This document shows, piece by piece, positions 1 to 40,491 of a stretch of DNA of 40,491 bases. Numbering within the stretch: position 1 is the first letter of the stretch; each line of letters opens with the position of its first letter. The DNA is from a virus: positions 1 through 40,491 of IMG/VR virus record IMGVR_UViG_3300036944_000157; one strand, written 5' to 3'. The translations under genes and the position numbers were made by a program. Below the pieces are notes generated by a model that saw only the letters and a program-made list of their open reading frames with translations, had not been told where the DNA came from and made no database searches.

Positions 1-45
1 CCAGATGCTTCACACGTAATCATCATAGGAGAAGAAAATGTCTGA
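1..45 (+). CDS. 3' end of small tail-locus protein (partial)
   Basis: The window opens inside a gene whose complete copy is at 39385-39699. The frame reads through the last 14 codons to TGA at 43-45 and overlaps the next start by 8 bases. The product is described at the complete copy. Confidence 0.85.
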   Translation, partial: PDASHVIIIGEENV

Positions 46-265
46 TAAGAAACTAATTGTTGACTTGGCTAAAGGCACACAGACTTACGTTGACCTAACG
101 CCAGAAGAGATCGAACAGCGTGCAGTAGATGCACAGGCTGCTGCTATTGAAAAGGCAGAAGCAGATGCTGCAGCAGAGGCTAAGGCTGATGCAAAACTAT
201 CAGCACAGGCAAAGCTGGCAGCCCTTGGTTTAACCGGGGAAGAAATTGCAGCACTATCTAACTGA
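38..265 (+). CDS. 75-residue Ala/Glu-rich tail-locus protein, copy 1
   Basis: A short protein with a beta-like N-terminus (KKLIVDLAKGTQTYVDLT), then a long Ala/Glu/Lys helix, probably a coiled coil, ending in LGLTGEEIAAL. Small proteins of this design sit next to tail-fibre genes in many aquatic phages and are sometimes called tail assembly proteins; no activity is known to me. ATG 38 follows AGGAGAAGAAA. It overlaps the preceding gene by 8 bases. The second copy (39692-39919) differs by four residues (A to R, Q, E and T), mostly in the helix. Function is unassigned. Confidence 0.75.
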   Translation: MSDKKLIVDLAKGTQTYVDLTPEEIEQRAVDAQAAAIEKAEADAAAEAKADAKLSAQAKLAALGLTGEEIAALSN

Positions 266-332
266 AGACATCTTCCCGTTAGCGCGGGATATTGATGATG
301 CAGTAGATGAAGCGGAAGAACAAATATACTAA
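246..332 (+). CDS. Possible 28-residue overlapping ORF or +1 frameshift extension, copy 1
   Basis: The frame +1 to the 75-residue gene is open from 234 to TAA at 330-332 and reads LTEDIFPLARDIDDAV then DEAEEQIY after the upstream TGA. It has no ATG. TTG 246, preceded by GGGGAAG, could start a 28-residue peptide, or a +1 shift near TCT AAC TGA could append the segment to the upstream protein. In the second copy the only two differences beyond the upstream stop are third-position synonymous changes in this frame (ATC/ATA, GCG/GCA). That supports translation, but from few sites. Confidence 0.4.
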   Translation: MQHYLTEDIFPLARDIDDAVDEAEEQIY

Positions 333-341
333 GGAGCAGTA

Positions 342-2534
342 GTGGCATACGGATCAGATATCAGCGAGGGTTTACCTTTAACCCTTTCCAACCCTGCAGG
401 TGCCACTTACACGCCTAGTGGTTATGCCTACGATGTTGCAATCGCAGGCTTGCCATTCTTCATCAGCCCATTAGATGACTCACCTTACCGTCGAGTCACT
501 GCTCAGTACCGCAAGCAGCAACTAGATACTACCCGCGAGCCAGGTGAGCAGACGCTCACCGGTTGGTGGTTACGTTCACAGTCATCATTCCACTTTGGTC
601 AAGGCATTAAGTTCTTTGAACCAGCACAAGATGAATCGCTACGCTTTCAGTACACAGAGTCAAAGGGTATGGATGTCTGGACTAAAGGACAGGCAACCCT
701 GCTTCCTAAGTGCAACAGCCAGCACATAACTACAGGTGGGATCAGAACTGATGGTCGCCCTTGGCAGATAGCGCGTTCTATTCAGTGGACTACAAATAGT
801 AATACCTACAACGGCATACTGCTAGCAGATGAGTATGACGTAGATAAAGTATTTCCTGCTATCACCGTATCCATTAACAACAAGGCACTGACAAGCAACG
901 TAGCAACGCTGACTACTACAGCAGTACACGGTCTATGTACAGGTATGGTCATTACCATTACTGGCGTAGATGCGACCTTTAACGGTGAATACACCATCAC
1001 TGGTGTGCCAACTACAACTACCTTTACCTACGCCAAGACTGCGGCTAACGTGACATCAACAGCGGTATCTCCAGTAGGTACAGGCGTGGCTGAAGTTATC
1101 CACTTCGTGGACTATAACTCAGGCACAGATGGCCCGGTCTATGCCATCTGTGATGACGGTGTCTTTGCTTACTGGGTAACTAACAAGACAGGCACTGGCA
1201 AGTTACAGGTAAACAAGCGACCACTTGACTCAAGCACAGCAGCCGTTGAAATGTTTACTACACCTGGTATCACCGTTACCAATGCGGTAATCGAGTACAC
1301 CAAAGAACGTATCATTATGTGCGTTAACGACAGCATCTATGAGTTCTCTACATCAGCAGCAACACTGCCTACTGCGGTCTATTCACATAACGACCCAGAT
1401 CATATCTTTACTAGCATTACTTCTAGCGGTGCTGCTATCTACGTTGCAGGATACAGCGGTATCCAATCCAACATCTACAAGTTCACACTGGAATCAACCG
1501 GTGCTATGCCTACCCTGTCATCTGCTATTACTGCAGCTGAACTACCAGTAGGTGAGACTTGCTTTAAGGTTTCTTACTACCTCGGCTATATGGCTATCGG
1601 TACTAACCAAGGTATGCGTATTGCCCAGGTATCAGATCAAGATGGATCTATTGCCTATGGCGCTTTGCTCTTTGAATCAGACCAACCAGTATATGACTTT
1701 GCCTTCCGCGATAAGTACATCTGGGCTACAACAGGAGTTGACGGACAAGTAGGCGTTACCCGTATCAATCTTGGTACTGAGATCAGCCCACTTATATTTG
1801 CTTACTCTTGGGATCTATACGATCCAGATGACACGCTAGGTCATTACACAACAACCTGTGCTTTTATGGGAGATACCACTCGCCTTGCCTTCTGTAATGC
1901 TGGCAACGGTTCCGATGGAACTATCTACATCCAGTCAGACGGTGAAGTATTAGAAACTGGCTACCTACAAACTGGCTTCATCCGTTACAACACACTTGAG
2001 AATAAGATCTTTAAGTTGGTACAGGGTCGAGTAGATACTACAGACGGTGCTTTCAGCATCCAATCTATTACAGAAGCTGGTAACGAATTCACAATCGGTA
2101 CCTTCGCACAAGGCGATAACGTACCTGAAGTTAACGTTAACTACCCAACTGGTGCTCAGCAGTACCTTGCTTTCAAGTTTAATTTTAACCGTTCGACTAC
2201 AGATGTAAATGCCGGGCCACTCTTTACTGGCTATCAAGTCAAGGCTTTGCCTGCTATCCCACGTCAGCGTTTAATCCAGTATCCACTGATGTGCTATGAC
2301 CGTGAGATGGATAAGTTTAATAACGAGACAGGTTATGAAGGCGCTGCCTATGACCGTATGAGTCAAATTGAATCAGTAGAAAATGTTGGCGACACTATCA
2401 AGGTTGAAGACTTCAGAACTGGTGAGTCTTATATCGGACTCATCGAAGAGATGGACTTCATTAACAGAACACCACCAGATAAGCGGTTCTCCGGGTATGG
2501 CGGATTACTTTTAGTCACAATAAGGACGGTCTAA
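342..2534 (+). CDS. Large beta-rich tail protein (nozzle/hub or minor tail protein candidate)
   Basis: A 730-residue protein rich in beta strands, with many short Thr/Gly/Asp/Tyr repeats of the kind seen in beta-propeller virion proteins. Residues about 175-245 hold an Ig-like module (NVATLTTTAVHGL, then GVDATFNGEYTITGV) that recurs in phage structural proteins. The C-terminus (IGLIEEMDFINRTPPDKRF) resembles ends of actinophage minor tail proteins. It follows the fibre genes across the wrap point and precedes lysis. With no tape-measure or tail-tube gene visible, a podovirus nozzle (T7 gp12 or P22 gp10 role) is plausible but inferred. GTG 342 has an AAGGAG ribosome site five bases upstream. 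Confidence 0.75.
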   Translation: MAYGSDISEGLPLTLSNPAGATYTPSGYAYDVAIAGLPFFISPLDDSPYRRVTAQYRKQQLDTTREPGEQTLTGWWLRSQSSFHFGQGIKFFEPAQDESLRFQYTESKGMDVWTKGQATLLPKCNSQHITTGGIRTDGRPWQIARSIQWTTNSNTYNGILLADEYDVDKVFPAITVSINNKALTSNVATLTTTAVHGLCTGMVITITGVDATFNGEYTITGVPTTTTFTYAKTAANVTSTAVSPVGTGVAEVIHFVDYNSGTDGPVYAICDDGVFAYWVTNKTGTGKLQVNKRPLDSSTAAVEMFTTPGITVTNAVIEYTKERIIMCVNDSIYEFSTSAATLPTAVYSHNDPDHIFTSITSSGAAIYVAGYSGIQSNIYKFTLESTGAMPTLSSAITAAELPVGETCFKVSYYLGYMAIGTNQGMRIAQVSDQDGSIAYGALLFESDQPVYDFAFRDKYIWATTGVDGQVGVTRINLGTEISPLIFAYSWDLYDPDDTLGHYTTTCAFMGDTTRLAFCNAGNGSDGTIYIQSDGEVLETGYLQTGFIRYNTLENKIFKLVQGRVDTTDGAFSIQSITEAGNEFTIGTFAQGDNVPEVNVNYPTGAQQYLAFKFNFNRSTTDVNAGPLFTGYQVKALPAIPRQRLIQYPLMCYDREMDKFNNETGYEGAAYDRMSQIESVENVGDTIKVEDFRTGESYIGLIEEMDFINRTPPDKRFSGYGGLLLVTIRTV

Positions 2535-2728
2535 TGCAAGCCCAAGACTATGCAACTGTAGCGGTAGCAGTAACGACAATCATTGGAGGCTTTACGGCAG
2601 CAATACGCTGGTTAGTTAAGCACTACTTGAATGAACTTAAACCCAATGGTGGCAGCTCGCTAAAAGATTCCGTCAAAAGACTTGAACAACGCATTGACGA
2701 TCTATACAAACTGATTGCGGAGAAGTAA
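2534..2728 (+). CDS. Small membrane protein of lysis cassette (holin candidate)
   Basis: A 64-residue protein with one hydrophobic segment at about residues 6-28 (VAVAVTTIIGGFTAAI), then a charged probable coiled coil (LKDSVKRLEQRIDDLYKLI). It overlaps both neighbours by one base (TAATG at each end) and lies directly before the endolysin gene. A single N-terminal membrane helix with a cytoplasmic helical tail fits a pinholin-like or holin-partner protein. A second membrane protein follows the endolysin, so which one is the holin cannot be decided from sequence. Confidence 0.7.
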   Translation: MQAQDYATVAVAVTTIIGGFTAAIRWLVKHYLNELKPNGGSSLKDSVKRLEQRIDDLYKLIAEK

Positions 2729-3183
2729 TGATTCCATTAGCAAAGAAGGCAACGCCTGCTGCTATCGCAGTGCTGCGCCAAGCAACTGCTCATTGGCCTA
2801 AGCGCAAGAAAGCAAGTGATGGCCTATTGCCTAGTAAGGCACACGTACACCAGAACCCGAACTCTGACCATAACTCAGGCTATGCAGTAGATCTAACTAA
2901 TGATCCTAAGCACGGTGTTAACTGCTCTGTTATCTACACAGAATTGCAGAAAGATCCACGTGTTAAGTACCTGATATTTAAGGGCAAGATCTGGACGAAG
3001 AAGACCGGTGAGCACGTTTATACTGGTATCAATCAGCACAACAAACATCTTCACATCTCGATATTAGAAGGATGTGGAGATGACACCTCGCCTTGGTTCG
3101 GCTGGATGCCAAAGCCAAAGACAATCAATAAAGTAAAGGCTAAGTTACCTAAACCTTTACCTAAGAAAAAGGAAACCAAATGA
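2728..3183 (+). CDS. M15-type peptidase endolysin
   Basis: 151 residues with the zinc-peptidase signature of the M15/VanY superfamily: SDHNSGYAVDLTNDP (H48, D55) and NKHLHISI (H107, H109). Both belong to a fold that cleaves peptide cross-links of peptidoglycan. The spacing DPRVKYLIFKGKIW between them is typical of actinophage endolysins of this group. The tail (residues 129-151) is Lys/Pro-rich and may bind the cell wall. There is no signal peptide, so release should need a holin; membrane-protein genes flank it on both sides. The start overlaps the upstream stop by one base and the end overlaps the next gene by four. Confidence 0.88.
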   Translation: MIPLAKKATPAAIAVLRQATAHWPKRKKASDGLLPSKAHVHQNPNSDHNSGYAVDLTNDPKHGVNCSVIYTELQKDPRVKYLIFKGKIWTKKTGEHVYTGINQHNKHLHISILEGCGDDTSPWFGWMPKPKTINKVKAKLPKPLPKKKETK

Positions 3184-3383
3184 AAAAAATTGTAATAACT
3201 GAAAAGCAAAAGAAGGCTTTTAAGTCTTACGTTCGCGCAGTTGCAGCATCTGCAATCGTAATGGGAGTGGCACTGCTTACCGATATGGCACCGCAGTACG
3301 CCATCCTCATCGGCGCAGCCGCTGGTCCAGCTCTTAAATGGGCAGATAAGTCTGAAAAAGATTTTGGACTAGGATCTAAATAG
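3180..3383 (+). CDS. Two-helix membrane protein, holin candidate
   Basis: 67 residues with a basic N-terminus, two hydrophobic segments (about residues 19-36 and 39-53, AILIGAAAGPALKW) and a charged C-terminus. Size, topology and position right after the endolysin (ATGA overlap) fit a class II holin. It is the last gene before the strong terminator at 3404-3440, so it ends the late operon. Confidence 0.75.
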   Translation: MKKIVITEKQKKAFKSYVRAVAASAIVMGVALLTDMAPQYAILIGAAAGPALKWADKSEKDFGLGSK

Positions 3384-3403
3384 ATCCATAAGCGCGAGGC
3401 AAT

Positions 3404-3440
3404 AGCCCTCCACCCTTCGGGGTGGGGGGCTTCTTTTTTT
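3404..3440 (+). terminator. Intrinsic terminator of the late operon
   Basis: A 12-base-pair stem (AGCCCTCCACCC at 3404-3415 against GGGTGGGGGGCT at 3420-3431, one G-U pair) closes a UUCG tetraloop and is followed by C and seven T. It lies 21 bases after the last lysis gene. The T run touches the stop codon of the convergent minus-strand gene. No T run exists on the opposite side, so it should act only on plus-strand transcripts. Confidence 0.93.
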
Positions 3441-3675
3441 ATGCCTCTTTGTCCACCGGACAGGGTACGGTTACTAGATTGCCGCAGTTGACGCAGGTTG
3501 CGTCTAGGAAATACCAGGATAGTTCGTAGTCCTCAAAGGACGCCATAACATTAAAGACCTGCGACCCACACGGACAGACGTGGACAGGGCCAAAGGCCCT
3601 CAGATCGCTTCCAAAGGCTTCTGGGAGGTACTCTGTGCGCCTGAATAAGCGCAGGGTTGGTAGACGGAGCCGCAT
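3439..3675 (-). CDS. Zinc-ribbon-like small protein
   Basis: A 78-residue protein with a basic N-terminus and likely zinc ligands C34, C36 (CPCG), C61, C64 (CVNCG) and possibly C72. It is the only minus-strand gene between the late and early operons, convergent with lysis and divergent from the early operon. ATG 3675 is preceded on its strand by GGTGAGG. Function is unknown; a small regulator or host-interaction protein is a guess. Confidence 0.65.
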   Translation of the reverse strand: MRLRLPTLRLFRRTEYLPEAFGSDLRAFGPVHVCPCGSQVFNVMASFEDYELSWYFLDATCVNCGNLVTVPCPVDKEA

Positions 3676-3698
3676 ATTCAGGGCCTCACCTTCTGGCT

Positions 3699-3715
3699 CG
3701 GCCCTTCTAGGGCCG
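3699..3715. other. Small hairpin in the leader of the minus-strand gene
   Basis: CGGCCC (3699-3704) pairs with GGGCCG (3710-3715) around TTCTA. It lies between the proposed minus-strand promoter and the 78-residue gene, and has no T run on either strand. Confidence 0.4.
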
Positions 3716-3739
3716 TACCGTCATTCGCCTACGGCTCAT

Positions 3740-3770
3740 ATTGTACACATACTCAACCTAGTAATGTGAA
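3740..3770 (-). promoter_or_regulatory. Candidate promoter for the 78-residue minus-strand gene
   Basis: Read on the minus strand, TTCACA (3770-3765) and TACAAT (3745-3740) match sigma-70 type -35 and -10 elements at five of six positions each. The 19-base spacer is slightly long. Its -35 box lies within the CCTAGTAATGTGAAAT motif shared with the terminase upstream region. Confidence 0.4.
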
Positions 3771-3800
3771 ATCAGACACGCCGTGTTATACTTGTAAGTA
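3764..3800 (+). promoter_or_regulatory. Early promoter, probably giving a leaderless mRNA
   Basis: TATACT at 3787-3792 ends seven bases before ATG 3800, so transcription should begin at or within a base or two of the start codon. No ribosome site precedes the ATG (TTGTAAGT). Leaderless mRNAs are common in actinobacteria. The -35 region is weak (TGTGAA or GTGAAA). Confidence 0.6.
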
Positions 3801-4351
3801 TGACAACCTTAGTAGGGATCAACGGCCCTGATTTCGTTGTGCTAGCTGCTGACTCGCAGATTACTGATAACGATCAACGCGTCATTAGTACGCAGACGCC
3901 CAAGATTATCCAGATCGGAAAGTATCTACTCGGTGTAACTGGTGACTCACGCCCCGGTGATATCTTGATGTATAACTGGAAGCCACCGATGTACAAGTAC
4001 CAAGATCCGGTGCAGTGGATGGGTAGAAAGATCATCCCTAGTATCCAGCAAGCGTTCAAAGATAATGGATACGAGGTAGATAAGGAAGCTAACTTCTGCT
4101 ACCTAATAGCCTTCGATGGGATGTTGTTCTCTATCGGCCCGGACTTGTCATTTAACGCAAGTGAGCACGGTCTATTCACCGCAGGAAGTGGCGGTCCTTA
4201 TGCACTCGGTTACCTTTATTCTTTGAAGCCACACTCATACAAGACGATGCTTATGGCAAGAGTCGTGGCAGAAAGAGCAGTAAAGATCGCGTCGGTTCTT
4301 GACATCAATACGTGTCCTCCGATACAAATAGTTACTCAAGAGAGAGGGTAG
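3800..4351 (+). CDS. Proteasome-beta / HslV-like Ntn hydrolase
   Basis: 183 residues with the T1-family (20S proteasome beta and HslV) layout. The protein begins M-TTLVGINGPDFVVLAADSQ, placing Thr2 as the N-terminal nucleophile once Met is removed, as in HslV, with no propeptide. D18 (AADSQ), K35 (TPKIIQIGKY), the GVTGD strand, the GSGGPYALGYL loop (S130) and D168 (DINTCPPIQI) fall at or within one residue of the conserved mature positions 17, 33, 129 and 166. It is the first gene of the early operon. Substrate, partner ATPase and oligomer are unknown. It may act with or against the host proteasome; another Ntn amidohydrolase activity remains possible. Confidence 0.82.
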   Translation: MTTLVGINGPDFVVLAADSQITDNDQRVISTQTPKIIQIGKYLLGVTGDSRPGDILMYNWKPPMYKYQDPVQWMGRKIIPSIQQAFKDNGYEVDKEANFCYLIAFDGMLFSIGPDLSFNASEHGLFTAGSGGPYALGYLYSLKPHSYKTMLMARVVAERAVKIASVLDINTCPPIQIVTQERG

Positions 4352-4353
4352 AA

Positions 4354-4443
4354 ATGTTAGGTTTCTTATTCGGTTTGCTATTAGGTTTCGTCGGGGCGTA
4401 TGCTTTTGATTATTACCTGACGTGGAGGGATAACCGCAGATGA
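4354..4443 (+). CDS. 29-residue single-span membrane peptide
   Basis: A small ORF with a hydrophobic core (LGFLFGLLLGFVGAYAF) and a charged end (TWRDNRR). AGAGAGG precedes ATG 4354 by about five bases, and the stop overlaps the next ATG as ATGA. Tight packing between two operon genes supports it as real. It may anchor a partner at the membrane. Confidence 0.6.
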   Translation: MLGFLFGLLLGFVGAYAFDYYLTWRDNRR

Positions 4444-4685
4444 AGTACGATGATCTATTATTAGCAATAGACAATGACTTTCGTTTTCATTCAGATTTTG
4501 GTGGTTCCTATAAAAATCGTAATGCTCTACTTTCAGTAGTGGATATGCACAAGCCATTCAATATAGGCACTGATAAAGAACAATGCTCTAGATGTATGGA
4601 TATAAACACATCGAATGGGGTGGTCTACGAAATGTCTCCTTACCCTTGCGAAACTATAAAGGCTATTGAGAAGGAGTTAGCGTGA
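4440..4685 (+). CDS. 81-residue protein with a CxxC motif
   Basis: Cysteines C49, C52 (CSRC) and C69 (YPCETIKAIEKEL) suggest metal binding. Small actinophage early genes often carry a CxxC pair followed by a P-C-x-T helix like this. It overlaps the peptide gene upstream (ATGA) and the nuclease gene downstream (GTGA). Function is unknown. Confidence 0.7.
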   Translation: MKYDDLLLAIDNDFRFHSDFGGSYKNRNALLSVVDMHKPFNIGTDKEQCSRCMDINTSNGVVYEMSPYPCETIKAIEKELA

Positions 4686-5638
4686 TTACAGATCCAAAGG
4701 AATTATTACTACACGTACTGCACGCTAAAGATGCAGGTCGTGACCGTAGCAAGCAGACACAGGTTGGCCCATCAGAGATCGGTGGCTGCCGTCGTAAGGT
4801 TTGGTACCGCCTTAATGCTCAGCCAGAGACTAACGATAACCAGTCAAAGCTGGCAGCAATTATGGGTACTGCTATCCACGCTGCTATCGAAGATGCAATC
4901 ACCACACTAGATCCAGAAGGTAAGACTTACTTGGTCGAGACTGAAGTTGCATACGGTGATATGAAAGCACACGTTGACTTATTCGTACCAGGTATCGGTG
5001 CGGTCATTGACTGGAAGACAAGCAAGGTAAAGAACCTCAGTTACTTCCCGTCAGCGCAACAGCGCTGGCAGGTACAGGTCTATGGCTACTTGCTATCTAA
5101 GAACGGTTATGAAGTTAAGACCGTGAACCTAGTAGCGATTGCACGTGACGGTGATGAGAAGGATGTAAAGGTTCATAGCGAACCATACGATGAAGTCTCA
5201 GCACTAGAAGCGCTACAGTGGCTAGCAAATGTAAAGGCTATGACCGAGGCGCCAGCACCAGAAAAGGATGAATCGTTCTGCAAGAACTACTGCCAGTACT
5301 ACGACGCATCCGGTGAGATGGGTTGCGTTGGCTTAAAAAAAGAACGTATCGTCCTTGAGGAAGTGGTGATTGAGGATGCAGAAGTTGACAACCACGCACT
5401 AAAGTATTTACAGTTAGATGAAAGAATCAAAGAGCTGGAGAAAGAAAAGGATTCCTTGAAGGCTTCCTTCGAGGGAACTACTGGCACTACTGCTAGTGGT
5501 ATTCAGATCAGTTGGACAACGGTTAAAGGTCGTGAGACAGTTGACTCTGAACAAGTAGAAAAACTATTGGGCTTTATACCGAAGGTTGTTGGTAAAGAGT
5601 CTATTAGATTAAACATCAAACCAAGTGGAGGAAAGTAA
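4682..5638 (+). CDS. Cas4/RecB-type PD-(D/E)XK exonuclease with iron-sulfur cysteines
   Basis: 318 residues. Nuclease motifs appear in order: PSEIGGCRRKVWYRL (C36), GTAIHAAIE (H66, E70), HVDLFVPGIGAVIDWKTSK (D99, D110, K112) and RWQVQVYGYLL (Q130/Q132). C200, C204 and C215 join C36 to form a probable 4Fe-4S site, the arrangement of Cas4 and AddB-like nucleases. A probable coiled coil (about 235-270) and a small beta domain follow. A role in processing DNA ends during phage recombination or replication is likely. The start is GTG 4682, overlapping the upstream stop by four bases. Confidence 0.87.
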   Translation: MITDPKELLLHVLHAKDAGRDRSKQTQVGPSEIGGCRRKVWYRLNAQPETNDNQSKLAAIMGTAIHAAIEDAITTLDPEGKTYLVETEVAYGDMKAHVDLFVPGIGAVIDWKTSKVKNLSYFPSAQQRWQVQVYGYLLSKNGYEVKTVNLVAIARDGDEKDVKVHSEPYDEVSALEALQWLANVKAMTEAPAPEKDESFCKNYCQYYDASGEMGCVGLKKERIVLEEVVIEDAEVDNHALKYLQLDERIKELEKEKDSLKASFEGTTGTTASGIQISWTTVKGRETVDSEQVEKLLGFIPKVVGKESIRLNIKPSGGK

Positions 5639-5639
5639 T

Positions 5640-6032
5640 ATGGCTGCACCAGAATCAACAAAGTTCCAGGTTAACTACAAGTTGCCTGATGGAACTCTAG
5701 TAAACATTTACGCATCAAGCGTTACAGAACTTGAGAGTGGTCTTGCAGATATTGCAATGAACGCACTTAACATCCGTACAACAAGCAATGACCTATCAGG
5801 TTATATCGCACCACCGGCAGCAGCACCAGCGCCAACAGTTGCATCAGTAGCTGCAGCGTTTAACGCAACACCAGTTGCTACTGCACCAGCAGCAGCAGGT
5901 GGAGATCAGTCTTGCCGTCACGGTGTAATGGCTTTCCGTTCAGGTACATCAGCCAAGGGTCCTTGGAAGGGTTATATGTGCGCTGCGCCTAAGGGTGCAA
6001 CAGATAAGTGCGAGACTATCTGGGTTCGATAA
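5640..6032 (+). CDS. Ala/Pro-linker protein with C-terminal zinc motif
   Basis: 130 residues: an N-terminal beta/alpha region (KFQVNYKLPDGTLVNIYAS), an Ala/Pro-rich linker (about 57-88) and a C-terminal motif with C92, H94, C114 and C124 (CRHGVMAFR, YMCAAPKGATDKCETIWV). That tail recurs in actinophage proteins encoded beside recombination nucleases, so a DNA-binding partner of the preceding nuclease is possible. I chose ATG 5640 because GGAGG lies eight bases before it; a GTG at 5625 in the same frame would contain that ribosome site. Confidence 0.72.
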   Translation: MAAPESTKFQVNYKLPDGTLVNIYASSVTELESGLADIAMNALNIRTTSNDLSGYIAPPAAAPAPTVASVAAAFNATPVATAPAAAGGDQSCRHGVMAFRSGTSAKGPWKGYMCAAPKGATDKCETIWVR

Positions 6033-6035
6033 CCT

Positions 6036-6302
6036 GTGCGCGAGCCAAGGTTCTATGAGAACCCTGCTTGCGCTCAAGTAGGTGGCGACTTCTGGTTCCC
6101 TGAGAAAGCAGACGGCTCCAGTAATTCTGTAGAAATGCTAATGGCAAAGTCTATTTGCAGAAGTTGTCCACACCAAAGCGAATGTGCAGAGTGGGGAATA
6201 CAGAAAGAACGCTTCGGTATATGGGGCGGTCTGTCTGAGAATGAGCGACGAAATCTTCGTCGTGAAAACAATATATCTTTGAAGGAGGAAGACGTTGCTT
6301 GA
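6036..6302 (+). CDS. whiB: WhiB-family transcription factor
   Basis: 88 residues with the full WhiB signature: four iron-sulfur cysteines (C12, C41, C44, C50 in CRSCPHQSEC), the GIWGG turn at 61-65, and a basic C-terminal stretch (RRNLRREN) for DNA contact. WhiB proteins are confined to actinobacteria and their phages, so this is the best host marker in the window. WhiB proteins typically bind the primary sigma factor, and a mycobacteriophage WhiB is known to alter host division. The start is GTG 6036, three bases after the upstream stop. Confidence 0.95.
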   Translation: MREPRFYENPACAQVGGDFWFPEKADGSSNSVEMLMAKSICRSCPHQSECAEWGIQKERFGIWGGLSENERRNLRRENNISLKEEDVA

Positions 6303-7149
6303 CCTATCACGTGCTTGGGGCGGGGTGCTTACCAAAGCAACTCCGCTGCCGGACGTGTGGCAAGCGTTATCTTCAAAGCAGATCAAGTTCCGAAGAGGAC
6401 AGGTCTGTATGGTAGCGGCTGCGCCTAATGCTGGTAAGAGTATGTTTGCTCTTATCTATGCAATGAAGGCAAAGGTTCCAACGCTTTTCTTCTCGGCAGA
6501 TACAGACACCACAACTGTAATGATGCGAGCCGCAGCGCAAGCATCGGGTCATTCACAGGTATCAGTAGAACTGAACCTATCTATGGATAGTCATTACTAC
6601 GATAAACACTTTGGCAAACTCAACCATATTAAATGGGTCTTTGATTCATCACCATCGTTAGATGATATTGAGTTAGAGATCAAGGCATATGTGGAGCTTT
6701 ACGGCGAGGCTCCAGAGTTAATTGTCATTGACAACTTAATGAACGTGGCAGCAGAAACAGATAACGAGTGGGCTGGTCTTCGTGCGATAATGATGGAACT
6801 CCACGATATGGCACGCAAGACTGAAGCCTGCGTACTGGTACTGCACCACGTATCTGAGCAAAGCGAGTATGGTTCACCATCAAAACCACCTGCTCGACGT
6901 GCTATTCACGGCAAGGTAAGCCAGTTGCCGGCGTTAATCTTAACGCTTGGCTACGACCCGAACCAAGCTGTACTATGCGTAGCAGCGGTGAAGAACCGCT
7001 TCGGACCACACACTGCTGACGCTTCTGATTATGCAACACTCTTCGTCAACTACGCTGCTTGTCAAATATCGGATAAGGATGCGTGGGGTGTTATGATTAA
7101 GAATGACGCTATGAATAACTACCAAGGGAACTACATAGTAAATGGCTAA
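6295..7149 (+). CDS. RecA/DnaB-fold ATPase (helicase candidate)
   Basis: 284 residues. Walker A is APNAGKS (43-49), Walker B is ELIVIDNL (141-148), and VLVLHHVSE (180-188) fits the sensor/motif 3 strand of DnaB and RadA-like ATPases. It lacks a separate primase-binding domain, so it is a single-domain motor, perhaps the replicative helicase or a RepA-like ATPase. It sits just before the primase genes. The TTG start at 6295 is supported by AAGGAGG (6282-6288) six bases upstream, and it overlaps whiB by eight bases. Confidence 0.83.
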   Translation: MLDLSRAWGGVLTKATPLPDVWQALSSKQIKFRRGQVCMVAAAPNAGKSMFALIYAMKAKVPTLFFSADTDTTTVMMRAAAQASGHSQVSVELNLSMDSHYYDKHFGKLNHIKWVFDSSPSLDDIELEIKAYVELYGEAPELIVIDNLMNVAAETDNEWAGLRAIMMELHDMARKTEACVLVLHHVSEQSEYGSPSKPPARRAIHGKVSQLPALILTLGYDPNQAVLCVAAVKNRFGPHTADASDYATLFVNYAACQISDKDAWGVMIKNDAMNNYQGNYIVNG

Positions 7150-7303
7150 TACAGAGTTGCAGTATGTGAAGAACGAGATCAAACAACTACGCAATGATAT
7201 GCGTAATCTGATACTGGTACTTATCGAATTAGGTATCTTGAAGGTAACAGTAGATGAAGATGGCAATGCAGTCTATGACACGGGTAAAGATGGCAAACCC
7301 TAA
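7142..7303 (+). CDS. 53-residue helical small protein
   Basis: A short helical N-terminus (LQYVKNEIKQLRNDMRNLIL), a short hydrophobic stretch (LVLIELGIL) and an acidic tail. It overlaps the ATPase stop by eight bases and the next gene's start by about 50. Possibly a small oligomerising accessory protein; no family recognised. Confidence 0.6.
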   Translation: MANTELQYVKNEIKQLRNDMRNLILVLIELGILKVTVDEDGNAVYDTGKDGKP

Positions 7304-7640
7304 CGGGCGCAAAGGCGCCCAGTTTGAGACTGATGTAATGAAGTTTCTCCGTTCGGCAGGAGCGCTAGCTGAAAGACTCACCAAGGCTGGCGCAAATGAC
7401 GAGGGAGATCTGGTATGTATCGTAAGTGGGAAGACATACATACTAGAACTCAAGAACAGGAAGGCGTTAAACCTTCCGGAGTTCTGGAGTGAAGCACAGG
7501 TTGAGGCGCTTAACTATGCAAAGGCACGGGGGCTTGGGGAAGTACCTTTGTCATACGTCATAGTTAAGCGTCGCAACGCTGGAATAGATAAGGCTTGGGT
7601 AATCCAAGATCTAACACAATGGTTAAAGGAGAGGCAATGA
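7254..7640 (+). CDS. Hjc-like PD-(D/E)XK nuclease (Holliday junction resolvase candidate)
   Basis: 128 residues with the core of archaeal-type resolvases: GAQFETDVMKFLRSAG (E25), then GDLVCIVSGKTYILELKNRK with D52 and E65-x-K67. The length and the small central domain fit Hjc-like or phage-type resolvases that trim branched DNA before packaging. ATG 7254 has a weak AAGGT site eight bases upstream. ATG 7290, giving a start MANPNGRKG, is a good alternative and would avoid overlap with the preceding gene's last codons. Confidence 0.75.
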   Translation: MKMAMQSMTRVKMANPNGRKGAQFETDVMKFLRSAGALAERLTKAGANDEGDLVCIVSGKTYILELKNRKALNLPEFWSEAQVEALNYAKARGLGEVPLSYVIVKRRNAGIDKAWVIQDLTQWLKERQ

Positions 7641-7876
7641 GAAAATTAGATCAAGCATTTGAGGCAATCTGGAATAAAATTCATTGGCTGGATGCACAAA
7701 ACGCAAACCTAAGAGATATGCATTACGTTCCAGAAGCGATTACCAGTTTAACCAATAAGCAGAACTTGCTCATTGCTGCTTTAGTTGAAGCAGGTATATT
7801 GGTAGAGAAGAAGGAAGACTCTAAAGAGTATCTTCGATTTGGAAAACAAAAATACACAATTAGAAAGGTTAAGTAA
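7637..7876 (+). CDS. 79-residue hypothetical protein
   Basis: A helical N-terminal half (FEAIWNKIHWLDAQNANLRD), then NKQNLLIAALVEAGILVEKK, which may be a small winged-helix-like region, and a basic end (KYTIRKVK). ATG 7637 follows AAAGGAGA and overlaps the upstream stop as ATGA; that fixes the start over longer in-frame options. Function unknown. Confidence 0.7.
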   Translation: MRKLDQAFEAIWNKIHWLDAQNANLRDMHYVPEAITSLTNKQNLLIAALVEAGILVEKKEDSKEYLRFGKQKYTIRKVK

Positions 7877-8002
7877 ATGCCAGTACCAGGCGGAGAAATT
7901 ACAAGTACAGAAACTTGGGATGCAACACCAGTAGAAGAAGTAGTCGAAGCAGTAGAGGCAGTAGAAGAAGTACTACCAGATGAGGAACAGGATCCAGCGT
8001 GA
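7877..8002 (+). CDS. 41-residue highly acidic peptide
   Basis: After MPVPGGEITSTETWD the chain is almost all Glu, Val, Ala and Asp. It starts directly after the upstream stop (TAAATG), and its last codons overlap a GTG start. Acidic miniproteins of phages sometimes mimic DNA or inhibit host factors; that role here is only a possibility. Confidence 0.55.
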   Translation: MPVPGGEITSTETWDATPVEEVVEAVEAVEEVLPDEEQDPA

Positions 8003-8178
8003 TCTGCGTATATTGCATTAAGGCCGGGGAAGAGAACACGGTCAATCACTTTAAGCGAGCAGCGCATTGGCACGATAAGTGCGACGACAAGGGGTGTGTA
8101 TGCCAGCACAAGACTGGAGCAGGACTCGTAAAGCGGGAAAATTCAAAGGTTCCGTTGATGCAAACTCAATCCCCATAG
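7999..8178 (+). CDS. 59-residue zinc-binding protein, overlaps primase
   Basis: Ligand-like residues C3, C6, H25, C28, C33, C35 and H37, ending CVCQHKTG then a polar tail. The CxCQHKTG ending with a PLMQTQSP-type tail is recurrent in small actinophage proteins. It starts at GTG 7999 (GTGA overlap with the acidic peptide) and stops at 8176-8178, so its last 79 bases are shared with the primase gene in another frame. The recognisable motif makes it more likely real than a shadow. Confidence 0.6.
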   Translation: MICVYCIKAGEENTVNHFKRAAHWHDKCDDKGCVCQHKTGAGLVKRENSKVPLMQTQSP

Positions 8179-8477
8179 GAGCGATAGTCTCGCACTACGG
8201 TGGTGAAGTAAGAGAAGGCAAGGCAGTCTCAGTACGGTGCTGCCTGCATAGTGACAGCCGTAGGTCGGCTGTTATGAACACGTACGATAATTTATATTTC
8301 TGCCACACCTGCGGTAAAGGCGGCAACGCTGCCAACCTAGTGTGCATACTAGAGAATATGGAGTTTAACGATGGCCTCAAACGCGCAATCGAAATTGCTG
8401 CTGGAAGCGGCGCAGCGATACGCACAGGAAATAACTCCAGAGGCTCTCGTCGCGCTAGCAGAACGTGGGATATCTGA
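8100..8477 (+). CDS. DNA primase, CHC2 zinc-finger subunit
   Basis: 125 residues carrying the zinc-finger half of a DnaG-type primase: VRCCLHSDSRRSAVMN then LYFCHTCGKGGNAANLV gives C47 or C48, H50, C68 and C71. The upstream segment (IPIGAIVSHYGG) is the usual entry to this domain. It ends in a Ser/Arg-rich tail with no catalytic domain; the TOPRIM half is a separate downstream gene. ATG 8100 has AAGGGG a few bases upstream; an ATG-less extension to 8079 is unlikely. It overlaps the next gene by 107 bases in another frame. Confidence 0.85.
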   Translation: MPAQDWSRTRKAGKFKGSVDANSIPIGAIVSHYGGEVREGKAVSVRCCLHSDSRRSAVMNTYDNLYFCHTCGKGGNAANLVCILENMEFNDGLKRAIEIAAGSGAAIRTGNNSRGSRRASRTWDI

Positions 8478-9021
8478 ACAGGTAGCTGCACGCTTTCAGT
8501 TAGGCAGCATCGTTGATCCCATTAACGGACACGAGATGTACGATGGTTGGATCTCAATCCCTTATATCACTGCTGGTAATACCTGCGTTGGCTTTAAGTT
8601 CCGTAGATTAGATGACGGCAAGCCTAAGTATGGCTCACCTACTGGGCAGAAGGCACACCTGTACAACGTTGCAGATGTGCTACCACTATCGCCTTACATA
8701 GTTGTATGCGAAGGCGAGTTAGATACAGTCATTACCAGCGGGATGCTAGGTATTCCAGCAGTTGGAGTACCCGGTGTTCAGGCTTGGAAGCCACACTTTG
8801 CTAAGTTATTTATGGGTTACGAAACTATTTACGTAGTCGGTGATAACGATGTAAAGGAAGATGGTTCCAACCCCGGTGCTGAGTTCTCCAAGCGTGTCGC
8901 AAATGAGATATTAAACTCACAAATTGTTACACTACCACCTGGTATGGATATAAATGACTACTACTTAGCACACGGGGCAGACGCTACCAGAGCTTTGTTG
9001 GTCGGTGAGAAGGGTGAGTAG
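8371..9021 (+). CDS. DNA primase, TOPRIM catalytic subunit
   Basis: 216 residues with TOPRIM motifs: VVCEGELDTV (E114, D118) and VVGDNDVKEDG (D158, D160), followed by a DINDYY segment typical of primase TOPRIM proteins. An N-terminal helical region (EALVALAERGISEQVAARFQLG) resembles the linker between zinc finger and TOPRIM in single-chain primases. ATG 8371 has GGAG seven bases upstream, inside the preceding gene. The two genes together should make a functional primase. Confidence 0.87.
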   Translation: MASNAQSKLLLEAAQRYAQEITPEALVALAERGISEQVAARFQLGSIVDPINGHEMYDGWISIPYITAGNTCVGFKFRRLDDGKPKYGSPTGQKAHLYNVADVLPLSPYIVVCEGELDTVITSGMLGIPAVGVPGVQAWKPHFAKLFMGYETIYVVGDNDVKEDGSNPGAEFSKRVANEILNSQIVTLPPGMDINDYYLAHGADATRALLVGEKGE

Positions 9022-9027
9022 AGACGA

Positions 9028-9417
9028 ATGGATACAAGTGCTACAAACTATTCAGCATATGGGCTTTCAGGTCCTGAGCCAAGACCAGACAAGCGAACAG
9101 ATAGTCATACGCCCAATGCCAACCCGCTAGTAGATCACCCTGCGGTAATCGGCTACCGTAGTGAAGGTGTATCAACTGGCGATCTTGTATCTTTCATAGA
9201 GTCCTTTGCCTCTCTTCGGGCTAACCGAGTAAAGGGTGTAGGCCACGACCAATACTCACACGCTAAGGGTCAGAAGTTTGAGCAGTTCAGCGCTAGCGAT
9301 ACTGTTCGGGAACTGATCGAAGAGTTAGCAGATGCTAGTAATTACATTGACTTCCTTGCTATTAAGTTATTAAACCTTGCAGCAACTATGGAAAGCAGTG
9401 AACTAAACTGTGAGTGA
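9028..9417 (+). CDS. MazG-like nucleotide pyrophosphohydrolase candidate
   Basis: 129 residues. The C-terminal half has VRELIEELADASNYIDFLA, an E-E-L-A-D helix followed by a hydrophobic helix, as in MazG/dUTPase-type all-alpha pyrophosphohydrolases. The KGVGHDQYSHAKGQKFEQF segment before it recurs in actinophage proteins annotated this way. Such enzymes hydrolyse NTPs or dampen ppGpp signalling. The N-terminal 45 residues are polar and low-complexity. Only part of the metal-binding pattern is evident, so the call is moderate. Confidence 0.6.
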   Translation: MDTSATNYSAYGLSGPEPRPDKRTDSHTPNANPLVDHPAVIGYRSEGVSTGDLVSFIESFASLRANRVKGVGHDQYSHAKGQKFEQFSASDTVRELIEELADASNYIDFLAIKLLNLAATMESSELNCE

Positions 9418-10042
9418 ACTACACCCAGTCGTATATGAACTAGCACCGTCAGTAGCCTACACAATTCACCGGCGCTACCGCGCTTGGGTTGAACGAGATG
9501 ATGTACACCAAGAGTGTATGGCGTGGGCGCTAACGCGTACTGATTACATCGCTGAACAGATGAGCGTTGAAGATGTTAACCAGCGTAAGCATAACGAGCA
9601 GCGTATTGCTTGGCAGATGCGGCGAGTAGCAGAACGCTATGCTCGCAAGGAAAAGGCTAGCAAGGCTGGTTACCAGATTACCGACGAAGCCTATTACGAA
9701 ACGATAATGCTTGGTCAGCTACTGCCCTTTGTTATTGCCTCCGTTATAGACGGAACAGTATTAGAGCAGGCACAAGAGATGATTAGAGACGGACAACCAC
9801 GCGGCTCATCATCACCAGCAGAAGGTGGCAACCTACTGGCTAGCCTAATGGATATTAAACGTGCCTTCCTTAAACTAGATATCGAAGATCAAACACTGTT
9901 GCGTATGCGCCATCACGAGATGGCTACGCTTCAGCAAGTAGCACAATACTTAGAGTGTGCTACATCTACTGCTGATCGCAGGTGCCACACGGCGCTTCGC
10001 AAACTGCAAGATGAACTCGGTGGGGAGACACCGTACCGATGA
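9410..10042 (+). CDS. Sigma-70-like factor
   Basis: 210 residues. The N-terminal part (YRAWVERDDVHQECMAWAL) resembles sigma region 2, where a W-x-x-x-DD-x-x-QE pattern is typical. The C-terminal part (LDIEDQTLLRMRHHEMATLQ, then a helix-turn-helix at about 172-195) matches region 4, with the usual D-x-x-x-L-R-x-R-x...T-x-x-Q-x-A spacing. It probably redirects host RNA polymerase to phage promoters, perhaps with WhiB. The GTG start overlaps the previous stop by eight bases. Confidence 0.75.
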   Translation: MSELHPVVYELAPSVAYTIHRRYRAWVERDDVHQECMAWALTRTDYIAEQMSVEDVNQRKHNEQRIAWQMRRVAERYARKEKASKAGYQITDEAYYETIMLGQLLPFVIASVIDGTVLEQAQEMIRDGQPRGSSSPAEGGNLLASLMDIKRAFLKLDIEDQTLLRMRHHEMATLQQVAQYLECATSTADRRCHTALRKLQDELGGETPYR

Positions 10043-10191
10043 GTAAGTCACTTCTTATATGTTGTCAATGTGGATGGAAAGTTGATCCAGGATTGATGTT
10101 TTTACATAATACGCTTGATAAATGGATACCTCCTTGCTCTGTATGTGAGGGAATACTGGAAGGTTACAGGGTATTAGATGAAAGAATCTGA
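10039..10191 (+). CDS. 50-residue zinc-ribbon protein
   Basis: C8, C9, C11 (ICCQCGW) and C33, C36 (CSVC) form a probable zinc ribbon, ending in EGYRVLDERI. It starts by an ATGA overlap with the sigma-like gene and overlaps the next start by 14 bases. Function unknown. Confidence 0.65.
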   Translation: MSKSLLICCQCGWKVDPGLMFLHNTLDKWIPPCSVCEGILEGYRVLDERI

Positions 10192-10561
10192 GTTATTTGA
10201 CTATCTAAAGCAGAGTCTTTACCCAGATCTAGTAAAGAGTCCGGGGATCTACGACTCCTTTGACTGTATCAGTGAACTTGCTGGTCACTACATCGAACTT
10301 AAATGCAGACAGACTCACTACCCTACGCTACTGATCGAAGAGATGAAGTATCGTAAGTTAATAACGCAGTCAGCTGAGCGAGATCTAATCCCGTTCTATA
10401 TCAACTCGACTCCGCAAGGGGTTTATTCTTTTGACCTAATGGATCTACCAGAACCAGAGTGGGTCAATGGTTGGATGCCGGCGACGACTGAGTTCTCCCG
10501 CAACCAAAAGGTTACTAAGTTAGTTGGTTACTTGGACGTGGATGAGGCAGTGAAGTTATGA
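10178..10561 (+). CDS. PD-(D/E)XK-like protein, unknown role
   Basis: 127 residues. YDSFDCIS followed by HYIELKCRQTHYPTLLIEEM gives D29 and E40-x-K42, the spacing of a PD-(D/E)XK nuclease core. The LLIEEMKYRKL helix and the PFYINSTPQGVYSFDL strands recur in conserved hypothetical proteins of other phages. A nuclease is likely by pattern alone. It lies between small zinc-ribbon genes in the early operon. Confidence 0.6.
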   Translation: MKESELFDYLKQSLYPDLVKSPGIYDSFDCISELAGHYIELKCRQTHYPTLLIEEMKYRKLITQSAERDLIPFYINSTPQGVYSFDLMDLPEPEWVNGWMPATTEFSRNQKVTKLVGYLDVDEAVKL

Positions 10562-10731
10562 CCTATGACTACGAGTGTGTTGCGTGTAGCAACAAGTACA
10601 CGGTTGAAAGATCTATACACGAAGACGCGGTGGCTCCGGTCTGCGTTACTTGCCATAACTCTATGACTAGAGTGTGGGCAGTAGGCGGTATTACTTTTAA
10701 GGGAGACGGGTTCTACGTCAATGGCGGTTGA
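10558..10731 (+). CDS. FmdB-like zinc-ribbon protein
   Basis: 57 residues beginning MTYDYECVAC with a second pair VCVTC (C7, C10, C29, C32), the pattern of FmdB-family regulators, which normally begin M-P-x-Y-x-Y-x-C. The ending TFKGDGFYVNGG also fits that family. It starts by ATGA overlap and ends 11 bases into the methyltransferase gene. Confidence 0.75.
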   Translation: MTYDYECVACSNKYTVERSIHEDAVAPVCVTCHNSMTRVWAVGGITFKGDGFYVNGG

Positions 10732-11293
10732 GTATCCTAATTGGTTTAGCAAGACTGCTGAGCCTAACTTCAAGCAATTCCTTACACCGTTAGCTGGTAA
10801 GGATAACCTTAACTTCTTGCAACTCGGCGCCTTTACTGGCGACGCTAGCGTATGGCTAGCGCAGAATGTCCTTACTGGATCTGGTTGCACCCTTACCGAT
10901 GTAGATACTTGGGAAGGTAGCGAAGAAGAAGCGCACAATAAGATGAACTTCGCTCACGTTTATCAGACCTACTTGGATAAGGTTAAGCCATATCCGTTCA
11001 TCAAGAACTACGAGATGACTACCGATAACTTCTTTAGATCATTCCTAGTAGAACAGTATGACTTCGTCTATGTAGACGCAGACCATACAACTGTCGGTGT
11101 ATTACTAGACGCTGAACATAGCTGGTATTACTTAAAGTCCGGTGGAATTATGGCCTTTGATGACTACACTTGGGGCGATCACTACCCTATGCACCAGCGC
11201 CCTAAGCCCGGCATTGACCTCTTCCTCTTACGCCATAGCGGAGAGTACGAAGTACTTGCTGTAAACCTACAGTACTGGATTAAAAAGAAGTAG
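10721..11293 (+). CDS. Class I SAM-dependent methyltransferase
   Basis: 190 residues with motif I (FLQLGAFTGDASVWLA, 32-47), an acidic ribose-binding turn (TDVDTW, 59-64), YDFVYVDADHT (113-123) and GGIMAFDDY (141-149). This is the layout of the Methyltransf_24 group, which acts on small molecules, sugars or glycans rather than DNA. It is the last gene of the early plus-strand operon; substrate unknown. ATG 10721 overlaps the FmdB-like gene by 11 bases. Confidence 0.83.
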   Translation: MAVEYPNWFSKTAEPNFKQFLTPLAGKDNLNFLQLGAFTGDASVWLAQNVLTGSGCTLTDVDTWEGSEEEAHNKMNFAHVYQTYLDKVKPYPFIKNYEMTTDNFFRSFLVEQYDFVYVDADHTTVGVLLDAEHSWYYLKSGGIMAFDDYTWGDHYPMHQRPKPGIDLFLLRHSGEYEVLAVNLQYWIKKK

Positions 11294-11359
11294 CCCTACC
11301 CGGAGAGTGTGACGGGCAAGGCTACTTAGGTGCGGTTAGGTAGAAGGCGTCCTATCCGC
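11289..11359. other. Two hairpins at the convergent operon junction
   Basis: AGTAGCC (11289-11295) pairs with GGCTACT (11320-11326), enclosing CCCG/CGGG; the stem includes the methyltransferase stop codon. GCGGTTAGG (11332-11340) pairs with CCTATCCGC (11351-11359) with one mismatch. They lie where the two operons converge. No T run follows either stem, so they may act as weak bidirectional terminators or RNA-stabilising ends. Confidence 0.45.
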
Positions 11360-11369
11360 AAGACTTAAA

Positions 11370-11528
11370 CTATATCAGACATACTACAACTTGGCAGGGA
11401 TCTCCACCTTCATCTAACTGCTCAAGCTCTTCCTCATTGTAATACTCATAACCGCCGTCGTGCATAGCGCAGTAGGGTTTACTTACCCAACCTTTCCATA
11501 TACCAAAGCGCAACCAATATCTAAACAT
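11370..11528 (-). CDS. 52-residue hypothetical protein (end of minus operon)
   Basis: Begins MFRYWLRFGIWKGWVSKPYC, then AMHDGG and an acidic stretch (NEEELEQLDEGGDPC) before a hydrophobic end. The start overlaps the transglycosylase stop by one base (TGATG), which favours translation. The K-P-Y-C-x-x-H motif and the EGGDPC ending look like a conserved actinophage small-protein family; function unknown. Confidence 0.65.
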   Translation of the reverse strand: MFRYWLRFGIWKGWVSKPYCAMHDGGYEYYNEEELEQLDEGGDPCQVVVCLI

Positions 11529-11947
11529 CAGTACCAGCCTCGTCTATCGCTGTGCCGGAGAGCGCGACACGCGCTCCCTGAATAGCGATGGTTAATGTAT
11601 CTAAGGCCGTGTAGGACTTGGAGTTCAGGTCTGCTACTGCGTTCTCTAAGGAGTTGAGCAATTCCGTAAGCGCTTGATCCCTGCTGGTTCTTTGCGAGGT
11701 GGTCAAACCTGCTCTCACTGGTCCATAAGGTGATGAGACAACGCGTTTCTCTTCTCGTATAACCGAGAGCTTTACTATATTCCCTTGCGATTTGCTTGTT
11801 GTTTCGCTTCTCACTTGCTGTCGCCCTCTCCCTCTGTGATACCTGCGGGATCGCTATCTTGCTCTCGCCCTCTTCCTCCGGCGCTAACGCCCACAATAAA
11901 GCTACTACTACCGTCAATACCAACCCACTTAGCACCGTTCGTTTCAT
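11528..11947 (-). CDS. Exported lytic transglycosylase-like protein
   Basis: 139 residues with an N-terminal membrane anchor or signal (about residues 5-22, SGLVLTVVVALLWALAP), a charged linker, then an SLT-like lysozyme domain: CLITLWTSESRFDHLAKN (catalytic candidate E78), GSSAYGIAQ (90-98) and LHGLRYINHRY to ALRHSDRRGWY. It should cleave peptidoglycan glycan strands outside the membrane. Its place in the minus operon, far from the lysis cassette, suggests a role other than terminal lysis. A 97-residue frame over the same bases is a shadow. Confidence 0.8.
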   Translation of the reverse strand: MKRTVLSGLVLTVVVALLWALAPEEEGESKIAIPQVSQRERATASEKRNNKQIAREYSKALGYTRRETRCLITLWTSESRFDHLAKNQQGSSAYGIAQLLRERSSRPELQVLHGLRYINHRYSGSACRALRHSDRRGWY

Positions 11948-12089
11948 CAGTTACCTTCTCCAATTCTAACAATTCCTTGTATGTTTCGGGGTAGGCTTGT
12001 GATAAGCGTACCAATGCGCGATCTCTCGCTCGTCTATAGTTGCGATAGTGGATAGCTTGCTTGCCACTTACTCGTTTACTTCTGGTCAT
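11811..12089 (-). CDS. 92-residue basic hypothetical protein
   Basis: The N-terminal half is basic and helical (NYRRARDRALVRLSQAYPET, then YKELLELEKVTDE), like small nucleic-acid-binding phage proteins. The C-terminal 45 residues overlap the transglycosylase start region in another frame by 137 bases and look less conserved (Gly/Ser/Asp-rich). Function unknown. Confidence 0.6.
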   Translation of the reverse strand: MTRSKRVSGKQAIHYRNYRRARDRALVRLSQAYPETYKELLELEKVTDETNGAKWVGIDGSSSFIVGVSAGGRGREQDSDPAGITEGEGDSK

Positions 12090-12165
12090 TATTAAGTTTA
12101 TCCTCTATCACTATAAGCGCGTATATGACTACTAATACTACTATTAAACCTGCAAATATCTCCAC
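12076..12165 (-). CDS. 29-residue membrane peptide
   Basis: GTG 12165 overlaps the upstream stop as TAGTG and follows AAGGGGGTG. The peptide is one hydrophobic helix (IFAGLIVVLVVIYALIVI) and a charged tail. It overlaps the next start by 14 bases. Size and coupling fit a small membrane regulator. Confidence 0.55.
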   Translation of the reverse strand: MEIFAGLIVVLVVIYALIVIEDKLNNDQK

Positions 12166-12422
12166 TAGTTCACCCCCTTTAGCAGTTGATACATCTCGGT
12201 TACATCTAGCGGTTGCCCCACCGGCTGAGCGTCTAGATCGTCGCTCTCCCACCCTGATACCAGCAACCTAGACCCCTTCGGGGCAAGGTGTAGCCAAGAG
12301 ATAGCGTCAAAGGCTCGCTCTCCACCCCACCTAGTCTCGCCGTCTGGCTCGATCACTTCATAGAATAACTTCAGCCCTGACTTAACAGGGTGAAAGGCTA
12401 TTACTTTACCTAGCTTATCCAT
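12165..12422 (-). CDS. 85-residue hypothetical protein
   Basis: A mixed alpha/beta protein (GKVIAFHPVKSGLKLFYEV, ERAFDAISWLHLAP) with an acidic C-terminus. I chose ATG 12422 because AAGGAG lies just upstream; a longer in-frame start at 12467 would run through the preceding zinc-ribbon gene. Function unknown. Confidence 0.65.
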   Translation of the reverse strand: MDKLGKVIAFHPVKSGLKLFYEVIEPDGETRWGGERAFDAISWLHLAPKGSRLLVSGWESDDLDAQPVGQPLDVTEMYQLLKGVN

Positions 12423-12546
12423 TACTCTCCTTCTTGTAGCACTTAGCACATATCCAATATTGCCCACCTTTATCTCCCCATATTAACTCTTCCGTAGGGA
12501 AGTCCGATAGGCAAGCCTTGCAAGTTGATAAATCATTAGTAATCAT
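12415..12546 (-). CDS. 43-residue zinc-ribbon miniprotein
   Basis: Two CxxC pairs: C9/C12 (CKAC) and C33/C36 (CAKC), separated by a short beta region (EELIWGDKGGQYWI). The ATG overlaps the upstream stop as ATGA and follows GAGAGGGTGA. Confidence 0.62.
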   Translation of the reverse strand: MITNDLSTCKACLSDFPTEELIWGDKGGQYWICAKCYKKESNG

Positions 12547-12773
12547 TCACCCTCTCCTTCTCCCGCTAGTAGTAGTCCGTTAGTGATAAGGCTAGCCCAC
12601 ATATCCTCGGCCGGTTTATCCTCATCTAAAGCTTCTAATAGGTTCAGTTCCTCCATAGCCCTGACCATACGCTTTAAGTTCCGCGTACCGTTAGGTATAT
12701 CCCCTGCTATCAACTGCTCTATGCCTACCTGCCGGCATAGGTTTACCTTCGCTTGCCAGTATTCTTTATTCAT
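12543..12773 (-). CDS. 76-residue helical hypothetical protein
   Basis: Mostly helical and acidic (WQAKVNLCRQVGIEQLIAGD, TRNLKRMVRAMEELNLLEAL). ATG 12773 follows AAGGAG by six bases and overlaps the upstream stop as TGATG; a GTG one codon earlier is less likely. Function unknown. Confidence 0.65.
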   Translation of the reverse strand: MNKEYWQAKVNLCRQVGIEQLIAGDIPNGTRNLKRMVRAMEELNLLEALDEDKPAEDMWASLITNGLLLAGEGEGE

Positions 12774-12874
12774 CACCTTCTCCTTAGATTACCTTGGCAG
12801 AAGTCGCAAGTATCCTCGCGGTTATCTGGTTCGTCATACATATTAAAACATTGGATACACTCTCTAATCGGCAT
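12773..12874 (-). CDS. 33-residue zinc-ribbon miniprotein
   Basis: C6/C9 (CIQC) and C23/C26 (CDFC) with only 13 residues between, and a basic end (LRRR). A strong GGAGGAAAA site precedes ATG 12874. It is too small to be more than a metal-held knuckle. Confidence 0.6.
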   Translation of the reverse strand: MPIRECIQCFNMYDEPDNREDTCDFCQGNLRRR

Positions 12875-12965
12875 ACTTTTCCTCCAGCGTATCGTAGGTT
12901 TCGTCTTCGCTCTCTTCTTCATCTAGCCCCAAGGCTATGTCGTCTTCCTCGCGTGGCTCTGGCAT
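12864..12965 (-). CDS. 33-residue acidic peptide
   Basis: Mostly Glu and Asp (EPREEDDIALGLDEEESEDE). Its ATG overlaps the upstream stop as TAATG, and its end overlaps the next gene by 11 bases. Real translation is supported mainly by packing. Confidence 0.5.
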   Translation of the reverse strand: MPEPREEDDIALGLDEEESEDETYDTLEEKYAD

Positions 12966-13105
12966 TAGTTGCCCTCGCAGTCTCTATCAGTTGTGCCACA
13001 ACTAGGGCAAGTAAACATATAGCAACCCTCTTCGTGTCCTGCTATATCGCAGTCGCTCCATACCCACTCGCTAACGGGTACGCACTCGGTTATCACTTTA
13101 CTCAT
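12965..13105 (-). CDS. 46-residue Cys-rich miniprotein
   Basis: Six cysteines plus a histidine (C8, C19, H24, C28, C33, C36, C43), including CPSCG, a zinc-ribbon knuckle. TAATG junctions on both sides. The pattern allows one or two metal sites. Confidence 0.6.
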   Translation of the reverse strand: MSKVITECVPVSEWVWSDCDIAGHEEGCYMFTCPSCGTTDRDCEGN

Positions 13106-13218
13106 TACTCGCCCTCTCCTTCTTTATCGTGGCGTGTATGCCATACGCACCACTCTTCTACGCTAACGCCGACGGCGTTGCGGTCAATAGGTTCATTACA
13201 TACGGCGCACTTAGTCAT
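13105..13218 (-). CDS. 37-residue zinc-binding miniprotein
   Basis: C4/C7 (CAVC) and C24, H27, H30 (CVWHTRH) form a likely C2HC/C2H2-type site. The upstream AGGGAGAGAG gives a ribosome site; the stop overlaps the next ATG as TAATG. Confidence 0.58.
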   Translation of the reverse strand: MTKCAVCNEPIDRNAVGVSVEEWCVWHTRHDKEGEGE

Positions 13219-13399
13219 TACTCTCTCCCTCTTGATCGTTATAGTTATCGCCTACAACTTCATATTGTGAACTCTTGGAAATAGATATGCTAATTTCATC
13301 AGCTATTGTCTGCATAGCCTCTTTAATAGCCAATTCGCTATCGTCTTGCGTTGTAGTTATGTAGATATTGCCTAGCGATACTTTAATCTCTACGCTCAT
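13211..13399 (-). CDS. 62-residue hypothetical protein
   Basis: An alpha/beta protein (VEIKVSLGNIYITTTQDD, then AIKEAMQTIADEISISI) with an acidic tail. TAATG overlap at its start and an eight-base overlap at its end. No family recognised. Confidence 0.62.
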   Translation of the reverse strand: MSVEIKVSLGNIYITTTQDDSELAIKEAMQTIADEISISISKSSQYEVVGDNYNDQEGESND

Positions 13400-13560
13400 T
13401 ACTCGCCCTCTCTTTCGTGTAGGTATCCACCCATAGTGGATATCAGATTAGTGTGGATAATTAAAGTACCGTACATATCCTCCCGCACGCTAGCGCTAGG
13501 CATATTCTCTTCCACCCATAGCTTTAGATCTTGCAGGGTATCTATCTCTTGTAATTCCAT
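13399..13560 (-). CDS. 53-residue hypothetical protein
   Basis: A short amphipathic helix (DTLQDLKLWVEENMP) and a beta segment (GTLIIHTNLISTMGG) followed by HEREGE. Start and stop both sit in TAATG junctions. Confidence 0.58.
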   Translation of the reverse strand: MELQEIDTLQDLKLWVEENMPSASVREDMYGTLIIHTNLISTMGGYLHEREGE

Positions 13561-13721
13561 TACTTGCCCTCTCTCTTATTGTGAAGCGAGCAGTAAAGCT
13601 CGCCCTCTATCTCTGTAAAGAAGTCTTTATCATTACTTGCGTACCTACACTCTTTACACGCGTAGTCTGCAATATATTCAATTCTTCCGCTATCTAATCT
13701 AACCTTGTATGAATGTTGCAT
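13560..13721 (-). CDS. 53-residue zinc-binding miniprotein
   Basis: C22/C25 (CKEC) and C44/H47 (CSLH) flank a short beta/acidic region; the N-terminus is beta-like (YKVRLDSGRIEYI). AGGGGAGAG precedes ATG 13721. Confidence 0.6.
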   Translation of the reverse strand: MQHSYKVRLDSGRIEYIADYACKECRYASNDKDFFTEIEGELYCSLHNKREGK

Positions 13722-13731
13722 TACTCTCCCC

Positions 13732-13947
13732 TTAATTCCAAGGGTGAGTGTTACGGTAGGCGGTAGCTAAGTCGGTAACTTCTTTAATAGCCTCTAGGCA
13801 CTCTTCGTCCGTCCACTCTTCACCGTCCACGCCCGCTATCGCCATTACTAGATCTAAGGCTTGCCCGTTAAGGCTACCTATGTCTTCTATGTAGGCATTA
13901 AAATTAGCGGTACTCTCTATGATCTTCTCTATCTCTTCTTTATTCAT
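13732..13947 (-). CDS. 71-residue acidic helical protein
   Basis: Mostly helical and acidic (NKEEIEKIIESTANFNAYIE, EECLEAIKEVTDLATAY), with one conserved-looking GVDGEEWTDEE turn. Function unknown; the charge suits a protein-interaction or inhibitor role. Confidence 0.65.
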   Translation of the reverse strand: MNKEEIEKIIESTANFNAYIEDIGSLNGQALDLVMAIAGVDGEEWTDEECLEAIKEVTDLATAYRNTHPWN

Positions 13948-13951
13948 TACT

Positions 13952-14125
13952 TTATCCTCTCTCTATTGTGTAGTTTAATCGCTTGCAACTATCTATATAA
14001 CTAGCCTTAGCTTGCTTAATTGTGTACCCGTAATAGGTAGCACTCTCTAACCACTTAACGCCCTCCCACTCCACTAGCGCCGATACCACTATCGCCCCGC
14101 TATGTCGTACTCTCTCTATCGTCAT
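13952..14125 (-). CDS. 57-residue hypothetical protein
   Basis: A beta-rich first half (HSGAIVVSALVEWEGVKWLE) and a helix (YTIKQAKASYIDSCKRLNY). The Tyr-Tyr-Gly-Tyr, K-x-A-x-x-x-Y pattern resembles small conserved phage proteins. AGTGAGTAAGTG precedes ATG 14125. Confidence 0.62.
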   Translation of the reverse strand: MTIERVRHSGAIVVSALVEWEGVKWLESATYYGYTIKQAKASYIDSCKRLNYTIERG

Positions 14126-14168
14126 CACTTACTCACTCTCTCTTACTTTAGGGCGATCTACCCTCCAC

Positions 14169-14196
14169 CCTCCCTAGCTACCGATAACTAGGGAGG
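14169..14196. other. Perfect 9-bp hairpin upstream of the 57-residue gene
   Basis: CCTCCCTAG (14169-14177) pairs with CTAGGGAGG (14188-14196) over a ten-base loop, in the 105-base gap between the clamp gene and the next minus-strand gene. No T run follows on the minus strand, so processing, pausing or translational control is as likely as termination. Confidence 0.5.
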
Positions 14197-14230
14197 ATAG
14201 ATAGCCTACCGCTATGCCTTACTATACCGC

Positions 14231-14851
14231 TTAATCTACATAGCGCATAGGCATAAGTAACGCACGCCACTTAATCGTGTCGCTAGTAATTCTTACACGC
14301 ATAGGCTTACCCGCACCCGTAAAGTAAACTTTAATAGCTGCACCCTTACCTGCTATCTTAGCGTAATCGGTAAAGTAGGCAGGATTAAAGGCGACACTAT
14401 CTATCGCACTAGGCTCGCGCTCACTATCGGATAATAGTTGCGCGGTAGGGGGATAATTACCCTCTAATAGGGTAAAGGTAACGCTATCGCCTAATGAGCT
14501 TACGGTTAAGGCGTTACCGATACGGTTAAGCCCGATTAAGTTAGACTTATGCCCCTTTACTAAGGTAATTATGCGCTTAATATCCTCTAGCGATACTAGG
14601 GCGGTATCTAAGCCCCCGTCTAAAGTGCGTGCGCTGCCCTCTATTAGGCGATACCTATCGCAAGCGCGGGCGGTAAATAGCCCGCCCCCGCCCTCTATCT
14701 GCACGCTATTTAATACGGTGAAGCTCTTATCCTTACTAGCGTGCGTACTAGCGCCCTCTAGTAGCTCTAGCAATAACCCGCCCTCTATCTCTACATAATT
14801 ACTCTTTAGCTCTATGTTCTTTAGTGGTATATCTCTCTCTATTGTGCTCAT
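14231..14851 (-). CDS. DnaN-like DNA polymerase sliding clamp (short)
   Basis: 206 residues with beta-clamp signatures: SFTVLNSVQIEGG then FTARACDRYRLIEG (60-72, the TDxYRL strand), FTLLEGNYPPTAQLL (126-140), VAFNPAYFTDYAKIAG (153-168) and the closing LLMPMRYVD (198-206). Bacterial clamps are near 370 residues with three domains. This one would have about two, so it might form a higher-order ring or a non-ring mimic. It could tether the host polymerase to phage DNA or compete with the host clamp. No phage polymerase is in the window, which agrees with using the host enzyme. Confidence 0.75.
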   Translation of the reverse strand: MSTIERDIPLKNIELKSNYVEIEGGLLLELLEGASTHASKDKSFTVLNSVQIEGGGGLFTARACDRYRLIEGSARTLDGGLDTALVSLEDIKRIITLVKGHKSNLIGLNRIGNALTVSSLGDSVTFTLLEGNYPPTAQLLSDSEREPSAIDSVAFNPAYFTDYAKIAGKGAAIKVYFTGAGKPMRVRITSDTIKWRALLMPMRYVD

Positions 14852-14876
14852 ACTCGCGCCCTCTCTCTCACCCTCT

Positions 14877-14939
14877 CCCGCGTCTACGGGTTAAGTGTCT
14901 GCTAGTTGCAGACTACCGCGCACGGGTTAGCCCCGTGCG
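14877..14939 (-). other. Three tandem hairpins in the leader of the clamp gene
   Basis: CGCACGGG/CCCGTGCG (14919-14926 with 14932-14939), GTCTGC/GCAGAC (14897-14902 with 14908-14913) and CCCG/CGGG (14877-14880 with 14887-14890) follow each other in the 101-base gap before the clamp start. A GAGGGTGAGAGAGAGGG stretch lies between the last hairpin and ATG 14851. A structured 5' leader that controls translation or RNA stability is the simplest reading; no T run supports termination. Confidence 0.5.
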
Positions 14940-14952
14940 AGATAGTACGCCC

Positions 14953-15102
14953 CTAATAGTCTAAGCAGCTCTTAAGCGTGCCTAAGCAATAACCCTCTCC
15001 CGTCCACCATATGAGCGCCGATAGCGCGTACACGATAGCGATCACTAGCAGGGCGATAGCTATCGCCCGCACCCTGCGCCCCCTGCGATTAAGCGGGCGC
15101 AC
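14953..15102 (-). CDS. 49-residue single-span membrane protein
   Basis: A very basic N-terminus (RPLNRRGRRVR), one hydrophobic helix (AIAIALLVIAIVYALSALIW) and a short tail with two cysteines. The positive-inside rule puts the N-terminus in the cytoplasm. GTG 15102 overlaps the upstream stop as TAGTG. Confidence 0.6.
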   Translation of the reverse strand: MRPLNRRGRRVRAIAIALLVIAIVYALSALIWWTGEGYCLGTLKSCLDY

Positions 15103-15293
15103 TAGACTAGCGCTCTATCACTAGCAGCTAGCGCAGCGAACTTATCCGCGCCCGCTATATCTCCGACACTCGCGCACAATTCGCCCGCGTGCTTAGCGCA
15201 TAAGTACCGCGCCACAATATAGCCCTCCACCGTAACGCGTGCCATATTCTGGCAACTATCGCAGCGATCTAATACCGCGCTCACTATAGCCAC
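15102..15293 (-). CDS. 63-residue zinc-binding small protein
   Basis: C11/C14 (CDSC) and C32/H35 (CAKH), followed by an Ala-rich helix. The RCDSCQNMARVTV to YLCAKHAGEL layout is a common small zinc fold of actinobacteria and their phages. The start overlaps the upstream gene by ten bases. Confidence 0.7.
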   Translation of the reverse strand: MAIVSAVLDRCDSCQNMARVTVEGYIVARYLCAKHAGELCASVGDIAGADKFAALAASDRALV

Positions 15294-15643
15294 CGCTGCG
15301 CGAGCTTATATCCCGCACGCTCTTCACCCGCGAAGAGCACACTAGAGAGGCTATATACGAGGTGAAAGCCCATATCCATACCGCACCCGCTAACTTTAAT
15401 AGTGCGGTGACCGTTACGCTCTTGCAGCTTGTCGCCCATAGCTTGAGCTGCGTGGTAGGTGATATCGTGGATATCTGGTTTACCGTCCACGCCTATCCCT
15501 GCAACCACTAGGGAGATGTGGCGGGTCATACCGCTAGCGCTAACACTTCTTAGAATTGTGTAAACGATAGGGCGCTCTAGCCCGTTAAAATAATCGTTTA
15601 GCAGCGTCTCTTTAGATAGCTCTTGGTTAAATAACTCTTTCAT
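15284..15643 (-). CDS. 119-residue conserved phage hypothetical protein
   Basis: Carries RSVSASGMTRHISLVVAG, HAAQAMGDKL and KVSGCGMDMGFHLVYSLSSV, a family I recognise as widespread in actinophages and other phages but without a known function. A strong AAAGGAG site precedes ATG 15643. It is complete in length for the family. Confidence 0.75.
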   Translation of the reverse strand: MKELFNQELSKETLLNDYFNGLERPIVYTILRSVSASGMTRHISLVVAGIGVDGKPDIHDITYHAAQAMGDKLQERNGHRTIKVSGCGMDMGFHLVYSLSSVLFAGEERAGYKLAQRWL

Positions 15644-15657
15644 AATTTTATTCTCCT

Positions 15658-15861
15658 TTAGTAGTTGTTCGCGGTAACGTCTAGGGCTCTTGCGTGTCCT
15701 AGAAAGTGAGAGGCTAGCTCTAGTTTATTTTTCTTAGTAGTTGAAATAAAGCTTTCTAAGTCATAAGTAGAAAGTAAGAAAGCTATAAGCTCTTTAGAGT
15801 ATCCCTCATCGCGTAGGCAATTCTTAATGAATAGCACTACTTTTTTAGTATCTTCATTCAT
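15658..15861 (-). CDS. 67-residue hypothetical protein, first gene of the minus operon
   Basis: Helical and Lys-rich (TKKVVLFIKNCLRDEG, KELIAFLLSTYDLESF). It is the promoter-proximal gene of the 21-gene operon. ATG 15861 follows GAGTGGA. No family recognised. Confidence 0.65.
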   Translation of the reverse strand: MNEDTKKVVLFIKNCLRDEGYSKELIAFLLSTYDLESFISTTKKNKLELASHFLGHARALDVTANNY

Positions 15862-15912
15862 AATTTATTCCACTCTCTTATCGGTATCGGCGCGGGGTGC
15901 GCCGTTAGGATA

Positions 15913-15942
15913 ATTATAGGCACGCTCTACGGTATAGCGCAA
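15913..15942 (-). promoter_or_regulatory. Promoter of the minus-strand operon
   Basis: Read on the minus strand: TTGCGC (15942-15937), an 18-base spacer, then a perfect TATAAT (15918-15913). The start would be near 15906, giving a leader of about 45 bases to ATG 15861. Confidence 0.65.
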
Positions 15943-15985
15943 ACTCATAAGATAGACGGCGCAGGGTATTTTCTGCCCCTATTTT

Positions 15986-16136
15986 CTAGAGCTGCGATCT
16001 ATCGGGGCGGGTATAGCTGCGAACTAGTAGCGACGGGCGCGGGCTATCGGCTAGAGCTGCACGGGTTAGGGCTATCGGTTACGGGTGCGCGACGGTTAGA
16101 CGGTTACTTAATACGGGCGAGGCTTAGGGCTTAGGG
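15986..16136. repeat. Short-repeat (iteron-like) cluster beside the DnaA boxes
   Basis: CTAGAGCTGC occurs at 15986-15995 and 16051-16060; CTATCGG at 15999-16005, 16044-16050 and 16072-16078; CGGTTA three times between 16076 and 16107. The block is GC-rich and has no convincing gene. Together with the adjacent DnaA boxes it looks like an initiator-binding array. The larger gap 15862-16668 is otherwise non-coding as far as I can see. Confidence 0.45.
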
Positions 16137-16165
16137 GTGCCGATCTGGTAGACCGCCCCGCGAAC

Positions 16166-16310
16166 TTATCCACAACCTTATCCACAGCCTGTGGACGGCT
16201 AAAAACGCGGTCGGGCGTGGCGCAAAAGCCGACCCCCTGTTGTTAATATCCGTGACTATGTTAGTTATGTACCCCAGAAAAATATATTTGATAAAGTTAA
16301 ACCGTGTGAG
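16166..16310. other. Candidate replication origin with two perfect DnaA boxes
   Basis: TTATCCACA occurs at 16166-16174 and 16178-16186, both perfect matches to the bacterial DnaA box, 12 bases apart in the same direction. The second runs into an inverted half-site (TCCACAG CC TGTGGA). About 60 bases on, an AT-rich stretch (16250-16302, including GAAAAATATATTTGATAAAG) could be the unwinding element. The site lies between the divergent minus and late operons, the usual place for a phage origin that borrows host DnaA. Confidence 0.6.
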
Positions 16311-16375
16311 ATCCGGTACCATTAACCGTCTGAGCAGGACTTATAGTATATGTGTCCAACGTCACAGGACTGAAA

Positions 16376-16400
16376 GCGGGAAATGGTCTAAATTTCCTGC
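16376..16400 (+). other. 9-bp hairpin in the non-coding region
   Basis: GCGGGAAAT (16376-16384) pairs with ATTTCCTGC (16392-16400), one G-U pair, over GGTCTAA. With the hairpin and T run near 16527-16561 it could be part of a small structured RNA. Reading on, there is only a 38-codon frame at 16434-16550 (MSFATRCFGLTAYAMPP...), with no supporting signal beyond GCGGGGTG upstream; I do not count it as a gene. Confidence 0.35.
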
Positions 16401-16526
16401 CTTATATATAGTAGGGGAGCAAAGCGGGGTGTGATGAGCTTTGCGACCCGTTGCTTCGGCCTTACGGCCTACGCGATGCCCCCTAAGGGCGAGCGAGCCT
16501 CTACCCCTCAGTTCACTGTGGCTCCT

Positions 16527-16561
16527 TCGGGCGCTAAGCCCGACTGCTAGCGGCGCTTTTT
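16527..16561 (+). terminator. Weak terminator candidate before the terminase
   Basis: TCGGGC (16527-16532) pairs with GCCCGA (16538-16543), and an alternative GCGC/GCGC stem (16531-16534 with 16553-16556) ends right at five T (16557-16561). It would stop transcripts coming from the origin region and insulate the terminase promoter. The stem is imperfect. Confidence 0.35.
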
Positions 16562-16591
16562 AATGGGGTGGGTTCTATTAAAATGCTAACG

Positions 16592-16662
16592 CCTAGTAAT
16601 TGAAATTCCCCAACCTAGTATAAGAAGATATTTCGCGCCATTCGCGGCGCTCTAGTAAGGGG
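16592..16662 (+). promoter_or_regulatory. Late promoter region of the terminase operon (candidate)
   Basis: TATAAG at 16619-16624 is a possible -10. Upstream lies CCTAGTAATTGAAAT (16592-16606), nearly identical to CCTAGTAATGTGAAAT at 3757-3772 before the early operon. Canonical spacing to a -35 is lacking, so a phage-specific factor or an activator site is possible. AAGGGG at 16657-16662 is the ribosome site for GTG 16669. Confidence 0.4.
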
Positions 16663-16668
16663 TATTAC

Positions 16669-18528
16669 GTGGCAGAGAATTCAGCAGACATCGCCAAGAG
16701 AATTATCCTTGGCGCTGTAGCAGAAGGTATGACCATCGAGGCCGCCTGTTCCGGCGCTGGTAAGTCTATGAAGACTTATGAGTACTACCGCAGATCCGAT
16801 AAGCAATTTGCGGATAAGATTGACCGTACTAGGCTCGGACTCAAGAATAAACAGTTTATAGATGGTGACGTCCACGATATGGACTTTGCCACATTCCGGC
16901 AGAAGTTCCTACACTCTCGGACCTTTGCCCACCAGCAGAACCTAGTAGATGTTATTGAAGGTCGTGAACCTTCTTGGCTACATCCTAGTATGAAGTATGA
17001 ACCAGGGTTAGCCTCAAACCGTGTGCTTATCAATATCCCACCGAACCACGCCAAGTCAATAACGATTACGGTTGACTATGTGACGTGGCAAGTTTGCCGC
17101 AACCCCAACTTCCGAGTTTTGATTGTATCCCAAACGCAGCAATTAGCTGCTGACTTTCTCTACGCCATCAAGCAAAGACTGACACATCCGATGTACGCAG
17201 ACTTGCAAAGTGCTTATGCTGCTGGCGTAGGGTTTAACTCTAAGTCTGCCTCTTGGCAGGCAACCCGCGTTACCTTCGGTGATGAACTCCGTGAGTCATC
17301 TGAAAAGGATCCAAATATCGAAGCCGTCGGTATCGGCGGTCAGATCTACGGTAAGCGTGCAGATATGATTATTGTAGATGACGCGGTCACCTTAAAGAAC
17401 GCCAATGAGTTTGAAAAGCAGATCCGCTGGTTAACCCAAGACGTCCGATCTCGTTTGAACCCTACTGGTAAATTGATTATTATTGGTACCCGTGTAGCCT
17501 CGGTTGATCTATACCGCGAGCTACGCTCTGAAGACCGCTATCCCGGTGGACAGGTTCCTTGGAAGTACTTGGCAATGCCAGCGCTTCTTACAGCTGATGA
17601 AGATCCTGAAAAGTGGGAAACCCTTTGGCCTGCCTCAGATGCTCCATTTGATGGACAAGGCGAATCTGATAAGAACGAAGACGGCCTATATCCACGCTGG
17701 TCTGGTCGTAACTTATATAACGAACGCCAAGCAATGGATGCAAGTACCTGGGCTTTGGTATATCAACAGCAAGATGTTTCTGAAAACGCTGCCTTTGATC
17801 CTGTATGTGTTAAGGGATCTATTGACGGTATGCGTAAGTCAGGTCGTCTAGAACCGGGCTACCCCGGACATCCAAAAGATTTAAGTGGCTTTTCTATTAT
17901 CTGCGGTATGGACCCAGCAATCGTCGGAGATACTGCAGCAATCTGTTACGCGGTAGATCGCAATACCAATAAGCGCTACATCGTAGATGCTATGAAGGTA
18001 AGCCGTCCATCACCGCAGCAGATCCGCGACATTATCCTTAACTGGACTTCGCTTTACTCACCTAGTGAGTGGATTATTGAGAAGAACGCTTTCCAGGCTT
18101 TCTTAACTCAGGATGAAGGCATCCGTCAGTTCTTGCAATCACGCGGAGTTCTATTAAAGGAACACCATACTGGTAGCAACAAGTGGGATTCAGGCTTTGG
18201 TGTGGCATCTATGGCTACTTTGTTTGGTACTAAGCAAATAGATGGCAAGCATCACCGAGATAACTTAATACATTTACCTAGTGACCAGACTGAAAACGTC
18301 AAGGCTCTTATCGAGCAGTTGATTACGTGGACACCTACCACTAAGGGTAAGACAGATATGGTTATGGCTCTTTGGTTCTGTGAGATCCGAGCACGCGAAA
18401 TGCTCAACTACGGTCAGTACGCCAGCCACCATATGAGGAATCCATTCCTATCCCGTCGTGAGATAGGTAAGCGAGTAGTCATCAATATAGATGAGATGCT
18501 AGCTGAACAGAATAAGACATTCATCTAA
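16669..18528 (+). CDS. terL: Terminase large subunit with TerS-like N-terminal segment
   Basis: 619 residues. ATPase: Walker-A-like PPNHAKSI (124-131), Walker B MIIVDDAVT (233-241) and a GTRV coupling motif (273-276). RNase-H-type nuclease: GMDPAIVGDTA (D415), WIIEKN (E471) and KTDMVMAL (D563). Residues 10-58 (ILGAVAEGMTIEAACSGAG, then TYEYYRRSDKQFADKIDRTR) look like the DNA-binding helix-turn-helix of small terminase subunits, and no separate terS is evident. The enzyme would cut and pump DNA through the portal encoded next. GTG 16669 opens the late operon. Confidence 0.93.
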   Translation: MAENSADIAKRIILGAVAEGMTIEAACSGAGKSMKTYEYYRRSDKQFADKIDRTRLGLKNKQFIDGDVHDMDFATFRQKFLHSRTFAHQQNLVDVIEGREPSWLHPSMKYEPGLASNRVLINIPPNHAKSITITVDYVTWQVCRNPNFRVLIVSQTQQLAADFLYAIKQRLTHPMYADLQSAYAAGVGFNSKSASWQATRVTFGDELRESSEKDPNIEAVGIGGQIYGKRADMIIVDDAVTLKNANEFEKQIRWLTQDVRSRLNPTGKLIIIGTRVASVDLYRELRSEDRYPGGQVPWKYLAMPALLTADEDPEKWETLWPASDAPFDGQGESDKNEDGLYPRWSGRNLYNERQAMDASTWALVYQQQDVSENAAFDPVCVKGSIDGMRKSGRLEPGYPGHPKDLSGFSIICGMDPAIVGDTAAICYAVDRNTNKRYIVDAMKVSRPSPQQIRDIILNWTSLYSPSEWIIEKNAFQAFLTQDEGIRQFLQSRGVLLKEHHTGSNKWDSGFGVASMATLFGTKQIDGKHHRDNLIHLPSDQTENVKALIEQLITWTPTTKGKTDMVMALWFCEIRAREMLNYGQYASHHMRNPFLSRREIGKRVVINIDEMLAEQNKTFI

Positions 18529-18537
18529 GGAGTAATA

Positions 18538-18693
18538 ATGCCTACAGCAAAGAAGCCAACACCTAAAGCAACAGTAAAGCCAAAGCCAAAGGCAACTCCA
18601 CTTTCACAATCAGAAAAGGCTTTTATTGCTGGTCAAAAGAAAAAGGCTCAGATTACTAAGAAGACCGGCGTATACCCAAACACTGCAAATTAA
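18538..18693 (+). CDS. 51-residue basic Lys/Pro-rich protein
   Basis: The N-terminus is a run of Lys, Pro and Thr (TAKKPTPKATVKPKPKA), then a short helix (SEKAFIAGQKKKAQITKK). AAGGAG precedes ATG 18538. Small basic proteins recur in this late operon, so a DNA-binding or minor virion component is possible. Confidence 0.65.
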   Translation: MPTAKKPTPKATVKPKPKATPLSQSEKAFIAGQKKKAQITKKTGVYPNTAN

Positions 18694-18702
18694 GGAACAC
18701 CA

Positions 18703-20457
18703 TTGTTAACAGTTAAAGAGATTGACGCGAAGCTAGCGCGTTTGCGTACCAAGTACGCTCCACGCGATCAGCGTATGCGCGACGTTCTCTCTGTACGTCA
18801 GGGAGACTTGTCCAAAGTATTCCCTTCGATGTTCTCCGAGGATTACCCAAAGCCGCTAGTTGCTAACTTCATTGACGTTGCAGCACGCGACTTGGCTGAA
18901 GCCGGCGCACCAATGCCATCCTTTAACTGCTCAGCAACTAATATGGTTTCCGATGCTCAGCGCAAAGCTGCTGATACTAGAACTCGTATCGCTAACTATT
19001 ACGTTTCATTCTCAGACCTAGCGCTGCAGAACTACAACAACGCTGACTGGTATAACACCTACGGTATGTCTATCGGTATGGTAGAGATGGATTACGAAGG
19101 AAACAATCCTCGTATCCGTATGGTTGATCCTACTGGGGCTTACCCAGAGATTGACCGCTTCGGTCGCACTATTTCACTTACCCAACTTATTATGTCTGAC
19201 GCTGACACGCTATCAGCACAGTTCCCAGAGTTTGCAGAACAGATCCTAAAGAAGAACAACTTCCAACCTGGTTCTCCTTATATGACGATGATCCGTTACC
19301 ACGATGCAGAGCAAGATCTAATCTATCTTCCTGATCGTAATAACTTGGTTCTATCTCGTGTACCAAACCCAATAGGCAAGTGCCTAGCCCGTGTTCGTAT
19401 TCGTCCATCTTTGGACAACCAAGCACGCGGTCAGTTTGATGATGTCTTGGCTGTACAACTCGCTCGTGCTCGTTTTGCTATCTTGCAGATCCAAGCCGCT
19501 GAGAAGTCAATCCAAGCGCCTATTGCTATTCCACAAGATGTACAAGAACTTGCCCTTGGTCCTGATGCGATTATGCGTTCTGCTAATCCACAAGGTATCC
19601 GTCGTGTAGGTCTTGAACTTCCTGCTGGTGTCTTTACTGAATCAGGTGTACTAGAGCGCGAACTACGTCTCGGTGCTCGTTATCCTGAATCACGCTCTGG
19701 TCAGATTGACGCATCTGTTGTTACTGGTCGCGGTGTGCAAGCACTACAGGCTGGATTTGATACACAGATCAAAGCAGCACAGGCACAGTTTGCTCGACTC
19801 TTTGAAGAACTAATCGGTCTTTGCTTTGAAGTAGATGAAAAACTCTTCGGTGGCATTATGAAGACTATTAAGGGAACAGACGATGGAACCCCATATACAC
19901 TTAAATACATTCCATCCCGCGACATCAAAGGCGAGTACGGCGTGGATGTTCGCTATGGCATTATGTCTGGTATGGATCCTAACCGTGCTGTCATCGCTTT
20001 ACTTCAGATGCGTTCGGATAAGCTCGTTTCCAGGGATTACGTACGTCGAGAGTTACCGGTAGAGATCAATGTTACGCAAGAAGAACAGCGCGTGGATATT
20101 GAAGAGATGCGCGACTCCCTCCGCGTCGCAGTTGCGCAGTACGCGCAAGCGATCCCGCAGATGGCGGCACAGGGTCAAGACCCGACACAAGTTGTTACTC
20201 GCATTGCTGAAGTTATTTCAGGCCGTCAAAAAGGACTTTCACTAGAGTCCATTGTAGAAAAAGTATTTACTCCACCAGCACAACCAGCGCAACCTGAGAT
20301 GCAAGCACCAGGTATGCCTCCTATGTCTCCAGCAGCAGGTGCGGCCCCCGCCCCTGCCTCGCAGCAACCTCCACAAGAACAAGGTGGTACGGCCCCTGCT
20401 GCTGGTCAAAAACCTGATATAGCCACACTACTAGCCGGTATCACCGGTGCAGCATAA
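18703..20457 (+). CDS. Portal protein
   Basis: 584 residues directly after the terminase, where a portal is expected. GMSIGMVEMDYEGNNPRIRM and DPTGAYPEIDRFGR (about 120-160) are characteristic of actinophage portals. The core is alpha-rich, and the last 60 residues are Pro/Ala/Gln-rich, likely disordered inside the head. The TTG start at 18703 has AAGGA a few bases upstream. It forms the dodecameric vertex for packaging. Confidence 0.87.
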   Translation: MLTVKEIDAKLARLRTKYAPRDQRMRDVLSVRQGDLSKVFPSMFSEDYPKPLVANFIDVAARDLAEAGAPMPSFNCSATNMVSDAQRKAADTRTRIANYYVSFSDLALQNYNNADWYNTYGMSIGMVEMDYEGNNPRIRMVDPTGAYPEIDRFGRTISLTQLIMSDADTLSAQFPEFAEQILKKNNFQPGSPYMTMIRYHDAEQDLIYLPDRNNLVLSRVPNPIGKCLARVRIRPSLDNQARGQFDDVLAVQLARARFAILQIQAAEKSIQAPIAIPQDVQELALGPDAIMRSANPQGIRRVGLELPAGVFTESGVLERELRLGARYPESRSGQIDASVVTGRGVQALQAGFDTQIKAAQAQFARLFEELIGLCFEVDEKLFGGIMKTIKGTDDGTPYTLKYIPSRDIKGEYGVDVRYGIMSGMDPNRAVIALLQMRSDKLVSRDYVRRELPVEINVTQEEQRVDIEEMRDSLRVAVAQYAQAIPQMAAQGQDPTQVVTRIAEVISGRQKGLSLESIVEKVFTPPAQPAQPEMQAPGMPPMSPAAGAAPAPASQQPPQEQGGTAPAAGQKPDIATLLAGITGAA

Positions 20458-20475
20458 CCGAGGGAGGTGTAAAAA

Positions 20476-20604
20476 ATGAATAAAGGATCACACGCTCCAG
20501 CTCCAGTACAGCCAGTTAAGGTTGATACTAAGGCAGGATCTGTAAAGGGAGGCAAAGTTGACTTCGGTTACGCTCCAGCAGGTCGCAAAGGCAAGAAGGC
20601 TTAA
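20476..20604 (+). CDS. 42-residue basic peptide
   Basis: Pro/Val-rich (SHAPAPVQPVKVDTKAG), then KVDFGYAPAGRKGKKA. A strong GGGAGGTG site precedes ATG 20476. Function unknown; probably a small virion or head-assembly accessory. Confidence 0.6.
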   Translation: MNKGSHAPAPVQPVKVDTKAGSVKGGKVDFGYAPAGRKGKKA

Positions 20605-20629
20605 TAACTACTGAAAGGTGTACAGGGCG

Positions 20630-20845
20630 ATGAATGATAATAAAATACGTCGTCCTGTACGCTGGACAGATTTCTTAGTTGTATTTACAGAAACACTTTT
20701 TAATCTATCGCAAGTAATAGAAACACTCTTTGAGTCACTATACGAATTAAGTATCTACCACTCAAATAGAACTACAGAAACCCACAAAGCGTGGGAACAG
20801 ATGGCACAAGATTTAGAAACCATACAGGAGGAAACAGATGGCTAG
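20630..20845 (+). CDS. 71-residue helical small protein
   Basis: A hydrophobic/amphipathic helix (TDFLVVFTETLFNLSQVIET) and a polar helix ending in EEETDG-like acid residues. I prefer ATG 20630; GTG 20618 in the same frame is possible because AAAGGTG overlaps it. It overlaps the next start by eight bases. Function unknown. Confidence 0.6.
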   Translation: MNDNKIRRPVRWTDFLVVFTETLFNLSQVIETLFESLYELSIYHSNRTTETHKAWEQMAQDLETIQEETDG

Positions 20846-21248
20846 AGGTCCACTCGCCGGCGCTTCAGGTCCTGGTAAATTTTCAGCACGTACAGATTCA
20901 GGCGTTGGAACACCAGAGATGAAACTCGGTTCAATCGCTTACGGTGAAGGTAAAGAAACACAGGCTATTAAGTCTGGCGCTCCACTTGCCTCAACTCCAG
21001 ATGTTCGACCAACACCAGCAACCGCTGCAACACCAGCGGCTCCAGTAACTTCTTTGTTCGCTGATTCACAACGCCCAGAAGAACCTATTACTGCAGGTAT
21101 TGATTTTGGTGCAGGACCAGGAGCCAATGCACTTATGCTTGGTAAGAGCACAGAAAAACTTTCAGATACTTTAGCAAAACTTCTTCCCTTCGACACAACA
21201 GGTGAAATAACAATCCTTTATCAGCAAGCCGCATCCAGAGGACTTTAA
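20838..21248 (+). CDS. 136-residue Ala/Pro/Gly-rich virion-associated protein
   Basis: Low-complexity N-terminal two thirds (PTPATAATPAAPVTS), then a more ordered C-terminus (STEKLSDTLAKLLPFDTTGE). CAGGAGGAAACAG precedes ATG 20838. Its place between the portal and the giant virion protein suggests a head or ejection component. Confidence 0.65.
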   Translation: MARGPLAGASGPGKFSARTDSGVGTPEMKLGSIAYGEGKETQAIKSGAPLASTPDVRPTPATAATPAAPVTSLFADSQRPEEPITAGIDFGAGPGANALMLGKSTEKLSDTLAKLLPFDTTGEITILYQQAASRGL

Positions 21249-24200
21249 TGCCTAGCACAAACTTAAAACTTGCTGGCACTCAAGCTCAGTTAAATCCTAA
21301 TGAGAAGAAGCAAGTTGATGCTCTTTCAAACTTACTTGATACACACAAGTCTTTATTAGACCTGCCTACTACTCAAGCAAAGCAAAAGTACAGCCAGCTT
21401 CCTGCAGATCAGCAGTCAGCACTTGTTGCCTTTAACGGTGAAGAGGCTGGAAAGAAGCGTGGCTTCTGGGGTAGTGCTTGGCACTACACAGGTGGAACAG
21501 CGCTTGCTGGCTTGCAAGAAGCGTCAGACTTTATGACGCGTCTTTATCGTTTCAGCAAAGTCGGAGAACAACTTGAAGCAGCACAACCTGGAAACCAATT
21601 AAAAGGTTTATCTGGACTTAAAACTGCTTGGGATGCCGCTGGCGACAAAGGTGATCTAGTCTATGATCCAACCCGCATTGAAAAGGCTAAGGTTAAGTAC
21701 ACACCAGATCGCGTAAGCGTTGCTATCAAGGCAGCATCTGGAATCCCTTTAGATGAGATTATCGCTACTGGTACCGAAGCAGAAAAGCAAATTGCTTCTA
21801 AGGCAAGCCAAAAGCAGGATCCTTTATTTCAAGATACCTACGATGCAGTAGTTGCTGCTAAGTATTCACCGGGTCGAGAAGTTGCTAACGCAATCCTTCC
21901 TGAGTCTTTAGAAGGAACTGGCTTCCTATACAAAGGTATTTCTGGCGTTGGTGATGCAGCGTTTCGCTGGTACACCGATCCTTTACTTGTTCTTGGTAAA
22001 GCAAAGCAGGCATACGATGCCGCTAACTACGCCCTACTTAAAATCGTAGGAGATCCTAAGAAGTTAGATCAAGCATTTACTAATCCAAAGGTAGTCGGCT
22101 TCTTTGACCAATACGGCAAAGAACTTGATAATCTAAAGTCTGCTCGTTCTTCTAAGAATATCGTTGCAGCAACAGAGGCTTCTACTCGACTAAAGCGTAT
22201 TGCTCCTGAGTTCGGACCTGCAGCAATAGACGAGTTTATTAAAGCAGGCGTTAAGGATGCACCTACAGCTAAGAACTATCTTGCAAACATCGTAGATGTT
22301 AAGACTATTCTTACCGGACAACCTGCACGTAAGACACCTTTAATACCTAGATTAGATGCTGCACGCAAGGCTCGTATCGCTATTTATACTGGAGCCGATA
22401 AAGTCTTTAACATTGACAAGTCTGGTCGCAAGATCATCACTGCTTTGTATGGAACAGAACCACAATATGCAGATATTGCTACGGGCTTGAATGAGGCTAG
22501 TACATTAAGAGATACAGCATTTCAAGCAGGACTAAAGCCTGAAGATATAACAAATAAAATTGCTCAAGCAGAAAAGAGTCTTGGTCGTTTCAAGGGGCCT
22601 ACTGGATCTATCCGTATGCCACTTGATGTAATTCAAGGTCGCATTGATCGCTTCGCTGCAAAGTTTACTGCTATTCCTTACTTCAAAGATGGCTTCTTTG
22701 ATGTTATGTCTCCAAGTGCTACAACTCAGGTATATCGCGTAGCACGCCTTGCTAACTCACGTTATCACAGCAAGATGATCGCTGAAGCATTTGATGCTGG
22801 TAGCGAAGGTCAGCGTAAGCAGATCTTTACCGGTCTTTGGAATACAGTTGCAGAAATTCGTGGCGTATCTAAGTCTAAAGCAGGCGCTTCCTATATGGAT
22901 CAGTTTGCTGGACGTGGACTTGAAAAGAAGTATGCAGCAGATATCGTCGTAGATGGCGTAAACAAGGGAAACCCTGCACAGTTCGGTGAACAGCAACTTG
23001 CTTTGTTCCCATATCAGCTTTCATCTGGTATCGCAGTTCCATCTGTTACAGATCTAGATCGTTTATCTGTACGTTCAGGCATTATCGGAAAGATAATGGG
23101 TCTATCACACCAACGTTGGGTAGATAAAGTTCTATCTGGTTGGGTTATTGGAACTCTTGCCGGTCCTCGTTTTGCTATTCGTAACGCAACTGAAGACCTA
23201 ATGATGCACCTAGCAGTAGGTGATTCAGCCTTTGGTATCGTAAAGGGCCGTGCTCTTTCAACACGTATTCGTCTTTCTAAAGGTTTAACCGCAGAAGATA
23301 AACTATCTACTGTTGGCAAGAAGGCTCTTACGCTTGATCTTGAAGCAGGCGAAGTCGGCGTACTTAATAAGTTGGTTCGTCGTAAAGATCTTAAAAAGTA
23401 TGCAGGTCAAGTTGCTAAAGCACAGACCCCACAAGAAGTACGTCAAGTTATGGCTGATGCCATTCTTCACGATGGCCTTGGTCACGTAGTTGATAAGAAG
23501 GGTTCAGAGTATCTAGCAGAGATTGCTAAATACGGTAACCTTGATGACACGCTTCGCGCTATTGCAGAAGGCGGTAAGAACGGTCTTCGTGGTGCAGATC
23601 AGTATCTAGTTGCCACTAATGACGTTGCTCAGTTTGGTAAGATGGCAGGCATTGAAATTGACGGTGTTGCCTACAAGCAGGCTATGGGCGATAAAGCGTT
23701 TACACAGTTCAACCCAGTAGCAAATCAGCAAAGCCGCATCTCTTGGCTTGTGCAACTAGGTGTTACATCTACTGATGATCTAGCAAAGATCGCTGTAGCA
23801 AACCTAGATAATGAACCTAAAGCGTTAGAGGCAATGCGTGAATATCTCCGTAACTTGCCTGCAAAAGAACGTGCTCGCTTCCAGCTCTATGATGAGTCAG
23901 TAGGCGGCAATATAAATGTCCACGCTAAGAAGGCATATGACGCAGTTCGTAACCTTTACTCAAAGCGTAATGGCGATATCAATATGGATCTTCTTAATAA
24001 GGTTCGCATCACTGATAAAAGTGGCAAAGTAGCAGTCTCTGCTAAGAACCTAAGCCTTGAAGATTTGCCTAACAAGATGAGCGTAGAGTTAACTCCAGAG
24101 TTTATCTCAGGCCCAACACTCGTACCGGTATCAGATACTGGTAACTTTGCAGTGAGCCTAACTGATAAGGCTTGGGATGCAATGGGTGAGGCTAATGCTC

Positions 24201-25993
24201 GCTTCTCCCGTGAGCCTATTGTTATTAACGAGATGATCCGTATCCGCAAGGAGATGGCAGAGTCTGGCTTTGAAGAACGTCTTGTCGAAGCATTTACACA
24301 GGGTCTAGATGGTGACGAACTTCAGTTCGCTTTAACAAATGCAAAGAAAGAAATCGTTGCTATTACTGAAGAGTTAGCAAAGAACAGAGTCCTAGCGTTT
24401 GTTGATAACCCTGCAGTACGTAGCCAGTTGGCTATGGCTAGCCGTAACTTTGCACGCTTCTATCGTGCTACTGAAGACTTCTATCGCCGTGTTTACCGCA
24501 CAGTTCGATACAACCCAGAGTCTTTGCGTCGCCTATCTCTTACATACGAAGGCGTAACGCACTCAGGCTTTGTACAAGAAGATGATAATGGCGAGCCATA
24601 CTTCTTCTATCCAGGGTTAACTCCTGTATATAAAGTAATGAGCGATGTGGCACAAGTGTTCGGTTCTCCAGAGGCTTTCAAAGCCCCAATGCCAGTTGAG
24701 TTCGGTGGCAAATTAAAGATGCTTACCCCATCTATGAACCCAGATTCTTTGTTCCCAACATTCGCTGGTCCTATTGCAGCGATCCCATTGAAGTTTATAT
24801 TTAATGCAGTTCCTGCTCTTGATAGTTTTGAGAAGGTTCTTCTTGGAGCATATGCCGAAGATCAACCAATGGTCAACGCTATATTCCCTGCGCACGTATC
24901 TAGATTCATAGCAACCCTTGATCGTAACGAACGTCGCTCCCAGTATGCTTCAGCTTTCCGTAAAGCAGCAACATATCTTGAGGCTACTGGACACGGTCTA
25001 AAGCCAACGTTTGATCCACAGACTGGTGAATGGATTCCTCCTTCACCCGGTGAACTAACAAAGCACAAGGAAAAACTTGGCGCTACTACAGTAACCGTTC
25101 TTGCTATGCGCTTTATCTTTGGATTCTTTGCACCTGCATCACCGCAAGTAACACTCAAGTCAGAGATGGCTGAATGGGCTAGAGCAAATAAACGCGTTAA
25201 CTTTAAGCAGGTATTCAATAACCTTATTACTCAAAATAAGGGAAGCCTAGATGCAGCAATGGAAGACTGGGTTCGTTTGTTCCCAGATCAAATGCCATAC
25301 ACAGTATCTGAATCAGACGATAACGTAGTACCAGTAGTTCGTGCGGTTAATAAAACCGTAGGTTGGATTGATAAGAACGAGAAGTTGCTTAATGCTTATC
25401 CAGCAGCAGCACCGTTCTTAATGCCAAAAGAAGGCGACTTTGACTTCGACGCTTACCGCCTACTATTTAAGTCTGGTATTAAGTTTAGCAAGACGCTAGA
25501 TGACCACTTGCAAGATATTCAATCTGCTCGTGATATTCAGTTCTACTATCAGCAAAAGGACTCATACGAGGCAGAACTTGCTAGTACCTTTAACGATGCT
25601 CAGAAGACTCAGTTAAAGACTATGTGGGATTCTTGGGCAACACAGTTCAAGGGTGCTCGACCAATGCTTCAGGCTGAACTAGGACAGGGTGCTACACGTC
25701 AGAGAGCACGTCAAACTGCTTACCAAGATTTGCAGAATATGATCGAAGGCCCGGACTCATCTCTGGCTCGTAAGTCAGATCCTGCAGCATTTGATGCGTT
25801 GAAAGAAATGTCTCAGATCTACGACAATTACATTTACAGTCGTGATCTAGTTGTCGGATCAAGTGCAACAGCACTTTCCTACAAGGATCTGCTAAAGCAG
25901 AACGTAAAGTTTGCAATGCAGGAAATCGCATCTAGGAACCCAAATGCAGAAGACGCATACAACGTTCTATTTTCAAGACTAATTGGAGACTAA
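21248..25993 (+). CDS. 1581-residue giant virion protein (ejection/internal protein candidate)
   Basis: The longest gene, about 12% of the genome. It is mostly alpha-helical with scattered hydrophobic stretches, e.g. VLSGWVIGTLAGPRFAIRNA near residue 630 and TVTVLAMRFIFGFFAPA near 1280. It lies between the portal and scaffold genes, starts at a one-base TAATG overlap, and is followed by two further helical proteins. Size and place resemble the large internal or ejection proteins of podoviruses (T7 gp16 role). I see no lysozyme or ADP-ribosyltransferase motif. Function is inferred from context only. Confidence 0.75.
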   Translation: MPSTNLKLAGTQAQLNPNEKKQVDALSNLLDTHKSLLDLPTTQAKQKYSQLPADQQSALVAFNGEEAGKKRGFWGSAWHYTGGTALAGLQEASDFMTRLYRFSKVGEQLEAAQPGNQLKGLSGLKTAWDAAGDKGDLVYDPTRIEKAKVKYTPDRVSVAIKAASGIPLDEIIATGTEAEKQIASKASQKQDPLFQDTYDAVVAAKYSPGREVANAILPESLEGTGFLYKGISGVGDAAFRWYTDPLLVLGKAKQAYDAANYALLKIVGDPKKLDQAFTNPKVVGFFDQYGKELDNLKSARSSKNIVAATEASTRLKRIAPEFGPAAIDEFIKAGVKDAPTAKNYLANIVDVKTILTGQPARKTPLIPRLDAARKARIAIYTGADKVFNIDKSGRKIITALYGTEPQYADIATGLNEASTLRDTAFQAGLKPEDITNKIAQAEKSLGRFKGPTGSIRMPLDVIQGRIDRFAAKFTAIPYFKDGFFDVMSPSATTQVYRVARLANSRYHSKMIAEAFDAGSEGQRKQIFTGLWNTVAEIRGVSKSKAGASYMDQFAGRGLEKKYAADIVVDGVNKGNPAQFGEQQLALFPYQLSSGIAVPSVTDLDRLSVRSGIIGKIMGLSHQRWVDKVLSGWVIGTLAGPRFAIRNATEDLMMHLAVGDSAFGIVKGRALSTRIRLSKGLTAEDKLSTVGKKALTLDLEAGEVGVLNKLVRRKDLKKYAGQVAKAQTPQEVRQVMADAILHDGLGHVVDKKGSEYLAEIAKYGNLDDTLRAIAEGGKNGLRGADQYLVATNDVAQFGKMAGIEIDGVAYKQAMGDKAFTQFNPVANQQSRISWLVQLGVTSTDDLAKIAVANLDNEPKALEAMREYLRNLPAKERARFQLYDESVGGNINVHAKKAYDAVRNLYSKRNGDINMDLLNKVRITDKSGKVAVSAKNLSLEDLPNKMSVELTPEFISGPTLVPVSDTGNFAVSLTDKAWDAMGEANARFSREPIVINEMIRIRKEMAESGFEERLVEAFTQGLDGDELQFALTNAKKEIVAITEELAKNRVLAFVDNPAVRSQLAMASRNFARFYRATEDFYRRVYRTVRYNPESLRRLSLTYEGVTHSGFVQEDDNGEPYFFYPGLTPVYKVMSDVAQVFGSPEAFKAPMPVEFGGKLKMLTPSMNPDSLFPTFAGPIAAIPLKFIFNAVPALDSFEKVLLGAYAEDQPMVNAIFPAHVSRFIATLDRNERRSQYASAFRKAATYLEATGHGLKPTFDPQTGEWIPPSPGELTKHKEKLGATTVTVLAMRFIFGFFAPASPQVTLKSEMAEWARANKRVNFKQVFNNLITQNKGSLDAAMEDWVRLFPDQMPYTVSESDDNVVPVVRAVNKTVGWIDKNEKLLNAYPAAAPFLMPKEGDFDFDAYRLLFKSGIKFSKTLDDHLQDIQSARDIQFYYQQKDSYEAELASTFNDAQKTQLKTMWDSWATQFKGARPMLQAELGQGATRQRARQTAYQDLQNMIEGPDSSLARKSDPAAFDALKEMSQIYDNYIYSRDLVVGSSATALSYKDLLKQNVKFAMQEIASRNPNAEDAYNVLFSRLIGD

Positions 25994-25994
25994 A

Positions 25995-27113
25995 TTGGCA
26001 GAGACTGGCTTCTTTAATAACTGGAAGAATGGCTATATACCGCCTGCATCAACTATGTCTTCAACAACCCCAGATCCATACGGTGGATTTAAGGCTGGTG
26101 CTCAAGGCCAAGCAACTACAGATCCAACTGCTATTGATCTTTACAATATGCCAGTTCCTGATCGTAAAGAACTTGCCGCACTTCTGAAAAAGGCTGGATA
26201 CAACGTACCAGTAAGCGGTAAATATAGCGATAAGTTAGCCAATGCTTATGTAACAGCAGCTCAAGCAACTGCTTTACAATCAGCAAAACTTGGCAAACCT
26301 TTTACTGTAAGAGAATATCTTATTCAAGAAAGTGATCCTACTGCTGGTGCAGCAGGTGGCCCTTCTGTCCGTGAAGATATTCGGATCTGGGATCCTACTA
26401 AGGCTGCTGGTGTAATCCAGGACACAATAAGTTCATTACTAGGACGCGAAGCCACGCCTGAAGAAGTGTTTGCCCTTTCCAATAAACTTCAGAAGGCACA
26501 GGAAAAGGCTGCTACTCGTACCCAGTATGTGACTAAAGGTGGCAAGACAACAGCCAGAGTTACCGGTGGATTAGACGAGCAACAGTTTCTTATTGAGACT
26601 ATCCAAAAGGATAAGAACTTAAAGAAAGAACTTGATGCTCTTAAAGCCAAGAAAGCAACTGCTGAAGCAAGTGCTGCTCAAGGAGTTCGGCAGGACTTAA
26701 TGAAAACTGCTATGGCTAATGGACTTAAACTAGACGAAGATCAGATCTCTAGTTTTGAAGCACGCCTTAAAGCAGGTGAAGATATAGACGCAATCAAGTC
26801 AACCATCCGCAAGACAGCGGCTCTTGGTATGCCAGATTCCGTTAAGCAGATTGTTGATTCAGGAGTAGATCTATCTACTATCTATTCTCCATACAGAAGT
26901 ATCTTGGCTCAGACTTTGGAACTTAATCCAAACTCGATAACACTAGATGATCCAACTCTACGTATGGCTATTGGGCCTGATAAAGAAATGTCTCTATACG
27001 AATATCAAAGATCTCTACGCAAAGATAACCGTTGGCAGTACACCGAACAAGCACGTTCAGAGGCATCAGATATTGCCCAGACCGTACTTAAAGACTTTGG
27101 ATTTATGGGGTAA
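25995..27113 (+). CDS. 372-residue helical virion protein
   Basis: Starts AETGFFNNWKNGYIPP, then a helical body (DRKELAALLKKAGYNVP, PEEVFALSNKLQKAQEKAA) with a possible peptidoglycan-binding-like module around residues 45-75. I chose TTG 25995 because GGAG lies six bases before it and it follows the previous stop directly; an in-frame TTG at 25983 would overlap. Probably an internal or ejection protein; no clear family. Confidence 0.7.
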   Translation: MAETGFFNNWKNGYIPPASTMSSTTPDPYGGFKAGAQGQATTDPTAIDLYNMPVPDRKELAALLKKAGYNVPVSGKYSDKLANAYVTAAQATALQSAKLGKPFTVREYLIQESDPTAGAAGGPSVREDIRIWDPTKAAGVIQDTISSLLGREATPEEVFALSNKLQKAQEKAATRTQYVTKGGKTTARVTGGLDEQQFLIETIQKDKNLKKELDALKAKKATAEASAAQGVRQDLMKTAMANGLKLDEDQISSFEARLKAGEDIDAIKSTIRKTAALGMPDSVKQIVDSGVDLSTIYSPYRSILAQTLELNPNSITLDDPTLRMAIGPDKEMSLYEYQRSLRKDNRWQYTEQARSEASDIAQTVLKDFGFMG

Positions 27114-28244
27114 ATGATGGCTAGAATAGACGTATCACGCCTCGGCGAAGGTGGCGGCAAAGCCACTACTAAAGTAATAACAAACCAACTCGGTGAACCA
27201 GAACGCATTTACACATCTGGCCCATTAGCCGGACGCAACGCGCAAGGCGATGTTGTTATAGAGCAAGCAGAACAAGTATTCCAACCATTCAAAACTGGCC
27301 CAGATGTAGTTAAGTCTGTTGCCCCAGTAATCCCTGTGGATCCAGTTCAAGACTTACTCGCTAGGCAAGAGGCTGCCAGAATTGCAGAAGCTGATCGTCG
27401 TGACCGTCAATCTGCTTACGATATTCTTTACAATGAATTTAATAAGTATGGCCTAGGTGGTCTGGTAGAAGATATTAAGTATCTTATCCAAAGCAACGTG
27501 TCACCTGCACAGTTCTCTTTAGAACTGCAGAATACCAAGGCTTATCAGGATCGCTTTGCAGCAAATAAGCAGCGCATCGCTAAAGGATTAGCGGCTTTAT
27601 CTCCTGCTGAGTACATCGGTCTAGAAGACCAGTACCAGAACGTTATGCGTAACTACGGATTACCAGAGTCTTACTATTCAAAAGATACAACTGGCAAGCA
27701 AGCAGGATTCGAGAAGTTCTTGGCTGGAGACGTTAGCCCAGTAGAACTAGAAGACCGTATTGCTACAGCGCAGACTAGAGTTCTCAACTCTAACCCAGAA
27801 GTGCTTGCCTCACTCAAGTCTTTCTATCCAGATATCACTAATGCTGATGTCTTGGCATACACACTTGATCCACAAAATGGACTAGAAAAAATTAAGCGCA
27901 AGGTTACTGCAGCAGAAATCGGCGGCGCTGCTCTACAAGCAGGACTAACTTCTGGTGTAACCCGCGCTGAAGAATTAGCAGCAGCTGGTATCAGCAAGGC
28001 GCAAGCACAGCAGGGCTTCCAGTCCGTAGCAGCAGTTGCACCACGTGGTACACAGTTAGCAGAGATTTACGGACAACAACCTTACGGACAAGTCCAAGCA
28101 GAGCAAGAAGTCTTCGGACTTGCTGGTTCAACTGAAGCAAGGAAGCAAAGAGAAAAACTTACTGGACTTGAACGAGCAGCCTTTAGCGCATCATCTGGAA
28201 TGTCTCAGGGTGCGCTAGGACGCGAACGCGCCGGCAACCTATAA
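27114..28244 (+). CDS. 376-residue helical virion protein
   Basis: A short basic N-terminus (ARIDVSRLGEGGGKATTKV), then helices and a Gln/Ala-rich C-terminal half (AAAGISKAQAQQGFQSVAAV) ending in ALGRERAGNL. It begins directly after the previous stop (TAAATGATG; starting at the second ATG, 27117, is equally possible). Together with the two preceding genes it forms a block of large helical proteins before the scaffold. Confidence 0.7.
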   Translation: MMARIDVSRLGEGGGKATTKVITNQLGEPERIYTSGPLAGRNAQGDVVIEQAEQVFQPFKTGPDVVKSVAPVIPVDPVQDLLARQEAARIAEADRRDRQSAYDILYNEFNKYGLGGLVEDIKYLIQSNVSPAQFSLELQNTKAYQDRFAANKQRIAKGLAALSPAEYIGLEDQYQNVMRNYGLPESYYSKDTTGKQAGFEKFLAGDVSPVELEDRIATAQTRVLNSNPEVLASLKSFYPDITNADVLAYTLDPQNGLEKIKRKVTAAEIGGAALQAGLTSGVTRAEELAAAGISKAQAQQGFQSVAAVAPRGTQLAEIYGQQPYGQVQAEQEVFGLAGSTEARKQREKLTGLERAAFSASSGMSQGALGRERAGNL

Positions 28245-28252
28245 CAGACCTG

Positions 28253-28332
28253 CCATTGGAACGACTGGCCCAATGGAGTGTAGTAAGACCAGGAGTTAGA
28301 GCCATATCAAGCCCCCACTTGAATATGAGGCT
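28253..28332 (+). other. Two hairpins before the scaffold gene
   Basis: CCATTGG (28253-28259) pairs with CCAATGG (28270-28276). AGCC-ATAT-CAAG (28300-28311) pairs with CTTG-ATAT-GGCT (28318-28332) with small bulges over a C-rich loop. They fill most of the 121-base gap before the scaffold gene. No T run is present; RNA processing or protection of the capsid mRNA is a plausible job, as capsid transcripts are needed in excess. Confidence 0.45.
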
Positions 28333-28365
28333 AGCGAAATCAACTAAACGATAGGGAGATGGACT

Positions 28366-28839
28366 ATGTCCAATTACGAGTACGAGGATGAAGACGACGA
28401 TATCACTACAAACGATTCGTCGAATGACCTTGTAAAACAACTACGCAAAGCAGCCAAGCAAAAGGATAAAGAACTACAGGAACTACGTTCCCAGTTTGAA
28501 ACCTTGAGCAAGGGCCAACGCGAGCGAACAATCAAGGATGCCCTCGCAGCTCGCGGGGTAAATCAGAAGATCGCTTCATTTATCCCACAGGACATTGACC
28601 CAACTGAAGAGTCGGTGTCTAAATGGCTAGAGGCAAATGCCGATGTATTCGGTATTGAACTCTCGTCGAACCAGAGTCAACCTAATGTAGATCCAGCAGA
28701 TATTGCTGCGTACAAGAAGATGACCGGAGCCGCAGATGCAGGTATGTCACCTGAGCGCGGAGCCGATGTTATGTCTCGCTTGATGAACGCTAATAGCAAA
28801 GAAGAGCTGGACGACATTATTAGACAATCTGGACTCTAA
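28366..28839 (+). CDS. Scaffolding protein (capsid assembly)
   Basis: 157 residues: a very acidic N-terminus (YEYEDEDDDITTNDSSND), a coiled coil (LRKAAKQKDKELQELRSQFE) and a helical C-terminus. This composition and the place immediately before the major capsid gene are standard for scaffolds that guide procapsid assembly and then leave. AGGGAGATGG precedes ATG 28366. Confidence 0.8.
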   Translation: MSNYEYEDEDDDITTNDSSNDLVKQLRKAAKQKDKELQELRSQFETLSKGQRERTIKDALAARGVNQKIASFIPQDIDPTEESVSKWLEANADVFGIELSSNQSQPNVDPADIAAYKKMTGAADAGMSPERGADVMSRLMNANSKEELDDIIRQSGL

Positions 28840-28867
28840 CCTCCACAACAACGAAAGGTAACACCTA

Positions 28868-29797
28868 ATGGCAATTCCATCAGGTTCCTTAACCGGAACA
28901 TCGGACATTAGCAACCTCGTCAAAACCGCATACGACCAATATGTTCGTATGGCTCTTCGTAGCATCCCGGTAATGCGTGCGATTGCAGATGTCAAGCCAG
29001 TACAACAGGCGATGCCAGGTTCATCAGTTGTGTTCTCTATCTATTCAGATCTTGCACAAGCAACATCTACATTGACAGAAACATCAGATGTATCAAGCAT
29101 TGCACTAGGTAACCCAAATCAGGTTACAGTAACTCTGAACGAATACGGTTCAGCAGTAACAACAACAAAGAAGTTGAACCTAACTTCATTCAACGATGTT
29201 GACTCAGCTCTTGCTGACATCATCGCTTACAACTCAGCAGACTCTATTGACTCTGTAGTTGCATCAGTTCTCACAGGTGGCTCAAACGTCATCTACGCAG
29301 GAACTGCTACAACAACCAACACCATCACATCTTCAATGACAATGGCTGTTGCTGATATCCGTGAGGCTGTCACACAGCTTCGCACAAACAAGGCTGTGCC
29401 ACGTATCAATGACTTGTACGCTGCATACCTACACCCACGTCAGGCTGCTGACCTTCGTGCTGAATCAGGCACTGGCGGCTTCCAGGCACTCACCCAGTAC
29501 GTAGATCGCACACCATTCGTGGCTGGTGCAGTCGGCGTAATCGAAGGTGCATTTGTAGTAGAAACACCTCGCGTGCCATTCGCTGCAAACTCAGGATCAG
29601 TTAACGTCTACAAGGCTGTTATCGCTGGTCGTGAAGCACTTGCTGAAGCACAAGGACAAGATATCTCTACCATCATTGGACCAGAGATTGATGCACTTCG
29701 TCGCTTCCGTACAATCGGTTGGTACTATATGGGTGGCTTTGCACGCCTCCGTGAAGCAGCACTCTATCGTATTGAGTCAGCTTCATCTATTAACTAA
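28868..29797 (+). CDS. Major capsid protein
   Basis: 309 residues following the scaffold. SIPVMRAIADVKPVQQAMPG near the N-terminus, PRINDLYAAYLHPRQAADLR (about 178-197) and RFRTIGWYYMGGFARLREAA near the C-terminus resemble the N4 gp56-like capsid family with an HK97-type fold. GAAAGGT precedes ATG 28868. Codon use here favours Ala and Thr codons ending in A or T. Confidence 0.88.
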   Translation: MAIPSGSLTGTSDISNLVKTAYDQYVRMALRSIPVMRAIADVKPVQQAMPGSSVVFSIYSDLAQATSTLTETSDVSSIALGNPNQVTVTLNEYGSAVTTTKKLNLTSFNDVDSALADIIAYNSADSIDSVVASVLTGGSNVIYAGTATTTNTITSSMTMAVADIREAVTQLRTNKAVPRINDLYAAYLHPRQAADLRAESGTGGFQALTQYVDRTPFVAGAVGVIEGAFVVETPRVPFAANSGSVNVYKAVIAGREALAEAQGQDISTIIGPEIDALRRFRTIGWYYMGGFARLREAALYRIESASSIN

Positions 29798-29806
29798 TAG
29801 TGCAAC

Positions 29807-29839
29807 GGTGGGGGCAGGGTCAAACCTGCCTCCATCACC
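29807..29839 (+). other. Hairpin after the major capsid gene
   Basis: GGTGGGGGCAGG pairs with CCTGCCTCCATCACC around GTCAAA, with a two-base bulge. It is not followed by T residues, so it may protect the capsid mRNA end or partly attenuate transcription, a common device after capsid genes. Confidence 0.5.
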
Positions 29840-29854
29840 AATGAAAGGAATGAA

Positions 29855-30178
29855 ATGCCATACACGCTAGTTACTCCTTGGGAGAATGAAACTTGGTGCG
29901 ATAGCACTTACTTCAATCCCTATGCTCGCTTAGCAGGACGTCCACTTGCAGGTGGTTCATACACCGGCGCTATTCCATCCTTTCTTACAGATGTACCTCG
30001 TGGAGTAACACTTCTAGTAAACGGTACAACCGTTACTGAAAGCAGAACTCCATATCAGGATGACCTAGCCAATGCTGATACTTACTACCTTGGTGGTCAC
30101 GCTTACACGCTAACTGATGCTGAGGCAGATATTCTCATTGACGCTGGTTACAGCGATTACCTAACACCGGTGGTCTAA
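29855..30178 (+). CDS. 107-residue small head/structural protein
   Basis: Beta-rich (PYTLVTPWENETWCD, RGVTLLVNGTTVTESRTPYQ), with a C-terminal helix (TLTDAEADILIDAGYSDYL). The place just after the major capsid gene suggests a decoration, head-completion or connector role; none is provable from sequence. ATG 29855 follows AAAGGAATGAA. Confidence 0.65.
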   Translation: MPYTLVTPWENETWCDSTYFNPYARLAGRPLAGGSYTGAIPSFLTDVPRGVTLLVNGTTVTESRTPYQDDLANADTYYLGGHAYTLTDAEADILIDAGYSDYLTPVV

Positions 30179-30579
30179 TGGATTGCAATCACACAAGCAA
30201 AGTTCTTGAATGGTCTTACGACCTAGTAGATGGCGATGTCAAAGAGATCGTATCTAAGTACGGCTGCACAAACTGCGACGTAATCTCTGATATACCTTTT
30301 AAGTCTGAATGGTTTTCAAACCCAGACCACAGCAAGTGTGACGTAGATCCCTGCTTTGGTTGCAAGGCACAAGGTCTAACTCTTAGTACTGGAGAAGCCA
30401 CTACTCGCGGATACCAGTCTGCTAAGTCTCACGATAAGGAACTAGGTAACTACTACGACGCAGTGCGTCAGGGTATTGAACCGCGTTCAACCAGACAGCC
30501 TGATATTGATGCTGCCGTCAGAATTTCCAACGAAGGTGGCAAAGCCTTTGATGGAACTAACCTCACATACAAGGAGTAA
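30178..30579 (+). CDS. 133-residue zinc-binding virion-locus protein
   Basis: Probable ligands C3, H5, C30, C33 and H51, C54, C59, C62 (two clusters), then a polar conserved-looking tail (NYYDAVRQGIEPRSTRQPDI, AAVRISNEGGKAFDG). I recognise this C-terminal pattern from other actinophages, where it is unassigned. It starts at a one-base TAATG overlap. Confidence 0.68.
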   Translation: MDCNHTSKVLEWSYDLVDGDVKEIVSKYGCTNCDVISDIPFKSEWFSNPDHSKCDVDPCFGCKAQGLTLSTGEATTRGYQSAKSHDKELGNYYDAVRQGIEPRSTRQPDIDAAVRISNEGGKAFDGTNLTYKE

Positions 30580-30582
30580 GAA

Positions 30583-30735
30583 ATGAAAGATATGGACGAT
30601 AAGGACAACGGCGTACAGCTCGTTAAGAACGTTGAAGAAGTTTCAGCGTGGCCTTCAGCAGATAAGCAGTTTGCATCAAACCGTAAGTATATGACTTACG
30701 AGTCAATCTCTACAGGTGTCGGAGGAAAGAAATAA
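30583..30735 (+). CDS. 50-residue hypothetical protein
   Basis: A charged N-terminus (KDMDDKDNGVQLVKNVEEV) and a Ser/Lys-rich end. AAGGAG precedes ATG 30583, and its stop overlaps the next start by one base (TAATG). Confidence 0.6.
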   Translation: MKDMDDKDNGVQLVKNVEEVSAWPSADKQFASNRKYMTYESISTGVGGKK

Positions 30736-30806
30736 TGAAGAAGAAGCCAATGGCAGGAATGTGCAAGAAGTGTGGCAAGTCTAAGAAAATGTGTAAGTGT
30801 AAGTAA
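30735..30806 (+). CDS. 23-residue basic Cys-rich peptide
   Basis: MKKKPMAGMCKKCGKSKKMC then KCK: a CxxC and a CxC in a Lys-rich peptide, a minimal zinc or DNA-binding knuckle. GGAGG lies upstream, and the junctions are TAATG and TAAATG. A gene this short is uncertain, but the motif and spacing support it. Confidence 0.5.
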   Translation: MKKKPMAGMCKKCGKSKKMCKCK

Positions 30807-31070
30807 ATGGCTAAGACTCCAGCGTGGCAACGTAAAGAAGGCCAGAACCCTAAGGGTGGCCTTAACGCTAAGGGTCGTGCTAGCGCTAAAGCACAAGGTA
30901 GTAATCTTAAACCACCAGTAAAAGCAGCAGAGGCAAAGAAGTCGCCTAAGGCTGCGGCACGTAGAAAATCATACTGCGCTAGATCTGCTGGCCAAGCCAA
31001 GATGTTTCCTAAGGCAGCCAAGGATCCTAATAGCAGACTAAACAAAGCACGAAGGGCTTGGGATTGCTAA
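30807..31070 (+). CDS. 87-residue basic protein of aquatic-phage type
   Basis: Begins AKTPAWQRKEGQNPKGGLNA and ends KDPNSRLNKARRAWDC, with a very basic middle (SPKAAARRKSYCARS). I recognise this family from marine and freshwater phages, where it sits in the virion block; its role is unknown, perhaps DNA condensation in the head. Confidence 0.75.
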   Translation: MAKTPAWQRKEGQNPKGGLNAKGRASAKAQGSNLKPPVKAAEAKKSPKAAARRKSYCARSAGQAKMFPKAAKDPNSRLNKARRAWDC

Positions 31071-31231
31071 TGAAGAAGAAAGCATTTTGGGATCAAGAGA
31101 ACCCTAAGAAGACATCAAAGAAATTAACCCCTGCTCAGAAGACTGCGGCTAAGGCTATGGCTAAAGCAAAAGGTCGTCCTTATCCCAACCTAATAGATAA
31201 CGCAGCAGCAGCTCGTAAAAAGAAGAAGTGA
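31070..31231 (+). CDS. 53-residue basic protein
   Basis: KKKAFWDQENPKKTSKKLTP then a Lys/Ala helix and GRPYPNLIDN. Partner-like in style to the preceding basic gene and overlapping it by one base. Similar pairs occur in other aquatic phages. Function unknown. Confidence 0.68.
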   Translation: MKKKAFWDQENPKKTSKKLTPAQKTAAKAMAKAKGRPYPNLIDNAAAARKKKK

Positions 31232-31240
31232 GGTAGATAG

Positions 31241-31527
31241 GTGCCAACAGGTAATCCAGGATCAACCCTTGTAGCAGAACTAAATAGATTAGCAAATGGT
31301 GGCACCTATCCTCCTATCTCTTCATATCTTGATGAAGCCGGAGCAGCCCGCGCTTGGGCTGCGGCACGTGGCGTAACCACAAAGCACACAGACACAGTAG
31401 GAGTACTAAATGATATTGCGGGCATTTCGGGCAGTGCGAATACCCATCTTGACTATAGCGGTGTATGTAATTACATCGCTGGTACTACTGGCCTCACTGC
31501 GAACGCTGCTCTCCAAGGACTCAGCTC

Positions 31528-31531
<4 letters not shown>
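31241..31531 (+). CDS. 96-residue hypothetical protein
   Basis: Gly/Ala-rich (GSTLVAELNRLANGGTYPPI, YLDEAGAARAWAAARGV) with a mostly helical prediction by eye. The start is GTG 31241 after AGGTAGATAG. It overlaps the next gene by four bases (TTGA). No family known to me. Confidence 0.65.
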
Positions 31532-32927
<1,396 letters not shown>

Positions 32928-32933
32928 TTAAGG

Positions 32934-32946
32934 TATAATTTCAATA
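32934..32946 (+). promoter_or_regulatory. Internal promoter of the glycosyltransferase gene, likely leaderless
   Basis: A perfect TATAAT at 32934-32939 ends six bases before ATG 32946, and no ribosome site precedes the ATG. The expected start point falls on or next to the A of the ATG. No good -35 is visible. The layout copies the one before the Ntn hydrolase gene. Confidence 0.55.
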
Positions 32947-34007
32947 TGAAAATTGCGATCTATACCATTAGTAAGAATGAGGAAAAGCACGTTGAGCGTT
33001 GGTACAACTCCACTAAGGAAGCCGACTACCACCTGCTTGCCGATACAGGTTCTACCGACAGAACTGTCGAAATCGCTACCTCTCTGGGCATCACTGTCGT
33101 ACCGATTAGGGTTCTACCATTTAGGTTCGATGATGCAAGAAACGCTTCGCTTGCGTTAGTACCAGAAGATGTTGACTACTGCGTAGCACTTGATGTAGAT
33201 GAAGTACTTACACCGGGCTGGCGCAAGGCGTTAGAGAAGGCTCACGATCTAGGTATTGATCGTCCGTCATACCGACGCATCGAAGCCTTTAACGAAGATG
33301 GTTCAGTAGCTTCAGAGTTTGATGGCTTTAAGGTTCACCGTCGCAGAGGTATCAGATGGAAGTATCCGATACACGAAGTACCTGAGTGGTATGAAGAACG
33401 TGAAGAAGTCAAGGTAAGAATAGATGGCTTTGAGACTCACCACCTGCAGGATAAAACTAAATCAAGAGCGCAGTACTTAACTCTACTAGAGGCTGCGGTC
33501 AAAGAGAATCCAGATGCTCGCAACTTGTACTACCTTGGTCGGGAGCAGTCGTACCACCAGCAGTACAAGGAGTCCACAGAGACTCTGAAGAAGTATTTAG
33601 AACTATCAATCTTTCCAGAAGAGAAAAGCGCAGCGTGCCGCATCTTATCTAAGGCAGATGCACGCAATGCAGAAGAATGGCTGATGCGGGGTACAGAAGA
33701 ATACCCAAGTAGAGAATCAATCCTAGCCCTTGCTAACTACTACTACGTTAACAAGAAGTGGGATGAGTGCCTATTAGTTTCTAAGAAGGCGTTGGAGTAC
33801 AACACAAAGCCAATGTCATTCTTAGCAGAGTCTTGGGCTTGGGGTCCAATGGCTGATGACTTTATTGCAATCAGCAGTTGGCAACTAGGTGACTATGAGA
33901 CAGCAGTAATACACGGTAGAAAAGCAGTAGAGCTAGACCCTAACGAAAAACGATTAGCAAGCAACCTTCGGTTCTATGAGGAAAAGGTAAACAATGGCAA
34001 CACTTGA
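32946..34007 (+). CDS. Family-2-type glycosyltransferase with TPR-like tail
   Basis: 353 residues. The N-terminal GT-A domain shows IYTISKNEEKHVERW, LADTGSTDRT (31-40) and ALDVDEVL (81-88, the DxD metal site). The C-terminal half is helical with TPR-like repeats (SILALANYYYVNKKWDECLL, and AVIHGRKAVELDPNEKRL). Such GT-TPR proteins are found in aquatic phages near fibre genes. It may glycosylate virion fibres, e.g. the collagen-like protein just upstream, or modify host surface glycans. It overlaps the next gene by 14 bases. Confidence 0.82.
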   Translation: MKIAIYTISKNEEKHVERWYNSTKEADYHLLADTGSTDRTVEIATSLGITVVPIRVLPFRFDDARNASLALVPEDVDYCVALDVDEVLTPGWRKALEKAHDLGIDRPSYRRIEAFNEDGSVASEFDGFKVHRRRGIRWKYPIHEVPEWYEEREEVKVRIDGFETHHLQDKTKSRAQYLTLLEAAVKENPDARNLYYLGREQSYHQQYKESTETLKKYLELSIFPEEKSAACRILSKADARNAEEWLMRGTEEYPSRESILALANYYYVNKKWDECLLVSKKALEYNTKPMSFLAESWAWGPMADDFIAISSWQLGDYETAVIHGRKAVELDPNEKRLASNLRFYEEKVNNGNT

Positions 34008-34890
34008 TTCAATGGTACAGGAAGTTAGATCTTCCCTAGCCGGATACACCCTGCGCCAAGATCGCATTACCTATCTCGACTCAGCGATAACAACTACTGA
34101 TACCGCTATTCAGGTTGGTTCAGCAGATAACCTTGCTAAAGGCATCATTGAAATTGATGACGAACTTATCTGGATTGATAACTTTGTTAAGGCAAGCAAT
34201 ACGCTTAACGCTGCTCCTGGTTTTGGTCGTGGTTACCAGAACACAAGTCCTGCACCACACGCCCAGTACTCACAGGTTGTGCTAACTCCAACCTTTCCTC
34301 GCACAATGATTAAGCAGGCTATCAACGATACGATCAACTCGGTCTATCCTAAGTTGTGGGCTATCTACTCAACTACCTTTACCTTTAACGCAAGCCAGAC
34401 TACTTATGCTTTGCCAGATGACTGCCAGAACGTTATCTATATGTCTTGGCAGACAACTGGTTCATCTAGAGAATGGTTGCCAATCAACCGTTGGCGCCAA
34501 GATCTAATGGCTAACACACCAACCTTTAACTCACAGAAGACTGTGAATATCTACGAGAACATTCAGCCCGGACGAACTGTACAGGTTTGGTATGCAGCAA
34601 ACCCATCTACGATGGATGCTAATACTGATGACTTTGCAGATGTTACTGGGTTGCCAGACTCTTGCCGCGATGTAATTACTCTCGGTGCTGCATACCGTCT
34701 GCTCTCATACGTAGATCCAGGTCGTATCAACTTGACCTCTGCTGAAGCAGATTTGGCAGATAGCAAGGTTCCAGGTGCAGCTGGCGCTAACTCATCTCGT
34801 TATATCTACGCTCTATACAACCAGCGCCTTAACGATGAGTCACTCAAACTTTCAGACAAATTTCCCATTCGTCTACATTATACAAAGTGA
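33994..34890 (+). CDS. Head-tail adaptor / tail tubular A-like protein
   Basis: 298 residues. An N-terminal segment (LDSMVQEVRSSLAGYTLRQD) is followed by a beta module (TTDTAIQVGSADNLAKGIIE), then a helical region (TMIKQAINDTINSVYPKLWA) and beta strands. The order resembles adaptor proteins of podoviruses (T7 gp11 role) and related proteins of aquatic phages. Identification rests on pattern and position, so it is moderate. Confidence 0.62.
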   Translation: MATLDSMVQEVRSSLAGYTLRQDRITYLDSAITTTDTAIQVGSADNLAKGIIEIDDELIWIDNFVKASNTLNAAPGFGRGYQNTSPAPHAQYSQVVLTPTFPRTMIKQAINDTINSVYPKLWAIYSTTFTFNASQTTYALPDDCQNVIYMSWQTTGSSREWLPINRWRQDLMANTPTFNSQKTVNIYENIQPGRTVQVWYAANPSTMDANTDDFADVTGLPDSCRDVITLGAAYRLLSYVDPGRINLTSAEADLADSKVPGAAGANSSRYIYALYNQRLNDESLKLSDKFPIRLHYTK

Positions 34891-34897
34891 GACAATA

Positions 34898-35329
34898 ATG
34901 AAACGTTGCTATGCCTGTAAAGTTGAAAAGACTTTTGATAATTTCTGTAATAATAAGGCTTCTAAAGATGGAATTAATGGCATATGTAAGTATTGTCAAA
35001 GCAATAGAAATCTTTCAGAAGCGGCTAAACAAAATAAAAAAGAATACAATAAACAAAGAAGTAGAAAAATTTACTCTGGGTTTACTCAAGAAGAATTTGA
35101 AAATAAATTAAAAGAACAGAATTACAGATGTGCAATTTGTGAAACGGATACTCCGTCTTCTATTAATTGGCACGCGGATCATTGTCACGATACAAAACAA
35201 AAACGTGGAGTACTGTGTCAAAAATGTAATATGGGTTTAGGACTATTTAAGGACAATGTCGAGGCGCTAGAGAGGGCAATTATGTATCTTAATAAATACA
35301 ATTCTATTAACAATGAGGTGACACCTTGA
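34898..35329 (+). CDS. Endonuclease VII-like HNH nuclease (free-standing homing type)
   Basis: 143 residues: an N-terminal zinc site C4, C7, C30, C33 (RCYACKVEK, ICKYCQ) and a His-Me finger core C78/C81 (RCAICE), ADHCHDTK (D94, H95) and VLCQKCNMGLG (C107, C110), as in T4 endonuclease VII-type proteins. It is AT-rich by eye and wedged between the adaptor and a fibre gene, which suggests a mobile intergenic endonuclease rather than a resolvase. I chose ATG 34898, not an upstream in-frame ATG at 34775 that would overlap the adaptor gene by over 100 bases. Confidence 0.82.
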   Translation: MKRCYACKVEKTFDNFCNNKASKDGINGICKYCQSNRNLSEAAKQNKKEYNKQRSRKIYSGFTQEEFENKLKEQNYRCAICETDTPSSINWHADHCHDTKQKRGVLCQKCNMGLGLFKDNVEALERAIMYLNKYNSINNEVTP

Positions 35330-36132
35330 CCAGAAAGTACTCGACTACCTCGGTAGCAACAACGCTTGCTGCAACTATCTCCAACAGTGCTACTACCGTA
35401 ACAGTTGCCGCTGGTACTGGTTCATCACTTATGGGTGGTGTATCCCTTGCTGCAGGTAACGTAGACCAATTCCTGATCGCACTTGATGTAGATACTAATA
35501 ACGAAGAAATTGTTGCAGTTACTGCAATCTCTGGAGATACGCTTACTGTAGTCCGTGCTCAGGCTGGTACATCTGGTATTAGCCATACTGCAGGTGCTTC
35601 TGCAAAGCACGTCTTTACTGGAGATGACGCAACCTTCTTTACTGCAGGCGTTGCTACAGCAGATGCTGCAATACCAAAGTCTTTGGTCACAACTAAGGGC
35701 GATATTATTACCGCCACTGCTAGCGCTACACCTGCTCGATTGGGTGCTGGTACTAACAACCAAGTACTTACCGCTGATTCAACTACAGCAACTGGACTCA
35801 AGTGGACAACACCGTCAACAACAGATTTAACTTTTAACGCACAAACTGGAACTACCTATTCTCTAGTAGCAGGCGACGTCAACAAGCTGGTAACGCTTAG
35901 CAACGCTAGCGCTATTACCTTGACTGTACCTAACGGTATCTTTACTACAGGTCAGCAGATCAACGTGCAACAGATTGGTGCAGGTCAGGTCAGCATCGTA
36001 AGCGATGGAACAACTGTGCTGACTTCAACCGGTGCTGTATCTACTGCGCCTAACCTACGCGCCCAGTACTCAGCTGCCACAATTATCTGCACATCAAGCA
36101 ACAACTTTACGGTTGTGGGGGACCTTGCCTAA
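35326..36132 (+). CDS. Fibre/tail protein sharing its C-terminal domain with the collagen-like fibre
   Basis: 268 residues. A Thr/Ser-rich N-terminal beta module (TTLAATISNSATTVTVAAG, RAQAGTSGISHTAGASAKHV) of a kind common in phage tail proteins, then a 100-residue domain (FNAQTGTTYSLVAGDVNKLV to FTVVGDLA) clearly paralogous to the collagen-like fibre's tip. The TTG start overlaps the upstream stop by four bases. Confidence 0.75.
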   Translation: MTRKYSTTSVATTLAATISNSATTVTVAAGTGSSLMGGVSLAAGNVDQFLIALDVDTNNEEIVAVTAISGDTLTVVRAQAGTSGISHTAGASAKHVFTGDDATFFTAGVATADAAIPKSLVTTKGDIITATASATPARLGAGTNNQVLTADSTTATGLKWTTPSTTDLTFNAQTGTTYSLVAGDVNKLVTLSNASAITLTVPNGIFTTGQQINVQQIGAGQVSIVSDGTTVLTSTGAVSTAPNLRAQYSAATIICTSSNNFTVVGDLA

Positions 36133-36707
36133 TGCCGATTCTAGGAATTATTGCTTCATCCTTTCGCAGTGCTGCTGGCCCAGTCGGAGCCTATGACTCG
36201 CTGGCTACGGTGACTGTTGGTGCAACAGCAGTTGCAAGTATTGATTTTGTTGGTATCCCTAGCGGATACAAGCATTTGCAAATTCGTTACATATCTCGTT
36301 GTAGCAGAGTTGATAATGGAGACAGTTTAGGTATTCAATTTAATGGCGATACCAGTGCAAATTATTCTCGACATTATTTAGATGGTAATAATAGTGTTAT
36401 GTATGCTGGTGCTGGCACATCTCAAAATTATTGTAACTGCGGATATCAAGCTGCGGCAAACAATGCTGCCAACTCTTTCGGTGCTGGAGTTATGGATATA
36501 TTGGATTATTCTAGTACTTCTAAAGCAAAGACTATTCGTTTTCTTGGTGGTGTAGAAGATAATACTGCTGCCGCTGGTAACATTGCTTACCGCAGCGGTC
36601 TTTGGTTTGCTACACCTGCTGCAATTACTTCTATTAAGTTACTTGCAACAAGTGGAACGCAAAATTTTGTTCAGTATAGTTCCTTCGCACTTTATGGAGT
36701 AAAATAA
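36132..36707 (+). CDS. Adhesin-type tail protein, paralogue 1 (no Gly-rich part)
   Basis: 191 residues. After a hydrophobic leader (PILGIIASSFRSAAGPVGAY) comes a beta domain: VTVGATAVASIDFVGIPSGY, SLGIQFNGDTSANYSRHYLD and SSFALYGVK. The last motif recurs as STFSLYGIAA and STFSLYGLAA in the next two genes, so this is the shared domain alone. Probably a receptor-binding or fibre-tip component. Confidence 0.72.
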   Translation: MPILGIIASSFRSAAGPVGAYDSLATVTVGATAVASIDFVGIPSGYKHLQIRYISRCSRVDNGDSLGIQFNGDTSANYSRHYLDGNNSVMYAGAGTSQNYCNCGYQAAANNAANSFGAGVMDILDYSSTSKAKTIRFLGGVEDNTAAAGNIAYRSGLWFATPAAITSIKLLATSGTQNFVQYSSFALYGVK

Positions 36708-38047
36708 TGGCTACTAATACTTTTACGGCTTTAGATAAAGTCACCGTTGGAACTGCAACTTCTTCTATAACTTTCAGTTCCATCCCATCAACCTATACCG
36801 ACTTGGTTGTAGTTGCCTCAATTCTTCCATCAAGCACTTCTTTCTATACACCATCTTTGCAGTTTAATTCCGACACCGGATCAAACTATTCATCAACTTG
36901 GATGTATGGGCAGGGAAGTACAGCAGTAAGTAGCCGAAACGTTAACCAGACTCAAATGGCTATTGATAACTATGCTGCAACGCCAGCAGTTGGTTATCCA
37001 ATGAGCGTTTTATTTAATGTGTTCAACTATGCAAATACTTCTGTTTACAAAACAGTCATAGCAAGAGGTAATGATATATTTGCTAGTGCTGGAGAAACAT
37101 CAGCAACAGTAGGTCTTTGGCGCAGTACAAGCGCAATTACATCTTTGACAGTTAAAGGCAACGGTGCAAACTTTGCAACCGGCTCCACCTTCTCGTTGTA
37201 TGGCATTGCCGCACAGGTTCAACCTGGCACTGCCAAAGCAACTGGCGGAACAATTACCTATGACTCCTTTGGTCGAGTCATCCACACATTTACCTCATCA
37301 GGAACATTTACTCCAACTGAAGCAATAACTGGAGTTGAGTATCTAGTAATTGCAGGTGGCGGTGGTGCTGCTGATGCAGGCGGTGGTGGTGCTGGTGGAT
37401 ACCGTTCCTCTGCATCAGGTCAACTTTCCGGTGGTGGCGCAAGTGCTGAAGCAACTTTAACTCTTGCATCAGGAGCAGCGCAAACAGTAACTGTTGGTGC
37501 TGGTGGTAATGGTGGTTTTGGCACTAACCCAACAAACGGTAGCAACTCAGTCTTTGGTTCAATCACATCTACTGGTGGTGGAGCTGGTCGTTACGCAAAT
37601 CCAAACTCAACTGGTAACTCAGGCGGTTCTGGTGGTGGCGGTAGCGCGGTAAGTTCTAACGGTACTGGCGGCGCTGGAACTGCCAACCAAGGCTATGCAG
37701 GCGGTGGGTCAATTTACGTTGCATCATACGCAGGCGGCGGTGGCGGTGGTGGTGCAGGCGCTATCGGTGGCACTATGAACGCTGCAACACCTGGTAACGG
37801 TGGCGTTGGTGTTTCATCATCTATAACTGGTACTGCAACAACTCGTGCAGGCGGTGGCGGTGGTGGTAACGCTGGAAACACTGGTCAATCTACAGGTGGT
37901 ACAGGCGGCGGCGGCAGTGGTGAAGTTGGTAACAACAACAATGCTGTTGCTGGAACCGCAAACACTGGCGGTGGCGGTGGCGGTGGCTACAACAACGCTG
38001 GTAAAGCCGGCGGTTCAGGCATTGTAATCGTTCGCTACCAAGGATAA
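36707..38047 (+). CDS. Adhesin-type tail protein with glycine-rich domain, paralogue 2
   Basis: 446 residues. Residues about 1-170 carry the shared beta domain (VTVGTATSSITFSSIPSTYT to STFSLYGIAA). A linker (KATGGTITYDSFGRVIHTFT) leads to a glycine-rich region (about 215-440, GGGGGGAGAIGGT-like runs) ending GGSGIVIVRYQG. Glycine-rich domains in phage adhesins can fold as a polyglycine-II sandwich and bear receptor-binding loops; whether that holds here is untested. It overlaps the preceding gene by one base. Confidence 0.8.
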   Translation: MATNTFTALDKVTVGTATSSITFSSIPSTYTDLVVVASILPSSTSFYTPSLQFNSDTGSNYSSTWMYGQGSTAVSSRNVNQTQMAIDNYAATPAVGYPMSVLFNVFNYANTSVYKTVIARGNDIFASAGETSATVGLWRSTSAITSLTVKGNGANFATGSTFSLYGIAAQVQPGTAKATGGTITYDSFGRVIHTFTSSGTFTPTEAITGVEYLVIAGGGGAADAGGGGAGGYRSSASGQLSGGGASAEATLTLASGAAQTVTVGAGGNGGFGTNPTNGSNSVFGSITSTGGGAGRYANPNSTGNSGGSGGGGSAVSSNGTGGAGTANQGYAGGGSIYVASYAGGGGGGGAGAIGGTMNAATPGNGGVGVSSSITGTATTRAGGGGGGNAGNTGQSTGGTGGGGSGEVGNNNNAVAGTANTGGGGGGGYNNAGKAGGSGIVIVRYQG

Positions 38048-38058
38048 GGGGAAACAAT

Positions 38059-39372
38059 ATGCCAAACTACATTTTACTCGAAAGAATCGAATTAAATGCA
38101 AGTGCTGCCAGTATTACTTTTGCCAACATTCCGCAGACTGGTTATACCGATTTGAAGATTGTTGTATCTGCACGAACAACTAACGCTGCAACAAGCGATA
38201 CGGTTTTAATAAACTTTAATGGTTTAACTACAAACCAATCTTCTCGCAGAATCCAAGGCGACGGTTCTGTTGCAAGTTCTAGTACAGCAACACAATTTCC
38301 ATTTGTCGTAGATGGAAATACTTCAACTGCTAGCACTTTTGGAAATGCTGAGATTTACATTTGCAATTACAACTCTACGTCAACTTACAAATCATTCTCA
38401 ATAGATTCCGTAAGAGAAAATAACTCAGCAACAGCCGATGCTGGATACAACCAACTCTGGGCTAGTTTATGGTCAAGCAACTCTGCTATAACTTCAATTC
38501 AAATTGCTTGCCAAGGCGCTTCTTCCTTTGTCCAGTACTCAACCTTCAGCCTCTACGGTCTAGCAGCAGTCGGCACTACACCTGTCATTGCGCCAAAGGC
38601 TACTGGTGGAAACATTACAACCGACGGTACTTACTGGATCCATACATTCAATACCAGCGGCACATTTACTCCGCAGACTTCTTTGTCTTGTGACTACTTA
38701 GTAGTCGCTGGCGGTGGCGCTGGTGGTAGTGGCGGTGGTGGCGGTGGTGCGGGTGGATTTAGAACAGCAACCTCTCAAGCCCTTACTGCGACAGGTTACA
38801 CAGTAACCGTAGGCGCAGGTGGAGCAGGTAGCGCTGGTGCTGGAGCAACTGGCACTTCATCAGTATTTAATTCAACTACATCCGCAGGCGGTGGTGGTGG
38901 TGGAGTGTATGCAACTTCTGGTTTAGCAGGCGGCTCAGGTGGTGGTGGAGGTCGTGACGGTAATTCAGCGGCCTTTGGTGGCGCGGCAAGTCCAGCAGGA
39001 CAAGGAAGCGCTGGCGGTAATGGCGGCACAGGAAACTTCTACTTCGGCGGTGGAGGTGGTGGAGGTGCAAGTGCTGCTGGTGGTGTCGGTATTGGCGGTT
39101 CTGCCGTGAATGAACGCGGCGGTGCTGGTGGTAATGGTTCTGCAAATTCATATTCAGGTTCATCTGTCACTTACGCAGGTGGTGGTGGTGGTGGTGTACA
39201 AGGTAATTCCAATGCTGCATTGGGTGGCACTGGCGGTGGCGGCAATGGTGGTGCGCCAAGTGCTGGTGTAGCAGGAACCACAAACTTAGGCGGTGGCGGT
39301 GGTGGCAGTGGTAGTGGAAACGGAGCAGCAGGCGGTTCAGGAATTGTTATTATTAGATATCTAGCGGCATAA
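38059..39372 (+). CDS. Adhesin-type tail protein with glycine-rich domain, paralogue 3
   Basis: 437 residues with the same plan as its upstream neighbour: the shared beta domain (IELNASAASITFANIPQTGY to STFSLYGLAA), linker KATGGNITTDGTYWIHTFNT, glycine-rich domain and closing GGSGIVIIRYLAA. Sequence between the conserved frame residues is diverged, as expected for receptor-facing loops. AAGGGGAAACAAT precedes ATG 38059. Confidence 0.8.
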   Translation: MPNYILLERIELNASAASITFANIPQTGYTDLKIVVSARTTNAATSDTVLINFNGLTTNQSSRRIQGDGSVASSSTATQFPFVVDGNTSTASTFGNAEIYICNYNSTSTYKSFSIDSVRENNSATADAGYNQLWASLWSSNSAITSIQIACQGASSFVQYSTFSLYGLAAVGTTPVIAPKATGGNITTDGTYWIHTFNTSGTFTPQTSLSCDYLVVAGGGAGGSGGGGGGAGGFRTATSQALTATGYTVTVGAGGAGSAGAGATGTSSVFNSTTSAGGGGGGVYATSGLAGGSGGGGGRDGNSAAFGGAASPAGQGSAGGNGGTGNFYFGGGGGGGASAAGGVGIGGSAVNERGGAGGNGSANSYSGSSVTYAGGGGGGVQGNSNAALGGTGGGGNGGAPSAGVAGTTNLGGGGGGSGSGNGAAGGSGIVIIRYLAA

Positions 39373-39384
39373 GGGAGAAATAAA

Positions 39385-39699
39385 TTGGCACACTTCGCAG
39401 AAGTAGATAGCAACAACATTGTAACTCGTGTACTTGTAGTACCAGATGAGCAGGAACATCGTGGTCAAGATTTCTTGGCTAACGATCTAGGTCTTGGTGG
39501 TATTTGGGTTCAGACCAGTTACAACGCACGCATAAGAAAAAACTATGCAGGAATTTCGTACTCATACGATGCAACCCGCGATGCGTTCATCGCACCAAAG
39601 CCAGAGTGCCACGAGTCTGTGGTCTTTGACGAAGAAACTTGCACCTGGTCTTGTCCAGATGCTTCACACGTAATCATCATAGGAGAAGAAAATGTCTGA
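39385..39699 (+). CDS. 104-residue conserved tail-locus protein
   Basis: Begins AHFAEVDSNNIVTRVLVVPD, then GIWVQTSYNARIRKNYAGIS and FIAPKPECHESVVF, a pattern I know from small proteins next to fibre genes in marine and freshwater phages (role unknown). The TTG start follows AGGGAGAAATAAA. It ends eight bases into the next gene. The copy at the left end of the window retains only its last 14 codons. Confidence 0.78.
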   Translation: MAHFAEVDSNNIVTRVLVVPDEQEHRGQDFLANDLGLGGIWVQTSYNARIRKNYAGISYSYDATRDAFIAPKPECHESVVFDEETCTWSCPDASHVIIIGEENV

Positions 39700-39919
39700 T
39701 AAGAAACTAATTGTTGACTTGGCTAAAGGCACACAGACTTACGTTGACCTAACGCCAGAAGAAATCGAACAGCGTGCAGTAGATGCACAGGCTGCTGCTA
39801 TTGAAAAGGCAGAGCGTGATGCTCAAGAAGAAGCAAAGGCTGATGCAAAACTATCAGCACAGGCAAAGCTCGCAACCCTTGGTTTAACCGGGGAAGAAAT
39901 TGCAGCACTCTCTAACTGA
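39692..39919 (+). CDS. 75-residue Ala/Glu-rich tail-locus protein, copy 2
   Basis: The same gene as at 38-265 in the other haplotype. The helix reads AERDAQEEAKADAKL instead of AEADAAAEAKADAKL, and KLATLGL instead of KLAALGL. The extra charges keep the coiled-coil character. Confidence 0.75.
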   Translation: MSDKKLIVDLAKGTQTYVDLTPEEIEQRAVDAQAAAIEKAERDAQEEAKADAKLSAQAKLATLGLTGEEIAALSN

Positions 39920-39986
39920 AGACATATTCCCGTTAGCACGGGATATTGATGATGCAGTAGATGAAGCGGAAGAACAAATATACTAA
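39900..39986 (+). CDS. Possible 28-residue overlapping ORF or +1 frameshift extension, copy 2
   Basis: Same frame as at 246-332. Downstream of the 75-residue stop its protein sequence is identical (LTEDIFPLARDIDDAV, DEAEEQIY) despite two base changes; within the overlap one residue changes (Tyr to Ser). Confidence 0.4.
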   Translation: MQHSLTEDIFPLARDIDDAVDEAEEQIY

Positions 39987-39995
39987 GGAGCAGTA

Positions 39996-40491
39996 GTGGC
40001 ATACGGATCAGATATCAGCGAGGGTTTACCTTTAACCCTTTCCAACCCTGCAGGTGCCACTTATACACCTAGTGGTTATGCCTACGATGTTGCAATCGCA
40101 GGCTTGCCATTCTTCATCAGCCCATTAGATGACAGTCCTTACCGTCGAGTCACTGCTCAGTACCGCAAGCAGCAACTAGATACTACCCGCGAACCAGGTG
40201 AGCAGACGCTCACTGGTTGGTGGCTACGTTCACAGTCATCATTCCACTTTGGTCAAGGCATTAAGTTCTTTGAACCAGCACAGGATGAATCGCTACGCTT
40301 CCAGTACACAGAGTCAAAGGGTATGGATGTCTGGACTAAAGGACAGGCAACTCTGCTTCCTAAGTGCAACAGCCAACACATCACCACAGGTGGCATCAGA
40401 ACTGATGGTCGCCCTTGGCAGATAGCCCGTTCTATTCAGTGGACTACAAATAGCAATACCTACAACGGCATACTGCTAGCAGATGAGTATG
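39996..40491 (+). CDS. Large beta-rich tail protein, 5' part of second copy (cut by window end)
   Basis: The first 165 codons of the gene described at 342-2534, truncated by the window edge. All 17 base differences from copy 1 are synonymous, so this part is under strong purifying selection. Confidence 0.9.
   Translation, partial: MAYGSDISEGLPLTLSNPAGATYTPSGYAYDVAIAGLPFFISPLDDSPYRRVTAQYRKQQLDTTREPGEQTLTGWWLRSQSSFHFGQGIKFFEPAQDESLRFQYTESKGMDVWTKGQATLLPKCNSQHITTGGIRTDGRPWQIARSIQWTTNSNTYNGILLADEY

Follow-up and report, generated by a model that had tools for sequence, protein, structure and literature searches.

The DNA analysed here, referred to below as the window, covers positions 1 to 40,491 of IMG/VR virus record IMGVR_UViG_3300036944_000157. 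It belongs to a freshwater actinobacteriophage, and the actinobacterial host proposed from the letters alone is borne out by a WhiB gene and by the isolation of close relatives in the same family on Ca. Planktophila. A profile scan of the window found a single PF00227 gene, encoding a proteasome-like peptidase (PSP), and gene order and promoter evidence agree that it is the first gene of the early operon, as had been suggested. The features of interest are:

3439..3675, minus strand: divergent small CxC/CxxC (zinc-ribbon-like) protein, 78 aa, with a promoter region common to it and PSP
3775..3799, plus strand: PSP promoter element, comprising GACACGC at 3775-3781, the extended -10 TGTTATACT and a predicted leaderless mRNA start
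3800..4351, plus strand: PSP, proteasome-like Ntn threonine peptidase, 183 aa, with its ORF start ATG at 3800
PSP residues: T2 (=Thr1), D18 (=Asp17), K35 (=Lys33), G48 (=Gly47, oxyanion), S130 (=Ser129), D168 (=Asp166)
4354..4443, plus strand: single-span membrane microprotein MLGFLFGLLLGFVGAYAFDYYLTWRDNRR, 29 aa, directly 3' of PSP
4682..5638, plus strand: Cas4/RecB-like PD-(D/E)XK exonuclease, early operon
6036..6302, plus strand: WhiB-like regulator (PF02467, E 5e-16), an actinobacteriophage marker
6295..7149, plus strand: DnaB-like helicase, early operon
18703..20457, plus strand: portal protein, to which PSP is not adjacent in the window, unlike in the sister lineage

The sequence-only reading had placed the PSP gene at 3764-4351. 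These coordinates were rejected, as the frame opening at 3764 encodes a Met followed by an in-frame stop (3767-3769); the corrected ORF spans 3800-4351. The residues named in that reading are nonetheless all present, namely M1-T2-T3, D18, K35, GSGG with S130, and D168 in DINTCPP. The proposed lack of a propeptide also holds, given the stop at 3767 and an ATG immediately before Thr2, and sets PSP apart from 20S beta subunits, whose propeptide is cleaved.

Assignment of PSP to the T1 family of Ntn peptidases is far beyond chance. The Pfam Proteasome family (PF00227) matches with an E-value of 8.6e-9 and 35.7 bits, against a curated cut-off of 22.4; PHROG 1040, 'peptidase HslV family', matches at E 1.6e-24, and a PSP profile searched against the PDB retrieves HslV (E 2e-9) and BPH (E 5e-9). 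At least 319 relatives were recovered in one scan of IMG/VR, while tblastn on phage records returned 32, none at >60% identity, and a profile search of genome contigs with the PSP alignment found four proteobacterial MAG loci only. The comparisons that follow use a close-homologue set of 81 window-type loci and a wider alignment of about 190 phage and bacterial proteins.

That the protein adopts the alpha-beta-beta-alpha Ntn fold is well supported by modelling. An AlphaFold2 prediction built from 34 window and IMG/VR homologues reached a pLDDT of 89.7 and a pTM of 0.86, and DSSP assigns to it S1-S11 and H1-H4 in proteasome order, without S12/H5 and without insertions, which is the compact architecture of group I enzymes (PMC8665760). 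The absence of an Ntn sandwich from the predicted model had been set beforehand as the outcome that would count against a proteasome-beta/HslV-like fold; the sandwich is there, and the model, Foldseek and VIA-align concur. The top Foldseek match is BPH (5ovt; E 1.1e-12, TM 0.77), followed by HslV (E 7e-11) and 20S subunits; the match to BPH, HslV and 20S beta extends along the full length of the model. VIA-align Z-scores are tied or nearly so among BPH (Z 20.3, rmsd 2.6, 172 aligned), archaeal beta (Z 20.6, rmsd 2.6, 168 aligned) and HslV (Z 19.6, rmsd 2.9, 165 aligned), and residue 2 of the model superposes on residue 1 of BPH and HslV. The suggested kinship with HslV thus stands as regards the fold, although Foldseek puts BPH nearest among solved folds. 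A search of predicted viral structures returned 44 proteins at E<=0.001, and the fold therefore appears widespread in phages.

The active site is well supported as intact by sequence comparison, in agreement with the catalytic set read from the window, in which Thr2, D18 and K35 align with Thr1, Asp17 and Lys33. None of T2, D18, K35, G48, S130 and D168 varies among the 81 close homologues. Across the wider alignment, the nucleophile Thr1 is kept (with Ser in three proteobacterial homologues), Asp17 is kept throughout, and Lys33 is kept save in the two rows of the HslV outgroup, which have Arg in that column, probably through an alignment shift. The median dN/dS of PSP is 0.09 (47 pairs); together with the conserved catalytic residues, this purifying selection fits a working enzyme.

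Phage-borne proteasome homologues are already known, and the novelty implied by the sequence-only reading did not survive comparison with the literature. There is a published description (PMC8665760) and a PHROG family for them, and annotated examples exist in Arthrobacter, Microbacterium and other phages. Two types, PPH and AAH, were described by Fuchs et al. 2021 (PMC8665760) without a function, and the literature searched offered none for a phage HslV-like protein. Like both types, PSP is phage-borne and of compact group I architecture, with an N-terminal Thr and no dedicated ATPase. Identity with PPH was rejected: PPH is about 140 residues long and has no H2 (PMC8665760), whereas PSP has 183 residues and carries H2 at 70-88. 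AAH, compared by description only, was absent from actinobacteria-specific phages in the survey of Fuchs et al. 2021 (PMC8665760), whereas the PSP lineage is one of actinophages and spans hundreds of contigs. What PSP adds is an actinophage lineage in an informative setting.

Among cellular enzymes, BPH (5ovs, 5ovt, 5ovu) shares the Thr nucleophile in addition to being the best structural match, but is bacterial and only 20-24% identical to PSP. It apparently operates without an unfoldase (PMC8665760) and is described as a tetradecameric double ring (PMC5777263), while PSP is known here from a monomer model. HslV (ClpQ), a dodecameric double ring, resembles PSP in fold, size, the Thr1/Asp17/Lys33 set and the GSGG motif, yet is about 20% identical and falls far outside the phage clades in our tree. 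Neither a co-encoded HslU nor a 20S alpha-subunit partner was found in the window. Other comparable proteins are the PSPs of DSL-LC01 ('ATP-dependent protease subunit HslV'), Arthrobacter Hum25 and Microbacterium Pumpernickel ('protease'), which are likewise actinophage proteins opening with start codon-Thr-Thr and bearing an intact triad; they differ in being 25-33% identical to the window protein and in lying in other operons. Other arrangements occur in other phages. Aeromonas phage 2L372X carries two tandem HslV-family genes, 210 and 211 (L263 3959-4921), possibly encoding a two-subunit ring, and Pseudoalteromonas phage J2-1 (L086 2905-4071) joins a PSP domain to about 200 C-terminal residues, like the RPC type (PMC8665760). 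The jumbo phage pSal-SNUABM-04 has HslV genes without HslU (PMC7823757).

The early position of PSP is accompanied by a recurring promoter arrangement. Upstream of the gene the layout is GACACGC-CG-TGTTATACT, with TATACT at 3787-3792, 7 nt 5' of the ATG, and no Shine-Dalgarno. Of the 81 homologous loci, 76 have a -10 box 4-10 nt ahead of the PSP start codon, 76 have GACACGC upstream, and only seven have a Shine-Dalgarno in front of the gene. At four genes further down the operon, no -10 box occupies the leaderless position (0/74, 0/70, 0/29 and 0/43). On this sequence evidence the PSP mRNA is probably leaderless. A window-wide GACACGC regulon was considered and rejected, the motif occurring in chance numbers elsewhere in the window. 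An inverted repeat, GTGTC..GACAC with a variable loop, was also observed in 60 of the 81 upstream regions (its form at 3740-3792 of the window is degenerate) and is possibly an operator or hairpin common to the divergent genes.

In the five loci that depart from the -10 spacing, an extra ORF separates promoter and PSP; in four of the five it reads as an HNH-type endonuclease by sequence pattern rather than by database search. Such inserts were noted at 7546-8004 in both L002 and L024, 6594-7040 in L053 and 7588-8013 in L079, and also in L018, an incomplete exception locus with the same upstream DNA as L024. They sit exactly between the leaderless promoter and PSP, so that it is the HNH start that falls in the leaderless position. 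Behind them PSP begins at TTG (overlapping TTGA) or, unusually, at ATC with a GGAG Shine-Dalgarno; its frame still opens start codon-Thr-Thr.

The gene order runs from the divergent Cys-rich gene through PSP, the Cas4-like exonuclease, a PF25690 protein, WhiB, the DnaB-like helicase and a primase to a sigma factor, and is fixed in the loci long enough to show it. The 78-aa CxC/CxxC product (3439..3675) has no Pfam or PHROG match. The microprotein accompanies PSP in 81/81 loci, at 28-31 aa and starting between -4 and +5 nt relative to the PSP stop. It has a core of FGLLxGFVxAYAFD and a single helix; its third codon position is about three times more variable, and its dN/dS is about 0.16. It was also found in L260, but the more distant L257, L258 and L261 have other small ORFs in its place, and PSP therefore does not always need it. 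Profile scans for AAA (PF00004) and AAA_2 (PF07724) were both empty in the window, confirming the reported lack of an HslU-like ATPase, from which it follows that PSP would act alone or with a host unfoldase. Nothing on proteasomes in acI hosts was found in the literature searched.

A sister lineage places the gene elsewhere. Planktophila phages LanE43AprE7 and F5 (OX376640/1), isolated on Ca. P. landstejnensis (PMC10202952), have genomes largely collinear with the window, yet carry PSP directly 3' of the portal gene, overlapping the next gene in F5, and have none in the early operon. PSP directly follows the portal gene in 80/80 IMG/VR loci of this sister type. Eighteen records at least 33 kb long were searched, and every one holds exactly one copy. 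The E7/F5 and window proteins belong to the same phage family, each as a single copy with an intact triad and the same predicted fold. They differ in sequence (30-31% identity), in the late (head) operon location of the sister gene and in its shorter H3/H4. At the Asp166 position, 38 of the 81 sister-type proteins have Asp and 43 have Asn.

A maximum-likelihood tree separates four groups: window-type, F5-type and DSL-type proteins and a proteobacterial/Firmicute/Streptomyces-plasmid clade. Grouping window-type and F5-type as one clade is neither supported nor rejected (AU p 0.22). As the tree does not settle how the first three groups branch, gene relocation and separate acquisition are both possible, and a common function across these clades is not implied. 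In the same tree, proteasome-like genes of Streptomyces plasmids (L268 3001-3543, L270 3001) cluster with the PSP of the Moorella phage.

Our favoured reading, to which we give slightly less than even confidence, is that PSP is a group I (HslV/BPH-type) Thr peptidase, active and probably ring-forming, which is produced at the outset of infection and cuts host or phage proteins. Host RNA synthesis probably begins at or beside the PSP ATG, which would make PSP one of the earliest proteins of the infection. Met1 would be taken off by methionine aminopeptidase, freeing Thr2 as the nucleophile, with D18 and K35 completing the catalytic triad and G48 supplying the putative oxyanion hole. By analogy with BPH and HslV architecture, the subunits probably form a ring or double ring, which, lacking a phage unfoldase, may cut unfolded or specific proteins and so aid the phage in taking over its host. 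The membrane microprotein coupled to PSP may act as its tether or regulator. A counterpoint to early takeover is the sister lineage, whose single copy lies in the late head operon and fits a purely early role poorly if both copies do the same job.

The location of the sister gene makes virion-protein processing the strongest rival, and because of it the earlier suggestion that PSP processes phage proteins keeps its place. As a maturation protease, PSP would cut the portal, a scaffold or the large internal protein, its early position in the window serving only as advance supply. We regard this as unlikely, if a serious contender. In its favour, the gene adjoins the portal throughout the sister loci in a genome otherwise largely collinear, every genome has one copy in one of two places, and no other peptidase family was detected among the head genes scanned. 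Judged by residence in the head module, as for a prohead protease, the sister gene qualifies, but the window gene opens the replication operon, some 15 kb away from the head genes. In the annotated loci read from other phages, PSP is found near nucleotide-metabolism or hypothetical genes rather than head genes, and a separate scaffold-like gene lies with the capsid, which does not need a protease. A 1581-aa protein of the window (21248-25993) matches neither Pfam nor PHROG and is probably internal to the virion; its counterparts in F5 and E7 have 1711-1764 aa. Among the tail genes is a collagen-like GATGPTG repeat protein (31863-32927).

Proteolysis itself is not certain, as some T1-fold enzymes are ligases; connectase acts as a specific ligase (PMC8665760). 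With that precedent and no unfoldase partner, PSP might be a protein ligase/transpeptidase or other amidase modifying one target. We consider this improbable: H1 and H2 are present, and the two-helix S3/S4 insertion of connectase is missing, S3 (20-23) and S4 (26-29) forming a tight hairpin.

More doubtful still is a poison or decoy that would co-assemble with HslV or 20S beta of the host and block or redirect the proteolysis they carry out. Early timing, a subunit of the same fold and length, and the lack of a phage ATPase in the window would all suit such a role, but a poison has no need of strictly kept catalytic residues, and mixed rings are unlikely at an identity of about 20% to HslV or beta. 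That PSP is vestigial or structural and lacks catalysis is barely credible in view of the low dN/dS and of catalytic residues fully conserved over deep divergence.

A more elaborate version of the favoured reading, which we hold to be rather improbable as a whole, would make PSP and its one-helix microprotein a membrane-linked compartmental protease for takeover, while the sister peptidase processes virion proteins. If true, the latter would be the first proteasome-fold enzyme to do so. Proteasome homologues are in any case present in actinobacterial phages, where the 2021 survey lacked AAH. In the present family they occur once per genome, with an intact active site, and in a place fixed by lineage, either early or in the head operon; in the main lineage the microprotein is always beside the early copy. 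With E7 and F5 isolated and a Ca. Planktophila host in culture, this setting offers a handle on phage proteasome function.
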